Part shown: piece after piece, positions 1 through 57,328 of the stretch | How the letters are laid out: each line of letters starts with the position of its first letter | How positions within the stretch are numbered: the first letter of the stretch is position 1 | Assembly (NCBI GenBank): GCA_015152565.1 | Contig: SUTT01000009.1 | Span: forward strand, 1 to 57,328 | Direction of reading: 5' to 3' | Length of the DNA stretch: 57,328 bases | DNA from: Cyanobacteria bacterium SIG27 | GTDB taxonomy: Bacteria > Cyanobacteriota > Vampirovibrionia > Gastranaerophilales > Gastranaerophilaceae | Position numbers and translations under genes: made by a program | Notes under the pieces: model-generated | The model's database searches: none | Told to the model about the DNA's origin: nothing | Seen by the model: only the letters and a program-made list of their open reading frames with translations

Positions 1-37
1 AGAGAAAAACACGGCTTGATTGAATGTTAGTTTCTTC

Positions 38-179
38 TTTTTTAAATTTTTATCTACTCAAAAAACAGTCGAGAGCTTGTAATTAAGCTAATCTCATACA
101 AAATAAGTATCAAACCAAAACTCAACAAAAAGTCACAAGCTCTCTCCGATTTTTGATGTGATGATAAAAATTTAAAAAA
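38..179. repeat. Long imperfect inverted repeat (MITE-like or large hairpin)
   Basis: A perfect 17-bp inverted repeat (38-54 with 163-179) encloses a second one (71-80 GAGAGCTTGT with 135-144 ACAAGCTCTC). Weaker complementarity continues toward the centre, so the segment could fold into one hairpin of about 140 nt. It encodes nothing. It could be a small non-autonomous mobile element or a structured RNA. No target-site duplication is obvious. Confidence 0.5.
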
Positions 180-212
180 GGATTATTGAAATATTAATTA
201 ATTCTTTTGCAC

Positions 213-294
213 GTGCACTTAGTGAAAAATAGTTGCGTGAGGTATGTCTGAGCGAAGCGAGTTGCCGTAAGCAACTATTTTGAGCTTAGTGCAC
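213..294. repeat. Inverted repeat with 24-bp imperfect arms
   Basis: The arms are 213-236 and 271-294. Both begin GTGCACT when read inward and end in TAGTTGC, with a few internal mismatches. The 34-bp centre contains TGAGCGAAGCGAG. This looks like a dispersed palindromic element. It lies well beyond the terminator of the minus-strand gene, so it is not needed to terminate that gene. Confidence 0.5.
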
Positions 295-340
295 CACTAG
301 TAACTAACAACAAAGCAAGCCCTGTTTTCTTTTCTTTTTG

Positions 341-393
341 CTTCATTTTTCTTTTCTTTGGTGGGCGATTAAAAAAAGAAAAGAAAAATGAAG
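341..393. repeat. Perfect 19-bp inverted repeat
   Basis: A purine-rich/pyrimidine-rich arm at 341-359 is matched base for base by its reverse complement at 375-393, separated by 15 bp. A purine-only strand facing a pyrimidine-only strand is unusual next to ordinary terminators. No coding function is seen. Confidence 0.6.
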
Positions 394-456
394 AAGTCTG
401 AAAGACTTGAAAAAAGATATATTTAATTTTGTATAAAATAATACATTTTATACAAA
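394..456. repeat. Two short palindromes between repeat tract and terminator
   Basis: AAGTCT-GAA-AGACTT at 394-408 is a small perfect hairpin. TTTGTATAAAA (428-438) pairs with TTTTATACAAA (446-456) around 7 nt. Both lie just beyond the terminator of the prepilin-like gene and complete an unbroken run of inverted repeats over the first 500 bases. Confidence 0.45.
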
Positions 457-478
457 AAAAGGAGAGGTTGCCCTCTCC
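454..478 (-). terminator. Rho-independent terminator of first prepilin-like gene
   Basis: On the minus strand GGAGAGG-gcaa-CCTCTCC (478-461) is followed by seven T (460-454), about 30 nt after the stop codon. The same stem ends the paralogous gene at 24125-24152. Between stop and stem the two loci share an identical 23-nt stretch (minus 506-484 and plus 24098-24120). Confidence 0.85.
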
Positions 479-507
479 AACACGATTTAAAAAATAACAT
501 GAAAAAA

Positions 508-3012
508 CTATTTTATAGGCACCGTGTATGATATACATCTTGCTGCAAATGCCCAATTTTGAGCAGTAGCACCAGGAACACCGATAGTTGTCGCATTTTC
601 TAATCGATATAAATATGTACCCTCGACAGTCCAATGAGCACTAGGCCAACATTCGTTACTTTGTGCTCCCGGGCAACTTGTGCTTCTATGCGTACAAACA
701 AGTTGTTTGGAATTAGTTGAAGTATCTGCACAAACATTTAACCCATTTTCATCTAAAGAAAATATTTCCCTAAAATTATCAATATTATTGTTATAGTGGT
801 GTGCCCAGCTATATGCAGTGTTATAGTCAGGCAGCTGCCAATGATGGTGTTTTGTACCAAGTGGGTTCCAAAAAACGCAAGAATAATGTGCTGCATGGTA
901 TCCCATAACAGGTCTTTCGCATGGATTACCTCTGTCATTAACAGTATAATCGCACGATTTTCCTGTTTGTCCTGTCCAGATACAATTAGAACTGGCGCAA
1001 GTTTCACCCACTTGCACAATTTGCACTCCATAATAAGGGGAGGTTGAAAGAGTTCTTGGTAGTGGAGGACCACCCGGCATGCCAACATCATGTTTTGTTA
1101 CGCAAAGATTCTTGTTGATTGTACCATTATATTTTCTTGGAATAAATAAAGCATTAAAAGGATCACAATCAGCTTGCTTTGTAGGTTCACCATAAACTTC
1201 AATGTTTCTCTTAGTGTTTTTTACTGCAAAATTTGAACTTTTACTGCCTGTAAAATTTTTTGGCAGAGAATCTATAACGCATCTTCCAGAAAATGCATAC
1301 AAAGGATTAAAAGTACCAATATTTGTAGTTGATGCAAGTACTTGCAAGCCACTTGTAGCAGACCAAAGGTCAAAAGGGTGGCAGTTATTTAAATCTCCAG
1401 TGCCATAGGCTGCGCCTTTGCATCCGCCAAAATTTGTAGCGCATTGCACTTCATAAATAGACATGGATGAATCGGTTGGCCATTGAGCGCATAACTGAAG
1501 CCCATTTTGTCCTTTTTTCCTAGAAATTGTAGAAATATTATTTTTCCAACCCGTAATTTCATTATTTGTTGGAAGTCTCCATCCGCTAATTTTATACCCA
1601 TTTACATCAGGTTGCCAATTTTTACAGCTAATACTTGCAGCTCCTCTTTGACAAACCGTTCTATTACAGCCAGAATAGAAAGAACCGTATTCGTCTTCTT
1701 CTGTACAACTTGCAGATGTTCTACCCAACCAACAACAAAGAGCATTAGCTTCATTTGTTCCAGCGCTCGTTACGGGGCAAGTTCCAAGAACAACGCTTTT
1801 TACACTTGCGTCTAAAGGTGGACCTCCAGGGTCACCGATATTATATTTCGTAACGCACAATCCCTTTCCTCCGCTTCCATTATAGGAAGCTGGCACATAT
1901 AAAGCATTAAACGGGTTGCAATCTTCTTGAGAAGTTATACTTCTTGTTGCATTATTACTGCAATTTGCGCCATCATTTATTAACTCATATCCGCTTTTAC
2001 AAGCAAGACATTTACCGTCATAACACATTGAACAATTTTCAATATCATTACACGCAGCAGATACAACCGCGGCTTCTTCTTCGCAATCTCCGGCTTCACT
2101 TAAATTATATCCATCTTTACATACTACACACTTATCGGTTGCACATAATGCGCAATTTACATCAATATCTGCGCAATCGTTTTTGTATATGCTACCGCTT
2201 GAACCAGTTTGAGTAGCTTCTGAAAGCTTAAGAATGACCACACCCGAGCCACCAACCGCACCATGACCTCCGCCCCAAGCTCCAGCGCCTCCACCGTCTC
2301 CGGTGTTAGCGCTTCCAGCCGTTCCGCTCTTACCTTGACTTGCAGTAGCACCAGAGCCACCTCCGCTAGTTGAACAACTATCGTAAGCATCTCCACCGCC
2401 ACCGCCATAGTAACTACCATCATACAATGTTCCAGCCTTACAGCTATATGATGAACTGCTGCACGCACCAGCTCCACCAGCACCACCAGAAGCTGTTCTA
2501 TCTTTAAATTTTGTTGTGCCGCCAGCTCCGCCACCATTAGAGCACCCTCCAGCATTGCCAGTGCCTCTTGAACCACCAGCACCAACAACCACATCAATAT
2601 TTTCATTAGCTGTGATATTTAAACTTGTTTCGGTTACTCCACCACCAGCGCCGCCATAACCGCCGCCTTGATTAGCGGTAGAACCACCGCCACCGCCTCC
2701 GCCTCCACCAACAAGAAAGATTTTAGCTTTAGCATTACAATCGATTTTAAAAGTGCCACTTGATTTAAGAATGAATTTTCTTGTGTCATCAGCTTCCATA
2801 GATTCAGTGTATGTGCCATTGTATTCAACCGTACAATCTTCAATCGGCACATTTGTATTTTCATTATTCAAACCACCGCCACTTCCACCACCGATGATTG
2901 TGATACCTGCACTAGATAGTTTTTTAGTTATCACAGGAGCAAGGGCTGCTGTGATGAGGGATACTATGATTAGAGCCACCAATATTTCAACAAGAGAAAA
3001 AGCTTTTTTCAT
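508..3012 (-). CDS. Giant prepilin-like Gly-rich/Cys-rich surface protein (834 aa)
   Basis: This is a large protein with a type IV prepilin-type N-terminus. After Met-Lys-Lys-Ala comes FSLVE and a roughly 20-residue hydrophobic helix, the class-3 signal cut before Phe and methylated by prepilin peptidase. The rest is far larger than a pilin. Residues ~100-265 are glycine-rich with long Gly runs. Residues ~280-350 hold Cys-X2-Cys repeats of the 'NCALC..KCVVC' type, resembling furin/VSP-like modules. Two related C-terminal domains (~360-600 and ~620-834) each start near 'DC(N/D)PFNAL' and carry 'GGPPL' and 'W(R/Q)LP' motifs, like DUF1566/Fib_succ_major domains. The start is secure: AAAGG lies 7 nt before the ATG. 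It is divergent from an XRE regulator. Its paralogue at 21571-24096 has one C-terminal domain and more Cys repeats. A surface adhesin or minor-pilin role is inferred. Confidence 0.8.
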   Translation of the reverse strand: MKKAFSLVEILVALIIVSLITAALAPVITKKLSSAGITIIGGGSGGGLNNENTNVPIEDCTVEYNGTYTESMEADDTRKFILKSSGTFKIDCNAKAKIFLVGGGGGGGGGSTANQGGGYGGAGGGVTETSLNITANENIDVVVGAGGSRGTGNAGGCSNGGGAGGTTKFKDRTASGGAGGAGACSSSSYSCKAGTLYDGSYYGGGGGDAYDSCSTSGGGSGATASQGKSGTAGSANTGDGGGAGAWGGGHGAVGGSGVVILKLSEATQTGSSGSIYKNDCADIDVNCALCATDKCVVCKDGYNLSEAGDCEEEAAVVSAACNDIENCSMCYDGKCLACKSGYELINDGANCSNNATRSITSQEDCNPFNALYVPASYNGSGGKGLCVTKYNIGDPGGPPLDASVKSVVLGTCPVTSAGTNEANALCCWLGRTSASCTEEDEYGSFYSGCNRTVCQRGAASISCKNWQPDVNGYKISGWRLPTNNEITGWKNNISTISRKKGQNGLQLCAQWPTDSSMSIYEVQCATNFGGCKGAAYGTGDLNNCHPFDLWSATSGLQVLASTTNIGTFNPLYAFSGRCVIDSLPKNFTGSKSSNFAVKNTKRNIEVYGEPTKQADCDPFNALFIPRKYNGTINKNLCVTKHDVGMPGGPPLPRTLSTSPYYGVQIVQVGETCASSNCIWTGQTGKSCDYTVNDRGNPCERPVMGYHAAHYSCVFWNPLGTKHHHWQLPDYNTAYSWAHHYNNNIDNFREIFSLDENGLNVCADTSTNSKQLVCTHRSTSCPGAQSNECWPSAHWTVEGTYLYRLENATTIGVPGATAQNWAFAARCISYTVPIK

Positions 3013-3051
3013 GTAACTACCTTTGTAAAACTTCTAAAAATTATTAAAATT

Positions 3052-3085
3052 TTATGTATTACATAATATTATCCATGTTTAACAT
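3052..3085. promoter_or_regulatory. Candidate operators in divergent XRE/prepilin-like intergenic region
   Basis: TTATGTATTACATAA (3052-3066) is a 15-bp palindrome with a single central base. ATGTTTAACAT (3075-3085) is an 11-bp palindrome one helical turn further on. Both lie in the 153-bp gap between the two divergent starts, where an autoregulating XRE repressor would be expected to bind. The assignment to the adjacent regulator is inferred. Confidence 0.5.
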
Positions 3086-3165
3086 AATAAATCAAGAATT
3101 TTATGTTGTTTTGCTTAATTAAAAAAAACAAAAAAATATTTCATAATTTACAAAAAGGATGAATT

Positions 3166-3483
3166 ATGAATATTAAAAAACACTTGGGTAAAAGACTACA
3201 AGAAATCAGAAAGCATAAAAAATTAACTCAAGAACAAGTTGCAGAATTTGTTGGCATAGAAACTTCAAGCATAAGCAACATTGAAAATGGAAAGTACTAT
3301 CCAAGCGCTGAAAATTTAGATAAAATCCTAAAAATTTTAGATGTTCAACCAAGCGAAATTTTTGCTTTTGAAAGCTCAATTTGTGATGAAAAAATGATAG
3401 AAGAAATGCTAGAAGATATAAAAAAAGACAAAAAGCTAGCAAAATTAATTTATAAATTTTATTTGAGCGTAAAATTTTTATAA
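3166..3483 (+). CDS. XRE-family HTH transcriptional regulator (105 aa)
   Basis: Residues ~7-65 form a Cro/C1-type helix-turn-helix: 'LGKRLQEIRKHKKLTQEQVA' precedes 'TSSISNIENGK' in the recognition helix, then the usual 'P(S)...L.KIL' segment. The ~40-residue C-terminal tail is charged and helical, possibly for dimerisation. AAGGATGA lies just upstream of the ATG. It is transcribed away from the giant prepilin-like gene across a palindrome-containing gap, so local control of that gene and of itself is the natural inference. The same arrangement recurs at 21189-24096. Its 3' end faces yqeK 11 bp away. Confidence 0.85.
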   Translation: MNIKKHLGKRLQEIRKHKKLTQEQVAEFVGIETSSISNIENGKYYPSAENLDKILKILDVQPSEIFAFESSICDEKMIEEMLEDIKKDKKLAKLIYKFYLSVKFL

Positions 3484-3494
3484 AAATTTTCTCG

Positions 3495-4106
3495 CTAAGA
3501 ATCTTCTTCTAATAATTCTCCGACTTGTTGCTGAAGTTCATTATAAACATCAATAGTGTTTGAGCAAATATAATATTTTTTTGTAACCAATTTTTTTATC
3601 GTTTCACAAAAACATTTTAAAAGTGCCAAATTAAGCCCAATTAAACCTTTATTTTTTTCAATTAATTTCCAGATTTTTTTAGTATAGATTTTATCTCTTG
3701 TGTTTGGTTCGATTTTATCTGCCAAAAAAATTATTTTATCAAAAATTGTCATATTGGTTTTACCAATTGTATGATTTCGAACTGCTGAGATGATTTCAGG
3801 GTCATCAATTTCAAATTCTTTTTGAACTAAATAAGCTCCAACTATCGCATGGAAAGTTTTTGGATTTTTTAGTTCAGTTTTATCAAACCCTGTTTTAATT
3901 TCTTCGTTAATCACATTCAAAAGTTCAGAATCATCAAAGTTTTTAGCACAATCATGAACTAAACCCGCTAAATATGCTTTTTCTTCATCTTGATTAAAAA
4001 GTTTAGCTAAAGTTTGAGCAGCTTCAGCAGCGCCCAAAGAATGATGATATCTTTTAGCTGATAAATTTTCTTCCAGCCACGTTTTTATATAGTCTATTGT
4101 TTTCAA
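3495..4106 (-). CDS. yqeK: YqeK-like HD-domain diadenosine tetraphosphatase
   Basis: This is an HD-superfamily phosphohydrolase of the YqeK type, which cleaves Ap4A symmetrically to ADP. Visible motifs are the first metal His in 'YHHSLG' (residues 20-25), the HD pair in 'VHDCAKN' (H51, D52), 'HAIVGA', 'RNHTIG' and 'FLADKIEPNTRD'. At 203 aa it is close to family length. The start is TTG at 4106, lying inside the end of nadD (53-bp overlap); no upstream ATG fits the family N-terminus. The nadD-yqeK pairing is common in many bacteria and supports both calls. Confidence 0.88.
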   Translation of the reverse strand: MKTIDYIKTWLEENLSAKRYHHSLGAAEAAQTLAKLFNQDEEKAYLAGLVHDCAKNFDDSELLNVINEEIKTGFDKTELKNPKTFHAIVGAYLVQKEFEIDDPEIISAVRNHTIGKTNMTIFDKIIFLADKIEPNTRDKIYTKKIWKLIEKNKGLIGLNLALLKCFCETIKKLVTKKYYICSNTIDVYNELQQQVGELLEEDS

Positions 4107-4665
4107 TGTATTCCTTCACTTCTTTAGTTGTTAATCCGGCTATATCGTAATTATTTTCTACCATATTTCTTATCATACTAGATGAAACATCAAGAAAATC
4201 AATATTCATAACTTCAAAGCTATAACCTTTATTTTTAAAATATTTAAAAGCAGCACTACCCATTATTTGACCATTTTGAAATTTTCTTGGAATTACGATA
4301 AAGTTAATCATTTCTCTTAATTTTTCAGGCTCTCTCCAGCTTTCAAGCTTAAAAAATTGGTCATAACCTATTATAAAATTAATTTTTTGATTGCTATTTT
4401 GCTCATATAATTTTTCAATTGTTCGATAAGTATAGCTTGGTACTTTTAAATGTAGTTCGATATCTGAAACATTTTCTTCTCCAACAGCTAATTTTGCCAT
4501 TTCAAGTCTATTTTTATAGCTTGCTAAACCCTCAATTTTATGAGGAGGCATATAACTAGGAACAAAAATAACTTTACTAAAACCCGCAAGTTCTTTCACT
4601 TTCCTTGCGATTTCAACGTGCCCTAAATGAATTGGGTTAAATGTTCCAAAAAAATAACATTCCAT
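4054..4665 (-). CDS. nadD: Nicotinate-nucleotide adenylyltransferase
   Basis: NadD converts nicotinate mononucleotide and ATP to deamido-NAD. The nucleotidyltransferase signature is 'GTFNPIHLGH' (residues 7-16, with the (H/T)xGH pair H13 and H16). It is followed by 'PSYMPPHK' and by C-terminal 'VSSSMIRN', equivalent to the ISSTxIR motif. Its 203 aa match the family. It shares a short divergent promoter region with rqcH and overlaps yqeK downstream. The ATG has no Shine-Dalgarno; TATAAT lies 10 bp upstream, implying a very short 5' UTR. NadE, the next enzyme in the pathway, is at 10592. Confidence 0.92.
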   Translation of the reverse strand: MECYFFGTFNPIHLGHVEIARKVKELAGFSKVIFVPSYMPPHKIEGLASYKNRLEMAKLAVGEENVSDIELHLKVPSYTYRTIEKLYEQNSNQKINFIIGYDQFFKLESWREPEKLREMINFIVIPRKFQNGQIMGSAAFKYFKNKGYSFEVMNIDFLDVSSSMIRNMVENNYDIAGLTTKEVKEYIENNRLYKNVAGRKFIS

Positions 4666-4698
4666 ATTAACTAATATTATATTACAATAATTTTTATC
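4666..4698. promoter_or_regulatory. Compact divergent promoter for nadD and rqcH
   Basis: Only 33 bp separate the two start codons. Minus strand: TATAAT ends 10 nt before the nadD ATG. Plus strand: TACAAT (4683-4688) ends 10 nt before the rqcH ATG. Neither gene has a Shine-Dalgarno, so both mRNAs would have leaders of only a few bases. The -35 boxes are weak. Confidence 0.4.
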
Positions 4699-6261
4699 AT
4701 GAAAGCATTGGACTCTTTAACTTTACAATATTTTTACCAAGAAAATTACGATTTTATTAATGGTGCAATTGTTCAAAAAATTCAATTGCCAACAAGACAT
4801 GAAATCATTTTAAACATTAGAAACCTAAACAATAATTGCGCTCAAAATAAAAAACTATACATAAACATCAACCCAAAATACCCTCATATTTGTTTCATTG
4901 ATGAAAAAACAACAAAACTAAGAGATATTGAAATCCCGATTAAACCTCCCATGTTTTGTATGCAATTAAGAAAATATTTAAACGGTTCAAAAATTAAAGA
5001 TTTTAAAATTGTAAAATACGAAAGAATATTAGAGCTTTATTTTGATTATTTTGACGAAATCGGCTCGTTAACTAGAATTTGTTTAGCTTTAGAATTTATG
5101 GGCAAACACTCAAACATAATTCTTTATAATGCAACAAATAAAACAATAATTGGTGCAATGCATAATATTTCAGCTGATAAAAGCTCAATTAGAGAAATTT
5201 ATGGCGGAATAAATTACATCTATCCTCCATTAAAAGAAAAACTAGATATTTTAAATGTTAGCTATTCAACATTTTTTGAAATAGCAAAAAACAAAGATAT
5301 AAAGCTAATTTCAAATAATTTTTATTATTTTAATCAATCGCTTTTAGAAAACATTTTTGAAAAATATGATAATTTAGAAGACGCTTTTAAATTTATGCAA
5401 GAGCTTCAAAATGGCACTTGCACCAGTTTTATTGCAGATTTTTGGAATGGAAATACGATAAATTCTGCACTAGATAACTATTTTTCAGCTTTGATGTTTG
5501 ATGAGATTTTAAAAAACAAAAAAACAAAATTAAAAAAATATTTATTAAACGATATTAAAAAATTATCAAAAATAGCTTCTGTTGTTCCCGATAACTCAAA
5601 AGCGGATAAATACAAAGAAAATGCTGATTTAATTATGAGCTATTTGTACTATCCTGATGGATTAAAAGAATATAATATTGAGCTTGATGAAACTCTTGAT
5701 TTAAACCAAAATGCGCAAAAATATTATCAAATGTATAAAAAAGCTCGTGCAACTTTTGAGCATTCACTTAAGAGAAATAGAGAAGCAAAAGAAAAACTTG
5801 AATATTTAGAAAGCATTGTTTTTAATATCGAAAATGCGCTCAACTTTGACGAACTAAAAGAAATTAAAAACGAAATAATTGACCTTGGCTATATTCAAGA
5901 TAAAAAAGAAAAAATTGAAAGTAATATCGAAAAAGTTGAATATAAAGGTTTTGAAATTTATATTGGTAAAAATAATAAGCAAAACGACTTTTTAATTTCA
6001 AAAATCGCACAAAGCGAAGATTTATGGTTTCATGGGTATAATTTTCCATCAAGCCATGTTATTTTAAAAATTCCTAATAATAAAAAAGAGCCAAGTGCTG
6101 ATGTTTTAGAGTATTGCGCAAAATTAACCAAGCAAAATTCTAAAGCCAAAGATGGCGGCAAAGCCTCAATTATTATGACAAAAAGAAAAAATCTTAAAAA
6201 ACCACCAAACACATATCTTGGTTATGTTACATATAAAAATGAAATAGAAATTGTTATTTAA
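4699..6261 (+). CDS. rqcH: RqcH/NFACT family ribosome quality-control protein
   Basis: RqcH (also annotated as FbpA-like fibronectin-binding protein) binds obstructed 50S subunits carrying peptidyl-tRNA and directs alanine tailing. The N-terminal NFACT-N domain covers roughly residues 1-320, with 'ALEFMGKHSNIIL' as a recognisable family motif. A charged helical segment (~330-410) fits the coiled-coil arms. The C-terminal NFACT-R domain has 'SEDLWFHGYNFPSSHVIL' and ends 'PPNTYLGYVTYKNE'. At 520 aa it is slightly shorter than typical 560-580 aa members. It is divergent from nadD, and a shared terminator separates it from infC. Confidence 0.88.
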   Translation: MKALDSLTLQYFYQENYDFINGAIVQKIQLPTRHEIILNIRNLNNNCAQNKKLYININPKYPHICFIDEKTTKLRDIEIPIKPPMFCMQLRKYLNGSKIKDFKIVKYERILELYFDYFDEIGSLTRICLALEFMGKHSNIILYNATNKTIIGAMHNISADKSSIREIYGGINYIYPPLKEKLDILNVSYSTFFEIAKNKDIKLISNNFYYFNQSLLENIFEKYDNLEDAFKFMQELQNGTCTSFIADFWNGNTINSALDNYFSALMFDEILKNKKTKLKKYLLNDIKKLSKIASVVPDNSKADKYKENADLIMSYLYYPDGLKEYNIELDETLDLNQNAQKYYQMYKKARATFEHSLKRNREAKEKLEYLESIVFNIENALNFDELKEIKNEIIDLGYIQDKKEKIESNIEKVEYKGFEIYIGKNNKQNDFLISKIAQSEDLWFHGYNFPSSHVILKIPNNKKEPSADVLEYCAKLTKQNSKAKDGGKASIIMTKRKNLKKPPNTYLGYVTYKNEIEIVI

Positions 6262-6286
6262 AAACCGAGGAATTTCCTCGGTTTTT
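6260..6286. terminator. Bidirectional terminator between rqcH and infC
   Basis: AAAAACCGAGG-aattt-CCTCGGTTTTT is an 11-bp perfect stem with an A-run on one side and a T-run on the other. It can end transcription from both convergent genes and overlaps the rqcH stop codon. Confidence 0.9.
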
Positions 6287-6291
6287 AAAGT

Positions 6292-6822
6292 CTATTTTGA
6301 TGTTGGAGCTAAAATCATTACAACGTTTCTTCCCTCAATCATCGGTTTCTTTTCGATAATTACTGAACCTTCTTCAAATTCTCCTTGGAATTTATTGATT
6401 AGATCCATTGCAAGGTGAGAATGCTGCATTTCACGCCCTCTTAGCATAACAACAACTTTTACTTTGTTGCCCGAAGATAAAAACTTTTTAGCTGCTTTCA
6501 AACGAACTTCATAGTCATGAACATCGATTTTATAGCGCATTTTAACTTCTTTAATATCAACAGTGTGTTGTTTTTTCTTTGCTTCTTTAGCTCTTTTTTC
6601 TGATTCGTATTTATATTTGCCCCAATCAAGGATTTTTGCAACCGGTGGAGCTTGATTAGCAGATACAACAACCAAATCTAAATCTCTTTCTTTTGCCATT
6701 TGAAGGGCTTTGGCTGTTGGGATTGTACCGTGGTTTACACCTTCATCATCAATTAATCTAACTTCTTTGGCTCTGATTCTTTCATTTAATAACTCATTCT
6801 GAGTTCGATTATCTCTACTAAT
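6292..6822 (-). CDS. infC: Translation initiation factor IF-3 with AUU start
   Basis: IF-3 binds the 30S subunit, prevents 50S joining and discriminates against non-canonical start codons. Extending upstream of the first in-frame ATG (6699) gives a continuous IF-3 N-domain beginning I-S-R-D-N-R-T-Q-N-E, read from ATT at 6822. AGGAG (6835-6831) sits 8 nt before it. The resulting 176 aa match normal IF-3 length; an ATG start at 6699 would delete the N-domain. The C-domain contains 'KVVVMLRGREMQH'. In E. coli the AUU start is the basis of IF-3 autoregulation, which probably applies here. No rpmI/rplT follows; the downstream neighbour is convergent. Confidence 0.93.
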   Translation of the reverse strand: MSRDNRTQNELLNERIRAKEVRLIDDEGVNHGTIPTAKALQMAKERDLDLVVVSANQAPPVAKILDWGKYKYESEKRAKEAKKKQHTVDIKEVKMRYKIDVHDYEVRLKAAKKFLSSGNKVKVVVMLRGREMQHSHLAMDLINKFQGEFEEGSVIIEKKPMIEGRNVVMILAPTSK

Positions 6823-6854
6823 GGTTTTATCTCCTATTATCTGCTACATTTTTA

Positions 6855-6883
6855 TTTATACCACAGTCGTTTTATTTTGTAAA
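6855..6883 (-). promoter_or_regulatory. Sigma-70-type promoter of infC
   Basis: On the minus strand TTTACA (6883-6878), a 17-bp spacer and TATAAA (6860-6855) stand about 35 bp before the AUU start. It begins only 14 bp downstream of the mtnA stop, so infC can be transcribed independently of mtnA. Confidence 0.7.
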
Positions 6884-6896
6884 AGCGGTATTTCAT

Positions 6897-7922
6897 TTAT
6901 TCAAATAGTTTATGTATCTCACTTGGCTTAAATATGCCATATTCTGTTATAATTCCTGTAATTAATTCAGCCGGAGTTACGTCAAACCCCGGGTTAATGA
7001 CATTTACTTTATCGGTACAAATTGGTTTATCGTTTACTATTGTAACTTCTTCTTTGTTTCTCAATTCAATTACAATTTCATCTCCGCTTTTAATAGATGG
7101 GTCAATTGTTGATTTTGGGGCTGCAATGTAAAATGGGATATTGTGATATTTTGCAGCAATTGCAACCATATATGTTCCGATTTTATTTGCACTATCTCCA
7201 TTTAGAGCAATTCTATCCGCACCAACAACAACAACATCAATCATACCTTTTTTCATAAAGTAAGCGCCCATACCATCAGTGATTAGGGTTGTATCAATGC
7301 CATCTCTTGTTAATTCGTATGTTGTAATTCTAGCCCCTTGCCCACGAGGACGAGTTTCATCAGCAAAAACTTTAATTGTTGGGTCATTTTTAAATGCGCT
7401 TCTAACAACACCCAATGCTGTGCCATATCCAACAGTAGCAAGCGCTCCAGCGTTACAGTGAGTTTGAATAGTTGCACCTTTTGGGATAATTGTTGCACCA
7501 AAATCACCAATTTTTTTGTTAATTTCAATATCTTCATTTTCAAGTTTTATTGCGTTTTCAATTAACAATTCAATAATTTCATCTGGAGTTTTTGAAGAAT
7601 TTTTTTCTAAAATTTCTAATTGTTCTTTAATTGCCCAAGCTAAATTAACTGCTGTTGGGCGAGAAGAGTTGATATAATCAGCAATGCGTTTAACTTCTTC
7701 AATAAAATTAGCTTTTTCTTTTGATTCAATTGCAGCTAAACAAACTCCGTGTGCTCCTGCTATGCCAATTGCTGGAGCGCCACGGACAATCATTGTTTTA
7801 ATAGCGTCATACATATCAGATGATGTTTTAATATCAACTTTTTTATGTTCATAAGGTATAACCAATTGGTCAACCATTCTTGAGCAATTTTCTTCTTTAA
7901 TCCATTCGATTGTTTTTTCCAT
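6897..7922 (-). CDS. mtnA: S-methyl-5-thioribose-1-phosphate isomerase
   Basis: MtnA interconverts methylthioribose-1-phosphate and methylthioribulose-1-phosphate in methionine salvage. It belongs to the eIF-2B-like isomerase family: 'GAPAIGIAGAHG', 'THCNAGALAT' with the catalytic Cys (C156), 'ADETRPRGQGARIT' and 'GADRIALNGD' with the catalytic Asp (D236). I place the start at ATG 7922 (341 aa) because AAGGA lies 8 nt upstream. A TTG at 7943 would overlap the preceding gene and has no better ribosome site. No other salvage gene is in the window, but a probable speE, whose product releases methylthioadenosine, ends at 57215. Confidence 0.92.
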   Translation of the reverse strand: MEKTIEWIKEENCSRMVDQLVIPYEHKKVDIKTSSDMYDAIKTMIVRGAPAIGIAGAHGVCLAAIESKEKANFIEEVKRIADYINSSRPTAVNLAWAIKEQLEILEKNSSKTPDEIIELLIENAIKLENEDIEINKKIGDFGATIIPKGATIQTHCNAGALATVGYGTALGVVRSAFKNDPTIKVFADETRPRGQGARITTYELTRDGIDTTLITDGMGAYFMKKGMIDVVVVGADRIALNGDSANKIGTYMVAIAAKYHNIPFYIAAPKSTIDPSIKSGDEIVIELRNKEEVTIVNDKPICTDKVNVINPGFDVTPAELITGIITEYGIFKPSEIHKLFE

Positions 7923-7932
7923 TTTTATATCC

Positions 7933-8412
7933 TTAATCTTCAATTTTAATATCTAATCTAGCATCAACATTTTCGGGCTCTTTTTGAATATGATTTAATA
8001 TCCAAACTAAACCCATAGCACTAACACTATTTATAAGAGCAAAAATAATTCCAACCATAAAAACCAAAACAAAAAACAGCCACAAAGCGCTGTGTAATAA
8101 GTCTGGAATTGCGTATGAATAATAGTTTTTAAAAATCAAATGGATAATTCCAACCATTGGACTAAAAGTTGCACAAAAACCAACAGTCGCAAAAAAACCG
8201 ATTAATCCACCCAAAATTGCCCCTTGTTCGTTTGTTAAATATGAAAGATGTTTTTCGTCTTTTTTCATATAAAGAATTACAAGAACCGATGAAAAAAACG
8301 AAAGGACAAATAATGCCAATCCAATAAAATAAGGAACAAGAGAAATTATGCCAATAATTGCGCCAAACATAAGAGCAAATGCGGTTGCTTTTTTTGCAAT
8401 TATTTGATTCAT
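7933..8412 (-). CDS. Hypothetical multi-pass membrane protein (159 aa)
   Basis: I do not recognise a family. Hydrophobic segments at roughly residues 10-25, 28-48, 65-85 and 105-135 suggest four membrane helices, with a short charged loop (~50-60) and an acidic C-terminal tail of ~20 residues. A DUF4199-like membrane protein is one possibility, but it is unproven. It overlaps the ruvC stop by 4 bp (ATGA-type coupling) and is followed 10 bp later by mtnA, so the three genes are probably co-transcribed. Confidence 0.65.
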   Translation of the reverse strand: MNQIIAKKATAFALMFGAIIGIISLVPYFIGLALFVLSFFSSVLVILYMKKDEKHLSYLTNEQGAILGGLIGFFATVGFCATFSPMVGIIHLIFKNYYSYAIPDLLHSALWLFFVLVFMVGIIFALINSVSAMGLVWILNHIQKEPENVDARLDIKIED

Positions 8413-8909
8413 TTTATTTCCTCCTTAAATCTTGAGTTTTGAGCGTGACACAAAGCTAGCGCTATAGAATCTATTGTATCATCTAATTTAATATTTTTAT
8501 CTAATTCAATATAATTTTTAACCATCATTTTTACTTCGGTTTTATCAGCTCTACCATGACCTGTTATAGTTTGTTTAACAACAAGCGGAGTATATTCAAA
8601 CATTGGAATTGAGTTTTCTTCTAAAGTTAATAATATTACGCCTCTTGCTTGAGCTACCGGAATTATTGTTTTTTGATTTTTAAAGAAAAAAAGCTGCTCA
8701 ATTGAAGCGCAGTTTGGTTGATATTTTTTAATTAAAAAATCGATATCGGTTTTTAGCTCTAAAAGTCTTTTTGGATGAGGCGCATTTTTATCTGTTTGAA
8801 TTGAGCCTGAAGTGATTAAATTAAAATAATCACCTTTTGCATTTTGTTTATATTCAATAAAACTATAACCCGTTATTCCAATACCTGGGTCTATTCCCAT
8901 AATCAACAT
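8409..8909 (-). CDS. ruvC: Holliday junction resolvase RuvC
   Basis: RuvC is the endonuclease that resolves four-way DNA junctions with RuvAB. The acidic active site is visible: D7 in 'MGIDPG', the Glu in 'SIEQLFF', and the C-terminal 'DDTIDSIALALCH' pair. The lysine-rich 'GHGRADKTEVK' segment is also typical. The 166 aa are full length. A second in-frame ATG three codons in is an alternative start. Translation of the downstream membrane protein overlaps its stop. RuvA and RuvB are not in the window. Confidence 0.93.
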   Translation of the reverse strand: MLIMGIDPGIGITGYSFIEYKQNAKGDYFNLITSGSIQTDKNAPHPKRLLELKTDIDFLIKKYQPNCASIEQLFFFKNQKTIIPVAQARGVILLTLEENSIPMFEYTPLVVKQTITGHGRADKTEVKMMVKNYIELDKNIKLDDTIDSIALALCHAQNSRFKEEIK

Positions 8910-8912
8910 AGC

Positions 8913-10526
8913 TTATATTTTACCTTTTTTATCGATTTTTAACCAGTATGAATTTGAAATTGTCGCATCAGTCTTAATTTTTTCAAAATTGTCATCTAAT
9001 TCATTTGATAAATTATAATATATTCCATATTCTTTTAATCTAAAAAGAACAGTAACATCATCTTCATCTAGCGGAGTTTTATCAATATAGATACTAACAT
9101 CATTATTTTGAGATTTTTCAAAAAGTTCGTTGTAAAAATTATTGATTAAATAAGTTTTATAAGCATTTGTTGAAAAGTTTTCTTTTGCAACCCAAATGCC
9201 GTTAACAAGAATTAAAATTGATAACAAATAAAAAATATAGTTATTTTTTCTAAAGTAATAACAATTTGCAATAGGCAAAAGGTGCAATTGCGGAACAAAC
9301 CTTGCCCACCAGCAAATTGGATTTAGCAATGTTGTTAAAAGAATGGATAAAATTACAAAAAGACCTTTTTTCTTTTTAATTTGAATGATTGTTAAAATTA
9401 CACTTATTATAAAAATCCCTGAAAATAGATGTCCAAAGCCATTAATTCTAACATCTTCTGCAATATATGGCATATCAAAATGAGATGTAAATGGCATTTT
9501 ATAATACAAACGTGGAGTTTGCGGGTTATTCATTCGAGCGTCAGAAGAAGAGGAAAACATGCTTCTTATAAATTTATACAAGTACGGTTTATTATTAAAT
9601 TCAACAGGATTTTGCTTTGTCATAAAATCAAGTTTGTTAAATCCAATTGATGGATAAAAAGGATTTTGAAATTTAATTACGTTAGTTATATAAGGTTGAA
9701 AACAAAAAATTAAACTCAAAAAACCGACAATTAAGCCTGTTTTTATAACAATTTTTCTTCTTTTTAAAATCAACCAAAGCACAAAAACAATCGCACAATT
9801 TAAAAAGCCAACATATTTTGTTGCGATTGATAAAACGCTTGCTGAAATTAATATAAAAAGATTTTGTCTTCTATCAATTTTTTTATTAATTAAAACTATT
9901 GAAAAAATTTGAAATAAAAATAAATAATATAAACTAAAATCAACCATTTTGGTGTTCATTTGGCAAATAACAACAGCGCAAAATAAGACACAAAATGATA
10001 AAATTAAACTTTTAAATTTATTTAATTTATTTAAAAAGAAATATGTTGAATAGAAAAAACCAGCAAAAATAAACAAAAAGTTAACTATTTTTGATGATTC
10101 CATATTTTGAAAAATTAAATAAAAATTTGCCCTAAGAACTTCAAGAGCGTTTGGATAGCTTGAAGCAAATAAAAGATTATAAAAAATATTATTTTTATTT
10201 GCAAAAGTTTCAATGTCATCATAAATCGGGTTATAGCCAAGTTTAAAAAGATTTTCCAAAGTAAAATGATAACATCTGCCATCAAATGATGTATCTATAA
10301 AAAAGTTTGCAAAAATAAAAGAAATAAAAAATATTAAACACAAAATTGCACTTTTTTTAAATAATTTCCCACTTTTAAATAAATAAAGAAAAGCGCAAAT
10401 TAAAGCTAAAATTAAATAACTAAAATTAAGCGATAAATGGGCTAAAAAGCCAAGATTTGAAAAAGCAAAAAGACCAAACAAAAAGATTAAAATAAAACAA
10501 GAAAAATCTAAAAAATATTTTTTCAT
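8913..10526 (-). CDS. GT-C-like multi-pass membrane protein (possible glycosyltransferase)
   Basis: This 537-aa protein has about ten hydrophobic helices and a short soluble C-terminal tail. After the second or third helix a loop carries D78, D82 and H87 in 'DTSFDGRCYHF', then 'LGYNPIYDD'. This pattern resembles the catalytic first loop of GT-C (PMT/ArnT-type) enzymes that use polyprenyl-phosphate sugars. No exact family is recognised, so transfer of a sugar to an envelope molecule is an inference. GAGGAGGG lies 4-5 nt before the ATG, a strong ribosome site. It is followed 3 bp later by ruvC and is divergent from nadE. Confidence 0.6.
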   Translation of the reverse strand: MKKYFLDFSCFILIFLFGLFAFSNLGFLAHLSLNFSYLILALICAFLYLFKSGKLFKKSAILCLIFFISFIFANFFIDTSFDGRCYHFTLENLFKLGYNPIYDDIETFANKNNIFYNLLFASSYPNALEVLRANFYLIFQNMESSKIVNFLFIFAGFFYSTYFFLNKLNKFKSLILSFCVLFCAVVICQMNTKMVDFSLYYLFLFQIFSIVLINKKIDRRQNLFILISASVLSIATKYVGFLNCAIVFVLWLILKRRKIVIKTGLIVGFLSLIFCFQPYITNVIKFQNPFYPSIGFNKLDFMTKQNPVEFNNKPYLYKFIRSMFSSSSDARMNNPQTPRLYYKMPFTSHFDMPYIAEDVRINGFGHLFSGIFIISVILTIIQIKKKKGLFVILSILLTTLLNPICWWARFVPQLHLLPIANCYYFRKNNYIFYLLSILILVNGIWVAKENFSTNAYKTYLINNFYNELFEKSQNNDVSIYIDKTPLDEDDVTVLFRLKEYGIYYNLSNELDDNFEKIKTDATISNSYWLKIDKKGKI

Positions 10527-10591
10527 TTTGCCCTCCTCATCCTTATTTTATGCTAAAATTTCGATGTAGAAAATAGGATAAATAAATTAAA

Positions 10592-12220
10592 ATGAATTTA
10601 GTTTTAGCACAATTAAACCCATCAGCGGGAGATATTGAACAAAATAAAAATAAAATAATTGAAGTTTTAAAAGGCTCTAAAAGCAATGAATTAACGATAT
10701 TTCCAGAACTCTTCATCTATGGATATCATAACTTTGATATGCTTAAAAAATTTCCTTTTATTTTTAGCCAAATTGAAAATGCACTTGAAGAAATCAAAAG
10801 CCTAAATAAGCCAGTTTTAGTAGGTTATCCTGAACTTATTGATAATGAAATTAAGAGTTCTTTTGCGTTAATCGATAATGAAATAAAAAAAGTAAAAACA
10901 TTTTCTTTTAATAATAAAAACTATGAGATTTTATCAATTGAAGAAGTTAAAAACCCTGATTTTAAAACAAATGCCGATATTTTAATTTGTCCTATTTTAT
11001 CAATTTCAAAAACAAATAAAGAATATTTTAGAAATAATTTGTTCAAAAATCTGGCAATTAAACAAAATAAAAAAGTAATTTTCTTAAATCAAATTGGAGC
11101 AATTGATGAATTTATCTACGATGGAGCTTCAAGATTATATGACGAAAAAGGCGAAATTATTGCACTAGCTAAAAGTTTTGAAGAAGATATTTTAAACTTA
11201 GCCAATCCAAAAATCGAAAAATATCCATCAGATTTTAATTTAACAACAAATTTAGATAGTTTCAGCTTAAACTACGAAAACGACCTAGAACGAACTTATA
11301 AGGCCTTAATTTTATCAATTAAAGATTATTTTTCTAAAAATGGTTTTACCCAAGCCGTTTTAGGGCTTTCTGGCGGATTAGATTCCACAATTTGTGCTGT
11401 ATTATTAGCAGATGCGCTTGGAGCAAAAAATGTTTTAGGTGTTTCAATGCCATCAAAATTAACCTCAAATGAATCAAAATTTGATGGAAAAACTCTAGCC
11501 GATAACCTTAGTATAAATTACATTGAAGCTCCGATTAAAGCTTATCATGACGCTTTTTCAAATGGTTTTGATAAAATTTTCACCGAAACTTCAAAATATT
11601 GGTGTAACAGATACACTTCTTCTTTTACCCAAGACAACATACAAGCTCGCTCCCGTGCAATAATTTTATGGGGAATAGCAAATGAATATGGTTCAACCCT
11701 ATCTATTGCAACATCTGATAAATCTGAAACATATATGGGTTATGCTACGATTAATGGCGATATGAGCGGTGGTTTTGCTCCTATTTTAGATGTTACTAAA
11801 ACAAAACTTTTTGCACTTGCTCGCTGGATGAACAAAAATCGCCCAATTAAAAATGCAATTCCTGAAAATATCATTCTAAAACCCCCCGGAGCAGAGCTTG
11901 CACTTGACCCAAATACAGGTAAAACCCTAAAAGCAGAAGACGCTTTGATGCCTTATGAATTTATGGATGAAGTCATTTGGGTAATAGAAAACACCAATCA
12001 ATCAATTGATAATATGATGCAAAAAGAATTTTTATATGAGAAAAAGAATATATTAAATATTGAAACTAAAAAACTTTGGCTTGAAAAATTCTTCAAAAGA
12101 ATGAACAGCGCTATCTATAAATGGTACATTTCAGCTCCAAGCCCTATAGTTGATAGTAATTCAATAAACAAAGCAATATATAATCAACCAATTGTTTCAA
12201 AAATAAACTACCTAAAATAG
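10592..12220 (+). CDS. nadE: NAD+ synthase with degenerate glutaminase domain
   Basis: NadE makes NAD from deamido-NAD. The C-terminal synthetase domain (~residues 225-520) looks intact: 'LGLSGGLDSTICAV' (PP-loop), 'SDKSETYMGYATINGDMSGG', 'KPPGAEL'. The N-terminal nitrilase-fold domain (1-~200), which should release ammonia from glutamine, keeps Glu39 ('FPEL') and 'FIYDGASRLYD'. It lacks the 'K..LPNY.VFDE' lysine segment, and where the family has 'ICEDLW' it reads 'SIEEVK' (115-120), so the nucleophile Cys is Ile. It probably uses free ammonia. At 542 aa it has full-length architecture. OmpH follows 10 bp later. Confidence 0.92.
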   Translation: MNLVLAQLNPSAGDIEQNKNKIIEVLKGSKSNELTIFPELFIYGYHNFDMLKKFPFIFSQIENALEEIKSLNKPVLVGYPELIDNEIKSSFALIDNEIKKVKTFSFNNKNYEILSIEEVKNPDFKTNADILICPILSISKTNKEYFRNNLFKNLAIKQNKKVIFLNQIGAIDEFIYDGASRLYDEKGEIIALAKSFEEDILNLANPKIEKYPSDFNLTTNLDSFSLNYENDLERTYKALILSIKDYFSKNGFTQAVLGLSGGLDSTICAVLLADALGAKNVLGVSMPSKLTSNESKFDGKTLADNLSINYIEAPIKAYHDAFSNGFDKIFTETSKYWCNRYTSSFTQDNIQARSRAIILWGIANEYGSTLSIATSDKSETYMGYATINGDMSGGFAPILDVTKTKLFALARWMNKNRPIKNAIPENIILKPPGAELALDPNTGKTLKAEDALMPYEFMDEVIWVIENTNQSIDNMMQKEFLYEKKNILNIETKKLWLEKFFKRMNSAIYKWYISAPSPIVDSNSINKAIYNQPIVSKINYLK

Positions 12221-12230
12221 GAGAAAAAAT

Positions 12231-12695
12231 ATGAAAAAAAATTTACTAACACTTGCTCTTTGTGCTTTTGCTTTTGGATTAGGTTTTGGCGCAAATAACA
12301 TTGCTTTTTCAAATGTTAATCCTGCAAAAGTTGCTTATGTAAATGTACCTAAACTTTTAGCTGCTTCTAAAGCTCTAAAAGCTGCGCAAGACGCTCAAAT
12401 GAAACAAACAAAAGATATGCTAAAATGGTATGATACAGCAAGCGCTGACATTCAAAAACAAACCACAAAAGCAGGAAAAGACGCTTTAATTAAAAAATAT
12501 GAAGCTCAATTAACTCAAAAGAAAAAAACAATAAAAGACGCTTATGCAAAAAAAGTTAACCAAGTAGATACACAACTTGATACAGCAATCACAACAAAAG
12601 CTAAAGCCATGGGCTACAATCTAGTGTTCAGAAAGGATGCGCTCCTTTTTGGTGGCACTGATATTACAAATGAAATTCTTCCTTTAGTAAAATAA
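12231..12695 (+). CDS. OmpH/Skp-family periplasmic chaperone
   Basis: This 154-aa exported protein has a signal peptide (residues 1-~21, 'LLTLALCAFAFGLGFG'). 'KVAYVNVPKLLAASKALKAAQ' follows, the start of the OmpH fold. A long Lys/Gln-rich helical hairpin (~55-115) comes next, and the C-terminal strand contains 'MGYNLVFRKDALLFGG..ITNEIL'. OmpH/Skp proteins hold unfolded outer-membrane proteins in the periplasm. AGGAG lies 7 nt before the ATG. It follows nadE closely and ends at a terminator. It supports a diderm envelope. Confidence 0.85.
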   Translation: MKKNLLTLALCAFAFGLGFGANNIAFSNVNPAKVAYVNVPKLLAASKALKAAQDAQMKQTKDMLKWYDTASADIQKQTTKAGKDALIKKYEAQLTQKKKTIKDAYAKKVNQVDTQLDTAITTKAKAMGYNLVFRKDALLFGGTDITNEILPLVK

Positions 12696-12746
12696 TTTTG
12701 TAAAGTTAAGAATTGATAAATTTTAAAAAAATAAAATAATAAGTGT

Positions 12747-12775
12747 AAAAATCACTCTATATCGGAGTGATTTTT
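12747..12775 (+). terminator. Rho-independent terminator after ompH-like gene
   Basis: AAAAATCACTC-N7-GAGTGATTTTT is an 11-bp perfect stem ending in a T-run. It closes the nadE-ompH unit. Confidence 0.85.
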
Positions 12776-12813
12776 ATCTTTTAAAAAATAAATATGGAAA
12801 TACATCAAATAAC

Positions 12814-12975
12814 TTGTACCCATGCCTTAAAATTTATAGTAAAATAATAAAAACGGAAAAATTAGTTTATAAATCACCGAAGCACAACAGCCATCGGAAA
12901 AACCAATTTTTCAAAGGGGTATTATTAAGACAAATACGGGAATTACATTTTTTAATGTAGCTTAGGAGGAAATTA
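12814..12975 (+). promoter_or_regulatory. Promoter and structured 5' leader of nrdD
   Basis: TTGTAC (12814-12819), a 17-bp spacer and TAGTAA (12837-12842) give a candidate promoter starting near 12849. The ~125-nt leader that follows can fold. GAAAAATT (12856-12863) plus GTTT (12865-12868) pairs with AAAC (12900-12903) plus AATTTTTC (12905-12912). This encloses a CCGA/TCGG hairpin (12877-12880 with 12894-12897). A second hairpin, TACATT/AATGTA (12944-12959), abuts the AGGAGG at 12964-12969. I cannot match it to a known riboswitch and see no NrdR-box pair. Confidence 0.45.
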
Positions 12976-15225
12976 ATGCAGAAGATTTCAAACGATATAG
13001 ACGCACAATCGCAAGTTCAATCGCATAGCGTCGTTACCGATGCTATCAAGGTTGGCAGCGAAACTCTTAGCAATATTGTTAATTTTTCAAGACGAAACCT
13101 AAGCAATATCACAATTATCAAAAAAGACGGTACAAGAGAAAAATACAATATTGAAAAAGTTGTTGAAGCGATTAAAAAATCTGCAACAAGATTATTAGTT
13201 GAATTTTCAGAACGTGAAATTAAAGACATTTGTACTTTTGTAAATAAATCTGTTCTTGAAATGAACAAAGATGAAGTTGCAATTGCTCAAATGCACAACA
13301 TTGTTGAAGCAGCTCTTCAAGCCCTAAGCCCAGAAGTTGCTGAAAGCTATAGAAACTATAGAAACTACAAAACAGACTTTGTTCACATGCTTGATAAAGT
13401 TTATCAAGAATCGCAAAGAATTATGTACATTGGCGACAAAGAAAACGCTAACGCTGATTCAACATTGGTTTCTACAAAACGTTCATTAATTTTTAATGAA
13501 TTAAATAAAGAATTATACAAAAAATTCTTCTTAACAGTTGAAGACAAACAAGCAATTAAAGAAGGCTACATCTACATTCACGATATGTCAGCAAGAAGAG
13601 ATACAATGAATTGCTGTTTGTTTGATGTTGCTACTGTTTTAAAAGATGGTTTTGAAATGGGCAACATTTGGTATAACGAACCAAAAAGCCTTGATGTTGC
13701 ATTTGATGTTATAGGCGATATCGTAATGGCAGCTGCAAGCCAACAATACGGCGGCTTTACAGTTCCTGAGGTAGATAAAATTCTAGCTCCTTATGCTCAA
13801 AAAACATTTGATAGACAATACAACAGATACATCTGTATGGGTTTAACTTTTGATAAAGCTCACGAAGAAGCAATGAAAGACGTTAAAGCAGACTATGAAC
13901 AAGGCTTCCAAGGTTGGGAATATAAATTCAACACTGTTGCTTCAAGCCGTGGAGATTATCCGTTTATCACAGTTACGACAGGTCTTGGTACAAGCGAATT
14001 TGAAAAAATGGCTTCAATGGCTTGTTTAAAAACACGTGCTGGCGGACAAGGCAAAAAAGAATGCAAAAAGCCTGTATTGTTCCCTAAAATCGTATTCTTA
14101 TACGACGAAGAATTACATGGCGAAGGTAAACCACTGGAAGATTTATTCCACGCAGGAGTTGAATGCTCTAAAAAGACAATGTATCCTGACTGGTTGAGCT
14201 TATCAGGAGAGGGCTATGTTGCTTCAATGTATAAAAAATACAAAAGAGTAATTTCTCCAATGGGTTGTCGTGCATTTTTATCTCCTTGGTATGAAAGAGG
14301 AGGTATGAACCCTGCTGATGAAAACGATAAACCTGTTTTTGTTGGTCGTTTTAACATTGGTGCAATCAGCCTACACTTACCAATGATTTATGCTAAAGCA
14401 AAACAAGAAAGCAAAGATTTCTATGAAGTTTTAGATTACTATATGAATTTAATCAGAAAAATTCATATCAGAACTTATGATTATCTTGGAGAAATGAGAG
14501 CTTCTGTTAATCCTCTTGCATACTGTGAGGGTGGCTTCTTGGGCGGACATTTAAAATATAACGACAAGATTAAACCACTTCTAAAAGCGGCAACAGCTTC
14601 TTTTGGAATTACAGCACTAAACGAACTTCAAGAACTTCACAACGGTAAATCATTAGTTGAAGATGGCGAATTTGCTCTTGAAGTAATGAGATATATCAAC
14701 AAAAAAGTTGACGAATTTAAAAAAGAAGATGGAAACTTATATGCTTTATATGGAACTCCTGCAGAAAACTTATGCGGACTTCAAGTAAAACAATTTAGAA
14801 AAAAATACGGTATCATTGGAGATGTTTCAGATAAACCTTATGTTTCTAACTCATTCCACTGTCACGTTTCAGAACAAATCAGCCCAATTGAAAAACAAGA
14901 TAAAGAAGGTAGATTCTGGGATTTAATGAACGGTGGTAAAATCCAATATGCTAAATATCCAATTTCATACAACACTAAAGCTGTTGAAACCCTAATCAGA
15001 CGTGCTATGAAAAAAGGATTTTACGAAGGAGTTAACTTATCACTTTCATATTGTGATGATTGCGGACATCAAGAATTAAACATGGATGTTTGCCCTAAAT
15101 GCGGCTCTAAAAATTTAACCAAAATTGACCGCATGAATGGTTATCTTGCTTATTCAAGAGTTAAAGGTGATTCTCGTTTAGCAGATCACAAAATGGAAGA
15201 AATTAAAGATAGAATTTCAATGTAA
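12976..15225 (+). CDS. nrdD: Anaerobic (class III) ribonucleoside-triphosphate reductase
   Basis: NrdD reduces NTPs to dNTPs using a glycyl radical and formate, only without oxygen. An ATP-cone (~residues 44-135, starting 'ITIIKKDGTREKYNIEKVVEAI') gives allosteric activity control. The catalytic barrel follows. At the C-terminus a zinc site (C693, C696, C706, C709) precedes the radical loop 'RMNGYL' with Gly722. The usual 'R(V/T)CGYL' Cys is Asn here. The 749 aa are full length. AGGAGG is a strong ribosome site. The activase gene nrdG is not adjacent. A terminator follows directly. Confidence 0.93.
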   Translation: MQKISNDIDAQSQVQSHSVVTDAIKVGSETLSNIVNFSRRNLSNITIIKKDGTREKYNIEKVVEAIKKSATRLLVEFSEREIKDICTFVNKSVLEMNKDEVAIAQMHNIVEAALQALSPEVAESYRNYRNYKTDFVHMLDKVYQESQRIMYIGDKENANADSTLVSTKRSLIFNELNKELYKKFFLTVEDKQAIKEGYIYIHDMSARRDTMNCCLFDVATVLKDGFEMGNIWYNEPKSLDVAFDVIGDIVMAAASQQYGGFTVPEVDKILAPYAQKTFDRQYNRYICMGLTFDKAHEEAMKDVKADYEQGFQGWEYKFNTVASSRGDYPFITVTTGLGTSEFEKMASMACLKTRAGGQGKKECKKPVLFPKIVFLYDEELHGEGKPLEDLFHAGVECSKKTMYPDWLSLSGEGYVASMYKKYKRVISPMGCRAFLSPWYERGGMNPADENDKPVFVGRFNIGAISLHLPMIYAKAKQESKDFYEVLDYYMNLIRKIHIRTYDYLGEMRASVNPLAYCEGGFLGGHLKYNDKIKPLLKAATASFGITALNELQELHNGKSLVEDGEFALEVMRYINKKVDEFKKEDGNLYALYGTPAENLCGLQVKQFRKKYGIIGDVSDKPYVSNSFHCHVSEQISPIEKQDKEGRFWDLMNGGKIQYAKYPISYNTKAVETLIRRAMKKGFYEGVNLSLSYCDDCGHQELNMDVCPKCGSKNLTKIDRMNGYLAYSRVKGDSRLADHKMEEIKDRISM

Positions 15226-15242
15226 CAACATTTTATAAATAT

Positions 15243-15274
15243 AAAAAAGCCGGAGATAAAACTCCGGCTTTTTT
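15243..15274 (+). terminator. Rho-independent terminator of nrdD
   Basis: AAAAAAGCCGGAG-N6-CTCCGGCTTTTTT is a GC-rich 13-bp stem followed by T-residues, 18 nt after the nrdD stop. Confidence 0.9.
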
Positions 15275-15355
15275 ATTAAAACATTCTTAAAATCTTTCTA
15301 TACATCAATCATTTTTTAGTATAAAATTTAATTATATAAAAAACTCGAGGGGATT

Positions 15356-17341
15356 TTGAGGATATTAGATAAAATTAAATTATTTTTTGTTACAGCGCTG
15401 CTTTTAAACCAAGTTGGTTTTTGCGATGCTCTGCCAATTACTATGCAAGATTGTAATAATATATTAGAGCCAAAATCTCAAATTCAAGAACAAAAAGAAA
15501 TTCAAAACTCAAAACCTCAATATATTCCAAAAACTCAAGAATTTAGAACAATTAAAAAAGAAGAAATTAAATTAATTGAAATTAATGATACAAAAAACGA
15601 GCCAAAACAAATCAAAGTTGACAATATTAAACCTGTTCAAGAATTAAAAAAAGTTGAAGTTCAAACTGAAAAAAAAGAAAACATTATCTTAAAAGATAAT
15701 GATGATAGAATTTTATCTCAATCTTCAAGAAAAATTAATGCAATCTATCCGCTTGATGAAGCCATAGCGACAAATAATTTCCCAGGGCACAGAGGGGTTA
15801 ATCAGCTTGTAATTTATGAAAGAGGATACGGAAAAACAACGCAAACCAACGAATTTGGCAAAGAAGCAATCGTTGTTGATGATATCGTTGTTGCGCTAAC
15901 TGGTGCAAATTCCAATATTCCTCGTGATGGTTATGTTATATCAGGACATGGAAGCGCTAAAAAATGGATTAGCGACAATTTAAAAATCGGGACAAAAGTT
16001 GAAATAATTGATAGAACAATTAAAGCCTACACAACGATTGACAGCTATCGCTTTTTTGCAAAAGCAAAAATTAAAGCGGTTGAAGATGTTTTAGTTTCAA
16101 CAAAAGCTGATTATGATGATAGAGATGACAAATTTATCTATTATTATCTTAAAAAAGCAAAACAAATGTATCGAAAATCTAAAAAAGATAGCTCTAATGA
16201 CTCTTTAGAATGCGCCAAAGAATCAATTGCAATGGCTTCTTTGGCTTTTCAATACACACTTCCATATATTGAAAAAGAACTAAAAGGCACTTGGATTAGA
16301 CCAACAAGCAAAAATATCGAAGAAATTAAAAAAACACTAGACAACATCAAAAATACTGGAATTAACAATGTATTTTTAGAAACTTATTTTCACGGAAGAA
16401 CAATTTACCCATCAAAAGTTATGGAAAAATACGGCTTTGAAGTTCAAAACCCAGACTTTAAGGATGTTGATGTCTTAGCAATTTGGATTAAAGAAGCTCA
16501 CAAAAGAGGAATAAAAGTTCATACTTGGTTTGAAAGCTTCTATGTTGGAAACAAACCTCCTCAAAACAACCCTAAATCAATTCTTGCAGTCAAACCAAAC
16601 TGGATGAATAGAACAAAACAAAAGGCAGATTTTGATGGATATGTTTCACATCCTCAAGAACACAATGGATATTTCTTGGACCCAGCAAACCCTGAAGTAG
16701 TTGAATTTTTGCTCGATTTAATAACTGAAATTTCAACAAGATATAATATTGACGGGATAAACATCGATTACGTTCGATATCCAAACATTTCAAAAGAAAA
16801 TTTAAACAATCAATGGGGTTACACAAAATACGCCAGAGAAGAATTTTTCTTAATTTATGCGATTGACCCAATTGAAATTACCCCAAGAAGTCAATTTTGG
16901 GATGATTGGTGTGAATATCGAAGAAATAAAATCACAAACTATATTTCAAAAGTTTCCAATCTTTTAAAATATCAAAACATTATGTTTTCAGCAGTAATTT
17001 TCCCTGATTACAAAGTTAGTATGCAAACAAAATTCCAAGATTGGGCAACTTGGGTAGATAATAGATACCTAAGTGCACTAACTCCGCTAATTCTAACAAG
17101 CGATGACGATTTAGCAAAATCTATGTTAGAAGAAATTAAAAGAAAAACATCAAACAATGCTTTTGTTTTCCCGGGGTTATTTGCGGGTTTCATTGAGTCT
17201 GATCCTGAAGATTTATTAAGACAAATTCATATAGTGAGAAAATTAAAGCTAAATGGTGTAATTCTTTTTGATTGGGCACATTTAAACGATAATTACAAAA
17301 ATGTTTTAAAAACTAGCGTATTTAAAGAACAAACATATTAA
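15356..17341 (+). CDS. Exported GHL10-type glycosidase with phosphodiester-glycosidase-like N-part
   Basis: This 661-aa exported protein starts at TTG with GAGGGG 4-5 nt upstream; there is no better ATG. It has a signal peptide (~1-25) and a charged low-complexity linker (~35-120). A domain with 'NQLVIYERGYGKTTQTNEFG' and 'GYVISGHGSAKKW' (~150-230) recalls segments of DUF2233/phosphodiester glycosidase proteins. The C-terminal (~310-650) TIM-barrel domain has 'HTWFE' and 'DGINIDYVRYP', typical of the family 10-like GHL10/DigH (YddW) enzymes that act on denuded peptidoglycan glycan. Cell-wall remodelling in the periplasm is the inferred role. The next gene downstream is a large coiled-coil protein. 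Confidence 0.8.
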   Translation: MRILDKIKLFFVTALLLNQVGFCDALPITMQDCNNILEPKSQIQEQKEIQNSKPQYIPKTQEFRTIKKEEIKLIEINDTKNEPKQIKVDNIKPVQELKKVEVQTEKKENIILKDNDDRILSQSSRKINAIYPLDEAIATNNFPGHRGVNQLVIYERGYGKTTQTNEFGKEAIVVDDIVVALTGANSNIPRDGYVISGHGSAKKWISDNLKIGTKVEIIDRTIKAYTTIDSYRFFAKAKIKAVEDVLVSTKADYDDRDDKFIYYYLKKAKQMYRKSKKDSSNDSLECAKESIAMASLAFQYTLPYIEKELKGTWIRPTSKNIEEIKKTLDNIKNTGINNVFLETYFHGRTIYPSKVMEKYGFEVQNPDFKDVDVLAIWIKEAHKRGIKVHTWFESFYVGNKPPQNNPKSILAVKPNWMNRTKQKADFDGYVSHPQEHNGYFLDPANPEVVEFLLDLITEISTRYNIDGINIDYVRYPNISKENLNNQWGYTKYAREEFFLIYAIDPIEITPRSQFWDDWCEYRRNKITNYISKVSNLLKYQNIMFSAVIFPDYKVSMQTKFQDWATWVDNRYLSALTPLILTSDDDLAKSMLEEIKRKTSNNAFVFPGLFAGFIESDPEDLLRQIHIVRKLKLNGVILFDWAHLNDNYKNVLKTSVFKEQTY

Positions 17342-17393
17342 CAATATGTTTACAATTCGCCAAAAATAATTGTTTTTTGCTACAATATTCTTT

Positions 17394-17429
17394 ATGGGGA
17401 TAAAGGAAAAATATAAAAAATCATGGTAG
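17394..17429 (+). CDS. Possible 11-codon upstream ORF overlapping the coiled-coil gene start
   Basis: ATG GGG ATA AAG GAA ... TGG TAG encodes MGIKEKYKKSW. Its TAG overlaps the GTA of the next gene (ATGGTAG), in a different frame. TACAAT (17381-17386) stands 7 bp before this ATG, so the mRNA may begin at or next to the short ORF. The main ATG (17423) has AAAGGA 14 nt away, too far for normal use, so termination-reinitiation is possible. Speculative. Confidence 0.25.
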   Translation: MGIKEKYKKSW

Positions 17430-20400
17430 ACAGTATTGAAATCAGATTAGACCAGCTAACACAAGCCATCAAAGGGTTATATGCCAAATCATCAATGTCG
17501 CAAGGAGAAATTTATAACGCACTTACCAGTTTATCACAACGTTATGAGAACCTCACTACTGTTTCAAGTGAAAAAATTGCAGCAACTCTTGTTAATGAAT
17601 TTAGAAAAACAATTGATGTTAAATATGGTCAAACAAACCAATTTATAAAAGAGCTTGAAAATTCTCTTAAAATGTTTATGCAAAATCAGCAAAACCAAAA
17701 TCCTAAAATGGCTGCTGAAATTTCTCGTCTTTTAAACGACACGTCAAATGCATATTCTAAGTTAAATTCGCAAGATTTAGCTCTTCAAAAAATCTTTAGT
17801 GCAGTTGAAGCGCAAAAAAATAACGATGTTTCGCTAGAAATCACAAAATTAAGCGATAATTTCCTTAATTTTTCTCGTGGTTTTGACAACATCACAAACA
17901 CTTTAAATAAAAATTTTGCCGACTTTTTAAGCCAAATTAAACAAGGGACAACAAAAGAAGAGTTTAATTCAATTAAATCTGACCTTGATACAATTTCTGG
18001 TAATATCAATTCAGTAATTTCAGCTATTTCTGTAATCGATACAAAATATCGTGATTTAACAGGTTTAATCGGCACAATTCAAAATAGAGAAAATATCTTT
18101 AATGATGCACTTCGTGAAGTTAGAACTCTAACAACCACTATTTCGCATCTTAAAGATGACATCAATTCTCTTGATTCAAAACAACAGCTTCAAGCGCTAA
18201 ATAACGAATTAAAAAATCAAATTGAAACTGTTAAATATGAAATTCAAAAAATCATCAACACAGCAGGTGACGCCGGTGTTAAAACGGAAGTTTATAACTT
18301 AACAAGCAATGTTGCTACTGTTTCAAATAATATTCAAAATTTATCCACCAATTTAACAAACACAAAAGACGAAGTTAGAAACCTTTCAACAACTGTTCAA
18401 AATCTTGGAAATGAACTGAAAGATGTCCATGGGTTAATTAATGATGAAATTTTATATAAATCTCATCAACATCAAGCAGAATTTGAAAGATATCTAAACC
18501 AATCAAAAGAAGATATAAAAGCACTTTTAGTCGGCTTAACTTCATTTAAAAAAGACTTAAATGCAATTAATGAAGGCAACATCAAAGTTCTTCAAGAGCC
18601 AATTGAGCGTGCTATGGCAGAGCTTAAAAATCAAGATTTAGGAAGAAACATCAAAGATTTATCCGATAATCTTCGTGACATCACTCTTGAAATTCAATCT
18701 TCTATTCAAAATATGCAATCAAGCTTAAACGACATGAATAGCGTTTCAAGCATGCAAATTTTGACTCAAATATCTGAAGCTATTCCTACAATATCTGACA
18801 AATTAGAAATCTTTAGAACCCACGTTGTAACAGAAAATAGCGCTAATTTAGGTCAAATTAAAACATCTTGTCTTGATATCATCTCAACTGTTCAAGAAAA
18901 CTTAAAAACAGCGGCAGATAAAATCCATGAAGATGTTAAAACAATTAACATTGAAACAATTGATACTCTGAAAGTTGACTTGCAGCGCCTATCAGATCAT
19001 CTTGTTGATAGCGTTGAAAGAGTTAACGACAGAGTTCAAAAAGAATTTGTTAATTCAAGAGTAGATTTCCAAGAATTTGCAATAAAACAACAAGACAATA
19101 TTGACAAAGTTGCAAATAAATTAGCTTCTCTTGAAGTTGGCTTGGAAAACTTTTCTAGCGATGCGATTGATAAAATTTCAGATACAATTAACGCAACAAG
19201 TGCCCACTCACAAGATATCTTAAATGAAATCAAAGGCGATATTTTAGATGGTATTGCAGGCATTGACAAAACTAATAAATCTTCAATTCAACAATTTGAA
19301 TTAAAAATTGATAAATTGTTAGATAACTATATCGGTGCTGATTTAGATAATATCGTTGAAAAGAAATCTTTAAGAGAAACTGTTGTAGATATTGAAACTA
19401 AAATTGATAGAACTAATCTTCAACAAATTCACAATGCAAAAGAATTATTAGAAGAAATTCAATCTAGCACTTCTAATTTAACAATGAAAATTGCAACATT
19501 AGAAGAAAGCAAAAACGTTGCTTCGGTTTTAGCTGCAATATCTAAAATTTCTGAAAAAATTCAAGCAATTGAAGAATTTAATGTTGAATTATCAGATGAA
19601 TTTAAAGAAACAAAAGAGCAAATTGAACAAAAATTAAAAGATAACGTTCAAAAAATTTCAGCATTATTGGATAAACCGCAAGACACTTCAAATATTGACA
19701 AACAAAACAGCAACATTGATAATTTATCCAATAAAGTTCAAGAATATCTTTCTAATTTTGAATATTTAAAAAGCAATATTTCGCAAGAAATCAAAGAAAA
19801 CCTAGCAAGCGAATTTACAAAAATTGAATCTGCAATTAGAAGAATTAAAACAATTGATGAAAATTCAAATTATTCATATACTTTAGAAGACGTCGAGTCT
19901 GATTTAGCTAAAATTCGCCTTGCGATTGAAAAAAACACTGCTAATTCAGAAGAATTTAAAAATCTTTTTGAAAAAATCATCGAATTAAGAACAGTTGGGC
20001 TTGAAAACGTTAAAATCAATAGAGATGTTGAAACTGAGCTTGGTAATTTGTCCGGTTGGTTTAAAGATACTGTTATTAAAATTGACGATTTAGCTGATAG
20101 ATTTGATGATTTAAAAAACAGTGGCTTTGAAGATATCAAAACAAGACTTTTACAAAGTGAAAAATCAAAAGCTAATGTTTTAGAGTTTAATTCAAAAATC
20201 GAAAATGCTCTAAAACATATAATCAGAAATTCTCAAGCACAAGATGCTAAAATCAACGAATTGACCAAAAAAGTTGAGCTTTTAACACAAGCACAAGGTG
20301 AAAGTTTCAACCCAAATCAGTTTATTGATATCTTCTATGAAAACATGACTCAGACAAAAATGCTTTCAAATAGAGTTGAAATCATTGAAGATAAAATCAA

Positions 20401-20449
20401 CTCAATTCAAAATGCAGTTGAGCGCCTGATTAGCTACGTTGAACAATAA
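17423..20449 (+). CDS. Large coiled-coil protein of unknown function (1008 aa)
   Basis: I recognise no family. The protein has almost no Pro, few aromatics and a continuous heptad-like pattern of Leu/Ile/Val with Asn, Lys, Glu, Ser and Gln over nearly its whole length. This predicts long alpha-helical coiled coils, superficially like SMC arms or chemoreceptor stalks but without ATPase or receptor-tip motifs. It has no signal peptide or membrane helix, so it is probably cytoplasmic. The N-terminus (~1-70, 'IEIRLDQLTQAIKGLYAKSSMSQGEIYNAL') is the least repetitive part and may be a small head. A structural or scaffold role is the most that can be inferred. It sits between a wall glycosidase and an NrtR-like regulator. 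Confidence 0.75.
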   Translation: MVDSIEIRLDQLTQAIKGLYAKSSMSQGEIYNALTSLSQRYENLTTVSSEKIAATLVNEFRKTIDVKYGQTNQFIKELENSLKMFMQNQQNQNPKMAAEISRLLNDTSNAYSKLNSQDLALQKIFSAVEAQKNNDVSLEITKLSDNFLNFSRGFDNITNTLNKNFADFLSQIKQGTTKEEFNSIKSDLDTISGNINSVISAISVIDTKYRDLTGLIGTIQNRENIFNDALREVRTLTTTISHLKDDINSLDSKQQLQALNNELKNQIETVKYEIQKIINTAGDAGVKTEVYNLTSNVATVSNNIQNLSTNLTNTKDEVRNLSTTVQNLGNELKDVHGLINDEILYKSHQHQAEFERYLNQSKEDIKALLVGLTSFKKDLNAINEGNIKVLQEPIERAMAELKNQDLGRNIKDLSDNLRDITLEIQSSIQNMQSSLNDMNSVSSMQILTQISEAIPTISDKLEIFRTHVVTENSANLGQIKTSCLDIISTVQENLKTAADKIHEDVKTINIETIDTLKVDLQRLSDHLVDSVERVNDRVQKEFVNSRVDFQEFAIKQQDNIDKVANKLASLEVGLENFSSDAIDKISDTINATSAHSQDILNEIKGDILDGIAGIDKTNKSSIQQFELKIDKLLDNYIGADLDNIVEKKSLRETVVDIETKIDRTNLQQIHNAKELLEEIQSSTSNLTMKIATLEESKNVASVLAAISKISEKIQAIEEFNVELSDEFKETKEQIEQKLKDNVQKISALLDKPQDTSNIDKQNSNIDNLSNKVQEYLSNFEYLKSNISQEIKENLASEFTKIESAIRRIKTIDENSNYSYTLEDVESDLAKIRLAIEKNTANSEEFKNLFEKIIELRTVGLENVKINRDVETELGNLSGWFKDTVIKIDDLADRFDDLKNSGFEDIKTRLLQSEKSKANVLEFNSKIENALKHIIRNSQAQDAKINELTKKVELLTQAQGESFNPNQFIDIFYENMTQTKMLSNRVEIIEDKINSIQNAVERLISYVEQ

Positions 20450-20464
20450 AAATAAGTGTATTTC

Positions 20465-20499
20465 TTGCCATTAATCCATGTTTATTGTATTATAGGCGT
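20465..20499 (+). promoter_or_regulatory. Promoter giving a leaderless mRNA for nrtR-like gene
   Basis: TTGCCA (20465-20470), a 17-bp spacer and TATTAT (20488-20493) are followed by exactly six bases and then the ATG at 20500. Initiation ~7 bp after the -10 box would place the 5' end on the start codon. No Shine-Dalgarno is present. Confidence 0.65.
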
Positions 20500-21186
20500 A
20501 TGAGAACTTTTGCTGAAACAAAAACACACGAAGTCACAGTCGACGTTGTAATTTTAACAATTCACAACAACAAACTAAAAGTTTTGTTAATTAAGCGTGC
20601 CAATGAGCCATTCAGAGGAAAATGGTCAATTCCTGGGGGATTTATTCGCTTGTCTGAAAACATCGATGATGCGGCATTACGTGTTTTAAAAGAAAAAACA
20701 ACCGTTTCTAATATTTATTTAGAACAATTATACACATTCGGTGACCCGCTTCGTTATCCAAACGCTCGTGTCATCACATGCGCTTATTTTGCGCTTTTAA
20801 GAGCAGAAGATATCAAACTTGATGTTAAAGGAACAGAGGGTGTTTCTGATATTCAATGGCATGAAGTTGAAAAATTACCTCCATTAGCTTTTGACCACAA
20901 AGAAATTATTGAATATTCACTTAAAAGAACTCGTGAAAGATTGGAATTATGCCCAATTGCATTCCAATTGTTGCCTAAAAAGTTCACTTTAACAGAATTA
21001 CAAAAATCTTACGAATTAATTCTTAAAAAAGATTTAGATAAACGCAATTTTAGGAAAAAAATGTTATCCTCAAATATTTTAGTTGAAACTAATGAATATA
21101 CTAAATCGGTTTCAAAACGCCCAGCGGCGCTATATTCATTTGATAATATTACGCTAAATTCTAAACGTGGACATTTCTTTTCATAA
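20500..21186 (+). CDS. NrtR-like regulator: degenerate Nudix domain plus winged helix
   Basis: The N-terminal Nudix fold (~residues 10-140) contains 'KRANEPFRGKWSIPGGFI'. The box that should read REUxEExGU is 'RVLKEKTTV', losing one Glu of the pair and the Gly, so hydrolase activity is unlikely. The C-terminus (~155-228) holds a winged-helix-like region ('FTLTELQKSYELIL', 'NFRKKML', 'GRPxxLYxF'-like 'RPAALYSF'). This matches the NrtR family, transcription factors of NAD metabolism that bind ADP-ribose. The ATG at 20500 fits the promoter; a TTG at 20485 would lie inside the -35/-10 region. nadD and nadE occur elsewhere in the window, but no operator could be assigned to them. Confidence 0.82.
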   Translation: MRTFAETKTHEVTVDVVILTIHNNKLKVLLIKRANEPFRGKWSIPGGFIRLSENIDDAALRVLKEKTTVSNIYLEQLYTFGDPLRYPNARVITCAYFALLRAEDIKLDVKGTEGVSDIQWHEVEKLPPLAFDHKEIIEYSLKRTRERLELCPIAFQLLPKKFTLTELQKSYELILKKDLDKRNFRKKMLSSNILVETNEYTKSVSKRPAALYSFDNITLNSKRGHFFS

Positions 21187-21188
21187 TA

Positions 21189-21473
21189 TTATTCGTAAAA
21201 ATTAAAATTATTAGGCAATTGGTTTTCAATTAGCTTTGCAAATTGCGAAAATTCCAATCCAAAAGCATTTGCCAATTTCCAAAGAGTAGTGATTTTGGTG
21301 TCTGTTGTGCCGTTTTCAAGACGAGACAAAAGCCCATTTCCAATGTCATATTCAAAAGAAAATTTATTTATACCTTTTTTTAATTTGCGTCTTTGCTCTA
21401 AGACAACTTTTCCAATTGTAGCTAAAAGTTGCTTTTTCTTTTGCTCTATTATCATTGAATCTTCATCAACCAT
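21189..21473 (-). CDS. XRE-family HTH transcriptional regulator (94 aa)
   Basis: A Cro/C1-type helix-turn-helix covers residues ~15-75: 'IGKVVLEQRRKLKKGINKFSFEYDIGNGLLSRLENGTT', then 'TLWKLANAFGLEFSQF'. It is a single-domain protein of 94 aa. It is convergent with the nrtR-like gene (2 bp between stops) and divergent from the second prepilin-like gene, with TATTGA-N6-TCAATA between them. It is only distantly similar to the 105-aa regulator at 3166, but the arrangement is the same, so local control of the prepilin-like gene is inferred. TATAAT lies ~20 bp before its ATG. Confidence 0.83.
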   Translation of the reverse strand: MVDEDSMIIEQKKKQLLATIGKVVLEQRRKLKKGINKFSFEYDIGNGLLSRLENGTTDTKITTLWKLANAFGLEFSQFAKLIENQLPNNFNFYE

Positions 21474-21504
21474 AACAATATTTTAATAAATATTGATTAT
21501 AAGG

Positions 21505-21536
21505 TATTGACTGCAATCAATAGCATGTTGTATTAT
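21505..21536 (+). promoter_or_regulatory. Promoter with overlapping palindromic operator for second prepilin-like gene
   Basis: TTGACT (21507-21512), an 18-bp spacer and TATTAT (21531-21536) form a good sigma-70 promoter. The -35 box lies inside the inverted repeat TATTGA-N6-TCAATA (21505-21522), so a bound XRE protein would block it. Another TATTGA copy at 21491 adds a possible third half-site. Confidence 0.6.
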
Positions 21537-21570
21537 TCTTTTTGTATTCACGATTTTGAAAGAAATAACA

Positions 21571-24096
21571 ATGAAACAAACAGAACAGGGCGAAGCCGTT
21601 AAAAAAACGGCAAAATGTTCAATTTTGACGTTTTTAGGCGGAGCAATCCAGTGTAATCATCTTATTATCCCAAATGGATTGCCACGCCCTAAAGGGCTCA
21701 CAATGACGAAATCAACATTTAATTCTATATCTCGTCATTGCGAGGATTTAACTAAAGAATCTATTGTAATTAAAGCTAAATCATTGCAAATAGATTCTTC
21801 GGTAGTTTCACTCCCTCAGAATGACAAACCTAAAAACGACTGTACAACCCGTCATGCTGAATTTATTTCAGCATCTTACAAGGTTGGAAAACGAAAAATA
21901 AGCTACGCTACTCCTCAGACCCTGAAACAAGTTCAGGGTGACAGATATAAAGCTGCTTTTTCTCTTGTGGAGATACTAGTGGCACTCATTATGGTGTCTT
22001 TGATCACAGCCGCAATTGCACCTGTTATAACCAAAAAACTATCTAGTGCAGGTATCACAATCGCCGGAGGTAGCGCTGGAAGTGGAGAAACTTGTGCCGT
22101 ATGCCCTGATGGATATACGTTAAATGCTGATAATAAATGTATTTCCAGCTCCTTTGAATTCGACCAAAGCACTGTAGCGTGGACAAAAGAAACAAAAGAA
22201 GATGGAAGCGTTAAATTAACTCTTACCGGTGGCACAACTTTTACACCACAAGTGAACGCAGAAGCAACAGTATTTCTTGTTGGAGGCGGCGGAGGCAGTG
22301 GCGGAAGTAGCACACATTGTGGCGCGGGTGGCGGTGGCGGATATACTGCAACTAGTGAATATTCTCTCAGAGCTGGTGAAGCTATAACAATTGCTATCGG
22401 TGCTGGTGGCGCAAAGGGGAGTCGTGGCGGCACTACTAAATTTGGAACAATAACTGCAGGTGGCGGTGGAGGTGGTCAAACAAATGACCAATCTAGTACC
22501 GGTGGTGATGGCACAGGAAAGGGTGGAAATTTTAATCATGCTGGTGCCGATGGTATTCAGTTTGATGGTGTATGGTATGGTGGTGGCGGTGGAGGAGGCG
22601 CTACTGGCTGGAATCCCCCTGGAGGTAAAGGCGGAGGAGGAAGCGGACGACAAGGTCAAGGTATAAAAGGGACTAATGGTCTTGGCGGAGGAGGAGGAGG
22701 CTCTTGTGTTTACACGAATGGTGTAAAAGGTGGCTCCGGAGCTATTGTTATATTGATTGAAACCGAAAAAAATATAAAAGAACCAAACTATGCTGCTTGT
22801 GGTGGTTCAGGTGGCGGAAGTGCATACAAAAACGATTGCGCAGATATTAATTGCGCATTATGCACATCTGATAAATGCGTGGTTTGTAAAAACACATATG
22901 AACTTCAAGATGATGGAACATGTAAAAAAGAGGATGCACTTGATGTTAATTCTTTAGTTAATCACCCATATACAACTTCTTGTTCATCATCATTTACGGA
23001 CTGTGCATTATGTTCATCAAGTGCTTGTGTTGTGTGTGATGATGGACATATTTTGTCTGATAGTGGAACTTGCATTGATGATCCAAACCTCCCAATTTGG
23101 AATTCGACAACTTGTACAGATATGCATTCAAAATGCGTAGCTTGTACGAGCGAAAAATGTTTAGCATGTTCTAAAGGATATCACGTTAATAAAAATGGAA
23201 CATGCACTGCTGATACGCATACGGTAGTAACAACATGTACTAATGTTGATGCTAATTGTATATTGTGCAATAAAAACACTGCAGGTGAAACTTGCTATGC
23301 CTGTGGTAGTGGATATATTTTAAATGGCGGCACATGCATTCAAGCCTTGCGCACAGGACAACCAGAAAAGCAAGCTGATTGTGATCCATACAACGCTATA
23401 TTCATTGAAAAAGCCTACAATGGGACTACAAATGTAAATCTATGTGTTGCACGATATGATGTTGGTATGCCCGGAGGTCCTCCAATATATTACGCAGGTC
23501 CAGGACATCCATATTCAAGCGATATAAGATCGGTTGGCGACACAAGTGCAACATCATGCCTAAATGCCGCTGGATTATGCGCTTGGACAGGCGAAACAAG
23601 CAGAACTTCTGCTTATGATATGGCGCATGTTCGAGGACATGGAAATTATAGACCCGTTATGGGTTATAATGCTGCACACCATTCATGTGCTTTTTGGTCA
23701 CCCTTTGGCGCCACCCATTTAAAATGGCAATTGCCAACAAAGGCAATGGTTGAAGGATGGAAAAGCGCAATGGCAAACAAAGCAGCATTTAGGGAAAAAT
23801 TCTTCACAGATCCATACGGAGCAAACTTCTGTACAAGTAATTCTGTAGGCGGGGGCAGTGTTGTCGTGTATTGCGCCAATAGAAACACAAGCTGCGTAGG
23901 CGCATACGACAATGGCACAGGAACGGGAGCGCTCAACGATTGTTGGCCATCAAGACACTGGATATACGATGAGGGTAGTGCTAATCATTACTATTACGAA
24001 ATGAAAACAGATACACAAATGGATATTCAGCTTGTCAACAATCTAAATTGGGCTTTTGCAGGCAGATGCGTTTCGTATGATGTAATTATTAGATAA
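21571..24096 (+). CDS. Giant prepilin-like surface protein with repeat-derived N-terminal extension
   Basis: This is a paralogue of the 508-3012 protein. The class-3 pilin segment 'AAFSLVEILVALIMVSLITAAIAPV' appears only after ~129 residues, because three palindromic repeat elements (21637-21943) are read through in frame. After the helix come one CxxC module, a Gly-rich region, four more Cys repeats ('CALC..KCVVCK', 'CALC..ACVVCD', 'CVAC..KCLACS', 'CILC...CYACG') and one C-terminal domain ('ADCDPYNAIF', 'GMPGGPP', 'WQLP'). The start is uncertain: ATG 21571 (used, 841 aa), TTG 21556, or ATG 21703, which leaves 85 residues before the cleavage site. No in-frame ATG is closer. Whether prepilin peptidase can process such a long leader is unknown. 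Confidence 0.72.
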   Translation: MKQTEQGEAVKKTAKCSILTFLGGAIQCNHLIIPNGLPRPKGLTMTKSTFNSISRHCEDLTKESIVIKAKSLQIDSSVVSLPQNDKPKNDCTTRHAEFISASYKVGKRKISYATPQTLKQVQGDRYKAAFSLVEILVALIMVSLITAAIAPVITKKLSSAGITIAGGSAGSGETCAVCPDGYTLNADNKCISSSFEFDQSTVAWTKETKEDGSVKLTLTGGTTFTPQVNAEATVFLVGGGGGSGGSSTHCGAGGGGGYTATSEYSLRAGEAITIAIGAGGAKGSRGGTTKFGTITAGGGGGGQTNDQSSTGGDGTGKGGNFNHAGADGIQFDGVWYGGGGGGGATGWNPPGGKGGGGSGRQGQGIKGTNGLGGGGGGSCVYTNGVKGGSGAIVILIETEKNIKEPNYAACGGSGGGSAYKNDCADINCALCTSDKCVVCKNTYELQDDGTCKKEDALDVNSLVNHPYTTSCSSSFTDCALCSSSACVVCDDGHILSDSGTCIDDPNLPIWNSTTCTDMHSKCVACTSEKCLACSKGYHVNKNGTCTADTHTVVTTCTNVDANCILCNKNTAGETCYACGSGYILNGGTCIQALRTGQPEKQADCDPYNAIFIEKAYNGTTNVNLCVARYDVGMPGGPPIYYAGPGHPYSSDIRSVGDTSATSCLNAAGLCAWTGETSRTSAYDMAHVRGHGNYRPVMGYNAAHHSCAFWSPFGATHLKWQLPTKAMVEGWKSAMANKAAFREKFFTDPYGANFCTSNSVGGGSVVVYCANRNTSCVGAYDNGTGTGALNDCWPSRHWIYDEGSANHYYYEMKTDTQMDIQLVNNLNWAFAGRCVSYDVIIR
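21637..21688. repeat. Palindromic element 1 (GGAGCAATCCA type)
   Basis: The arms 21637-21650 and 21675-21688 are complementary at 12 of 14 positions (GGCGGAGCAATCCA with TGGATTGCCACGCC). The right flank CTCACAATGACG is the usual outer end of this widespread palindrome class. The element is translated within the prepilin-like gene. Confidence 0.7.
21733..21826. repeat. Palindromic element 2 (CGTCATTGCGAGGA type)
   Basis: The segment starts CGTCATTGCGAGG and ends CTCAGAATGACA. Inner arms AAAGAATCTATTG and CAAATAGATTCTT are near-perfect complements. Outer ends pair imperfectly (GTCATTGCGAGG with CCCTCAGAATGAC). It is read without a stop in the frame of the prepilin-like gene. Confidence 0.75.
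21849..21943. repeat. Palindromic element 3 (two-hairpin GTCATGCTGAA...TTCAGGGTGAC type)
   Basis: Two hairpins, ATGCTGAA-tttat-TTCAGCAT (21854-21874) and CCCTGAA-acaag-TTCAGGG (21920-21938), sit in outer CGTCA/TGACA ends. The translation 'RHAEFISAS...TLKQVQGD' is a familiar peptide signature of this dispersed repeat in many unrelated bacterial genomes. It abuts the pilin helix, separated by 8 nt from the first conserved codon. Confidence 0.8.
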
Positions 24097-24124
24097 GTTT
24101 TTCATGTTATTTTTTAAATCATTC

Positions 24125-24152
24125 GGAGAGGAATATCCTCTCCTTTTTTTTA
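24125..24152 (+). terminator. Rho-independent terminator of second prepilin-like gene
   Basis: GGAGAGG-aatat-CCTCTCC is followed by a long T-run. The stem is identical to that at 461-478, and the preceding 23 nt are shared with the first locus. Confidence 0.9.
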
Positions 24153-24175
24153 TAAACTAATATTTATTTTTTTAA

Positions 24176-24187
24176 TATACTAAATTT
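24176..24187 (+). promoter_or_regulatory. -10 box placing transcription start on the ATG
   Basis: TATACT (24176-24181) followed by six bases then ATG at 24188; no Shine-Dalgarno and no good -35. Same geometry as at 20488, 27058 and 50655. Confidence 0.45.
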
Positions 24188-24979
24188 ATGCAAAATATTA
24201 AAACTTTTTTAACTCAAGATGGTTCAATTGGGCTTTACGACACTGAATTAGATGAAATCTTTCATTCTAAATATGGCGCTAAAAAAGAAGCTTTTGAAAA
24301 GTTTATTGAACCTGTTTTAGCATACGAAAATAAACCTGTTAAAATTTTGGATATTTGTTATGGAATTGGCTACAATAGCAAATGTGCACTTGAACATTTA
24401 AAAAACATTCAATTAATTGATTGCCTTGAAATTAATTTTGAATTAGTTGAAAAATCGGCTGAATTTGAATACGATGAAAAAATCAATGAAATCATCGCAA
24501 GCAACCTTAAAAAACCTGATTTCATTAATTTTCATATTAATGACGCTAGAATATCAATTCAAAAATTAAATGAAAAATACGATATCATTTTTCATGATGG
24601 TTTTGCTCCACACAAACAAAGTGTTTTATGGAGTGAAGATTTTATTTTAAAAATTGCAAATTTAATGCACAAAAATTCAATCTATTGCACATATAACCAC
24701 TCAAAGCCTGTTTTAAATGCTTTAAGAAGTGCTGGTTTAACATTAGGAAAAACTATTAAAAACGGAAAAACGATAGGAACAATTGCCTCTTTTAATCCTG
24801 ATTTAATTAAAAATAAATATAGTGAGATTGAATTAATGGAGCTTGAAACAAAAAGCGCTATAACTTACAAAGATAAAAATTTAAATTTAAAACATCAAGA
24901 AATAATTAAAAATCGAGAAATTGAAGTTTTAAACTCTGATAAAATATCGCTAAGCCAGTTTAAGAAAAAAATGTTATAA
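24188..24979 (+). CDS. MnmC-like (DUF752) SAM-dependent methyltransferase
   Basis: A Rossmann methyltransferase of the MnmC N-terminal domain type, which methylates aminomethyl-2-thiouridine at tRNA wobble position 34. The SAM motif is 'ILDICYGIGYNS' (~residues 55-66). 'IIFHDGFAPHKQSVLWSEDF' matches the family's D.F.P...P.LW segment. 'TYNHSKPVLNALRSAGL' completes the fold. At 263 aa it lacks the FAD oxidase domain of the bifunctional enzyme, like stand-alone DUF752 proteins. Its mRNA is probably leaderless. A TATAAT overlapping its 3' end (24975-24980) would drive the WYL genes. Confidence 0.78.
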   Translation: MQNIKTFLTQDGSIGLYDTELDEIFHSKYGAKKEAFEKFIEPVLAYENKPVKILDICYGIGYNSKCALEHLKNIQLIDCLEINFELVEKSAEFEYDEKINEIIASNLKKPDFINFHINDARISIQKLNEKYDIIFHDGFAPHKQSVLWSEDFILKIANLMHKNSIYCTYNHSKPVLNALRSAGLTLGKTIKNGKTIGTIASFNPDLIKNKYSEIELMELETKSAITYKDKNLNLKHQEIIKNREIEVLNSDKISLSQFKKKML

Positions 24980-24998
24980 TTTACACAAAGGTGAAACA

Positions 24999-25910
24999 AT
25001 GAAAACTCCTAGTGTATATAAGCTTTTATATCTATTAAATCTTTTGTTTGAAAAAGAATATAATAAAAAAGAAATTATTGAAGAATTTCAGAAAAAAGAT
25101 ATACCAATAACAAAGCCTCTAATAAATAATTATATCAATAAATTTTTAAAATATAAATTTGATGTTGAAATAAGATATGACAAAAAAGAAGCATATTACA
25201 AAATCAATCTTCCTAAAAGAAAGCTTAACTTAACGCAAGACGAGCTAAATTCTCTGGATAAACTTAAAAAAGTTTTAATTGCCCAAAAAAATTATAATCG
25301 AATTAGAATAATGATGAGGATTTTTTATCGTTTTGCAAGACACATTGAAGATAGCGAACAACAAAGGCAATTTATCAATTTTGATTATTATTCAACAATA
25401 AATTGGTATCTAGTTGCCCAATTAGAGCGTCATTGCAAGAATAAAGATATCATCACGATTGATTATTTATTACCAAACGGCGGAAATAAATTTTTAACAA
25501 TTCACACAGATAGCATTACTGTTAGCGAATGGTCAGAGAAAATGTACCTTAAAGGTGCGCTATTTAACAGCAAACACCTTTCAATTTTACCAATCGATAG
25601 AATATATATGGTTAAAAAAGTTGAAAAAGAAAAACAACCGCTTGAACTATATAAAAACCTTATGACATACGTTGTTTTAAAAGATACTTATCTTGAATTA
25701 AACAAAGATGAAAAAGAAAAAATAATCGAAGACAAAGACGGCTATTTAACAATCGAAAGACCGACTGACGATGATTTTTATATTTTACAGCGACTATTGT
25801 GCTGCTGCCCTAATGTAAAATACATTTCAGACAAAAGAGTAAAAAGCCTGTTTAGAGAAAAACTGCAAACCCTAAAAGAAATCTATGACAAATCAACAAA
25901 CGACAAATAA
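24999..25910 (+). CDS. WYL-domain transcriptional regulator, first of a pair
   Basis: The N-terminal ~70 residues resemble a helix-turn-helix ('YNKKEIIEEFQKKDIPITKPLINNYINKFL'). The middle (~150-205, 'NWYLVAQLERHCKNKDIITIDYLLPNG...MYLKGALF...ILPIDRI') is WYL-like, with the ligand-sensing beta-barrel pattern. A WCX-type C-terminal extension follows (~230-300). AAAGGTGA gives a good ribosome site. It overlaps the next WYL gene by 26 bp. Paired WYL proteins recall PafB-PafC, which respond to DNA damage through single-stranded DNA; that function is only suggested here. Confidence 0.78.
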   Translation: MKTPSVYKLLYLLNLLFEKEYNKKEIIEEFQKKDIPITKPLINNYINKFLKYKFDVEIRYDKKEAYYKINLPKRKLNLTQDELNSLDKLKKVLIAQKNYNRIRIMMRIFYRFARHIEDSEQQRQFINFDYYSTINWYLVAQLERHCKNKDIITIDYLLPNGGNKFLTIHTDSITVSEWSEKMYLKGALFNSKHLSILPIDRIYMVKKVEKEKQPLELYKNLMTYVVLKDTYLELNKDEKEKIIEDKDGYLTIERPTDDDFYILQRLLCCCPNVKYISDKRVKSLFREKLQTLKEIYDKSTNDK

Positions 25911-26766
25911 AAACCAACTATTATTAATTAAAACGCTTTTAGATAACAATATCACTATTTCCGACTTTATGGAACAACTTGGTGTTAAAAAAAGCGCTAT
26001 GAATAAATATCTAAAAGAAATCAAAGAAGCAGGTTTTAAAATAAGACGAAAAAATGACAACCTCGAACTATTTTCCTATAGCCAACAAGAAAAACTTGAA
26101 AAGTTTGAATTGAACGTTCTTGCTTATTTATTATTAATTTCCCATTTAGGATTATCTAAGAAAGACGTCAAAAAAAACATTAGCTCAATTGAAAAAATGA
26201 TTAAAATGTCATATAAACAAGACCACAAAGAGCTAGAGGAACTCTTTAGCGAAAGCAAGAAAATGATAATTTCAAAATATTATGATGATAAAATTGAAAT
26301 AATAAAAAATTATTTAAATGGCAACAGAAGAATTATCCTTTCTACCAAAGATAAAAAAGAGCTTTCGATTATTCCAATGGAATTTTTTTGGAAAAACGAA
26401 AAAATGTATTTAAAATTTCAAGATGATAACGATTTAATAAATACAATTGAGCTAAATAGCGTGGTGAAAATAAACGAAGATAGCGAAACTTTATGCCTTA
26501 ACAAAGCAAGGGATACAATCTTTGAAATTAGAGACAAACTGGCTAAAACTTATCTTTTAAGAAATGAAGAAAGAGTGCTTGATGTTTACAAAGATAAAAT
26601 CGTTATTGCAAATTCTTCCCCTAATAAAGATAAGCTATTTAAAAGACTTTTAAGATATGACAAATATTGCAAAGTGACTTATCCTAAAAAAGACGTTGAA
26701 AAATTTAAAAAGATTATAGCTAAATCTCTTGCCAATATTGATGAATTTTTGGATAATATTGAATAA
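25885..26766 (+). CDS. WYL-domain transcriptional regulator, second of a pair
   Basis: The 293-aa protein starts with a DeoR/HTH_11-like helix-turn-helix ('TISDFMEQLGVKKSAMNKYLKEIKEAGFKI', ~residues 22-52). The WYL-like strand region is ~145-200 ('NRRIILSTKDKKELSIIPMEFFWKNEKMYLKF...IELNSVVKI'), followed by a C-terminal extension. It is diverged from its neighbour but of the same architecture, so the two may form a heterodimer. It lies 2 bp before a small membrane protein gene. Confidence 0.75.
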   Translation: MTNQQTTNKNQLLLIKTLLDNNITISDFMEQLGVKKSAMNKYLKEIKEAGFKIRRKNDNLELFSYSQQEKLEKFELNVLAYLLLISHLGLSKKDVKKNISSIEKMIKMSYKQDHKELEELFSESKKMIISKYYDDKIEIIKNYLNGNRRIILSTKDKKELSIIPMEFFWKNEKMYLKFQDDNDLINTIELNSVVKINEDSETLCLNKARDTIFEIRDKLAKTYLLRNEERVLDVYKDKIVIANSSPNKDKLFKRLLRYDKYCKVTYPKKDVEKFKKIIAKSLANIDEFLDNIE

Positions 26767-26768
26767 TT

Positions 26769-27041
26769 ATGAAACTAAATTTGCAAACGAAATATTTTAT
26801 AAACGGTTTGATTTTGTTGGCACTAGCTCTTTTTAGCATAACTTTTTTGCCAATGATTTTAAAAGAAAAATACAATATAATTTTTGAAAACTATATTTAT
26901 GTTGAATTTGAGTTTTTCTTACTTGTTGCAAGTTCTGTTTTTTATCTTTTTTCTCCAAAATATTACAAATTTCAAATATACTCAGTTCTTTTTGGAATAA
27001 TTTATTATTCATTTTTTGTAAAACTATATACCATTCAATAA
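26769..27041 (+). CDS. Small membrane protein (90 aa), unknown
   Basis: Three hydrophobic helices (~12-30, 42-62, 68-85) and almost no soluble part. No family recognised. It starts 2 bp after the second WYL gene and is probably co-translated with it, so it may be part of the same response. It ends 29 bp before the permease gene. Confidence 0.55.
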   Translation: MKLNLQTKYFINGLILLALALFSITFLPMILKEKYNIIFENYIYVEFEFFLLVASSVFYLFSPKYYKFQIYSVLFGIIYYSFFVKLYTIQ

Positions 27042-27057
27042 AATAAAATTTTCATGA

Positions 27058-27069
27058 TATTATTTTTTT
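27058..27069 (+). promoter_or_regulatory. -10 box for leaderless permease mRNA
   Basis: TATTAT (27058-27063), then six T residues, then ATG at 27070. No Shine-Dalgarno. The -35 region is weak. Confidence 0.45.
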
Positions 27070-28446
27070 ATGTCCGAACTTAAAAGAACACTTGATTTAA
27101 AAGATGCAATATCGATTGTTGCAGGTTCAATGATTGGAAGTGGAATTTTTATCGTATCTTCGCATATCGCAAGAGATACAAACTCTGCCTTGCTTCTGAT
27201 TTTAATTTGGATTTTAGCCGGTTTTATTACAATGCTGGGTGCGCTTAGCTATGGCGAATTATCATCCACTATTCCAACAGAGGGTGGTCAATATATTTAT
27301 CTTAAAAAGATATTTTCCAAAAAGCTCGCTTTTATTTATGGCTGGACATTATTTTTAGTTATTCAAACAGGAACGCTTGCAGCGGTTAACATTGGATTAT
27401 CTAAATTTTTGGGTTTAATTTTTCCATCTATATCTTCAAGCGTTAAATTGATTGAAATTGGAAACTATTGCCTAACAGCACAGCAGCTTTTTGCAGTTTT
27501 TGCTGTTTTAATTATAACTTTCATTAATTCAAGAGGAATTAAAGAGGGAGTTTTAGTTCAAAATATCTTTACTTTAACAAAGGTTATTTCAATTATTGCA
27601 ATTATTATTGTTGGTATTTTTTTTGGTTTTAATTTTGAAACAGTGATTTCTAATTTTAGTTTTGTACATAATCATATAGATTTTAATTTTAATACTTTAA
27701 AAATCATCTCAACAAGTATTGTTGGAGCATTATTTGCTTCAATTACTTGGAATAATGTTACTTTTATTACTTCTGAAATCAAAAAACCAGAAAAAAACAT
27801 CAAAAAAGCACTATTTATCGGCACAATGCTTGTAATATCTTTATATTTTCTTTTAAATATGATTTATTTAACAAGCTTGCCATTAGATTTAATTAAAACT
27901 TCTCCTGAAGATATCGTTGTTGCACAATTAATGCAGACTATTTTTGGCTCAAAAGCTCTTAAAATTATCGCTGTTATTATTGCAATTTCAGCTTTTGGAT
28001 GTGCTAATGGAATGATTTTAACGGGTTCTAGAGTATATTACAAAATGGCAAAAGATAGAGTATTTTTTAGAAGTTTAGCCTATATCGACAGAAAAACAAA
28101 AGTTCCTCAAAATTCCCTTTGGCTTCAATGCTTTTGGATTTGCGTTTTAATTATGTGGGGAAATTACGCACAATTATTAGATTATGTTATTTATTCTTCG
28201 ATAATTTTCTACGCAATAACAATTTGGGGTATTTATAAGATGAGAAAAATCTACCCCAAAACACAAGATGTTTATCAAGTGCCAAATTGGGTTCCTATGA
28301 CTTTCGTTATTTTATCAAGTATTATTATCATTTCTCTTACAATTTTTAAACCGATATACACTGTTCCGGGGCTTTTGATTACTCTTTTAGGTTTGCCTGT
28401 TTATAAACATTGGAATAAAAAGAAAAAAATTAATTTTCAAGGTTAA
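27070..28446 (+). CDS. APC-family amino-acid permease
   Basis: This 458-aa inner-membrane transporter has about twelve helices. Helix 1 carries 'IVAGSMIGSGIFIV', the unwound GSGIF substrate-binding motif of the amino acid-polyamine-organocation superfamily. 'LSYGELSSTIPTEGGQYIYL' between helices 2 and 3 is also characteristic of LAT/APA-type carriers. Helix 6 has 'GALFASITWNNV'. The substrate cannot be read from sequence; amino acid uptake or exchange is most likely. It follows the WYL/membrane-protein genes but seems to have its own start. Confidence 0.85.
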   Translation: MSELKRTLDLKDAISIVAGSMIGSGIFIVSSHIARDTNSALLLILIWILAGFITMLGALSYGELSSTIPTEGGQYIYLKKIFSKKLAFIYGWTLFLVIQTGTLAAVNIGLSKFLGLIFPSISSSVKLIEIGNYCLTAQQLFAVFAVLIITFINSRGIKEGVLVQNIFTLTKVISIIAIIIVGIFFGFNFETVISNFSFVHNHIDFNFNTLKIISTSIVGALFASITWNNVTFITSEIKKPEKNIKKALFIGTMLVISLYFLLNMIYLTSLPLDLIKTSPEDIVVAQLMQTIFGSKALKIIAVIIAISAFGCANGMILTGSRVYYKMAKDRVFFRSLAYIDRKTKVPQNSLWLQCFWICVLIMWGNYAQLLDYVIYSSIIFYAITIWGIYKMRKIYPKTQDVYQVPNWVPMTFVILSSIIIISLTIFKPIYTVPGLLITLLGLPVYKHWNKKKKINFQG

Positions 28447-28465
28447 GCCCTACCCCTTTTGGCAC

Positions 28466-28493
28466 TCGACAATCTTAATTGATAAATTATAAT
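28466..28493 (+). promoter_or_regulatory. Promoter of grpE-dnaJ
   Basis: TCGACA (28466-28471), a 16-bp spacer and a perfect TATAAT (28488-28493), followed by AAAGGGG before the grpE ATG. A GGCACTC resembling half a CIRCE site overlaps upstream, but the partner GAGTGC is missing, so HrcA control is not supported. Confidence 0.65.
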
Positions 28494-28519
28494 ATTATTA
28501 GACTAATAAAGGGGACAAT

Positions 28520-29101
28520 ATGGAAGACAATAAAAATCCATTTCAAGAAGAAGAATTAAAAGAAAATAATCAAGAAAATATTGAAGAAGCTTCAGAAGAA
28601 ATAGTTGAAGAACAACCTGAAGCAATTGAAGAAACACAAGAACAAAAAGACGATTTTGAAATAAAATACGAAGATTTAAATAACAAATATTTAAGACTTG
28701 CAGCCGATTTTGATAATTTCAGAAAAAGAACTATTCAAGAAAAAGAAGATTTATCAAAGTACGCAGCTTCTGAGGTATTAAAAAAATTAACAACAGTTCT
28801 TGATACTTTTGATAGAGCATCTGAACATTTAAAAGACATTGAAGATTGCAAAACAGTTAAAGATAGCTACGATGTTGCTTATAAACAACTTTTAGACGTA
28901 TTAAAAAAATGCGGTTTAGAAGAAATCGAAGCCATGGGAAAAGTTTTCAATCCTAATGAACACGAAGCAATTACCCAAGTTCCAACAAACGAAATGGAGC
29001 CGGATACAATTGCTTTTGTTGCTCAAAAAGGCTATAAAATGGCAGATAGAGTATTAAGACCCGCACTAGTTGGAGTAGCAGCAAAGAAAGAAGATGAATA
29101 A
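28520..29101 (+). CDS. grpE: GrpE nucleotide exchange factor
   Basis: GrpE releases ADP from DnaK. After a very acidic N-terminal tail (~1-45), the long helix contains '[19 protein letters not shown]' and 'LDTFDRA'. The C-terminal beta domain has 'FNPNEHEAI' and '[17 protein letters not shown]', the family signature. The 193 aa are typical. AGGGG precedes the ATG. It overlaps dnaJ by 8 bp. DnaK and HrcA are not nearby. Confidence 0.93.
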
Positions 29102-30230
29102 AACAATGGATTATTATGAAATATTGGGTGTAGAAAAAAATGCATCCAAAGATGATATCAAAAAAGCTTTCAGACAAAAAGCCCGCCAGTATCATCCTGA
29201 TATCAATAAGGCACCTGACGCAGCTGAAAAATTTAAAGAAATAGGTAAAGCCTATGAAACTCTATCAGACGACAACAAACGTGAAATTTATGATAGATAT
29301 GGCGAAGATGGCTTATCAAATGCTGGATTTAACCCAAATTCATTTAATATGGGCGATATTGATTTATCTGACATCTTTTCATCATTTTTTGGCGGAGGCT
29401 TTGGCGGTGGATTTTCATCAGGTTATGAAAGAAATCCAAATGCTCCTCAAAAAGGCGAAGATTTAAGGCTAGATATCGAAATCGACTTTTTAGAAGCTTG
29501 TTTTGGTATTGAAAAAGAGCTGAAAATCAGACATCTTGAACCTTGCGAAGAATGTAATTCAACAGGCATGCAAAAAGACGCTAAAGACACAGTTTGCCCT
29601 ACTTGCGGCGGAGCAGGACGAGTGCAACAATCTACAAGAACAATTCTTGGTTCATTTACATCTGTTACAACTTGCCCATCTTGCCATGGAACAGGTAAAA
29701 ACCCAAAAGCATTTTGCAAAGCTTGCCAAGGCGTGGGCGCAATTGAACGTGAAAAGAAAATAACAATTAAAATTCCAGCTGGAGTTGAACACGGTTCTAA
29801 AATGAGAGTTGCAAACGAAGGCAACTGCGGAAGAAATGGTGGAAGAAATGGAGATTTATATGTTGTAATTCATACAAAATCTTCAAAAGAATTTATTCGC
29901 CACGGATTTGATATTTATACAGAACTTGAAATCACAACACCACAAGCTGTTATTGGAGATGAAATCAAAGTTAAAACAATCCACGGCGAAACGATTGCAA
30001 CAATTCCATCTGGTATCCAAAACGAACAAAGAATCACCTTAAAAGGTTTTGGTGTGCCATATTTAGGAAGTGAAAGCCAAAAAGGAAATCATTATATTAC
30101 CGTTAAGATTGCAATTCCTAAAAAATTAACACCACAAGAAGAAAAATTATACCGAGAATTATTTGTTCTATCTAAACAACAAGAAAAAGATGGTATAATA
30201 AACAAGATGAAACAAGCTCTACATAGATAG
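29094..30230 (+). CDS. dnaJ: Chaperone DnaJ
   Basis: This is the J-domain co-chaperone of DnaK. The J-domain (~5-70) has 'DYYEILGV' and the HPD triad in 'QYHPDINK'. It is followed by a Gly/Phe-rich linker ('[12 protein letters not shown]') and four CxxCxGxG-type zinc repeats beginning CEEC, CPTC, CPSC and CKAC. The C-terminal substrate domain ('[19 protein letters not shown]', 'TIHGE') completes a type I DnaJ of 378 aa. The start may instead be ATG 29106 (MDYYEIL), four codons in. It is translationally coupled to grpE. Confidence 0.95.
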
Positions 30231-30240
30231 AGGAGAGAAT

Positions 30241-31701
30241 ATGAATTTAAAAAAGAATATACTAACGCTTTCAATTGGTGCAATTTTAGCTTTTAGCCCA
30301 AATGCTAATGCTTCAAAATTACCTGATGACGTTTGGAATTTTGTTAAAGAGCAATTACCCCAAGCTCATCAAAGGTTTGATAGCGTTTTAACAATATCAG
30401 ATGATATTATGTATATTCCTTTATATCCTCCAATGACAACTACTGTGGATAGCTTAAAAGTTGACTATTCTTATCCATCTAAGGCTTTTAAGGATTTGCC
30501 AGAAGTGGTTTTATTAAACAACGGTTTTTCATTTTTAAAAGTATTTAAAGATGAAAAAGGTAATTATACTTTAACTAAAAAAGATGACCTACCAATCAAA
30601 GTGCGTCTTGGTTTAATGCCCCAAGATATGCTAACTCCAATGGGTTTAAAAATGCCTGAAAGCTTAAAATTGACACTTGGAGATTTGTTAATTCCATCAA
30701 AAGAGGAAAATTCTTTATCATTAAAAGATGGCGATAAGCAAAAAGTGCAAAATCCATATTCTCCAACAGTAAAAAGAGATGAATTTATTCCAACAGTAGA
30801 TTTTAAAAACAAAAAAACATTCATAAACTCTAAAAATTCTAAATTTTTAGCAGTTTTTGACGAAACATCCAAAAAGCCAATGTATGAACTGAAGCTTTCT
30901 TCAACTCCATCTAAAATCATTATGTCTGACGTTTCAAAAGTTGCGCTTGTGACTTATTGGAGCGGAAAAGACATTGAAATTATCGATTTAAAAGACGAAA
31001 GAATACTATCGACAATTTCGCTTGATTCAAACGCTTCTGATGTTGTTTTAAATGAAAAAGATAACATTGCTTATGTTGCAAGCGCTAATGCCAATGCAAT
31101 TTATTTAATCAATTTAAATTCTATGCAACTTGATAAAGTTATTAAACTGGACCAAAAACCAACTAAGCTTGCATATTGCGCTTATGATAATTCAATTTCT
31201 TTTTATGATGAATTTTCTTCAAAAGTTTTCAATTTAACTACCCAAGATGGCGCATATAATGTTAAATTAATGGGTGAAGTTCAAAACGTATCAAAAATTG
31301 TTGCAGATAATGATAACATCTATGCAATTTCAAGAACACAAAGCGAATTAAGCGTGTTTGATAAAAAAGAAGCAAAATTAATCAATAGCGCAATGCTTGA
31401 TAAAAAACCAATTGACGCTTTAATTTTTGATAATAAACTTTTCATCCTTTGCGCAGTTGATGGTTATATGGATGTTTATGACATTATTGAAAATAAAATC
31501 ATTTCAAGAGAAAAACTAGCGCAAGATGGCTTTTATTCTAAAATGACATTAATTCCAGGGGAAAATAACGTTATAATCACGGGAATTAATTCTAAAAAAT
31601 ATCTTATTTATAGTCTTGATAAAATGAAATTAGCAAAAAGCCAAGATTCATACATTGATGTATCAAATATTATTATTTTAGATGAGGCTCAAAAACTATA
31701 A
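30241..31701 (+). CDS. Exported YncE-like beta-propeller protein
   Basis: A signal peptide (~1-24, ending near 'NANAS') is followed by an unassigned N-terminal region (~25-190). Repeated ~40-residue blades then follow: 'VALVTYWSGKDIEIIDLKDERILSTI', 'IAYVASANANAIYLINLNSMQLDKVI', 'YAISRTQSELSVFDKKEAKL', 'LFILCAVDGYMDVYDIIENKI'. This matches YncE/NHL-type propellers of the periplasm, usually protein-binding scaffolds. GAGGAGAG precedes the ATG. It follows dnaJ by 10 bp and overlaps the methyltransferase gene by 1 bp, so it may be in the grpE operon. Confidence 0.7.
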   Translation: MNLKKNILTLSIGAILAFSPNANASKLPDDVWNFVKEQLPQAHQRFDSVLTISDDIMYIPLYPPMTTTVDSLKVDYSYPSKAFKDLPEVVLLNNGFSFLKVFKDEKGNYTLTKKDDLPIKVRLGLMPQDMLTPMGLKMPESLKLTLGDLLIPSKEENSLSLKDGDKQKVQNPYSPTVKRDEFIPTVDFKNKKTFINSKNSKFLAVFDETSKKPMYELKLSSTPSKIIMSDVSKVALVTYWSGKDIEIIDLKDERILSTISLDSNASDVVLNEKDNIAYVASANANAIYLINLNSMQLDKVIKLDQKPTKLAYCAYDNSISFYDEFSSKVFNLTTQDGAYNVKLMGEVQNVSKIVADNDNIYAISRTQSELSVFDKKEAKLINSAMLDKKPIDALIFDNKLFILCAVDGYMDVYDIIENKIISREKLAQDGFYSKMTLIPGENNVIITGINSKKYLIYSLDKMKLAKSQDSYIDVSNIIILDEAQKL

Positions 31702-32303
31702 TGGAAATTAAAAAAGTTAACGAGCTTTGTTTTGATGAAACAACAGAAAATATTTTAAAAGAACTTGAAAAAACAAGAACAGATTTTTGGAATTTAGATA
31801 GACAAAGTGCCAATTTTTTAAACACTTTAATTAAAATCAATAATTCAAAAAATGTTTTAGAAATTGGCACATCAAACGGCTATAGCGGGGTTTGGATTTT
31901 AAAAGCTCTTAAAGAAACAAATGGTAAATTGACTACAATTGAATTTTGGGAAAAAAGGCAATCTGTTGCAAGAGCAAATTTTAAAACTTGTTGTCCTAAT
32001 GTAGTAGTTGAGCCTAAAATAGGTTCCGCAATAGTAATACTTGAAGATTTATTAGATGAAATTCAAAAAGGCAAACGTGAAAAATTTGATTTTGTTTTTA
32101 TTGACGCCAATAAAAAAGAATATATTAGCTACTTTAATTTAATTGATAAAATGATTGCTGAAAAAGGCATAATTTTAGCTGATAACATTTTATCACACTA
32201 TGAAAAAGTTCAAGATTACGTTGAAAACCTTTTTAATAGAGAAGATTATCAATCTCAAATTTTAGATTTGGGCGCTGGTATGATGTTATCAAGAAAATCG
32301 TAA
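31701..32303 (+). CDS. Class I SAM-dependent O-methyltransferase
   Basis: A 200-aa methyltransferase of the Methyltransf_3 (catechol-OMT-like) family. Motif I is 'VLEIGTSNGYSGVWILKAL' (~residues 52-70), 'KLTTIEFWEKR' gives the acidic residue after strand 2, and 'DFVFIDANKKEYISYFNLI' with 'ILADNIL' supply the metal-site Asp and Asn residues. The substrate is unknown. The ATG overlaps the upstream stop (TAATG). It abuts a convergent gene with no space for a separate terminator. Confidence 0.82.
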   Translation: MEIKKVNELCFDETTENILKELEKTRTDFWNLDRQSANFLNTLIKINNSKNVLEIGTSNGYSGVWILKALKETNGKLTTIEFWEKRQSVARANFKTCCPNVVVEPKIGSAIVILEDLLDEIQKGKREKFDFVFIDANKKEYISYFNLIDKMIAEKGIILADNILSHYEKVQDYVENLFNREDYQSQILDLGAGMMLSRKS

Positions 32304-33719
32304 TTATTCTTTTTCAGTATGAAATTTATTTTCATTAGTCAATTTTCTTGTAATTGCATATTGAATTTTGGGAATTAAAATTCCAAGTGCATACATTGAA
32401 ATTGCAGTTCCAACAATATTAAAACCAAAGCTTTTTTTCAGGGTTTTATTTGCGTAATTTTCAATAAAATCAAAATCAAGTTTGCCGTGCTGTTTTAGTG
32501 GTTCAGATAAATTTTCAATAAAACTATCAATTGATTTTCGTACCTTATTCAATTCCCTGCTTGAAACAAAACAAGTTTTTGAATCAATTTCTTTTCCTGT
32601 AGCATATTTCAGCGTTTCTTTTAAAAAGCCTGCTTCACTTGTCCAAGAGTTTGATAGGGTGTCAAGTGCTTGTTGATAAGATAAAACACCATTTCCATTT
32701 TCAATATATTGCATAGTAGCCATATCTTTTGCTTTTTTAGATAATTCAGGAAAAGTTTTAATAAAATCATCAACTGAAATTACTTTTTTACCCTTAAATA
32801 GCTCATCTAGCGCTGCTTTTGAGATATCATCCACTTTTTTAGTTGCTTGAGATAAGAAATCCTCTACTTTCATATCAGGATTTTCTTTTATTTTTTGAGA
32901 TATCATTTCAAGAGTTTTTTCTAGAGTTTTTGGATTAATATCTGTATTTTTACTTATTTTATTCAACCCAAAAACAATGTGAGATGTTGCAAGTAAATAA
33001 AAGTAAATTGAAGCAATATCTCTAAATAACCCTTCTATTTTTCGATATTTATTTGGAGCATTATGAAATCTTCCTGCAATAACGCCTGTATCTGTTATTA
33101 AAAGCCTTGCAGCTGAATTGTTTTCTAAAATATGCGCACCATTTACAACTGTTGAAAATAAAGAAGTAAATGAAAGATTATTTTTCTTTGTTTTGTTTTT
33201 AAAATCATCAAAAGATGTTGGTTTAAGCGTTGTTTTTTCGGTTTCTTCTTCTTTTTTATTTTTCTTTAATATTTTATCTAAAATTGCATTATTCATCTTA
33301 GGCAAAATCGAACCAATAAAATATGTCGCAATTGCAGTAGAAATAAGGATATTACTTGCCTTAAAGCCTAAAGCTTTTTTATCAATATATTTTGTTGGGT
33401 TTCTTAATTCGTCAAAACCAATATCAAAATTTAGGTCTTTAATATTTAAAAATTTTTTACCTAAAAAATCACCAATATTTTTTAAAAATTTAACACCATA
33501 AATCCAAACAATTGCACTTATTCCTTGCTCAACAAGTCTATCAATTGCTTCTGGAGTGCCTCCTCTTTTTTTAGCTTCGTGGGCTCTTCCTAAAGTAACT
33601 CCTGTTTCAATAACAAGTGTTGGAATAGTTGCATTTGCATTATAAAACTGCCCAAGAGGCTTTGCAACTTGGCTTAGGGCTTTAAAATTTTGATTATTTT
33701 TTTGTTTATTAATGCGCAT
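32304..33719 (-). CDS. Two-repeat membrane protein of unknown function (471 aa)
   Basis: I recognise no family. The N-terminus has 'NFKALSQVAKP', a short 'FKA' type start. The protein is built from two related halves. Half 1 (~30-160) has 'TLVIETGVTLGRAHEAKK', 'GISAIVWIYGVKFL' and 'STAIATYFIGSILPKMNNAI'. Half 2 (~185-460) has 'LLITDTGVIAGRFHNAPN', 'IASIYFYLLATSHIV' and 'GTAISMYALGILIPKIQYAI'. The shared pattern is TGV-x2-GR-x-H, a hydrophobic helix, then a TAI-x2-Y helix ending in PK. A ~170-residue charged helical insertion lies inside half 2. An inner-membrane protein from internal duplication is inferred. Confidence 0.65.
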   Translation of the reverse strand: MRINKQKNNQNFKALSQVAKPLGQFYNANATIPTLVIETGVTLGRAHEAKKRGGTPEAIDRLVEQGISAIVWIYGVKFLKNIGDFLGKKFLNIKDLNFDIGFDELRNPTKYIDKKALGFKASNILISTAIATYFIGSILPKMNNAILDKILKKNKKEEETEKTTLKPTSFDDFKNKTKKNNLSFTSLFSTVVNGAHILENNSAARLLITDTGVIAGRFHNAPNKYRKIEGLFRDIASIYFYLLATSHIVFGLNKISKNTDINPKTLEKTLEMISQKIKENPDMKVEDFLSQATKKVDDISKAALDELFKGKKVISVDDFIKTFPELSKKAKDMATMQYIENGNGVLSYQQALDTLSNSWTSEAGFLKETLKYATGKEIDSKTCFVSSRELNKVRKSIDSFIENLSEPLKQHGKLDFDFIENYANKTLKKSFGFNIVGTAISMYALGILIPKIQYAITRKLTNENKFHTEKE

Positions 33720-33769
33720 ATTACTTGTTATTTAAAACTTATGAATAATATTTTTTGCGCAAATTTAAT

Positions 33770-34015
33770 TTAACTATCTTTTTCTAATTGCTTTTTTAGG
33801 GCAGCTTCCAAAGTTGCAATTTTATTTTCTAAAGTTTTAACTTTTAAGCTTGAATCGTCAGCGCCGATTGATTTTTTCTCATATTGTCTTTTTAAAACTT
33901 TAATTTCTTTTTTTAAATTATTAGCATAAATTAAAACTAAAATTGAACCCAAAACAAAGCCAACTAGAACATAACAAGCGTCAAACAACTCAAAATTAAT
34001 ATTAGTTAAATCCAT
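33770..34015 (-). CDS. Small single-pass protein with C-terminal coiled coil (81 aa)
   Basis: One N-terminal membrane helix (~12-30, 'ACYVLVGFVLGSILVLIYA') is followed by a basic stop-transfer segment and a Lys/Glu/Leu coiled coil (~33-78). The layout resembles LapA/DUF1049 proteins, but no specific match is recognised. It overlaps the rluD-type gene by 14 bp and is the last gene of that operon. Confidence 0.6.
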   Translation of the reverse strand: MDLTNINFELFDACYVLVGFVLGSILVLIYANNLKKEIKVLKRQYEKKSIGADDSSLKVKTLENKIATLEAALKKQLEKDS

Positions 34016-34970
34016 TATTTTTACTCCTTAAAAAATTTAAAACTTTAATAAAATCTTTGCTAAAATCTTTTTCTTCAAGTTGAAATTCTAACTTTTTATT
34101 GGTTTTTGGATGAGAAAAAGAAAGATAATATGATTGCAACAGCTGTTCTATAGTTTTTAAATTATAAAATTCATTTCTCATAAAACTTTTAGCGCCATAT
34201 AAGCTATCTCCAAACACAGGATGACCAATGGAAGCTAAATGCGCTCTTATTTGATGAGTTCTGCCTGTTTTTAAATTTAGCTCAACTAAAGAAGCACCTT
34301 TGTATTCTTCTAAAACTTTATAATTTGTTATCGCTTCAAGACCATTTTCAGACACAATCATTTTAACGTCATCTTTTAATGAATGTAGAAGTGGTTTATC
34401 AATTACACCCTCTTTTTCATTAAACTCTACAAGCGCAATTGCAAGATATTTCCTTATTGCTGTTTTTTCTTTAATTTGTTTTGATAGGTTTTCATGCGCT
34501 TCGTTATTTTTTGCTGCAAGCATAAGCCCTGATGTATTTTTATCCAATCGATGAACAATTCCAAGCCTATCATCTCCTGCTAAATTAGATAGTTTTCCTT
34601 TTGTGTGAAATAAAAGAGCATTAGATAAAGTATAATCTCTTTCAAACTTTGTTGGATGACAAAGCATTTCTTTTGGCTTATTTAAAACAATTAAATCATC
34701 ATCTTCAAAAAGAATATCAAGCTTATATTCCCAAGGTTTTAAGGTTAAATCAGGATTTAAAAACTCATCTAAAATAATTTCATCCCACGAAATTAAATCG
34801 TTTAATTTTAGCTTATAACTTGCTTTTTGAGCTTTTTTATTAATCAAAAAATATTCTTTTTCAATAGCGCTTGTTAGCTTTGCTCTTGGATATTTATTTT
34901 CAAAATGCTCAACTAAAAAAACATCCAGTCTTTTTTTAGAATTATTTTCATCAACCTTAATTTGTTTCAT
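34002..34970 (-). CDS. rluD: RluA/RluD-family 23S rRNA pseudouridine synthase
   Basis: The enzyme isomerises uridines in RNA. An S4 RNA-binding domain (~residues 10-70) precedes the catalytic domain with 'IVLNKPKEML' and 'GIVHRLDKNTSGLML', where Asp143 is the catalytic residue. 'LKTGRTHQIRAHLASIGHPVFGDSLYG' closes the family signature. The 322 aa fit RluD. Precise target sites cannot be read from the sequence. It overlaps lspA upstream by 14 bp, the common lspA-rluD order. Confidence 0.88.
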   Translation of the reverse strand: MKQIKVDENNSKKRLDVFLVEHFENKYPRAKLTSAIEKEYFLINKKAQKASYKLKLNDLISWDEIILDEFLNPDLTLKPWEYKLDILFEDDDLIVLNKPKEMLCHPTKFERDYTLSNALLFHTKGKLSNLAGDDRLGIVHRLDKNTSGLMLAAKNNEAHENLSKQIKEKTAIRKYLAIALVEFNEKEGVIDKPLLHSLKDDVKMIVSENGLEAITNYKVLEEYKGASLVELNLKTGRTHQIRAHLASIGHPVFGDSLYGAKSFMRNEFYNLKTIEQLLQSYYLSFSHPKTNKKLEFQLEEKDFSKDFIKVLNFLRSKNNGFN

Positions 34971-35430
34971 TTTTTACCTTTTTATTTTCAAGTAAAATAT
35001 AAAGACAATACACAAAAATACCCAAGCAAATCATAACATCAAAGGCATTAAAGACAGGAAAATTAATAAAATTTAGTTTAATGTAATCAACAACATAACC
35101 AAATTTAAATCTTTCAATCACATTTCCTAAAGTCCCTGCGCTAAATAAGGTTAAAGCCAAAAGTTGATTTTTATCGTTAAAAGTGACATTTTTAAAAACT
35201 TGAAAAGCAACAAATAAAACAACAAAAATTCCAAAATAAGCTAAAATTTGCGCTTGGTTTTGAAACATGCTAAAAGCACTTCCGGTGTTGTTCAAGTGAG
35301 TTATTGAAAGAAAAGAATTATGAACAGAATTAATTGAAGAATAATAGCTTATATTTCTCAATTGATTTCCAAAATCAAGAAGAATAATAGTCATTAAAAA
35401 GTAGAAAATACAAGCCTTTTTATCTTTCAT
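34957..35430 (-). CDS. lspA: Lipoprotein signal peptidase (signal peptidase II)
   Basis: This four-helix inner-membrane aspartic protease cleaves prolipoprotein signal peptides. Visible motifs are 'HLNNTGSAFSMF' (N-x2-A-F box), 'GTLGNVIERFKFGYVVDYI' with catalytic D115, and 'FNAFDVMICLG' with catalytic D131. The usual GN..DR Asp is Glu here (E106). The 157 aa match the family. The ATG shares one base with the stop of the upstream NTF2-like gene. Confidence 0.88.
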   Translation of the reverse strand: MKDKKACIFYFLMTIILLDFGNQLRNISYYSSINSVHNSFLSITHLNNTGSAFSMFQNQAQILAYFGIFVVLFVAFQVFKNVTFNDKNQLLALTLFSAGTLGNVIERFKFGYVVDYIKLNFINFPVFNAFDVMICLGIFVYCLYILLENKKVKNETN

Positions 35431-36299
35431 TATCTATTCTCCACCAAAACTTCATTTAAATTTGAAATTTTATCCATATTTACTCTTTTCATCAAATAAG
35501 CAAGTCCTAAAACCTCTATTCTTGCTTTTGTTTGAGCTTCGTTAACAGAAACTTTAGTTAAACCGATTGAAGCAACAGCGTATTCATCTTTATTTTTATT
35601 ATTTGCTCGAACAACTCTTTCTAGCTCTCCTAATTCTGGAATTTTTCTGAATTTTTCTTTGTAATCTTGAGGAGGATATGTGATTTCTTCTCTTGAAATT
35701 GAAGCAAGAGCTATAATATCATCAGGCTTATTAATTTTTAAAGATAAATCATATTCTTCATTGTTTTTAACTTGATATGGCGCAATTAAATCCATATCCA
35801 TTTTGTTAGCTATACCATATTTTAGACTTGTTTGTTCAATCAAGATATCATCTTGAACAATTTTCCAAAAATCATTTTCTTTTTTAAGATACATGTTATA
35901 AACGCTTGTGCCCTCAAGCTTACCCATTTTTTCTTTTTTGATTTCTTTAATTTCTGTTGGATAAACACTAGCTGTTGTTCTATCTTTTAATTGTACTAAA
36001 GCCCAGTTATCATCAGTATTTATTGAAATAATTTTTGTTTGATATTTTATGTTTTTGTATGCCTTATATGTCTGCTCTAGCATTTTAGACATATCATCTA
36101 AATTAAAACCGTCTGTACTTTTATAGTTTTCATCATAAAAAGTTTTAATTTTTTCAATGTCATGATTAGATAAAGCTTTATTGTGTTGTTTAATTAAGCT
36201 TTTAATTTCCATCTTTGGAGTTTTTTTGAATAATTCAAAAGAATAAGATGGCAAAATAAATAAATTAAAAATTATGAAAAATAGTGCTATTTTTTTCAT
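35430..36299 (-). CDS. Exported NTF2-like (DUF4440-type) protein (289 aa)
   Basis: A signal peptide (~1-20) is followed by a cone-shaped NTF2-like domain (~28-150: 'IKSLIKQHNKALSNHDIEKIKTFYDENY', then 'WALVQLKDR' and 'FWKIVQDDIL'). A C-terminal domain without a recognised family follows. AGGGG lies 8 nt before the ATG. It is the first gene of the lspA-rluD operon and lies 17 bp after another exported protein. Its function is unknown; the fold often binds small ligands or acts as a scaffold. Confidence 0.65.
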   Translation of the reverse strand: MKKIALFFIIFNLFILPSYSFELFKKTPKMEIKSLIKQHNKALSNHDIEKIKTFYDENYKSTDGFNLDDMSKMLEQTYKAYKNIKYQTKIISINTDDNWALVQLKDRTTASVYPTEIKEIKKEKMGKLEGTSVYNMYLKKENDFWKIVQDDILIEQTSLKYGIANKMDMDLIAPYQVKNNEEYDLSLKINKPDDIIALASISREEITYPPQDYKEKFRKIPELGELERVVRANNKNKDEYAVASIGLTKVSVNEAQTKARIEVLGLAYLMKRVNMDKISNLNEVLVENR

Positions 36300-36316
36300 T
36301 AAAATCCCCTTTTAGT

Positions 36317-36895
36317 TTAATCTTTCTTGAATAAAAGATAATACTTTTTATTTCCATAATATAATATCATATCCCAATAAATTCCTATATCATTAAACTC
36401 GATATAAGCCTCTGGGATAGGTGTTCTTTGGTTTTTATGTCCCCATTTTGTTCCAATAAAACCCATAACTTTTTTACTTAATGACTCGGTTTTTGTTGGC
36501 TTTTGACGAGGTATTTTTTCTTGATAAAAAGTTTCAGGAACAATATCCTCATCATAAACAGGAATAGTATAAGAAACTCTTCCATTTTCTTTAAATAAAA
36601 TATAAGTTTTACCATTTTTTTCACGAGGAGTTAAAAGATAATACCCAGGAGGAATTGTTTTGGTTTTAAAAATTAAATTTACCCCACTTCTAAATAGTGG
36701 ATATGGAGAAAACATATATTTTGTATAATCATCAGCCTGATGTGGGTCAAGACCAAATATATATTCAAAATCTGCTTCTTCTAATTTTGAATAAACTTCA
36801 TCATAATCATAAGTTTTAGATAATGCAAAATTCACATTAAAAAACAGCGAAAATAACAGTATTAATGATGTAATTTTTAAACTTCTGATTGTCAT
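36317..36895 (-). CDS. Exported hypothetical protein (192 aa)
   Basis: A signal peptide (~1-26) precedes a soluble domain rich in Tyr and Pro. No family is recognised. Visible features are 'SGVNLIFKTKTIPPGYYLLTPREKNGKTYILFKENGRV' (a beta-rich central part) and a C-terminal 'YYGNKKYYLLFKK'. It is divergent from the DUF115 gene across 30 bp and probably co-transcribed with the NTF2-like gene downstream. TATATA lies 7 nt before the ATG and there is no Shine-Dalgarno. Confidence 0.6.
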   Translation of the reverse strand: MTIRSLKITSLILLFSLFFNVNFALSKTYDYDEVYSKLEEADFEYIFGLDPHQADDYTKYMFSPYPLFRSGVNLIFKTKTIPPGYYLLTPREKNGKTYILFKENGRVSYTIPVYDEDIVPETFYQEKIPRQKPTKTESLSKKVMGFIGTKWGHKNQRTPIPEAYIEFNDIGIYWDMILYYGNKKYYLLFKKD

Positions 36896-36925
36896 AATAA
36901 CTTATATAATGCTACCATATTGCTT

Positions 36926-38818
36926 ATGGAAAATAAAGTATTGCAAGATAATATCGAACAAATTGCGAAATATGATAAAGAATTTGCTAATGAAATTTTA
37001 ATGTTTGAAAATGAAAAATCAAATGTTGAACTAGCACAAAATGAAAACGGGGAATATAATCTTCTTTTTAATTCAGCTCCTCTTCATTCGACCACCAGCG
37101 CAATTTTAGAGGCGCAACAAATTGCAAGTCATTTTGAAGATAATAAAAATACTGTAAAAATCATCTATGGACTAGGACTTGGGTATTTAGCAGATATCAC
37201 TTCGCAAAAAATTAAACAAGGTAAAATTATAATTTATGAACCAAACTTTGAAATTATAAAATTTGTTTTATCAATAGCAAAAATTGACGCTTTATTTCAA
37301 AATAACGTTATTTTGTGCAGCAATAAAAACGCTTTTTATGACTATATTAAAAAAAATACAAATGAAGATAGCATTCTTTCAATTAGCTTTTTAAACTCAT
37401 ATAAAATATATTTAAACGATATTAAAGAAATACTATATCTTGCTCAAAAAGCTCAAGGTGAAAACATAGGAAATATTAACACTTTTTTAAATAGAGCTGC
37501 AAGAACTTTTATGTTTAGTTTGGAGAATTTGAAAAACACTATTCAAAACCCAAATATTTCTGATTTAGCTAACATTTATAAAGGTAAAACAGCGCTGATT
37601 GCCTGCGCAGGGCCATCTTTAAAAGAAAATATTGAAATAATCAAAAAAAACCAAGATAAATTTATCATTTTTGCGCTAAATCCAACAGCAAAGTTACTAA
37701 TTGAAAACGGAATTAATCCCGATTTTATTGTAATTATTGAAAATCTTGGAAATATTCATCAATTCAGCTCAATTGATACTAAAAAATATTATTTTATTCA
37801 AGAGGGTTTTGTTGAACCTAAAATTAGCAATCTTGAAACAAGAAAAACATTCAACTATATTTCAAAAGATAACTTCTTGAATAATTGGATTAGAGAATGT
37901 TTAAACTTAAATGATGATATAAAAAGCCTAGGAACAGTATCTTATACTGCGCTAATTAGCGCATGCATAATGGGTTTTGATAAGATTATTTTAATTGGGC
38001 AAAACCTTGCTTATGACGGAGCAAAATGCTATTCAACAGATTGTCACTTTGGTGAAATTGAGTGCATTTATGACGAAAAAGAAAAAAAATATAAAATTAT
38101 TGCTAAAGAAGAAGAGTTTTTAAAAGCTTTAAAAGAAAGAGATATTTCAGATGAACATACAAAAAACATAATGAAAAAATATGTTGATGAACTAAATAAA
38201 AATATTTGCACAGTTAAATCTCAAGACGGAAAAGATATTCCCACCAAAAATGATTACGCAATTTTTATCAACATTTTTGAACAAACTGCAAACAATTTAA
38301 AGAACCAAAAACCAAATTTAAAATTAATCAATTCATCAAATCGAGGAGCTCAGATTAATGGGTTTGAGAATATTTCACTTGATAAAGCAATTAAAGGTTT
38401 AGAAAAAGTAGAAAAGTTAAATCTGGATAATTATCAAGCAAATATCAATAAAGAACTTATTGTTCAAAAAATAAGAAATTTAATTCGCAAAAACCACTTA
38501 TTTCACCTTGAAATGTGTAAAATTTCAGAAAATGAAAAAAAAGTTAATGAAGGCGTTATGACTATCGAAGAATTTTTTGAAGAATTTTATAACATAGTGC
38601 CTAAAATTACTGAGCTAAAAGAACAACATCAATTTGATTATTTGGAATTGTTTTATTTGTTGCAACTTAAAAAAGATTACAAATTAAAAACGATGGAAGA
38701 CATTAAAAAAACAGAAGAAAATATGAAAAATCTAGCCAAGAGTGCAAGATTGTTTAATTCAAGAGCAGTTGCATATTATAAACACTTACGCAATTGCGAG
38801 TCTTTCATCTTGGAATAA
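36926..38818 (+). CDS. DUF115 (MptE-like / Maf flagellin-glycosylation-type) protein
   Basis: This is a 630-aa protein of the DUF115 family. The core (~residues 210-330) has 'GKTALIACAGPSLKENIEII', 'FALNPTAKLLIENGINPDFIVIIE' and 'ILIGQNLAYDG'. Relatives include motility-associated factors that transfer nonulosonic acids to flagellin, and archaeal MptE. The N-terminal part has a Rossmann-like 'IIYGLGLGYLADI'. No flagellar gene is nearby, so a surface-protein glycosylation role is open. I use ATG 36926; a TTG two codons upstream is also in frame. TATAAT lies 15 bp before it. Its 3' end overlaps the convergent CheW gene by 33 bp. Confidence 0.78.
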   Translation: MENKVLQDNIEQIAKYDKEFANEILMFENEKSNVELAQNENGEYNLLFNSAPLHSTTSAILEAQQIASHFEDNKNTVKIIYGLGLGYLADITSQKIKQGKIIIYEPNFEIIKFVLSIAKIDALFQNNVILCSNKNAFYDYIKKNTNEDSILSISFLNSYKIYLNDIKEILYLAQKAQGENIGNINTFLNRAARTFMFSLENLKNTIQNPNISDLANIYKGKTALIACAGPSLKENIEIIKKNQDKFIIFALNPTAKLLIENGINPDFIVIIENLGNIHQFSSIDTKKYYFIQEGFVEPKISNLETRKTFNYISKDNFLNNWIRECLNLNDDIKSLGTVSYTALISACIMGFDKIILIGQNLAYDGAKCYSTDCHFGEIECIYDEKEKKYKIIAKEEEFLKALKERDISDEHTKNIMKKYVDELNKNICTVKSQDGKDIPTKNDYAIFINIFEQTANNLKNQKPNLKLINSSNRGAQINGFENISLDKAIKGLEKVEKLNLDNYQANINKELIVQKIRNLIRKNHLFHLEMCKISENEKKVNEGVMTIEEFFEEFYNIVPKITELKEQHQFDYLELFYLLQLKKDYKLKTMEDIKKTEENMKNLAKSARLFNSRAVAYYKHLRNCESFILE

Positions 38819-39832
38819 TTTTTCAACATCCAAAACCTGATAAATTTCATTATCTTTAACAAACTCCATCATTTTATTATCTTCTTGGTTATGGAGTCGG
38901 TTTTGAATGATTTCATTAAAATCAACATCCATGCTTTCGCAAATTTCGTCCGCTAAAATTCCAAGTTTGAATTCTTCAGAATTTAAAATAATAATTGTTG
39001 ATTTTTCTTTTAACTCGGTTTTATCACTATTTAAAAATCTTCTTAAATCTAAAACCGTAATATATTCGCCTTTGATATTCACAAGCCCATAAATAAAATC
39101 TTTCGTATTTGGAACTTTAATAAATTTTGAATTATTTACCTTATAAAATTCCTTTACGCTTGCCATGTTAATATAATATTTAACATCATTAATAGAGAAA
39201 CTAACGCCACTATCATATAATGCCGTTTGATTTTGAACATCAAACGCAACTTTAGCAAGAAAATCTTTTCTTGATTTTAAAATTTCTCTTGAAGTTTCAT
39301 CATCTACAATGTATTTCAGTTTATTATCTTGGTTTTGAAATTCGTCTGCATTTCGTTTTGTATAATTTAAAATATTTTCAATATTTAAAATATAAACATT
39401 TTCGTCATTTTTAGAATACAAACCATCAAAAAAGTTTGCTTCTTGCTGATATGGAATTTCTTTAATATTTTTAGGATTTAATTTTTTAATATCGTAAACT
39501 TTATCACAGATAATTGATGTATAAATTTCACCAGCTTTAAGAACAATAATTTTAGCGCTTAAATCATATATTATTCTTTCTTTTTTAAAAACTTCCCTTA
39601 AATCAATTACTCCAATAGGATTTTGCTCAAATTGGATTATTCCTAAAACATAAGATGGCATTTGATGAGAATAATCAAGCTCAACCACTTTGACAATTTC
39701 TAAAACATCTTTTGTTTTAATAGCATATTTTCTAGCGTTAATTTCAATTAAAGTATAGTTTTCGCTATCTTGCTCTTGCACTTCAACTTCTTGAAGATTG
39801 GTATTATTTAATATTAAATTATTCTCAAACAT
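38786..39832 (-). CDS. Tandem CheW-domain protein (348 aa)
   Basis: Two CheW folds lie in series. Domain 1 (~25-155) has 'LIEINARKYAIKTKDVLEIVKV' and 'VLGIIQFEQNPIGVIDLREVF'. Domain 2 (~195-345) has 'YYINMASVKEFYKV' and 'IYGLVNIKGEYITVLDLRRFL'. CheW links chemoreceptors to the CheA kinase; doubled versions may bridge array units. It overlaps the response regulator gene by 8 bp and belongs to the same chemosensory cluster as the MCP and CheA genes on the other strand. Confidence 0.82.
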   Translation of the reverse strand: MFENNLILNNTNLQEVEVQEQDSENYTLIEINARKYAIKTKDVLEIVKVVELDYSHQMPSYVLGIIQFEQNPIGVIDLREVFKKERIIYDLSAKIIVLKAGEIYTSIICDKVYDIKKLNPKNIKEIPYQQEANFFDGLYSKNDENVYILNIENILNYTKRNADEFQNQDNKLKYIVDDETSREILKSRKDFLAKVAFDVQNQTALYDSGVSFSINDVKYYINMASVKEFYKVNNSKFIKVPNTKDFIYGLVNIKGEYITVLDLRRFLNSDKTELKEKSTIIILNSEEFKLGILADEICESMDVDFNEIIQNRLHNQEDNKMMEFVKDNEIYQVLDVEKLFQDERLAIA

Positions 39833-41252
39833 TATAAATTACCACTTTTTCTTGATGGGCTTCTTGCATTATTTCATTAACATTTTTTTGCGCAGCAACT
39901 ATATTAAAGCCGTTATCTATATTACAACTTGAAGCCGCAATAAATAATTGCATTTTTTTATCAATTTGCTCAATCTCATTTATAATATATTCAAAACGAT
40001 ATTTTGCTTGTTTTTCATCTTTAGCCAAAATAACAACACTATATTCATCTTCGTCATTTTTATAAACTTGTTCTTTGTCTTCTAGGCAAGCAATGATTTT
40101 TTCAGATATTTTTGAATTTAGAATATCAATTTCTTGCGTTGATAAATTCAGTGCAAAATCAGAAAAATTAACGATTTGAACTATGGCATAATAAGAATTT
40201 GCAAAATTTTTAAAGCCATCAAATTGGTTATCTGTTTTATTGTATTTTTGACCAATATCTTCTTTTTTATGAGTTTTAGAGGCTTTTTGAATATATCGTG
40301 CTTTAAAAAATTCATAAAATATTTTTTCAATTTCTTGGTTTATTTCTTCATTTTGCCATTTTAATTTTTCTCTTGAAAACAAAACAATATTAGCGATATT
40401 TTCTTCTTTATATTTAAAATTAAATTCAATTTTTGATAAAAACTCACTCTCATTCACCATCGTTGGCAAGTTTGGAGCATATTTTTTATACATTACATTT
40501 GTGTTGGCGTCGTATTTTTTTAAAATTGAACTTCTTAAAATCGGGCTTAAAATAATATCTCTGATATCAAAAAAAACTTTATTTGCGCCATCTTCAAAAG
40601 AATAAATGTTAATTGCGCCTAAGTCATATCCAAAAAAGTTGTTAATTTTATTAAAGAAATTTGAAAAAATTTTCTCATCACCAAAAGTAAAATTAGAGCA
40701 TTCTTTGATTTTTTCTCTAAATTCTTCCATATTTGGTTGTTCTATAATTATTTGCTCAGGTTCTTCATTTTCGATATCTTGAATAGTTTCTGTTTGATTA
40801 ATTTGCTCTAAATTATCTTTTTCTATTGTAGCTTGCTTCAAGCTTTCTCTTAAAATTTCTTTTTTATAATCTTCATCAAGAGGAAATTTAGCAACAATTT
40901 CTTGAGCTAACTCAAGAAGCTCGTCATGGTTATTTTCTTTTTTTAGAAAATATTCGCTCAATTCTTCGTTAATATAAAATTTTGCATTGTTCTCGTTTAA
41001 AACGCTATAGACAATAACAGGTATTTTTGAAATAAGCTCATTTTCCCTAATCATTTTAACAAGCTGAAAACCGCCCATTAACGGCATAATAGCATCAGTA
41101 ATTATTAAATCAGGAGCAAAATCAAATATAAGTTCATAGCCAATTTTGGCACTTTGAACTCCACACACTTCCCATCCATTGTTTGAAAATAATGTTTTTA
41201 AAATGTTTAATTGAGTTGAGCTATCATCTATAATAACTAGTTTTTTTGTCAT
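39825..41252 (-). CDS. Response regulator with degenerate GGDEF-like output domain (475 aa)
   Basis: The REC domain (~1-125) has the acidic pair D9-D10 and phospho-acceptor D53 in 'LIITDAIMP'. An acidic linker (~150-180) leads to a GAF-like region (~195-330). The C-terminal domain (~355-475) follows the GGDEF fold ('YYAIVQIVNFSDFAL', 'SEKIIACLEDKEQVYKN', 'YSVVILAKDEKQAKYRFEYIINEI'). Where GGDEF should be it reads 'DEDEY', so cyclic-di-GMP synthesis is not expected; ligand sensing or protein binding is more likely. It is co-transcribed with the double CheW and divergent from the MCP. No Shine-Dalgarno is seen. Confidence 0.7.
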   Translation of the reverse strand: MTKKLVIIDDSSTQLNILKTLFSNNGWEVCGVQSAKIGYELIFDFAPDLIITDAIMPLMGGFQLVKMIRENELISKIPVIVYSVLNENNAKFYINEELSEYFLKKENNHDELLELAQEIVAKFPLDEDYKKEILRESLKQATIEKDNLEQINQTETIQDIENEEPEQIIIEQPNMEEFREKIKECSNFTFGDEKIFSNFFNKINNFFGYDLGAINIYSFEDGANKVFFDIRDIILSPILRSSILKKYDANTNVMYKKYAPNLPTMVNESEFLSKIEFNFKYKEENIANIVLFSREKLKWQNEEINQEIEKIFYEFFKARYIQKASKTHKKEDIGQKYNKTDNQFDGFKNFANSYYAIVQIVNFSDFALNLSTQEIDILNSKISEKIIACLEDKEQVYKNDEDEYSVVILAKDEKQAKYRFEYIINEIEQIDKKMQLFIAASSCNIDNGFNIVAAQKNVNEIMQEAHQEKVVIYNV

Positions 41253-41317
41253 AACTTAACTTATTTTATATATTTATTTATAATATGATTATACATTTTT
41301 TTATTTAAAGGTGGAAT

Positions 41318-42367
41318 ATGTCAAAAGAAGTAAATAATAATAAAATCAATATTGGAAAAGAATTAGTAAAAAAGCAAATTTTAGATGGAGTAATTACTTT
41401 TTTAGGATTATGCACAATCTATTATTTTGTTAAAGTTTTGGGTTTTGAAAGTTATGATTTATTAATAGTTATTTTTGTGACTTTTATTATTCTTCAATTT
41501 GTATGTGAATACAGTAAAAATGCGGTTAAAGCACCATTAAACAAACTGATTAATGAAATTTCTCAAAAAACAATGGATGAGCTAACATCAGCGCAAAGCT
41601 CAAACAATTCTCAAAGAGAAAATAATGCAGCTTCAACTTCTAAAATCAAAAATATTCAAGAGCACGTTGATAGCTTGCAAAAATTCTCTAACGAAATGGA
41701 AAACTTAACCAACCAAATTAGAGAAAAAACCGATCAATCTCTTGAATTTACAAACAGTGAATATAATGCCGTTAGAACAAACATTGAAAAAATGTTCTCA
41801 ATTAGGCATAAAATTCAAACAATTGCAGAATTAATCCTTGAATTGTCTGATTTTGTTCAATCAATCTCTTCTACTATTGGTCTTGTTGAAGATATTGCAG
41901 AACAAACGAATTTATTAGCTCTAAACGCTGCCGTTGAAGCTGCTCGTGCAGGAGAACACGGCAAAGGTTTTGCGGTTGTTGCTTCTGAAATTAGAAAATT
42001 AGCAGACGAATCAAAACAAGCTACAACAAAAATCATTTCTTTAATTAATGATATTCAACAAACTGCAAATTCAACAGTTCTAGCAACAGAAGAAGGCACA
42101 AAAGAAATCGAATCAGGATTAGAACTTGCGCATATCATTAGCGAAAACATCGAACAATTGATTAGCGCAATGAATGAAGTTTCGACAAATATGCAAGAAA
42201 TTATTACTTCATCAAAACAAATTAATTCAGATTCTAAAGCAACAGATAACTATATTAAAGAAATTTCTCGAATAGTAGAAACAAACGAGCAAATTGCGCT
42301 TGATAGCGCCGCTATTTTTGAAAAAATTGAAACAACTTCAAACAATTTAAAACATTCAGTTCTATAG
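41318..42367 (+). CDS. Methyl-accepting chemotaxis-like receptor (349 aa)
   Basis: Two N-terminal membrane helices (~22-42 and ~48-68) have almost no periplasmic loop, so sensing would be in the membrane or cytoplasm. There is no clear HAMP. The signalling domain (~100-345) has the conserved hairpin tip '[36 protein letters not shown]', which binds CheA and CheW. GGTGG precedes the ATG. It lies 18 bp before cheA. Absence of a sensor domain resembles receptors in pilus-linked systems. Confidence 0.9.
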
Positions 42368-42385
42368 CTCATCTAAGGCAATAAA

Positions 42386-45300
42386 ATGGAATTTCAAAAA
42401 GACGAGCTAAATGAAATATTAAACATTTTCCAGCAAGAAAGTTCTGAAATCATTGCTTCAATGGATGAAAAGCTTTTGAGATTGGAAAAAGATAGCACCG
42501 ATAAAGACCTTGCTATGCATTTATTTAGAGATGCACACTCTCTAAAAGGTTCTGCTCGTATGCTTGGATTTGAAGAAATTCAAAATATTGCTCATAAAAT
42601 TGAAGATATAATTAGTTTAATCAGAGAAGATAAACTAGAAATTACATCAAAAATAACCGACACAATTTCAGAGTGTCTTGATTTTATTTTGATGTTGATA
42701 AATAAAACAGTAGCCCAAAAAGAAGAATATAAAAGCCCTGAATACCAGCTATACATTGAAAAACTGAAAAATATATCAAAAGAAGAACAAGAAATAGACT
42801 ATATTAGCCTTGAAAATGAATTTGAACCCGACAAAAAAGAGATTTTAGCCAAATTTGAAGAAATTGAAAATATCGTCATAGATATTTTATACATTGTTTC
42901 AAAAACAAGAATTGATAAAAATTACAATCAAATTTATGAAATAGAAAGAAAAATCGCCGATTTTCAATCATTAACATCTGCAATTAAAAATGAACATTTT
43001 AATTCTATTAAAAATACTGCGCACAATATATTAAATGCGATTGATAAATTCAGAACATCAGACAACAAAGCGTTTTCATTTTTAGATGTTAATAATTCGA
43101 CAACAAGTTTCATTGAAGCGCTTTATCACTTTGCTCAAAAAGAAAAAATTAAAATAAAAGACTTTTATGAAATTGTAGAAAACAAATTAAACAAAAAAGA
43201 AGAAGTAACTGTCGTTCAATTTGATAAATTAAACGAAATCATCCAACGAATTCCTTTAATGGAGCTCAACTCTTCTTTTTATGACGAAGTTCTTACTTTA
43301 GTAAATGATGTAATCGAAAAAGAGCTAAACCCTGATATTAAACAAATATATTCTGATTTTAAAAAAATTCTAAATCTTTTAAAAGAATTAGACATTTCAA
43401 CAACGCAAGATTTAAGCCAAGGCTTCAAAGAAGTTCTAGAAGCAATAAAAACGCAAGATAAAAGCGTAATAAACGAAGCAAAAATTAAAATCAACGTTAT
43501 TAAAACAATGGTTAATTTTCAAAACAAAGGAAAAATCAAAAAACAATCCAATATTAAACAAGCAGAAATTAACCAAAGAGAAATTTTAAACACGATTACA
43601 AACACGGAAATTAAAACTCTTAGGGTAGATTCAGCTAAACTTGATAATTTAGTTGGACAAATTGGGGAACTTATTGTTTCAAAAATCAAAACAAACGAAC
43701 AACTTTCTCTAGCCAAAAAAATTAACAATGAAATGATAGATTGGCAAAAGAATTTTTCAAAAATGGAATATTATGTTAAATATTTCGATAAAAAATATCT
43801 TTCTGACCCAAAAAATTCTACTCAAGATTACAGAAAAATAATCATCCACAATAAACAGCTTGCGACTTTAATTGAACAACATAATGAAAAAATTAACGAT
43901 TTAATTAAAGGGATGTCTGTTTTATTTAAACAACTTCAAGAAAGCGAAACAAAGCTTAATTCCACCACAACTGAAATTGAAGAAATGGTTAAAAATATGA
44001 GAATTTTGCCATTATCAACAATTTTTCAGCTTTTTCCTCGAATGGTGCACAACATTGCAAGAGATAAAGGCAAAAAAATCGATTTAGAAATTATTGGCGC
44101 CGATATTACAGCTGATAAAACCATTATTGAAGAACTAAAAATCCCCCTAATGCATATCATTAGAAACTCAATTGACCATGGGATTGAAGATGTTGAAACA
44201 AGAAAATTATTAGGCAAAAACCCAATCGGTAAAATTGAAATCAAAGCAAGCTACAAAGACAACAAAATCATTGTTGATGTTAAAGACGATGGACGTGGGC
44301 TAGACATTGAAAAAATCAAAGCAAAAGCCCTTGAAAAGCAGCTTTTAACAAAAGAAGAAATTTCAGCCATTAGCGATGAAGAACTGATGAATTTGATTTT
44401 TTATCCTGGTTTTTCAACGGAAGACTTCGTAACAGAGCTTTCAGGACGTGGCTTAGGGCTTGATATTGTTAATAATAAAATTAACCACATGCAAGGAAGA
44501 ATTGACATTTTCTCGCAACTAAACAAGGGGACTGTTGTTCGTGTTATTCTTCCTGCAACAGTTGCAACAAAAAAAGTGTTCATCATTGAAGAACAAAAGC
44601 AACTTTGGGCGATTGAATCTTTTGTAATTAAAACAATTGTCAGAATTAATTCTGATGAAATTTTTGAAAAAGATAATCGAAATTATTATATCTACAATAA
44701 AAATGCCATTGTAATCTATACTCTTTCTCAAATTTTAAACTTTGAAAATACCCCAAGAGAAACAAATAAATATACTTTAATGATTATTGAAACCGAAAGC
44801 GCTACTTTTGGTATTATTGTTGAAAAATTGATTTCTGACCAAGAAATCGTACATAAAAAACTCGCTCCACCATTATATAAAGTAAAACATATTTCAGGAA
44901 TAACAACTCTTGCTAATGGCGAAGCGTGTTTGATTTTAAGCGTTTCAGACATCATATCAACCATCAATTCTAAAAAAATCGGTACAAAAATCATCTCTAA
45001 AAATGGAATTTTAAAAACTAAAGACAATTTTAAATATAAAATTTTAATTGTAGATGATTCTCATACAACAAGAATTCTTCAAAAAAATATCTTATCAAAC
45101 CACGGTTACAACGTAACCACCGCAACAAACCCAATAAATGCACTAGAGAAAACAGCGCTAAATAGCTATGATTTAATAATTTCAGATATTCAGATGCCTG
45201 AAATGAATGGTTTTCAATTTATTGAAAAATTAAGAAAAGATTCAAGATATGAAAAAATTCCAATTATTATCGTAAGCTCTGAACCAAAAGAAAACCACAC

Positions 45301-45400
45301 CCAAGAAATCGAAAGCACAAAAATCATAAAATACATTGAAAAGAATTTATTCAAACAAAATGAATTAATTGATTTTATCGAAGGTATTTTGAATTATTAA
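42386..45400 (+). CDS. cheA: Hybrid CheA histidine kinase with C-terminal receiver
   Basis: A 1004-aa CheA. The HPt domain (~1-115) has 'HLFRDAHSLKGSARML' with phosphorylated His51. A long helical region (~120-400) is unassigned. The P3 dimer segment starts 'LRVDSAKLDNLVGQIGELIV'. The kinase has N-box 'HIIRNSIDHGIED', 'DDGRGLD' and 'LSGRGLGLDIVNNKI'. A CheW-like P5 domain follows. The C-terminal REC (~885-1004) has D934 in 'IISDIQMPEMNG'. CheA-REC hybrids are typical of twitching-motility systems (ChpA, PixL, HmpN). No separate cheY, cheB or cheR is seen. Its last 4 bp overlap comEC. Confidence 0.92.
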   Translation: MEFQKDELNEILNIFQQESSEIIASMDEKLLRLEKDSTDKDLAMHLFRDAHSLKGSARMLGFEEIQNIAHKIEDIISLIREDKLEITSKITDTISECLDFILMLINKTVAQKEEYKSPEYQLYIEKLKNISKEEQEIDYISLENEFEPDKKEILAKFEEIENIVIDILYIVSKTRIDKNYNQIYEIERKIADFQSLTSAIKNEHFNSIKNTAHNILNAIDKFRTSDNKAFSFLDVNNSTTSFIEALYHFAQKEKIKIKDFYEIVENKLNKKEEVTVVQFDKLNEIIQRIPLMELNSSFYDEVLTLVNDVIEKELNPDIKQIYSDFKKILNLLKELDISTTQDLSQGFKEVLEAIKTQDKSVINEAKIKINVIKTMVNFQNKGKIKKQSNIKQAEINQREILNTITNTEIKTLRVDSAKLDNLVGQIGELIVSKIKTNEQLSLAKKINNEMIDWQKNFSKMEYYVKYFDKKYLSDPKNSTQDYRKIIIHNKQLATLIEQHNEKINDLIKGMSVLFKQLQESETKLNSTTTEIEEMVKNMRILPLSTIFQLFPRMVHNIARDKGKKIDLEIIGADITADKTIIEELKIPLMHIIRNSIDHGIEDVETRKLLGKNPIGKIEIKASYKDNKIIVDVKDDGRGLDIEKIKAKALEKQLLTKEEISAISDEELMNLIFYPGFSTEDFVTELSGRGLGLDIVNNKINHMQGRIDIFSQLNKGTVVRVILPATVATKKVFIIEEQKQLWAIESFVIKTIVRINSDEIFEKDNRNYYIYNKNAIVIYTLSQILNFENTPRETNKYTLMIIETESATFGIIVEKLISDQEIVHKKLAPPLYKVKHISGITTLANGEACLILSVSDIISTINSKKIGTKIISKNGILKTKDNFKYKILIVDDSHTTRILQKNILSNHGYNVTTATNPINALEKTALNSYDLIISDIQMPEMNGFQFIEKLRKDSRYEKIPIIIVSSEPKENHTQEIESTKIIKYIEKNLFKQNELIDFIEGILNY

Positions 45401-47922
45401 TTTAAATTTTTTTGAATAAACTTTTGAAAAAATTCATTTTTATGAAAAGGAATTTTTGGTTTTTCTATAAATCTCAAAGTTTGAAGTTTTTTTATCTCAA
45501 TATTAAAATGATAAATTTTTTCATCGTCATTTTTTAAAATAATCTTAGAAAAACCAAAATTTTTAGTTGAAATTGTTTTAATGTTATTTCTATCTAAAAT
45601 TTCAATTGTCGAAAAATGAGGATGATTAAATTTATTAAAACCAACAGAAATCAAAGCGTAATCAGGCTTTAACTCTTTAATCATTTCATCTGTAATGCTT
45701 CCTTTTGCGCCATGGTGCCCAATTTTTAAAATATCAATTTTGTTTGGCAAAAATGTTTTAATGTTTTCATAACCAACATGACCACTATCAGCCATAAATA
45801 AAATATTTTTATTTTTATAATTCAAAAGAGTAACAATAGAAGCTTCGTTATCTATATTTTTATTATTTTCGACTAAAGGAACATAGGTTTTAAATGTTAA
45901 ATCTTTTTCTTGATAAACTATTTCATCATTTTTTGCAATTTTATAGTTAATTTTGTTATTTTTTAAATAATTTAAAATTTCATCAGATATTAAAGATTTT
46001 GCTTCGTCTTTTTGGATTATTACTTGCTTAACTTTGTTTTCTTTTAAAATATCGATTGTTCCTGCGCAATGATCCATATCAAAATGGGTTATAATTAAAA
46101 CTTCAAGAGAATTTATTCTTTTATTTTTTAGATATTTATTTATGATTAACTGAGCGCTTGATGTACCTTTATATGACTTTTTGCCTGCATCTATCATAAT
46201 ATATTTATTTTTAGGAGTTTTAATCAAAAAACTATCCGCATTTTCAACGTCAAACATCATAATTTCAAGCTCATTTTTAAAATTTTCAATTTTTATAAAG
46301 CTCAAGAAAAACAATGAAATCGACACCAAAAGGAGAATTAAATGTTTTTTGTTTTTAAAATTGGTTTTTAAATTTAAAGTTAAAAATAAAACAATTATCC
46401 AAAAATCAAAAATTTGAAAAATATTTAGCGCATAAGTTGAAATTAACGAAATTTTAAAAGAAGCAAAAAATTCGCTAATTTTCACTAATAACGTTAGAAA
46501 AATATTAGCTATAAAATCAAAAATTTTAATAATTATTCCATCAAACCCAGGAATTAAAGCCAAAATCGAACTTACAAACCCAAGAAAGCTCAAAACCCCG
46601 ATAAAAGGAACAACGGCGATATTAGCCAATAAACTAAAAGGCGCAAAATTGTTAAAATAATGCATTTGCAGAGGTATAACAAACAATTGCGCAACTAAAG
46701 GAACAGCAACAACTGACGCTAAGGCTGACGGTGAAAAAAGAAAAATCAAATATTTTTTAAATCTTGAAGAATTTTTGTATTTTTCTTTGAATTTTTTATC
46801 CAAATTATCAAACTTTGAAATAATAACAGGAACACATACAACAAGCCCAATAGTAACTATAAAAGACAGTTGAAAACCAATATCAAATATCATTTTAGGC
46901 GAAATTAAAAGCATTAAAAATCCAACAAAGAAAATTAACGCCAAAGAATTTGCATTTCTATCAATTATTTTTCCAAAAAGAACAAATAAAAGCATAATGC
47001 TCGCTCTTAAAATGCTTGGAGGAAAACCAGTCATAAAGGTATATAAAATAACACAAATTGCTCCTGTTAAAATCGAAAGATTATAAGGAAAGCGAATTAA
47101 AGACGCTATCCACCACCAAATTCCATAAATCAAAGCAACGTTTAACCCGCTTGCCGCAAGCAAATGAAGCAATCCTGAATTTTTAAAATTTTCTTTTATT
47201 TCTTCATCAGGATTTATTGTTTCAGAACCAAAAACAATTCCGCCTAATATTTCTAAATTTGGAGATTTTATGTTTTTGGCGTGTTTATCTATGATTTTAT
47301 TTCTTATTTTTTCAAATTTATTTAGTGCATAATACCATTTGTCACTTTTATCAACACTTTTTAATTTTTTATAAGAATCAACATATAAAATATTTTTTAC
47401 ATCTTTATTTAATAAATATCTTTCATAATCAAATTGATATGGGTTACTTGAGGGGTTCGGGGTTCTTAATTTGCCGCTAAATTCAACATAATCTCCAATT
47501 TCAAACTTTTCATCAATAATTTCATTATCGATACTAACTAAAAATTTAGTGTTTACATCATTATATTTTTCTTGATTAATATTTGCACTATCTGCCCTAA
47601 AAAAGAATTTTGTTTTTTGATTTTTTATTGAAACATCACTGTGGCTTATAATTTGCCCTTTTATTGTTGCAAAGTTTGATATTAAATTATCCAGTTCATC
47701 TGCCAAATTAAAAGAATTTAGCGCTCTAATTAACCCTGCAAAAAAGATAAAATATAAAATCAGAGATTTTTTAAAATCTAAATCTAAAAACTTTATTAAA
47801 AGTAAAAGCACAACAAAAACAGTAAAACTTGCAAAAATTTCAAAGTGATAAAAATATGAAATCACTCCAAAAATATAAAATAATGTAATTAAAATCGTAA
47901 ATAGTTTTACCTTATTCATCAA
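45397..47922 (-). CDS. comEC: ComEC/Rec2 DNA-uptake channel
   Basis: ComEC passes single-stranded transforming DNA across the inner membrane. An N-terminal DUF4131-like region with membrane helices and an OB-like part (~1-190) precedes the Competence domain (~225-510), with 'GLLHLLAASGLNVALIYG', 'FPPSILRASIMLLF' and many helices. The C-terminal metallo-beta-lactamase domain (~560-800) has 'ITHFDMDHCAG' and 'LKIGHHGAKGS'. The 841 aa are full length. It is 2 bp downstream of ftsY. With prepilin-like proteins in the window it suggests natural competence, but no comEA or pilus motor gene is here. Confidence 0.92.
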   Translation of the reverse strand: MMNKVKLFTILITLFYIFGVISYFYHFEIFASFTVFVVLLLLIKFLDLDFKKSLILYFIFFAGLIRALNSFNLADELDNLISNFATIKGQIISHSDVSIKNQKTKFFFRADSANINQEKYNDVNTKFLVSIDNEIIDEKFEIGDYVEFSGKLRTPNPSSNPYQFDYERYLLNKDVKNILYVDSYKKLKSVDKSDKWYYALNKFEKIRNKIIDKHAKNIKSPNLEILGGIVFGSETINPDEEIKENFKNSGLLHLLAASGLNVALIYGIWWWIASLIRFPYNLSILTGAICVILYTFMTGFPPSILRASIMLLFVLFGKIIDRNANSLALIFFVGFLMLLISPKMIFDIGFQLSFIVTIGLVVCVPVIISKFDNLDKKFKEKYKNSSRFKKYLIFLFSPSALASVVAVPLVAQLFVIPLQMHYFNNFAPFSLLANIAVVPFIGVLSFLGFVSSILALIPGFDGIIIKIFDFIANIFLTLLVKISEFFASFKISLISTYALNIFQIFDFWIIVLFLTLNLKTNFKNKKHLILLLVSISLFFLSFIKIENFKNELEIMMFDVENADSFLIKTPKNKYIMIDAGKKSYKGTSSAQLIINKYLKNKRINSLEVLIITHFDMDHCAGTIDILKENKVKQVIIQKDEAKSLISDEILNYLKNNKINYKIAKNDEIVYQEKDLTFKTYVPLVENNKNIDNEASIVTLLNYKNKNILFMADSGHVGYENIKTFLPNKIDILKIGHHGAKGSITDEMIKELKPDYALISVGFNKFNHPHFSTIEILDRNNIKTISTKNFGFSKIILKNDDEKIYHFNIEIKKLQTLRFIEKPKIPFHKNEFFQKFIQKNLN

Positions 47923-47924
47923 AA

Positions 47925-48875
47925 TTACTCATCGAAAAGGGCGTTTATAAAATCATTCTTATTAAAATCGATTAAATCTTCTATTCCTTCTCCGATACCA
48001 ATTAATTTTGTAGGTAATTTTAAATCTTTTGCAATTGAAAAAATAATTCCGCCTTTTGGAGTTCCATCCAGTTTTGTTATAGCAATAGCTGATAAATCAA
48101 CTGCTTCGTTGAACACCATCGCCTGATTTAGCCCATTTTGCCCCTGAGAACCATCTAAAACTAAAATTGTTTCAAGATTATCATTTTCTATTTTTTTATA
48201 AATTACATTTTTTATTTTTTTAAGCTCTTCAATTAAATTAAACTTGTTTTGCAATCTTCCAGCGCTATCAATAATTACAACATTATAGCCTTGAGCTCGT
48301 GCCATATCGATGGAGCGATATGCTAAAGATGCACTATCTGCTTTATCTTCCCTTAAAATATCAACTCCTGCACGTTTTGACCAAACATCAAGTTGCTCTT
48401 CTGCTGCTGCTCTAAAGGTATCTCCGGCAACTAAAAGAACTTTTTCGCCTTGTTGTTTAAAACGATTTGCAAGTTTTCCAATTAAAGTGGTTTTTCCTGC
48501 ACCATTTACGCCTACAACAAAATAAACGTTGATTTTATCTTTATCAAATTTAAGTTTGTTTTCTTCTTCTAAATTTAAGATATTGCTAAATTCTTGTTTT
48601 AAAAAGTCTTTCAGTTGAGAGCTTCTAATTTTTTCATTTTTAATTTTTTCAACAAGATTGGTTGATAAATCTACTCCTAAATCAGCTTTAATAAGCATAG
48701 ATTCAACATCATCTAATTCAAATTCATCTAGAATTTTATCACCACTAACAACAGCTACAACATTATCAATTAATGAGCCTGCTGTTTTAGATAATGCATT
48801 TTTTAAAAGCCCAAAACCTTGGTTTTGAGCCTTTTCAATATTCTTTTCTTCTTTTTTCTTGAAAAAATTAAACAT
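47925..48875 (-). CDS. ftsY: Signal recognition particle receptor FtsY
   Basis: FtsY is the SRP GTPase receptor that docks ribosomes at the membrane. The N domain (~20-95) is followed by the G domain: P-loop 'GVNGAGKTTLIGKLA', 'DTFRAAAEEQLDVW', 'DSAGRLQNK', 'TKLDGTPKGG' and 'GIGEGIEDLIDF'. At 316 aa the acidic A domain is nearly absent, as in many bacteria outside Enterobacteria. It overlaps nusB by 8 bp and precedes comEC. Confidence 0.95.
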   Translation of the reverse strand: MFNFFKKKEEKNIEKAQNQGFGLLKNALSKTAGSLIDNVVAVVSGDKILDEFELDDVESMLIKADLGVDLSTNLVEKIKNEKIRSSQLKDFLKQEFSNILNLEEENKLKFDKDKINVYFVVGVNGAGKTTLIGKLANRFKQQGEKVLLVAGDTFRAAAEEQLDVWSKRAGVDILREDKADSASLAYRSIDMARAQGYNVVIIDSAGRLQNKFNLIEELKKIKNVIYKKIENDNLETILVLDGSQGQNGLNQAMVFNEAVDLSAIAITKLDGTPKGGIIFSIAKDLKLPTKLIGIGEGIEDLIDFNKNDFINALFDE

Positions 48876-49521
48876 ATTTTTCTACAACTCTTGCTAAAAT
48901 ACCATTGATGAATGATGGAGAATCATCTGTTGAATATTTTTTAGCTAATTCTAGCGCTTCATCAATAACAACCTTGTGTGGGGCATCTTTAATAAAAGCT
49001 AATTCAGTAATTGAAATTCTTAAAATGTCTTTATCGATTTTAAAAATTCTCTCAATATCCCATCCAAAAGCAAATTCGCTAATCATTTTATCAATTTCAT
49101 CTTTATGATTTTTATATTCAGAGCAAATTGTCATAATGTATTCTTGAACATCTTCTTGATTAGATAAAGTAGACAATTCAGCAATATCAAGTGCACTTAG
49201 GGTTTTTTCAGCTGCAGCTAACATAGAATCAATTTTGGCTTCAAAATCAGATGTCATAGGTAAAACAACTGGAATATTTTCACAATCTATAGGGCGAGAA
49301 AGATTATCTTCGTGGTTATTTTCGTATTCAATAATTTGATTTTTGATATCGTTTAATTTAGATACGCAATGTGAAATTTCATCAGTTGCAGATGAAACCA
49401 AAGTTCTAACAGATTTAAGTACAATTGATGAAAAGTCTTCTTGTTTATATTTTTCTAAATTTTTATCTAATTGAGAAAATAGTATCAGCGCTAATTCTCT
49501 GCTTGCTCTTCTTGCTTGCAT
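48868..49521 (-). CDS. nusB: NusB transcription antitermination factor, long form
   Basis: NusB binds boxA RNA with NusE (S10) in rRNA antitermination. The N-terminal 'RRASRELALILFSQLD' and the C-terminal half ('FAFGWDIERIFKIDKDILRISITELAFI', 'KVVIDEALELAKKYSTDDSPSFINGILARV') are family hallmarks. The 217 aa exceed the usual ~140 because of a helical insertion at ~25-105. Cyanobacterial NusB is similarly long, which supports the lineage. A ribosome site AAGGA precedes the ATG. It heads the nusB-ftsY-comEC operon. Confidence 0.88.
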   Translation of the reverse strand: MQARRASRELALILFSQLDKNLEKYKQEDFSSIVLKSVRTLVSSATDEISHCVSKLNDIKNQIIEYENNHEDNLSRPIDCENIPVVLPMTSDFEAKIDSMLAAAEKTLSALDIAELSTLSNQEDVQEYIMTICSEYKNHKDEIDKMISEFAFGWDIERIFKIDKDILRISITELAFIKDAPHKVVIDEALELAKKYSTDDSPSFINGILARVVEKYV

Positions 49522-49580
49522 TATTTTTAATTCCTTTTTTAATGTGAGATAAATAAATTATATTTTGAAAAAAGCTAATT

Positions 49581-50648
49581 TCATAGAATTTTTTTAATAA
49601 TTTCGTTATATTTATTCATAATTTTTTCTCTAGTATAGTTTTGAATATTTAAAAGTGATTTTTTGGCTATTTCTTCTTTTTCAATTGAATTAATTTTTTC
49701 TAAAACCTCTTTAATTTCTTGAATTTTTGGTTCAATTAAATATCCATTTTCGTTATTTTTTATAATCCCATCAATTCCTGTTCCTTTTGTGCCAATTACA
49801 ATTAAGCCTCTTGCGAGCGCTTCAAGATAAGATAAACCAAAAGTTTCATTTATTGATGGCAAAATAAAAACATCATTTTCATCTAATTTATCCCAAATTA
49901 AATCGTGCTTAATGTGAGAATAAATTTTAATTTTATTTTCTAGATTATATTTTTTAATTAGTTTTTCAAGCTTCGAGCGTTCTTTTCCATCTCCATAAAT
50001 GGAATATTCAAAATCAAAATCGACGTTTTTTAGCGCTTCAATTACTAAATTAATATTTTTTCTTTTAATTAATTTTGATAGTGTGATTATTTTCAATTTA
50101 TCTTTATAGAACGTCTTTTTTTCAACAATTTTTTCACTATCAACAAATGATGGAAGAATGAAATTTGCCCCCATTTTTTTAGCTAAAAATTCATTTCTAG
50201 CCCCAATTAATGTTGAGTTTTTGAGTGCTTTTTTTAGTCTATTTTTAAAATAAATTGAATATTTTAAACTTGATAATACTGTCCAATCGCTTTGATGAAC
50301 AATTGAAATATGAGGCAATTTTAATTGTTGATTAATTAAAGATGCATAAATATGACCTGATGGCATGTGAGAAATAATTAAATCAAAAGAATCATCTAAA
50401 AAATATGTATTTTTATCTAAAAAAGGTAAAAAGAAATTTTTATTGTAAATTCTTATTCCATTTCTTGTTATTTCACACTCCGGAACAATTTTATGTCCTC
50501 TTAAAATCGAATTAAATAAAAAATTCGGTCTAATTACAAAAACACTATCACCCTGTGCTTTAAATCCAAGAGCAAAATCTTCAATCACATTTGGAATTGT
50601 TCTATCTTCAAGAATTGGATATAAATCTGTAATTAAAAGAATTTTCAT
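49581..50648 (-). CDS. GT4-family glycosyltransferase
   Basis: A 355-aa GT-B fold glycosyltransferase. The N-terminus is 'MKILLITDLYP', with 'HISIVHQSDW' in the acceptor domain. The nucleotide-sugar domain begins 'KLKIITLSKLIKRKNINLVIEAL', with 'IYGDGKERSKLEKLI' and the E-x7-E type motif 'PSINETFGLSYLEALARG'. It probably builds a surface polysaccharide or glycolipid. The ATG at 50648 is chosen because the family N-terminus begins there and a -10 box lies exactly 6 nt upstream; an in-frame extension to 50717 has no support. It is divergent from the atp operon. Confidence 0.85.
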   Translation of the reverse strand: MKILLITDLYPILEDRTIPNVIEDFALGFKAQGDSVFVIRPNFLFNSILRGHKIVPECEITRNGIRIYNKNFFLPFLDKNTYFLDDSFDLIISHMPSGHIYASLINQQLKLPHISIVHQSDWTVLSSLKYSIYFKNRLKKALKNSTLIGARNEFLAKKMGANFILPSFVDSEKIVEKKTFYKDKLKIITLSKLIKRKNINLVIEALKNVDFDFEYSIYGDGKERSKLEKLIKKYNLENKIKIYSHIKHDLIWDKLDENDVFILPSINETFGLSYLEALARGLIVIGTKGTGIDGIIKNNENGYLIEPKIQEIKEVLEKINSIEKEEIAKKSLLNIQNYTREKIMNKYNEIIKKIL

Positions 50649-50654
50649 AAAACA

Positions 50655-50683
50655 ATCATAGTTTTTTTTACAATTTTTCGCAA
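50655..50683 (-). promoter_or_regulatory. Promoter giving leaderless mRNA for GT4 gene
   Basis: On the minus strand TTGCGA (50683-50678), a 17-bp spacer and TATGAT (50660-50655) are followed by six bases and the ATG at 50648. No Shine-Dalgarno. It matches the architecture at 20465-20499. Confidence 0.6.
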
Positions 50684-50764
50684 ATTTAAAATTTTCATCC
50701 AAACGGATTACAAGCAAACAACTAAATTAAGTTAAGATAAACAAAGGATAAGATAGGAAATATT

Positions 50765-51445
50765 ATGGGACACCATTGGATAGTAGAAATCTTCGGCTTG
50801 GAATTTAATATGAACACATTAATTGCAATGTGGTCAGCTATGCTATTTTTGCTTGTTTTGGCATTTTTAGGCACAAGAAAAATTTCAATTTTCCCATCAA
50901 AACTTCAATTAATTTTAGAAAAAATATTAGGCTATTTTGATAATCTTGTTGGTGGAATGATTCACGAAGGCGGAAGAAAACATTTCCCCCTAATTGCTTC
51001 GTTATTTTTATTTATCGTAACAGCAAATTTAATGGGTCAATTACCGCTAAAAATGATTGAACTTAAACACGGAGAAATTGCTTCTCCAACAAACGATATT
51101 AATCTAACAGCTGGGTTAGCTATCATAGTTTTAGTATATTACGTTGTAGCTGGTCTAATAAAGAAGAAACACAAGTTTTTACTTCATGAAATTTCTTTTG
51201 TAGGAATAATTTCAATGCTGGTTGAAATCCTTGAACTTGTTACTCGCCCACTAACGCTGGCACTTCGTCTTTTTGGAAACATTTTAGCTGGTGAAATCTT
51301 AATCACAGCTCTTTTAGGGCTTGTTGCTTGGGGTTTACCTTTACCTATAATGTTTTTTGAAATATTGGTTGCTTGCGTTCAAGCGCTAGTATTTACAATG
51401 CTTACAACAGTTTATATTGCGACAGCAGTAAATGAACAACATTAA
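50765..51445 (+). CDS. atpB: ATP synthase subunit a
   Basis: This Fo membrane subunit forms the two proton half-channels beside the c-ring. The 226 aa have five to six helices. The key helix contains 'PLTLALRLFGNILAGEIL', with the essential Arg after 'LAL', and 'FEILVACVQALVFTMLTTVYIA' closes the protein. A family-typical 'ASLFLFIVTANLMGQLP' is also visible. AGGA precedes the ATG. It is the first gene of the operon; no atpI precedes it. Confidence 0.94.
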   Translation: MGHHWIVEIFGLEFNMNTLIAMWSAMLFLLVLAFLGTRKISIFPSKLQLILEKILGYFDNLVGGMIHEGGRKHFPLIASLFLFIVTANLMGQLPLKMIELKHGEIASPTNDINLTAGLAIIVLVYYVVAGLIKKKHKFLLHEISFVGIISMLVEILELVTRPLTLALRLFGNILAGEILITALLGLVAWGLPLPIMFFEILVACVQALVFTMLTTVYIATAVNEQH

Positions 51446-51482
51446 TAAAATCAAGTAAATAACTATAAAAAGGAGAATTAAA

Positions 51483-51728
51483 ATGGCAGACGTTCAAACA
51501 ATTTCAGAAATGGCTCAACTAGGCGCAGGTATTGCAATGGGCTTTGGTGCAATTGGTGCTGGTCTTGGTATTGGTTTTGCAACAAAAGGTTTGATGGATG
51601 CAATTTCAAGACAACCTGAAATCGCTGGTCAAGCAGTAGGTTTCTTCCTAGTTGGTGCAGCTTTAGCAGAAGCTTGTGCAATTTATGCTCTTGTTATCGC
51701 TATGAAATTATCAGGAATGATGGGTTAA
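51483..51728 (+). CDS. atpE: ATP synthase subunit c
   Basis: This 81-aa hairpin forms the rotor ring. Helix 1 is 'GFGAIGAGLGIGFATKGLM', the loop carries 'SRQPE', and helix 2 contains the ion-binding Glu63 in 'AALAEACAIYAL'. The helix-1 Gln that helps bind Na+ in sodium rings is Phe32, and no Ser/Thr follows Glu63, so proton coupling is likely. AAGGAG precedes the ATG. Confidence 0.95.
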   Translation: MADVQTISEMAQLGAGIAMGFGAIGAGLGIGFATKGLMDAISRQPEIAGQAVGFFLVGAALAEACAIYALVIAMKLSGMMG

Positions 51729-51734
51729 TAAATA

Positions 51735-52205
51735 ATGGAATTTAATGCAACATTTTTAGCAACAATTGTTTCTTTTATTATATTCATCTTTTTGATGAAT
51801 AAGATTTTATATGCTCCAATTTTAGATATCATCGAAAAGCGTAAAAATTTTATCGATGAAAACTATAAAAGTGCAGCACAAAATAAAGACGAAGCTAATG
51901 CTTTAATAGAAAAAATCGAAGATAAAAGAAATGTTGCTAAAGATGATGCAAGAATTCAATACTCTGAAACGATTGATGAATTTAAAAATCAAAAAAAACA
52001 AGTAATTCTTGAAGCTCAAAAAGCTGCAAACGAAGAGCTGAGCGCTTCAAACCTTGAATTAAATAGCATTTCAAACAAAACAAAAGAAAGCTTAAAAGAC
52101 TCAATGGTTGGTTTAGCAAATGATATTGTTGAAAAAATTATTGGTTATAAACCCGAAGTTCAAGGTTTTGATAATGAAAAAATAGATGAAATTTTATATA
52201 AATAG
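51735..52205 (+). CDS. atpG: ATP synthase subunit b'
   Basis: One N-terminal membrane helix ('FLATIVSFIIFIFLMNKILYAPILDII') is followed by a long charged helix, the form of a peripheral-stalk subunit (156 aa). A second, different b-type gene follows, which is the b/b' heterodimer arrangement of cyanobacteria and other phototroph lineages. It starts 6 bp after atpE. The gene symbol follows cyanobacterial usage. Confidence 0.88.
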   Translation: MEFNATFLATIVSFIIFIFLMNKILYAPILDIIEKRKNFIDENYKSAAQNKDEANALIEKIEDKRNVAKDDARIQYSETIDEFKNQKKQVILEAQKAANEELSASNLELNSISNKTKESLKDSMVGLANDIVEKIIGYKPEVQGFDNEKIDEILYK

Positions 52206-52216
52206 GTTAACTGTTA

Positions 52217-52840
52217 ATGAATAATAAATGTTTAAATATCATAAAAAAAATAGTTATAGCAATATTAGCAATATTAGCCGTTATTGCCGTACTTGCAATA
52301 TTTTATCTAACAGTTGATTTTCTATTTAAGGGTATACTATCTTACACTTCAAGGGCGGTACTTGCAAACTTCATTGTTTTTGCGACGATAATTTTCATTA
52401 TTTCCAAATTTGCAATTAAACCAAATGAACTTTTAGAAAAAGCTCAAAAAGATATTGAAAATAGCATTAAAAAATCTGAACAAGTAAAGCTAGATTCGCA
52501 AGAACAGCTTTTATCAACTCAAAACAGAATTAAAAATATTGAAGTTGAAGTAGAAGAAATTATTCAAAATTCAAAAACAAATGCACAAAATGCAGGCGCA
52601 AAAATACTTGATGATGCTAATAAAATTGCAATTTCGACAAAAGAAGATATCAAAAAAACAATTCAAAATAACCAATATCTAACTAAAAACGATATCATAA
52701 GAAGAACTTCAAGCGCTTTAATTGAAATTGCCAAAACAAACATCATCAACGAACTAAACAAAAACCCACAACTACACGATAAGCTAATTGACGAGAGCAT
52801 TCAAACAATCTCTCTTAATGAACAGATTAAAGAGGTATAA
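52217..52840 (+). CDS. atpF: ATP synthase subunit b with extra N-terminal helix
   Basis: The protein has the long charged stalk helix of subunit b (~70-200), preceded by two hydrophobic segments: ~10-35 ('KIVIAILAILAVIAVLAIFYL') and ~42-68 ('YTSRAVLANFIVFATIIFIISKFAIKP'). Ordinary b has one; the second segment aligns best with the standard b helix, so the first is an addition. At 207 aa it is longer than b'. It ends 0 bp before atpH. Confidence 0.85.
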   Translation: MNNKCLNIIKKIVIAILAILAVIAVLAIFYLTVDFLFKGILSYTSRAVLANFIVFATIIFIISKFAIKPNELLEKAQKDIENSIKKSEQVKLDSQEQLLSTQNRIKNIEVEVEEIIQNSKTNAQNAGAKILDDANKIAISTKEDIKKTIQNNQYLTKNDIIRRTSSALIEIAKTNIINELNKNPQLHDKLIDESIQTISLNEQIKEV

Positions 52841-53404
52841 ATGGCATCATCAGTAAAACAAAATTGTAAAACAGTAGCAAAAAGATGGGCAAATGCTTTA
52901 ATGGAGCTAACAAGCGAAGATAATAGCATTTCAAAAGACGCTGTTTTAAAAGATTTAAGAGATATAGTTGAAACAATCAATTCATCCCAAGAACTTTTAA
53001 ATGTGATAAATAATCCTAGCGTAACAGTTTTAGAAAAACAAAATGTTATTACAAAACTGTTTAAAAGCTCAATTATGCCAATCGTTTATAATTTTCTTTA
53101 TGTTCTTAATTTAAGAAAAAGACTTGGCGCAATTTTTGAAATTGCAAATGAATATGAAAAGAAATTAGAAAAATTCAAAAATATTATAAGAATAGATGTC
53201 ACATCTGCAATTGATTTAAGCGATGAAAAAAAAGAAGATATCAAAACGAAAATTTCTCAAAAATTAAACAAAAATATTTTGGTGGATTGGAAAGTTAATA
53301 ACAATATCATTGCAGGTTTAATTTTTAAAATTGATGAAACAATCATCGATAACAGCGTTCGATGCAAACTTGAAAGTCTAGGTAGAGTTATTGCAAGAAG
53401 CTAA
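52841..53404 (+). CDS. atpH: ATP synthase subunit delta
   Basis: This is the peripheral-stalk cap that ties b/b' to the F1 head. The N-terminal helical domain contains 'AKRWANALMELT' and 'LLNVINNPSVTVLEKQNVI'. The C-terminal end 'NNNIIAGLIFKIDETIIDNSVRCKLESLGRVI' is the family signature (usually GG...R..D...D.S....L). The 187 aa are normal. It follows atpF directly. Confidence 0.92.
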   Translation: MASSVKQNCKTVAKRWANALMELTSEDNSISKDAVLKDLRDIVETINSSQELLNVINNPSVTVLEKQNVITKLFKSSIMPIVYNFLYVLNLRKRLGAIFEIANEYEKKLEKFKNIIRIDVTSAIDLSDEKKEDIKTKISQKLNKNILVDWKVNNNIIAGLIFKIDETIIDNSVRCKLESLGRVIARS

Positions 53405-53439
53405 AACAAATTTAAAGATAATAGATGAAAGGATAAAAA

Positions 53440-54960
53440 ATGGCGATAATAAGTCCTGATGAAATTAATTCAATATTAAAAGAAAACATCAGAAATTATG
53501 AAACAAAAACAGAAATTATAAACACAGGTTCTGTTGTTGAAATTTCAGATGGCATTTCTCGTATTTATGGTTTGAAAAACGTTATGTCATCAGAACTTGT
53601 CGAGTTTGATGATGAAAATAAAACGCTTGGAATTACTCTAAACCTTGAAGAAGATAACGTCGGAGTTGTAATTTTAGGTGATTATACAGGAATAAAAGAA
53701 GGAATGACTGTTAAATCTACAGGTAAAATCGCTTCTATTCCCGTTGGAGATAATTTAATTGGAAGAATTATTGACCCAACAGGGGTTCCAATTGATGGCA
53801 AAGGAAACATCGAAACATCAAAAACTCGCCCAATTGAAAGAATTGCTCCTGGTATCATTGAAAGAAAATCAGTTCATGAACCACTTCAAACCGGTCTAAC
53901 TGCAATTGATGCTCTAACTCCAATTGGCAGAGGTCAACGTGAACTTATTATTGGCGATAGACAAACTGGTAAAACTGCAATCGCAATTGATACAATCATC
54001 AACCAAAAAGGTAAAGATGTAATTTGTATTTATGTTGCAATCGGTCAAAAAACTTCAACTGTAGCTCACATTGCAAAAACCCTAGAAGAAAAAGGGGCAA
54101 TGGATTATTCTATTATCGTTTCTGCTACTGCTGATAATTCTGCACCATTACAATATATCGCTCCTTTTGCGGGTTGTGCTGTAGCAGAAGAATTTTTAGA
54201 AAGTGGAAAACATGTTTTAATTATATATGATGACCTTACTAAACACGCTCAAGCATATCGTGCGATGTCATTATTATTAAAAAGACCACCAGGACGTGAA
54301 GCATATCCAGGAGATGTATTCTACCTACACTCTCGTTTGTTAGAGCGTGCTTGTAAATTATCAGATGAAAGAGGAGCAGGGTCAATTACAGCTCTTCCTA
54401 TCATTGAAACCCAAGCAGGGGACGTTTCAGCATACATTCCAACAAACGTAATTTCAATTACAGATGGTCAAATTTTCCTTGAATCAAACTTATTTAACTC
54501 AGGTCAAAGACCAGCGATTAACGCAGGTATTTCAGTATCTCGTGTTGGTGGGGCTGCTCAAACAAAAGGTATTAAGCAAGTTGCCGGTCAACTTCGTCTT
54601 GATTTAGCTCAATATAGAGAACTTGCTGCATTTGCTCAATTTGCTTCTGATTTAGACGCTGCAACTAAAGCACAACTTTTAAAAGGTGAAAAATTAACGC
54701 AAATCTTAATTCAGCCTCAATATAACCCATTATCAGTTGCTCAACAAGTTGCAATTTTATTCTGCGGAAACGAGGGATATATTAACGATGTTGAAAATAT
54801 TCACATTCAAGAATTTAAAAAGCAATTCTTTGAATACTTTAGTGCAAACTGTGTTGATTTAGAAACAAGATTAAATGCAGGCGCTAAACTAGAAGACGCT
54901 GATAAAGAAGAACTTGTTAAACATATTGAAAACTTTAAAAATAATGTTTTTAAAGTGTAA
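53440..54960 (+). CDS. atpA: ATP synthase subunit alpha
   Basis: This is the non-catalytic nucleotide-binding F1 subunit. The N-terminal beta-barrel has '[25 protein letters not shown]'. The P-loop is '[15 protein letters not shown]'. '[11 protein letters not shown]'-type '[16 protein letters not shown]' and '[20 protein letters not shown]' are diagnostic. The 506 aa are full length. AAAGGA precedes the ATG. Confidence 0.97.
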
Positions 54961-54969
54961 GGAATACTA

Positions 54970-55935
54970 ATGGCAAACCTAAGAAACATAAAAGATAGAA
55001 TAAATTCTATTAAAAATACTCAAAAAATCACAAGAGCAATGAAAATGGTTGCTGCAGCTAAAGTTAAAAAGGCAGAGAGTGCAGTTAAGGCTTCTCGACC
55101 TTTCACTTTGGAATTGTATAAAATGTTTTCTTGGGCATATAAAGAAACCTTGAAAAATTGTTGCGATAAAGTTCAAGCTAAAGTTGCTATTGAAAACTAT
55201 TCAGGTTTATTAGAAAAAAGAGATATCAAAAGCGTTGGAGTTGTAATTGTTTCATCTAACAAAGGCTTAGCTGGTGCATATTGCGCTAATGTTGTTCGAT
55301 ATAGCTTAAATTTAATCAAAAAATACATAAATGAAGGTAAGCAAGTTAAAGTATATTTAATTGGTCAAAAAGCAATTCCTGCAATTAAAAATGCTCAAAG
55401 ACAATTGAATTTTGAAATTAAAAAAACTTATGTTGATATCTTAGAAGACATTAATTCATCTTCAGCTTATGTTGTAGCTAATGCGTTAGCTAATGACTAC
55501 ATCAAAAAAGAAATTGATGAAATTCAACTTATCACAACAAGATATAAAAACATGATGACTTGCTACACTCAAAATTGGCAATTATTACCTGCAATCATTG
55601 ACGATGAAATCTCTGATTTTAGAGATAAAGAGCTTGATGATGAATTGAAAGTTAGCCATGAAGTTCATAAAATCGAACCATTGAGTGAATATTTGCCTAA
55701 TTTAAACGCTGTTTTATCAACTGTTGTTCCAATGTATGTTACAAACATCATTTATCAAGCATTTTTAGAAGCCCAAGCTTCAGAGCTTTCTTCTAGAATG
55801 ACAGCGATGAGTGCTGCTACAAATAATGCTCAAGATATGATTTCAAGCTTAACTATTGAATACAATAAAGCTCGTCAAGCAAAAATTACTCAAGAAATTA
55901 CTGAAGTAATTTCAGGTGCTGGAGCGTTAAAATAG
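54970..55935 (+). CDS. atpC: ATP synthase subunit gamma
   Basis: This is the central rotor shaft. The N-terminal 'LRNIKDRINSIKNTQKITRAMKMVAAAKVKKAE' and the C-terminal 'EAQASELSSRMTAMSAATNNAQDMI' are the paired helices of the coiled coil. At 321 aa it is somewhat longer than the E. coli form, as in cyanobacteria. It is the last ATP synthase gene; beta and epsilon genes are absent, and its 3' end overlaps the convergent aroA by 9 bp. The symbol atpC for gamma follows cyanobacterial usage. Confidence 0.95.
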   Translation: MANLRNIKDRINSIKNTQKITRAMKMVAAAKVKKAESAVKASRPFTLELYKMFSWAYKETLKNCCDKVQAKVAIENYSGLLEKRDIKSVGVVIVSSNKGLAGAYCANVVRYSLNLIKKYINEGKQVKVYLIGQKAIPAIKNAQRQLNFEIKKTYVDILEDINSSSAYVVANALANDYIKKEIDEIQLITTRYKNMMTCYTQNWQLLPAIIDDEISDFRDKELDDELKVSHEVHKIEPLSEYLPNLNAVLSTVVPMYVTNIIYQAFLEAQASELSSRMTAMSAATNNAQDMISSLTIEYNKARQAKITQEITEVISGAGALK

Positions 55936-57222
55936 TTTTTCCATTAATTCAATAAATTCTGGAAAAGAAGTATTTATGCAATCAAAACCGTTAATAGCGG
56001 TTTTTTTGCTGTTAATTAATCCTAAAACATAATAACTCATAGCTAGTCTATGGTCTAAGTACGTTTCAAGTTCAACTTCTTTATTAATTTCTTTTTTTCC
56101 AATTATTTCAAAGCCATCTTCAAATTCAACAATATCTATATCGAGCATTTTAAAGCTTTCAACAATTGTTTTAATTCTATCTGATTCTTTGTTTCTTAAA
56201 TCTTTAGCGTCTTTTATAATCGTTTTACCTTGCGCTTGGCTTGCTAAAACTGCTAAAATTGGGATTTCATCAATAAGACGAGGAATTAAATCGCCAGATA
56301 TTTTAAATGGTTTAATGTTTTTTGTGTAATTTATTTTAATATCTGCAACAGGTTCATTACAAATTGTTTTTTGATTTAATAATTCAAAATCAATTTCAGC
56401 TTGTTTAAAAACATCAATTATACCCGTTCTTGTTGGGTTCATTCCAACGTTTTTAATTACAATTGATGAATTAGGCACAATTGCAGCTGCTACCATAAAA
56501 AACGCAGCAGATGAAATATCGCCCACAACTTCAAGGTTTTTTGGGGTTAATTTTGATTTTTCAATTTCTGAAAAATAACCGTTTTCATCCCTGCCTGTAG
56601 TGATTGACGCTCCTAAATATTCAAGCATAATTTCAGAGTGGTTACGAGATAAACTTGGTTCATAAATTCTTGTTTTACCGTTTGCACCTAACCCTGCAAG
56701 TAATAAACAACTTTTAACTTGGGCTGAAGCAATTGGGGAATGATAAGTAATACCATTTAAATTTTGCCCTTTGATTTTTAAAGGCAATTTATTATCGTTT
56801 GAAATAATTTCAGCGCCCATTTGGCTTAATGGTTCGATTATGCGCTTCATAGGGCGTTTTGATAGACTTTCATCACCAATTAATTCTACATCAAAACCTT
56901 GACTAGCAAAAAAACCCGACAAAAGCCTTGTTGTAGTGCCACTGTTTCCGCAATATAAGGGTCCTTTTGGTGCTGAAAATCCATTTGAGCTATCTAAAAT
57001 TAAATCTCTTTTAGAAATAAAATTATATTTTACTCCTAATTTTTCAAAAATTTTAAGAGTATTTAAGCAATCTTCACCAAGTGAAAGATTTTTAATTTCA
57101 ACTTTTCCACTTGTTAAAGCGCCAAAAATAATAGCTCTATGAGATATAGATTTATCGGGTGGAATAGTTATTTCACCCGATAAACCAGTAATATTTTTCT
57201 GTATAATATATTGATTAACCAT
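55927..57222 (-). CDS. aroA: 3-phosphoshikimate 1-carboxyvinyltransferase (EPSP synthase)
   Basis: AroA joins phosphoenolpyruvate and shikimate-3-phosphate in aromatic amino-acid synthesis. Signatures are 'PPDKSISHRA' with Lys24, 'GNSGTTTRLLSGF', 'RPMKRIIEPLSQMGA', 'SAQVKSCLLLAGL', 'DISSAAFFMVAAAI' and 'LRNKESDRI'. The 431 aa are full length. The ATG overlaps the stop of the preceding gene on the minus strand (ATGGTTAA), indicating translational coupling. The motif order is close to the class II type of EPSP synthase, but that assignment is tentative. Confidence 0.95.
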   Translation of the reverse strand: MVNQYIIQKNITGLSGEITIPPDKSISHRAIIFGALTSGKVEIKNLSLGEDCLNTLKIFEKLGVKYNFISKRDLILDSSNGFSAPKGPLYCGNSGTTTRLLSGFFASQGFDVELIGDESLSKRPMKRIIEPLSQMGAEIISNDNKLPLKIKGQNLNGITYHSPIASAQVKSCLLLAGLGANGKTRIYEPSLSRNHSEIMLEYLGASITTGRDENGYFSEIEKSKLTPKNLEVVGDISSAAFFMVAAAIVPNSSIVIKNVGMNPTRTGIIDVFKQAEIDFELLNQKTICNEPVADIKINYTKNIKPFKISGDLIPRLIDEIPILAVLASQAQGKTIIKDAKDLRNKESDRIKTIVESFKMLDIDIVEFEDGFEIIGKKEINKEVELETYLDHRLAMSYYVLGLINSKKTAINGFDCINTSFPEFIELMEKLF

Positions 57223-57328
57223 TAGCTAATTCTTTTACAAAGTTTGGAACTGCAAAAACTGCACTATGAAGTTCTCTATTATAAATTTTGCAAGTTTTTT
57301 GAATATCTGCTGCTCTTTGTTCATCGAT
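57215..57328 (-). CDS. speE: C-terminal end of probable spermidine synthase (partial)
   Basis: The last 37 codons of a gene that continues beyond the window. The readable end includes 'YNRELHSAVFAVPNFVKELANG', which fits the conserved C-terminus of spermidine synthases ('YN...H.A.F.LP.FV.EL'). The stop codon lies inside the aroA start. The enzyme transfers aminopropyl groups and releases methylthioadenosine. Only the tail is visible, so confidence is moderate. Confidence 0.65.
   Translation of the reverse strand: MDEQRAADIQKTCKIYNRELHSAVFAVPNFVKELANG

Follow-up and report, generated by a model that had tools for sequence, protein, structure and literature searches.

The window, that is, the whole stretch of 57,328 nucleotides analysed here, comes from a contig (C6) of the 1.84-Mb draft genome of an uncultured gut bacterium. 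A neighbouring NUDIX-type gene shares 98% protein identity with a Candidatus Gastranaerophilales record from goat caecum, which makes a gut member of this order very probable. It carries a gene for a prepilin-like protein with an extended open region ahead of its conserved helix (Table 1). The frame runs from position 21571 or earlier (21556 or beyond) through the helix, whose FSLVEILV begins at 21958, to the stop at 24096, and the mature part of 712 codons is intact; the list of open reading frames starts the gene at TTG 21556 and gives it 846 codons. The preliminary description of this DNA placed a good promoter ahead of the gene. A site matching the consensus at 10 of 12 positions is indeed present, but shuffles of the region yield 1.9 such sites by chance, so that the promoter is weak evidence. 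On the minus strand of the same window, a paralogous pilin gene begins ATGAAAAAAGC, as described previously. Searches against Rfam and for tRNAs gave no matches.

Table 1. Features of the prepilin-like locus and of its paralogue within the window
Feature	Position	Strand	Remarks
Paralogous pilin gene	508..3012	-	Ordinary 4-residue leader MKKA
HTH regulator gene, divergent from the MKKA paralogue	3166..3483	+	153 nt from the paralogue's ATG
Cro/C1-type HTH regulator gene, divergent from the pilin gene	21189..21473	-	Pfam HTH_3, E 1.5e-7, above cut-off
Sigma-70-like promoter	21507..21536	+	TTGACT-18-TATTAT; 10/12 consensus match; weak
Prepilin-like gene	21571..24096	+	Open frame; 841 codons from ATG 21571 plus stop
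Predicted leader peptide	21571..21957	+	129 codons; ends ...RYKAA before FSLVE
Dispersed palindromic element A	21637..21707	+	Core 21637-21688; hairpin z -2.1
Alternative start ATG	21703..21705	+	Inside right end of element A; AAAGGG 6 nt upstream
Dispersed palindromic element B	21732..21828	+	Hairpin z -5.8
Dispersed palindromic element C	21850..21945	+	RHAEFISAS...LKQVQGD; hairpin z -3.4
Conserved class III signal helix	21958..22062	+	FSLVEILVALIMVSLITAAIAPVITKKLSSAGITI; common to 19 paralogues in the genome
Glycine-rich domain	22225..22752	+	Pfam Gly_rich_2, protein residues 219-394, E 3e-9

Three palindromic elements, A, B and C, lie in the region between ATG 21571 and the helix. All three lie where they had been placed before, except that A extends to about 21707 (...GGGCTCACAATGACG); its right end matches GTCATTGTGAGC on the minus strand. 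Element B has relatives that are 75-80% identical over 71-92 nt, with copies of its arms reaching 97%. For element C there is a single close relative of full length (84% over 94 nt; C27:26293-26386), which precedes another pilin helix, and a 77% copy is located on the downstream side of a third pilin gene. Own-genome searches with pieces of the leader recovered about 41 clusters of related sequence in the 1.84 Mb besides the four pilin leaders considered below, and the elements form RNA hairpins with z values of about -2 to -6 (-5.4 for the leader folded as a whole). The elements are thus dispersed, multi-copy and palindromic, which bears out their characterization as widespread dispersed palindromes and agrees with the Rickettsia palindromic elements (RPEs) in these respects. 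Of these clusters, 16 are no more than 500 bp from a pilin-like gene; the flanks of the 39 such genes account for 2.1% of the genome (binomial p about 2e-6, also with a background five times higher). This concentration is suggestive, given that the queries were derived from pilin leaders and that some pilin copies may have been duplicated together with their flanks. Because no full-length copy found is more than 87% identical, a chimaeric join at the repeats in this draft assembly is unlikely.

The preliminary description also stated that no stop interrupts the frame through the repeats, and this is the case from 21571 to 24096. For each of the three elements, five of the six frames contain stops and the sole open one is the frame of the gene; the 387-nt leader remained open in none of 2000 dinucleotide shuffles. 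Together with three more paralogues of the same construction, this points to in-frame insertion into a coding gene, as in RPEs, with translation presumed. Many copies outside the leaders are also open in the matching frame, the repeat families being rich in open frames; stops in that frame occur in three of the long relatives of the insert found in another paralogue (C52) and in the sole long non-leader copy of element C. Openness of the leader may therefore be partly inherited from the elements themselves. An in-frame ATG, GTG or TTG start is kept by all 139 pilin genes surveyed in 12 genomes of the genus.

Comparison within the genome sets this leader apart. Leaders in 15 of the 19 paralogues that share this helix measure 4-10 residues from the nearest ATG. 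Four paralogues have long ones: 129 codons in the present gene, 100 in the paralogue on C27, 59 in that on C52 and 54 in that on C47, of which a second ATG would shorten the C27 leader to 62 codons and the C47 leader to 12. All four contain dispersed sequence; the insert of C52 has eight dispersed copies (79-87% identity), and that of C47 has 45 nt in common with contig C11 at 96%. The extended leader of the present gene is about ten times the usual length, and even the range of 85-129 residues allowed by its two possible ATG starts is far above the 4-30 residues of nearly all other surveyed genes. These four repeat-built leaders support the proposal that in-frame palindromes form an N-terminal extension in the manner known from Rickettsia.

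In both the present gene and its C27 paralogue, element C ends at one and the same codon, 15 nt ahead of the helix codon TTT. The helix codons differ with pN 0.08 and pS 0.63 and the repeat-leader codons with pN 0.21 and pS 0.13, values that rest on 33 and 40 codons only. The helix codons are thus under strong purifying selection, and the repeat codons are free of amino-acid constraint, as would be expected of a discarded piece. The two copies of element C are also younger than the genes that carry them, so element C probably arrived twice or was exchanged between the genes.

The repeats had been thought to have replaced the original start of the gene, and the position of its regulator argues otherwise. 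A divergent Cro/C1-type HTH gene, identified among the paralogues with a home-made profile, adjoins 18 of the 19 paralogues in this genome and lies beside 112 of the 138 pilin-like genes with enough upstream sequence in 12 congeneric genomes; a literature search found no description of such an arrangement, with one divergent Cro/C1-type regulator per pilin gene. In the 15 ordinary paralogues of the genome, the distance from the start of the regulator gene to the ATG is 78-183 nt. The upstream ATGs of the four long-leader genes fall within this range (97, 122, 156 and 171 nt), with 97 nt for ATG 21571, whereas their helices lie 333-484 nt from the regulator (484 nt in the present gene) against a genus median of 179. 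Since the spacing at ATG 21571 matches that of the ordinary paralogues, the repeats most likely went in downstream of this original start, inside the leader, rather than in its place.

ATG 21703 may nevertheless be the start in place of ATG 21571. A start supplied by the repeats themselves, at ATG 21703 in the right end of element A, with AAAGGG as ribosome-binding site and a leader of 85 residues made of B and C, would have the better ribosome-binding pairing (-4.5 kcal/mol, against a weak -1.2 at ATG 21571; good pairing, -5.6, is seen at the upstream ATG in the C27 paralogue). Its distance of 229 nt to the regulator gene exceeds the 78-183 nt seen in this genome but stays within the 5-95% range of the genus (88-277), and the frame is also open upstream to 21571, which such a start would not need. 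We regard this start as unlikely. After TTG 21784, no in-frame ATG, GTG or TTG occurs from 21787 up to the helix, so that B and C must be translated from either ATG.

A different view would be that the repeats constitute an untranslated 5' regulatory RNA, that translation starts at the near-cognate CTG 21922 and that the open frame upstream is incidental. The leader would then be MKQVQGDRYKAA, with a normal length of 12 residues, and an identical CTG is found in the C27 paralogue; the strong RNA hairpins also suit this view, as does a published warning that many N-terminal repeats are really extragenic (PMC3733652). However, CTG 21922 lacks ribosome-binding pairing (+0.8) and is part of element C itself, so its presence in C27 is not independent, and, their repeats being different, the paralogues on C52 and C47 would have to start at other downstream codons. 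With the leader staying open in none of the 2000 shuffles, we consider this account improbable. Still less credit can be given to the suggestion that the locus is silenced, decaying or a silent cassette whose frame is open by chance. The lack of an orthologue at this place in the relatives examined would agree with it, but the intact mature part, the purifying selection seen in the helix codons, chance openness below 1/2000, the in-frame start in every one of the surveyed genes and the three further paralogues of this kind all speak against it, making a silenced locus very unlikely. The other form proposed at the outset, processing from a very long leader, emerges as the likely one.

The protein has the marks of a prepilin, with a hydrophobic helix, Glu at +5 and Gly/Ala before the helix (...KAA followed by FSLVEILVALIMVSLITAA). 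The Pfam N_methyl profile gives E 0.0011 for it, just under the cut-off, and TIGR02532 exceeds its cut-off for the paralogue. Prepilin leaders are hydrophilic, vary in length and have Gly or Ala as their last residue; the positive-inside rule keeps them in the cytoplasm, and a peptidase removes them at the cytoplasmic face (PMC10191384). In all four long leaders the final residue is Ala or Gly, and the last 25 residues include four to six Lys/Arg but no more than one acidic residue. The genome has one gene of the prepilin peptidase family PF01478, at C29:3844-4164. Topology thus permits a long cytoplasmic leader. We consider it probable that three repeats have extended, in frame, the class III leader of a type IV pilin-like surface protein encoded by this gene, and that they are tolerated there and removed by the peptidase. 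Transcription would begin near 21543, and ATG 21571 would start translation; about 129 residues of repeat-encoded leader would remain in the cytoplasm as the FSLVEILV helix enters the membrane, and prepilin peptidase would cut between Ala and Phe, leaving a mature pilin the same as without the repeats. In-frame insertions could then survive in the discarded leader at little cost, and insertions bringing a stop or a frameshift would be lost. Because removal of the leader is predicted to precede any use of the protein, the repeat insertions are probably harmless, that is, neutral.

Beyond this genome, the traces of the pattern are weak. Of 20 congeneric loci next to the downstream methyltransferase gene, and of 25 loci next to the NUDIX gene, none holds a matching pilin, and a scan of named genomes with the whole pilin found no relative. 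Across 383 genomes of the family, element C and the helix were matched together only by the present gene and its C27 paralogue. Leaders of 15-30 codons in one species (G022) proved to be neither dispersed repeats nor enriched in hairpins, so the repeat-built leader is not general in the genus. Among leaders of 53-89 codons in another species (G026), only that of locus L135 holds a 37-nt piece, with weak copies elsewhere, and counts at best as one independent case. In the same species, locus L130 has 70 open codons before the pilin helix, charged and probably helical; a suspected HTH domain in this leader had no Pfam match. The palindromes of the present gene often abut the start codon in a second pilin-like family (FTLAEVMIVLTVIG, about ten copies), as at L022 (C44), L023 (C54), L258 (C51) and L256 (C8), and in some copies GGAG stands between palindrome and ATG. 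In several cases a pilin helix or palindrome is found no further than about 200 nt from a contig end (G000, G014, G021 and G026), as if these repeats break assemblies.

In-frame palindromic insertions are known chiefly in Rickettsia, and why proteins tolerate them there is unclear. RPEs, the nearest known kind, are dispersed palindromes, about 100-150 bp in length, that sit in frame within protein genes; every one has its preferred open frame, and some are N-terminal and expressed (PMC10969869; PMC3733652), although many N-terminal repeats in other species may be non-coding (PMC3733652). The likeness to the elements described here concerns only the manner of insertion, and the phylum is a different one (here Candidatus Gastranaerophilales). 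Whereas RPEs strike unrelated genes, the in-frame copies found here affect one gene family, at one position before the prepilin peptidase site. By description, the elements can also be likened to the CGTC-tagged REP or MITE palindromes, which are short, carry CGTC at one end and are mostly intergenic, with some within ORFs (PMC3733652). On the protein side, long-leader type IV prepilins, such as T4b pilins and the major pilins of Streptococcus sanguinis, share a variable class III leader ending in Gly or Ala and a hydrophobic helix after it, often with Glu at +5 (PMC10191384); the leader considered here differs from theirs in its 85-129 residues and in being built of dispersed repeats. What sets the present case apart from the Rickettsia type of insertion is the concentration of in-frame palindromes in one gene family and in one removable segment.

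A discarded leader offers a simple reason for tolerance and a natural test, in which the same repeat is compared inside and outside a cleaved segment. It also raises the question of what length of leader can be handled by prepilin peptidase and by the route of membrane insertion, and gene prediction in uncultured gut bacteria can misplace the starts of such genes. More tentatively, pilin leaders in this lineage might be a preferred landing place, with palindromes shuttling between pilin genes and around them and being used as translation-tuning hairpins or as recombination homology, an idea that we think unlikely. If true, the palindromes would give homology for recombination among some 19 regulator-pilin pairs, or would tune the translation of each pilin.
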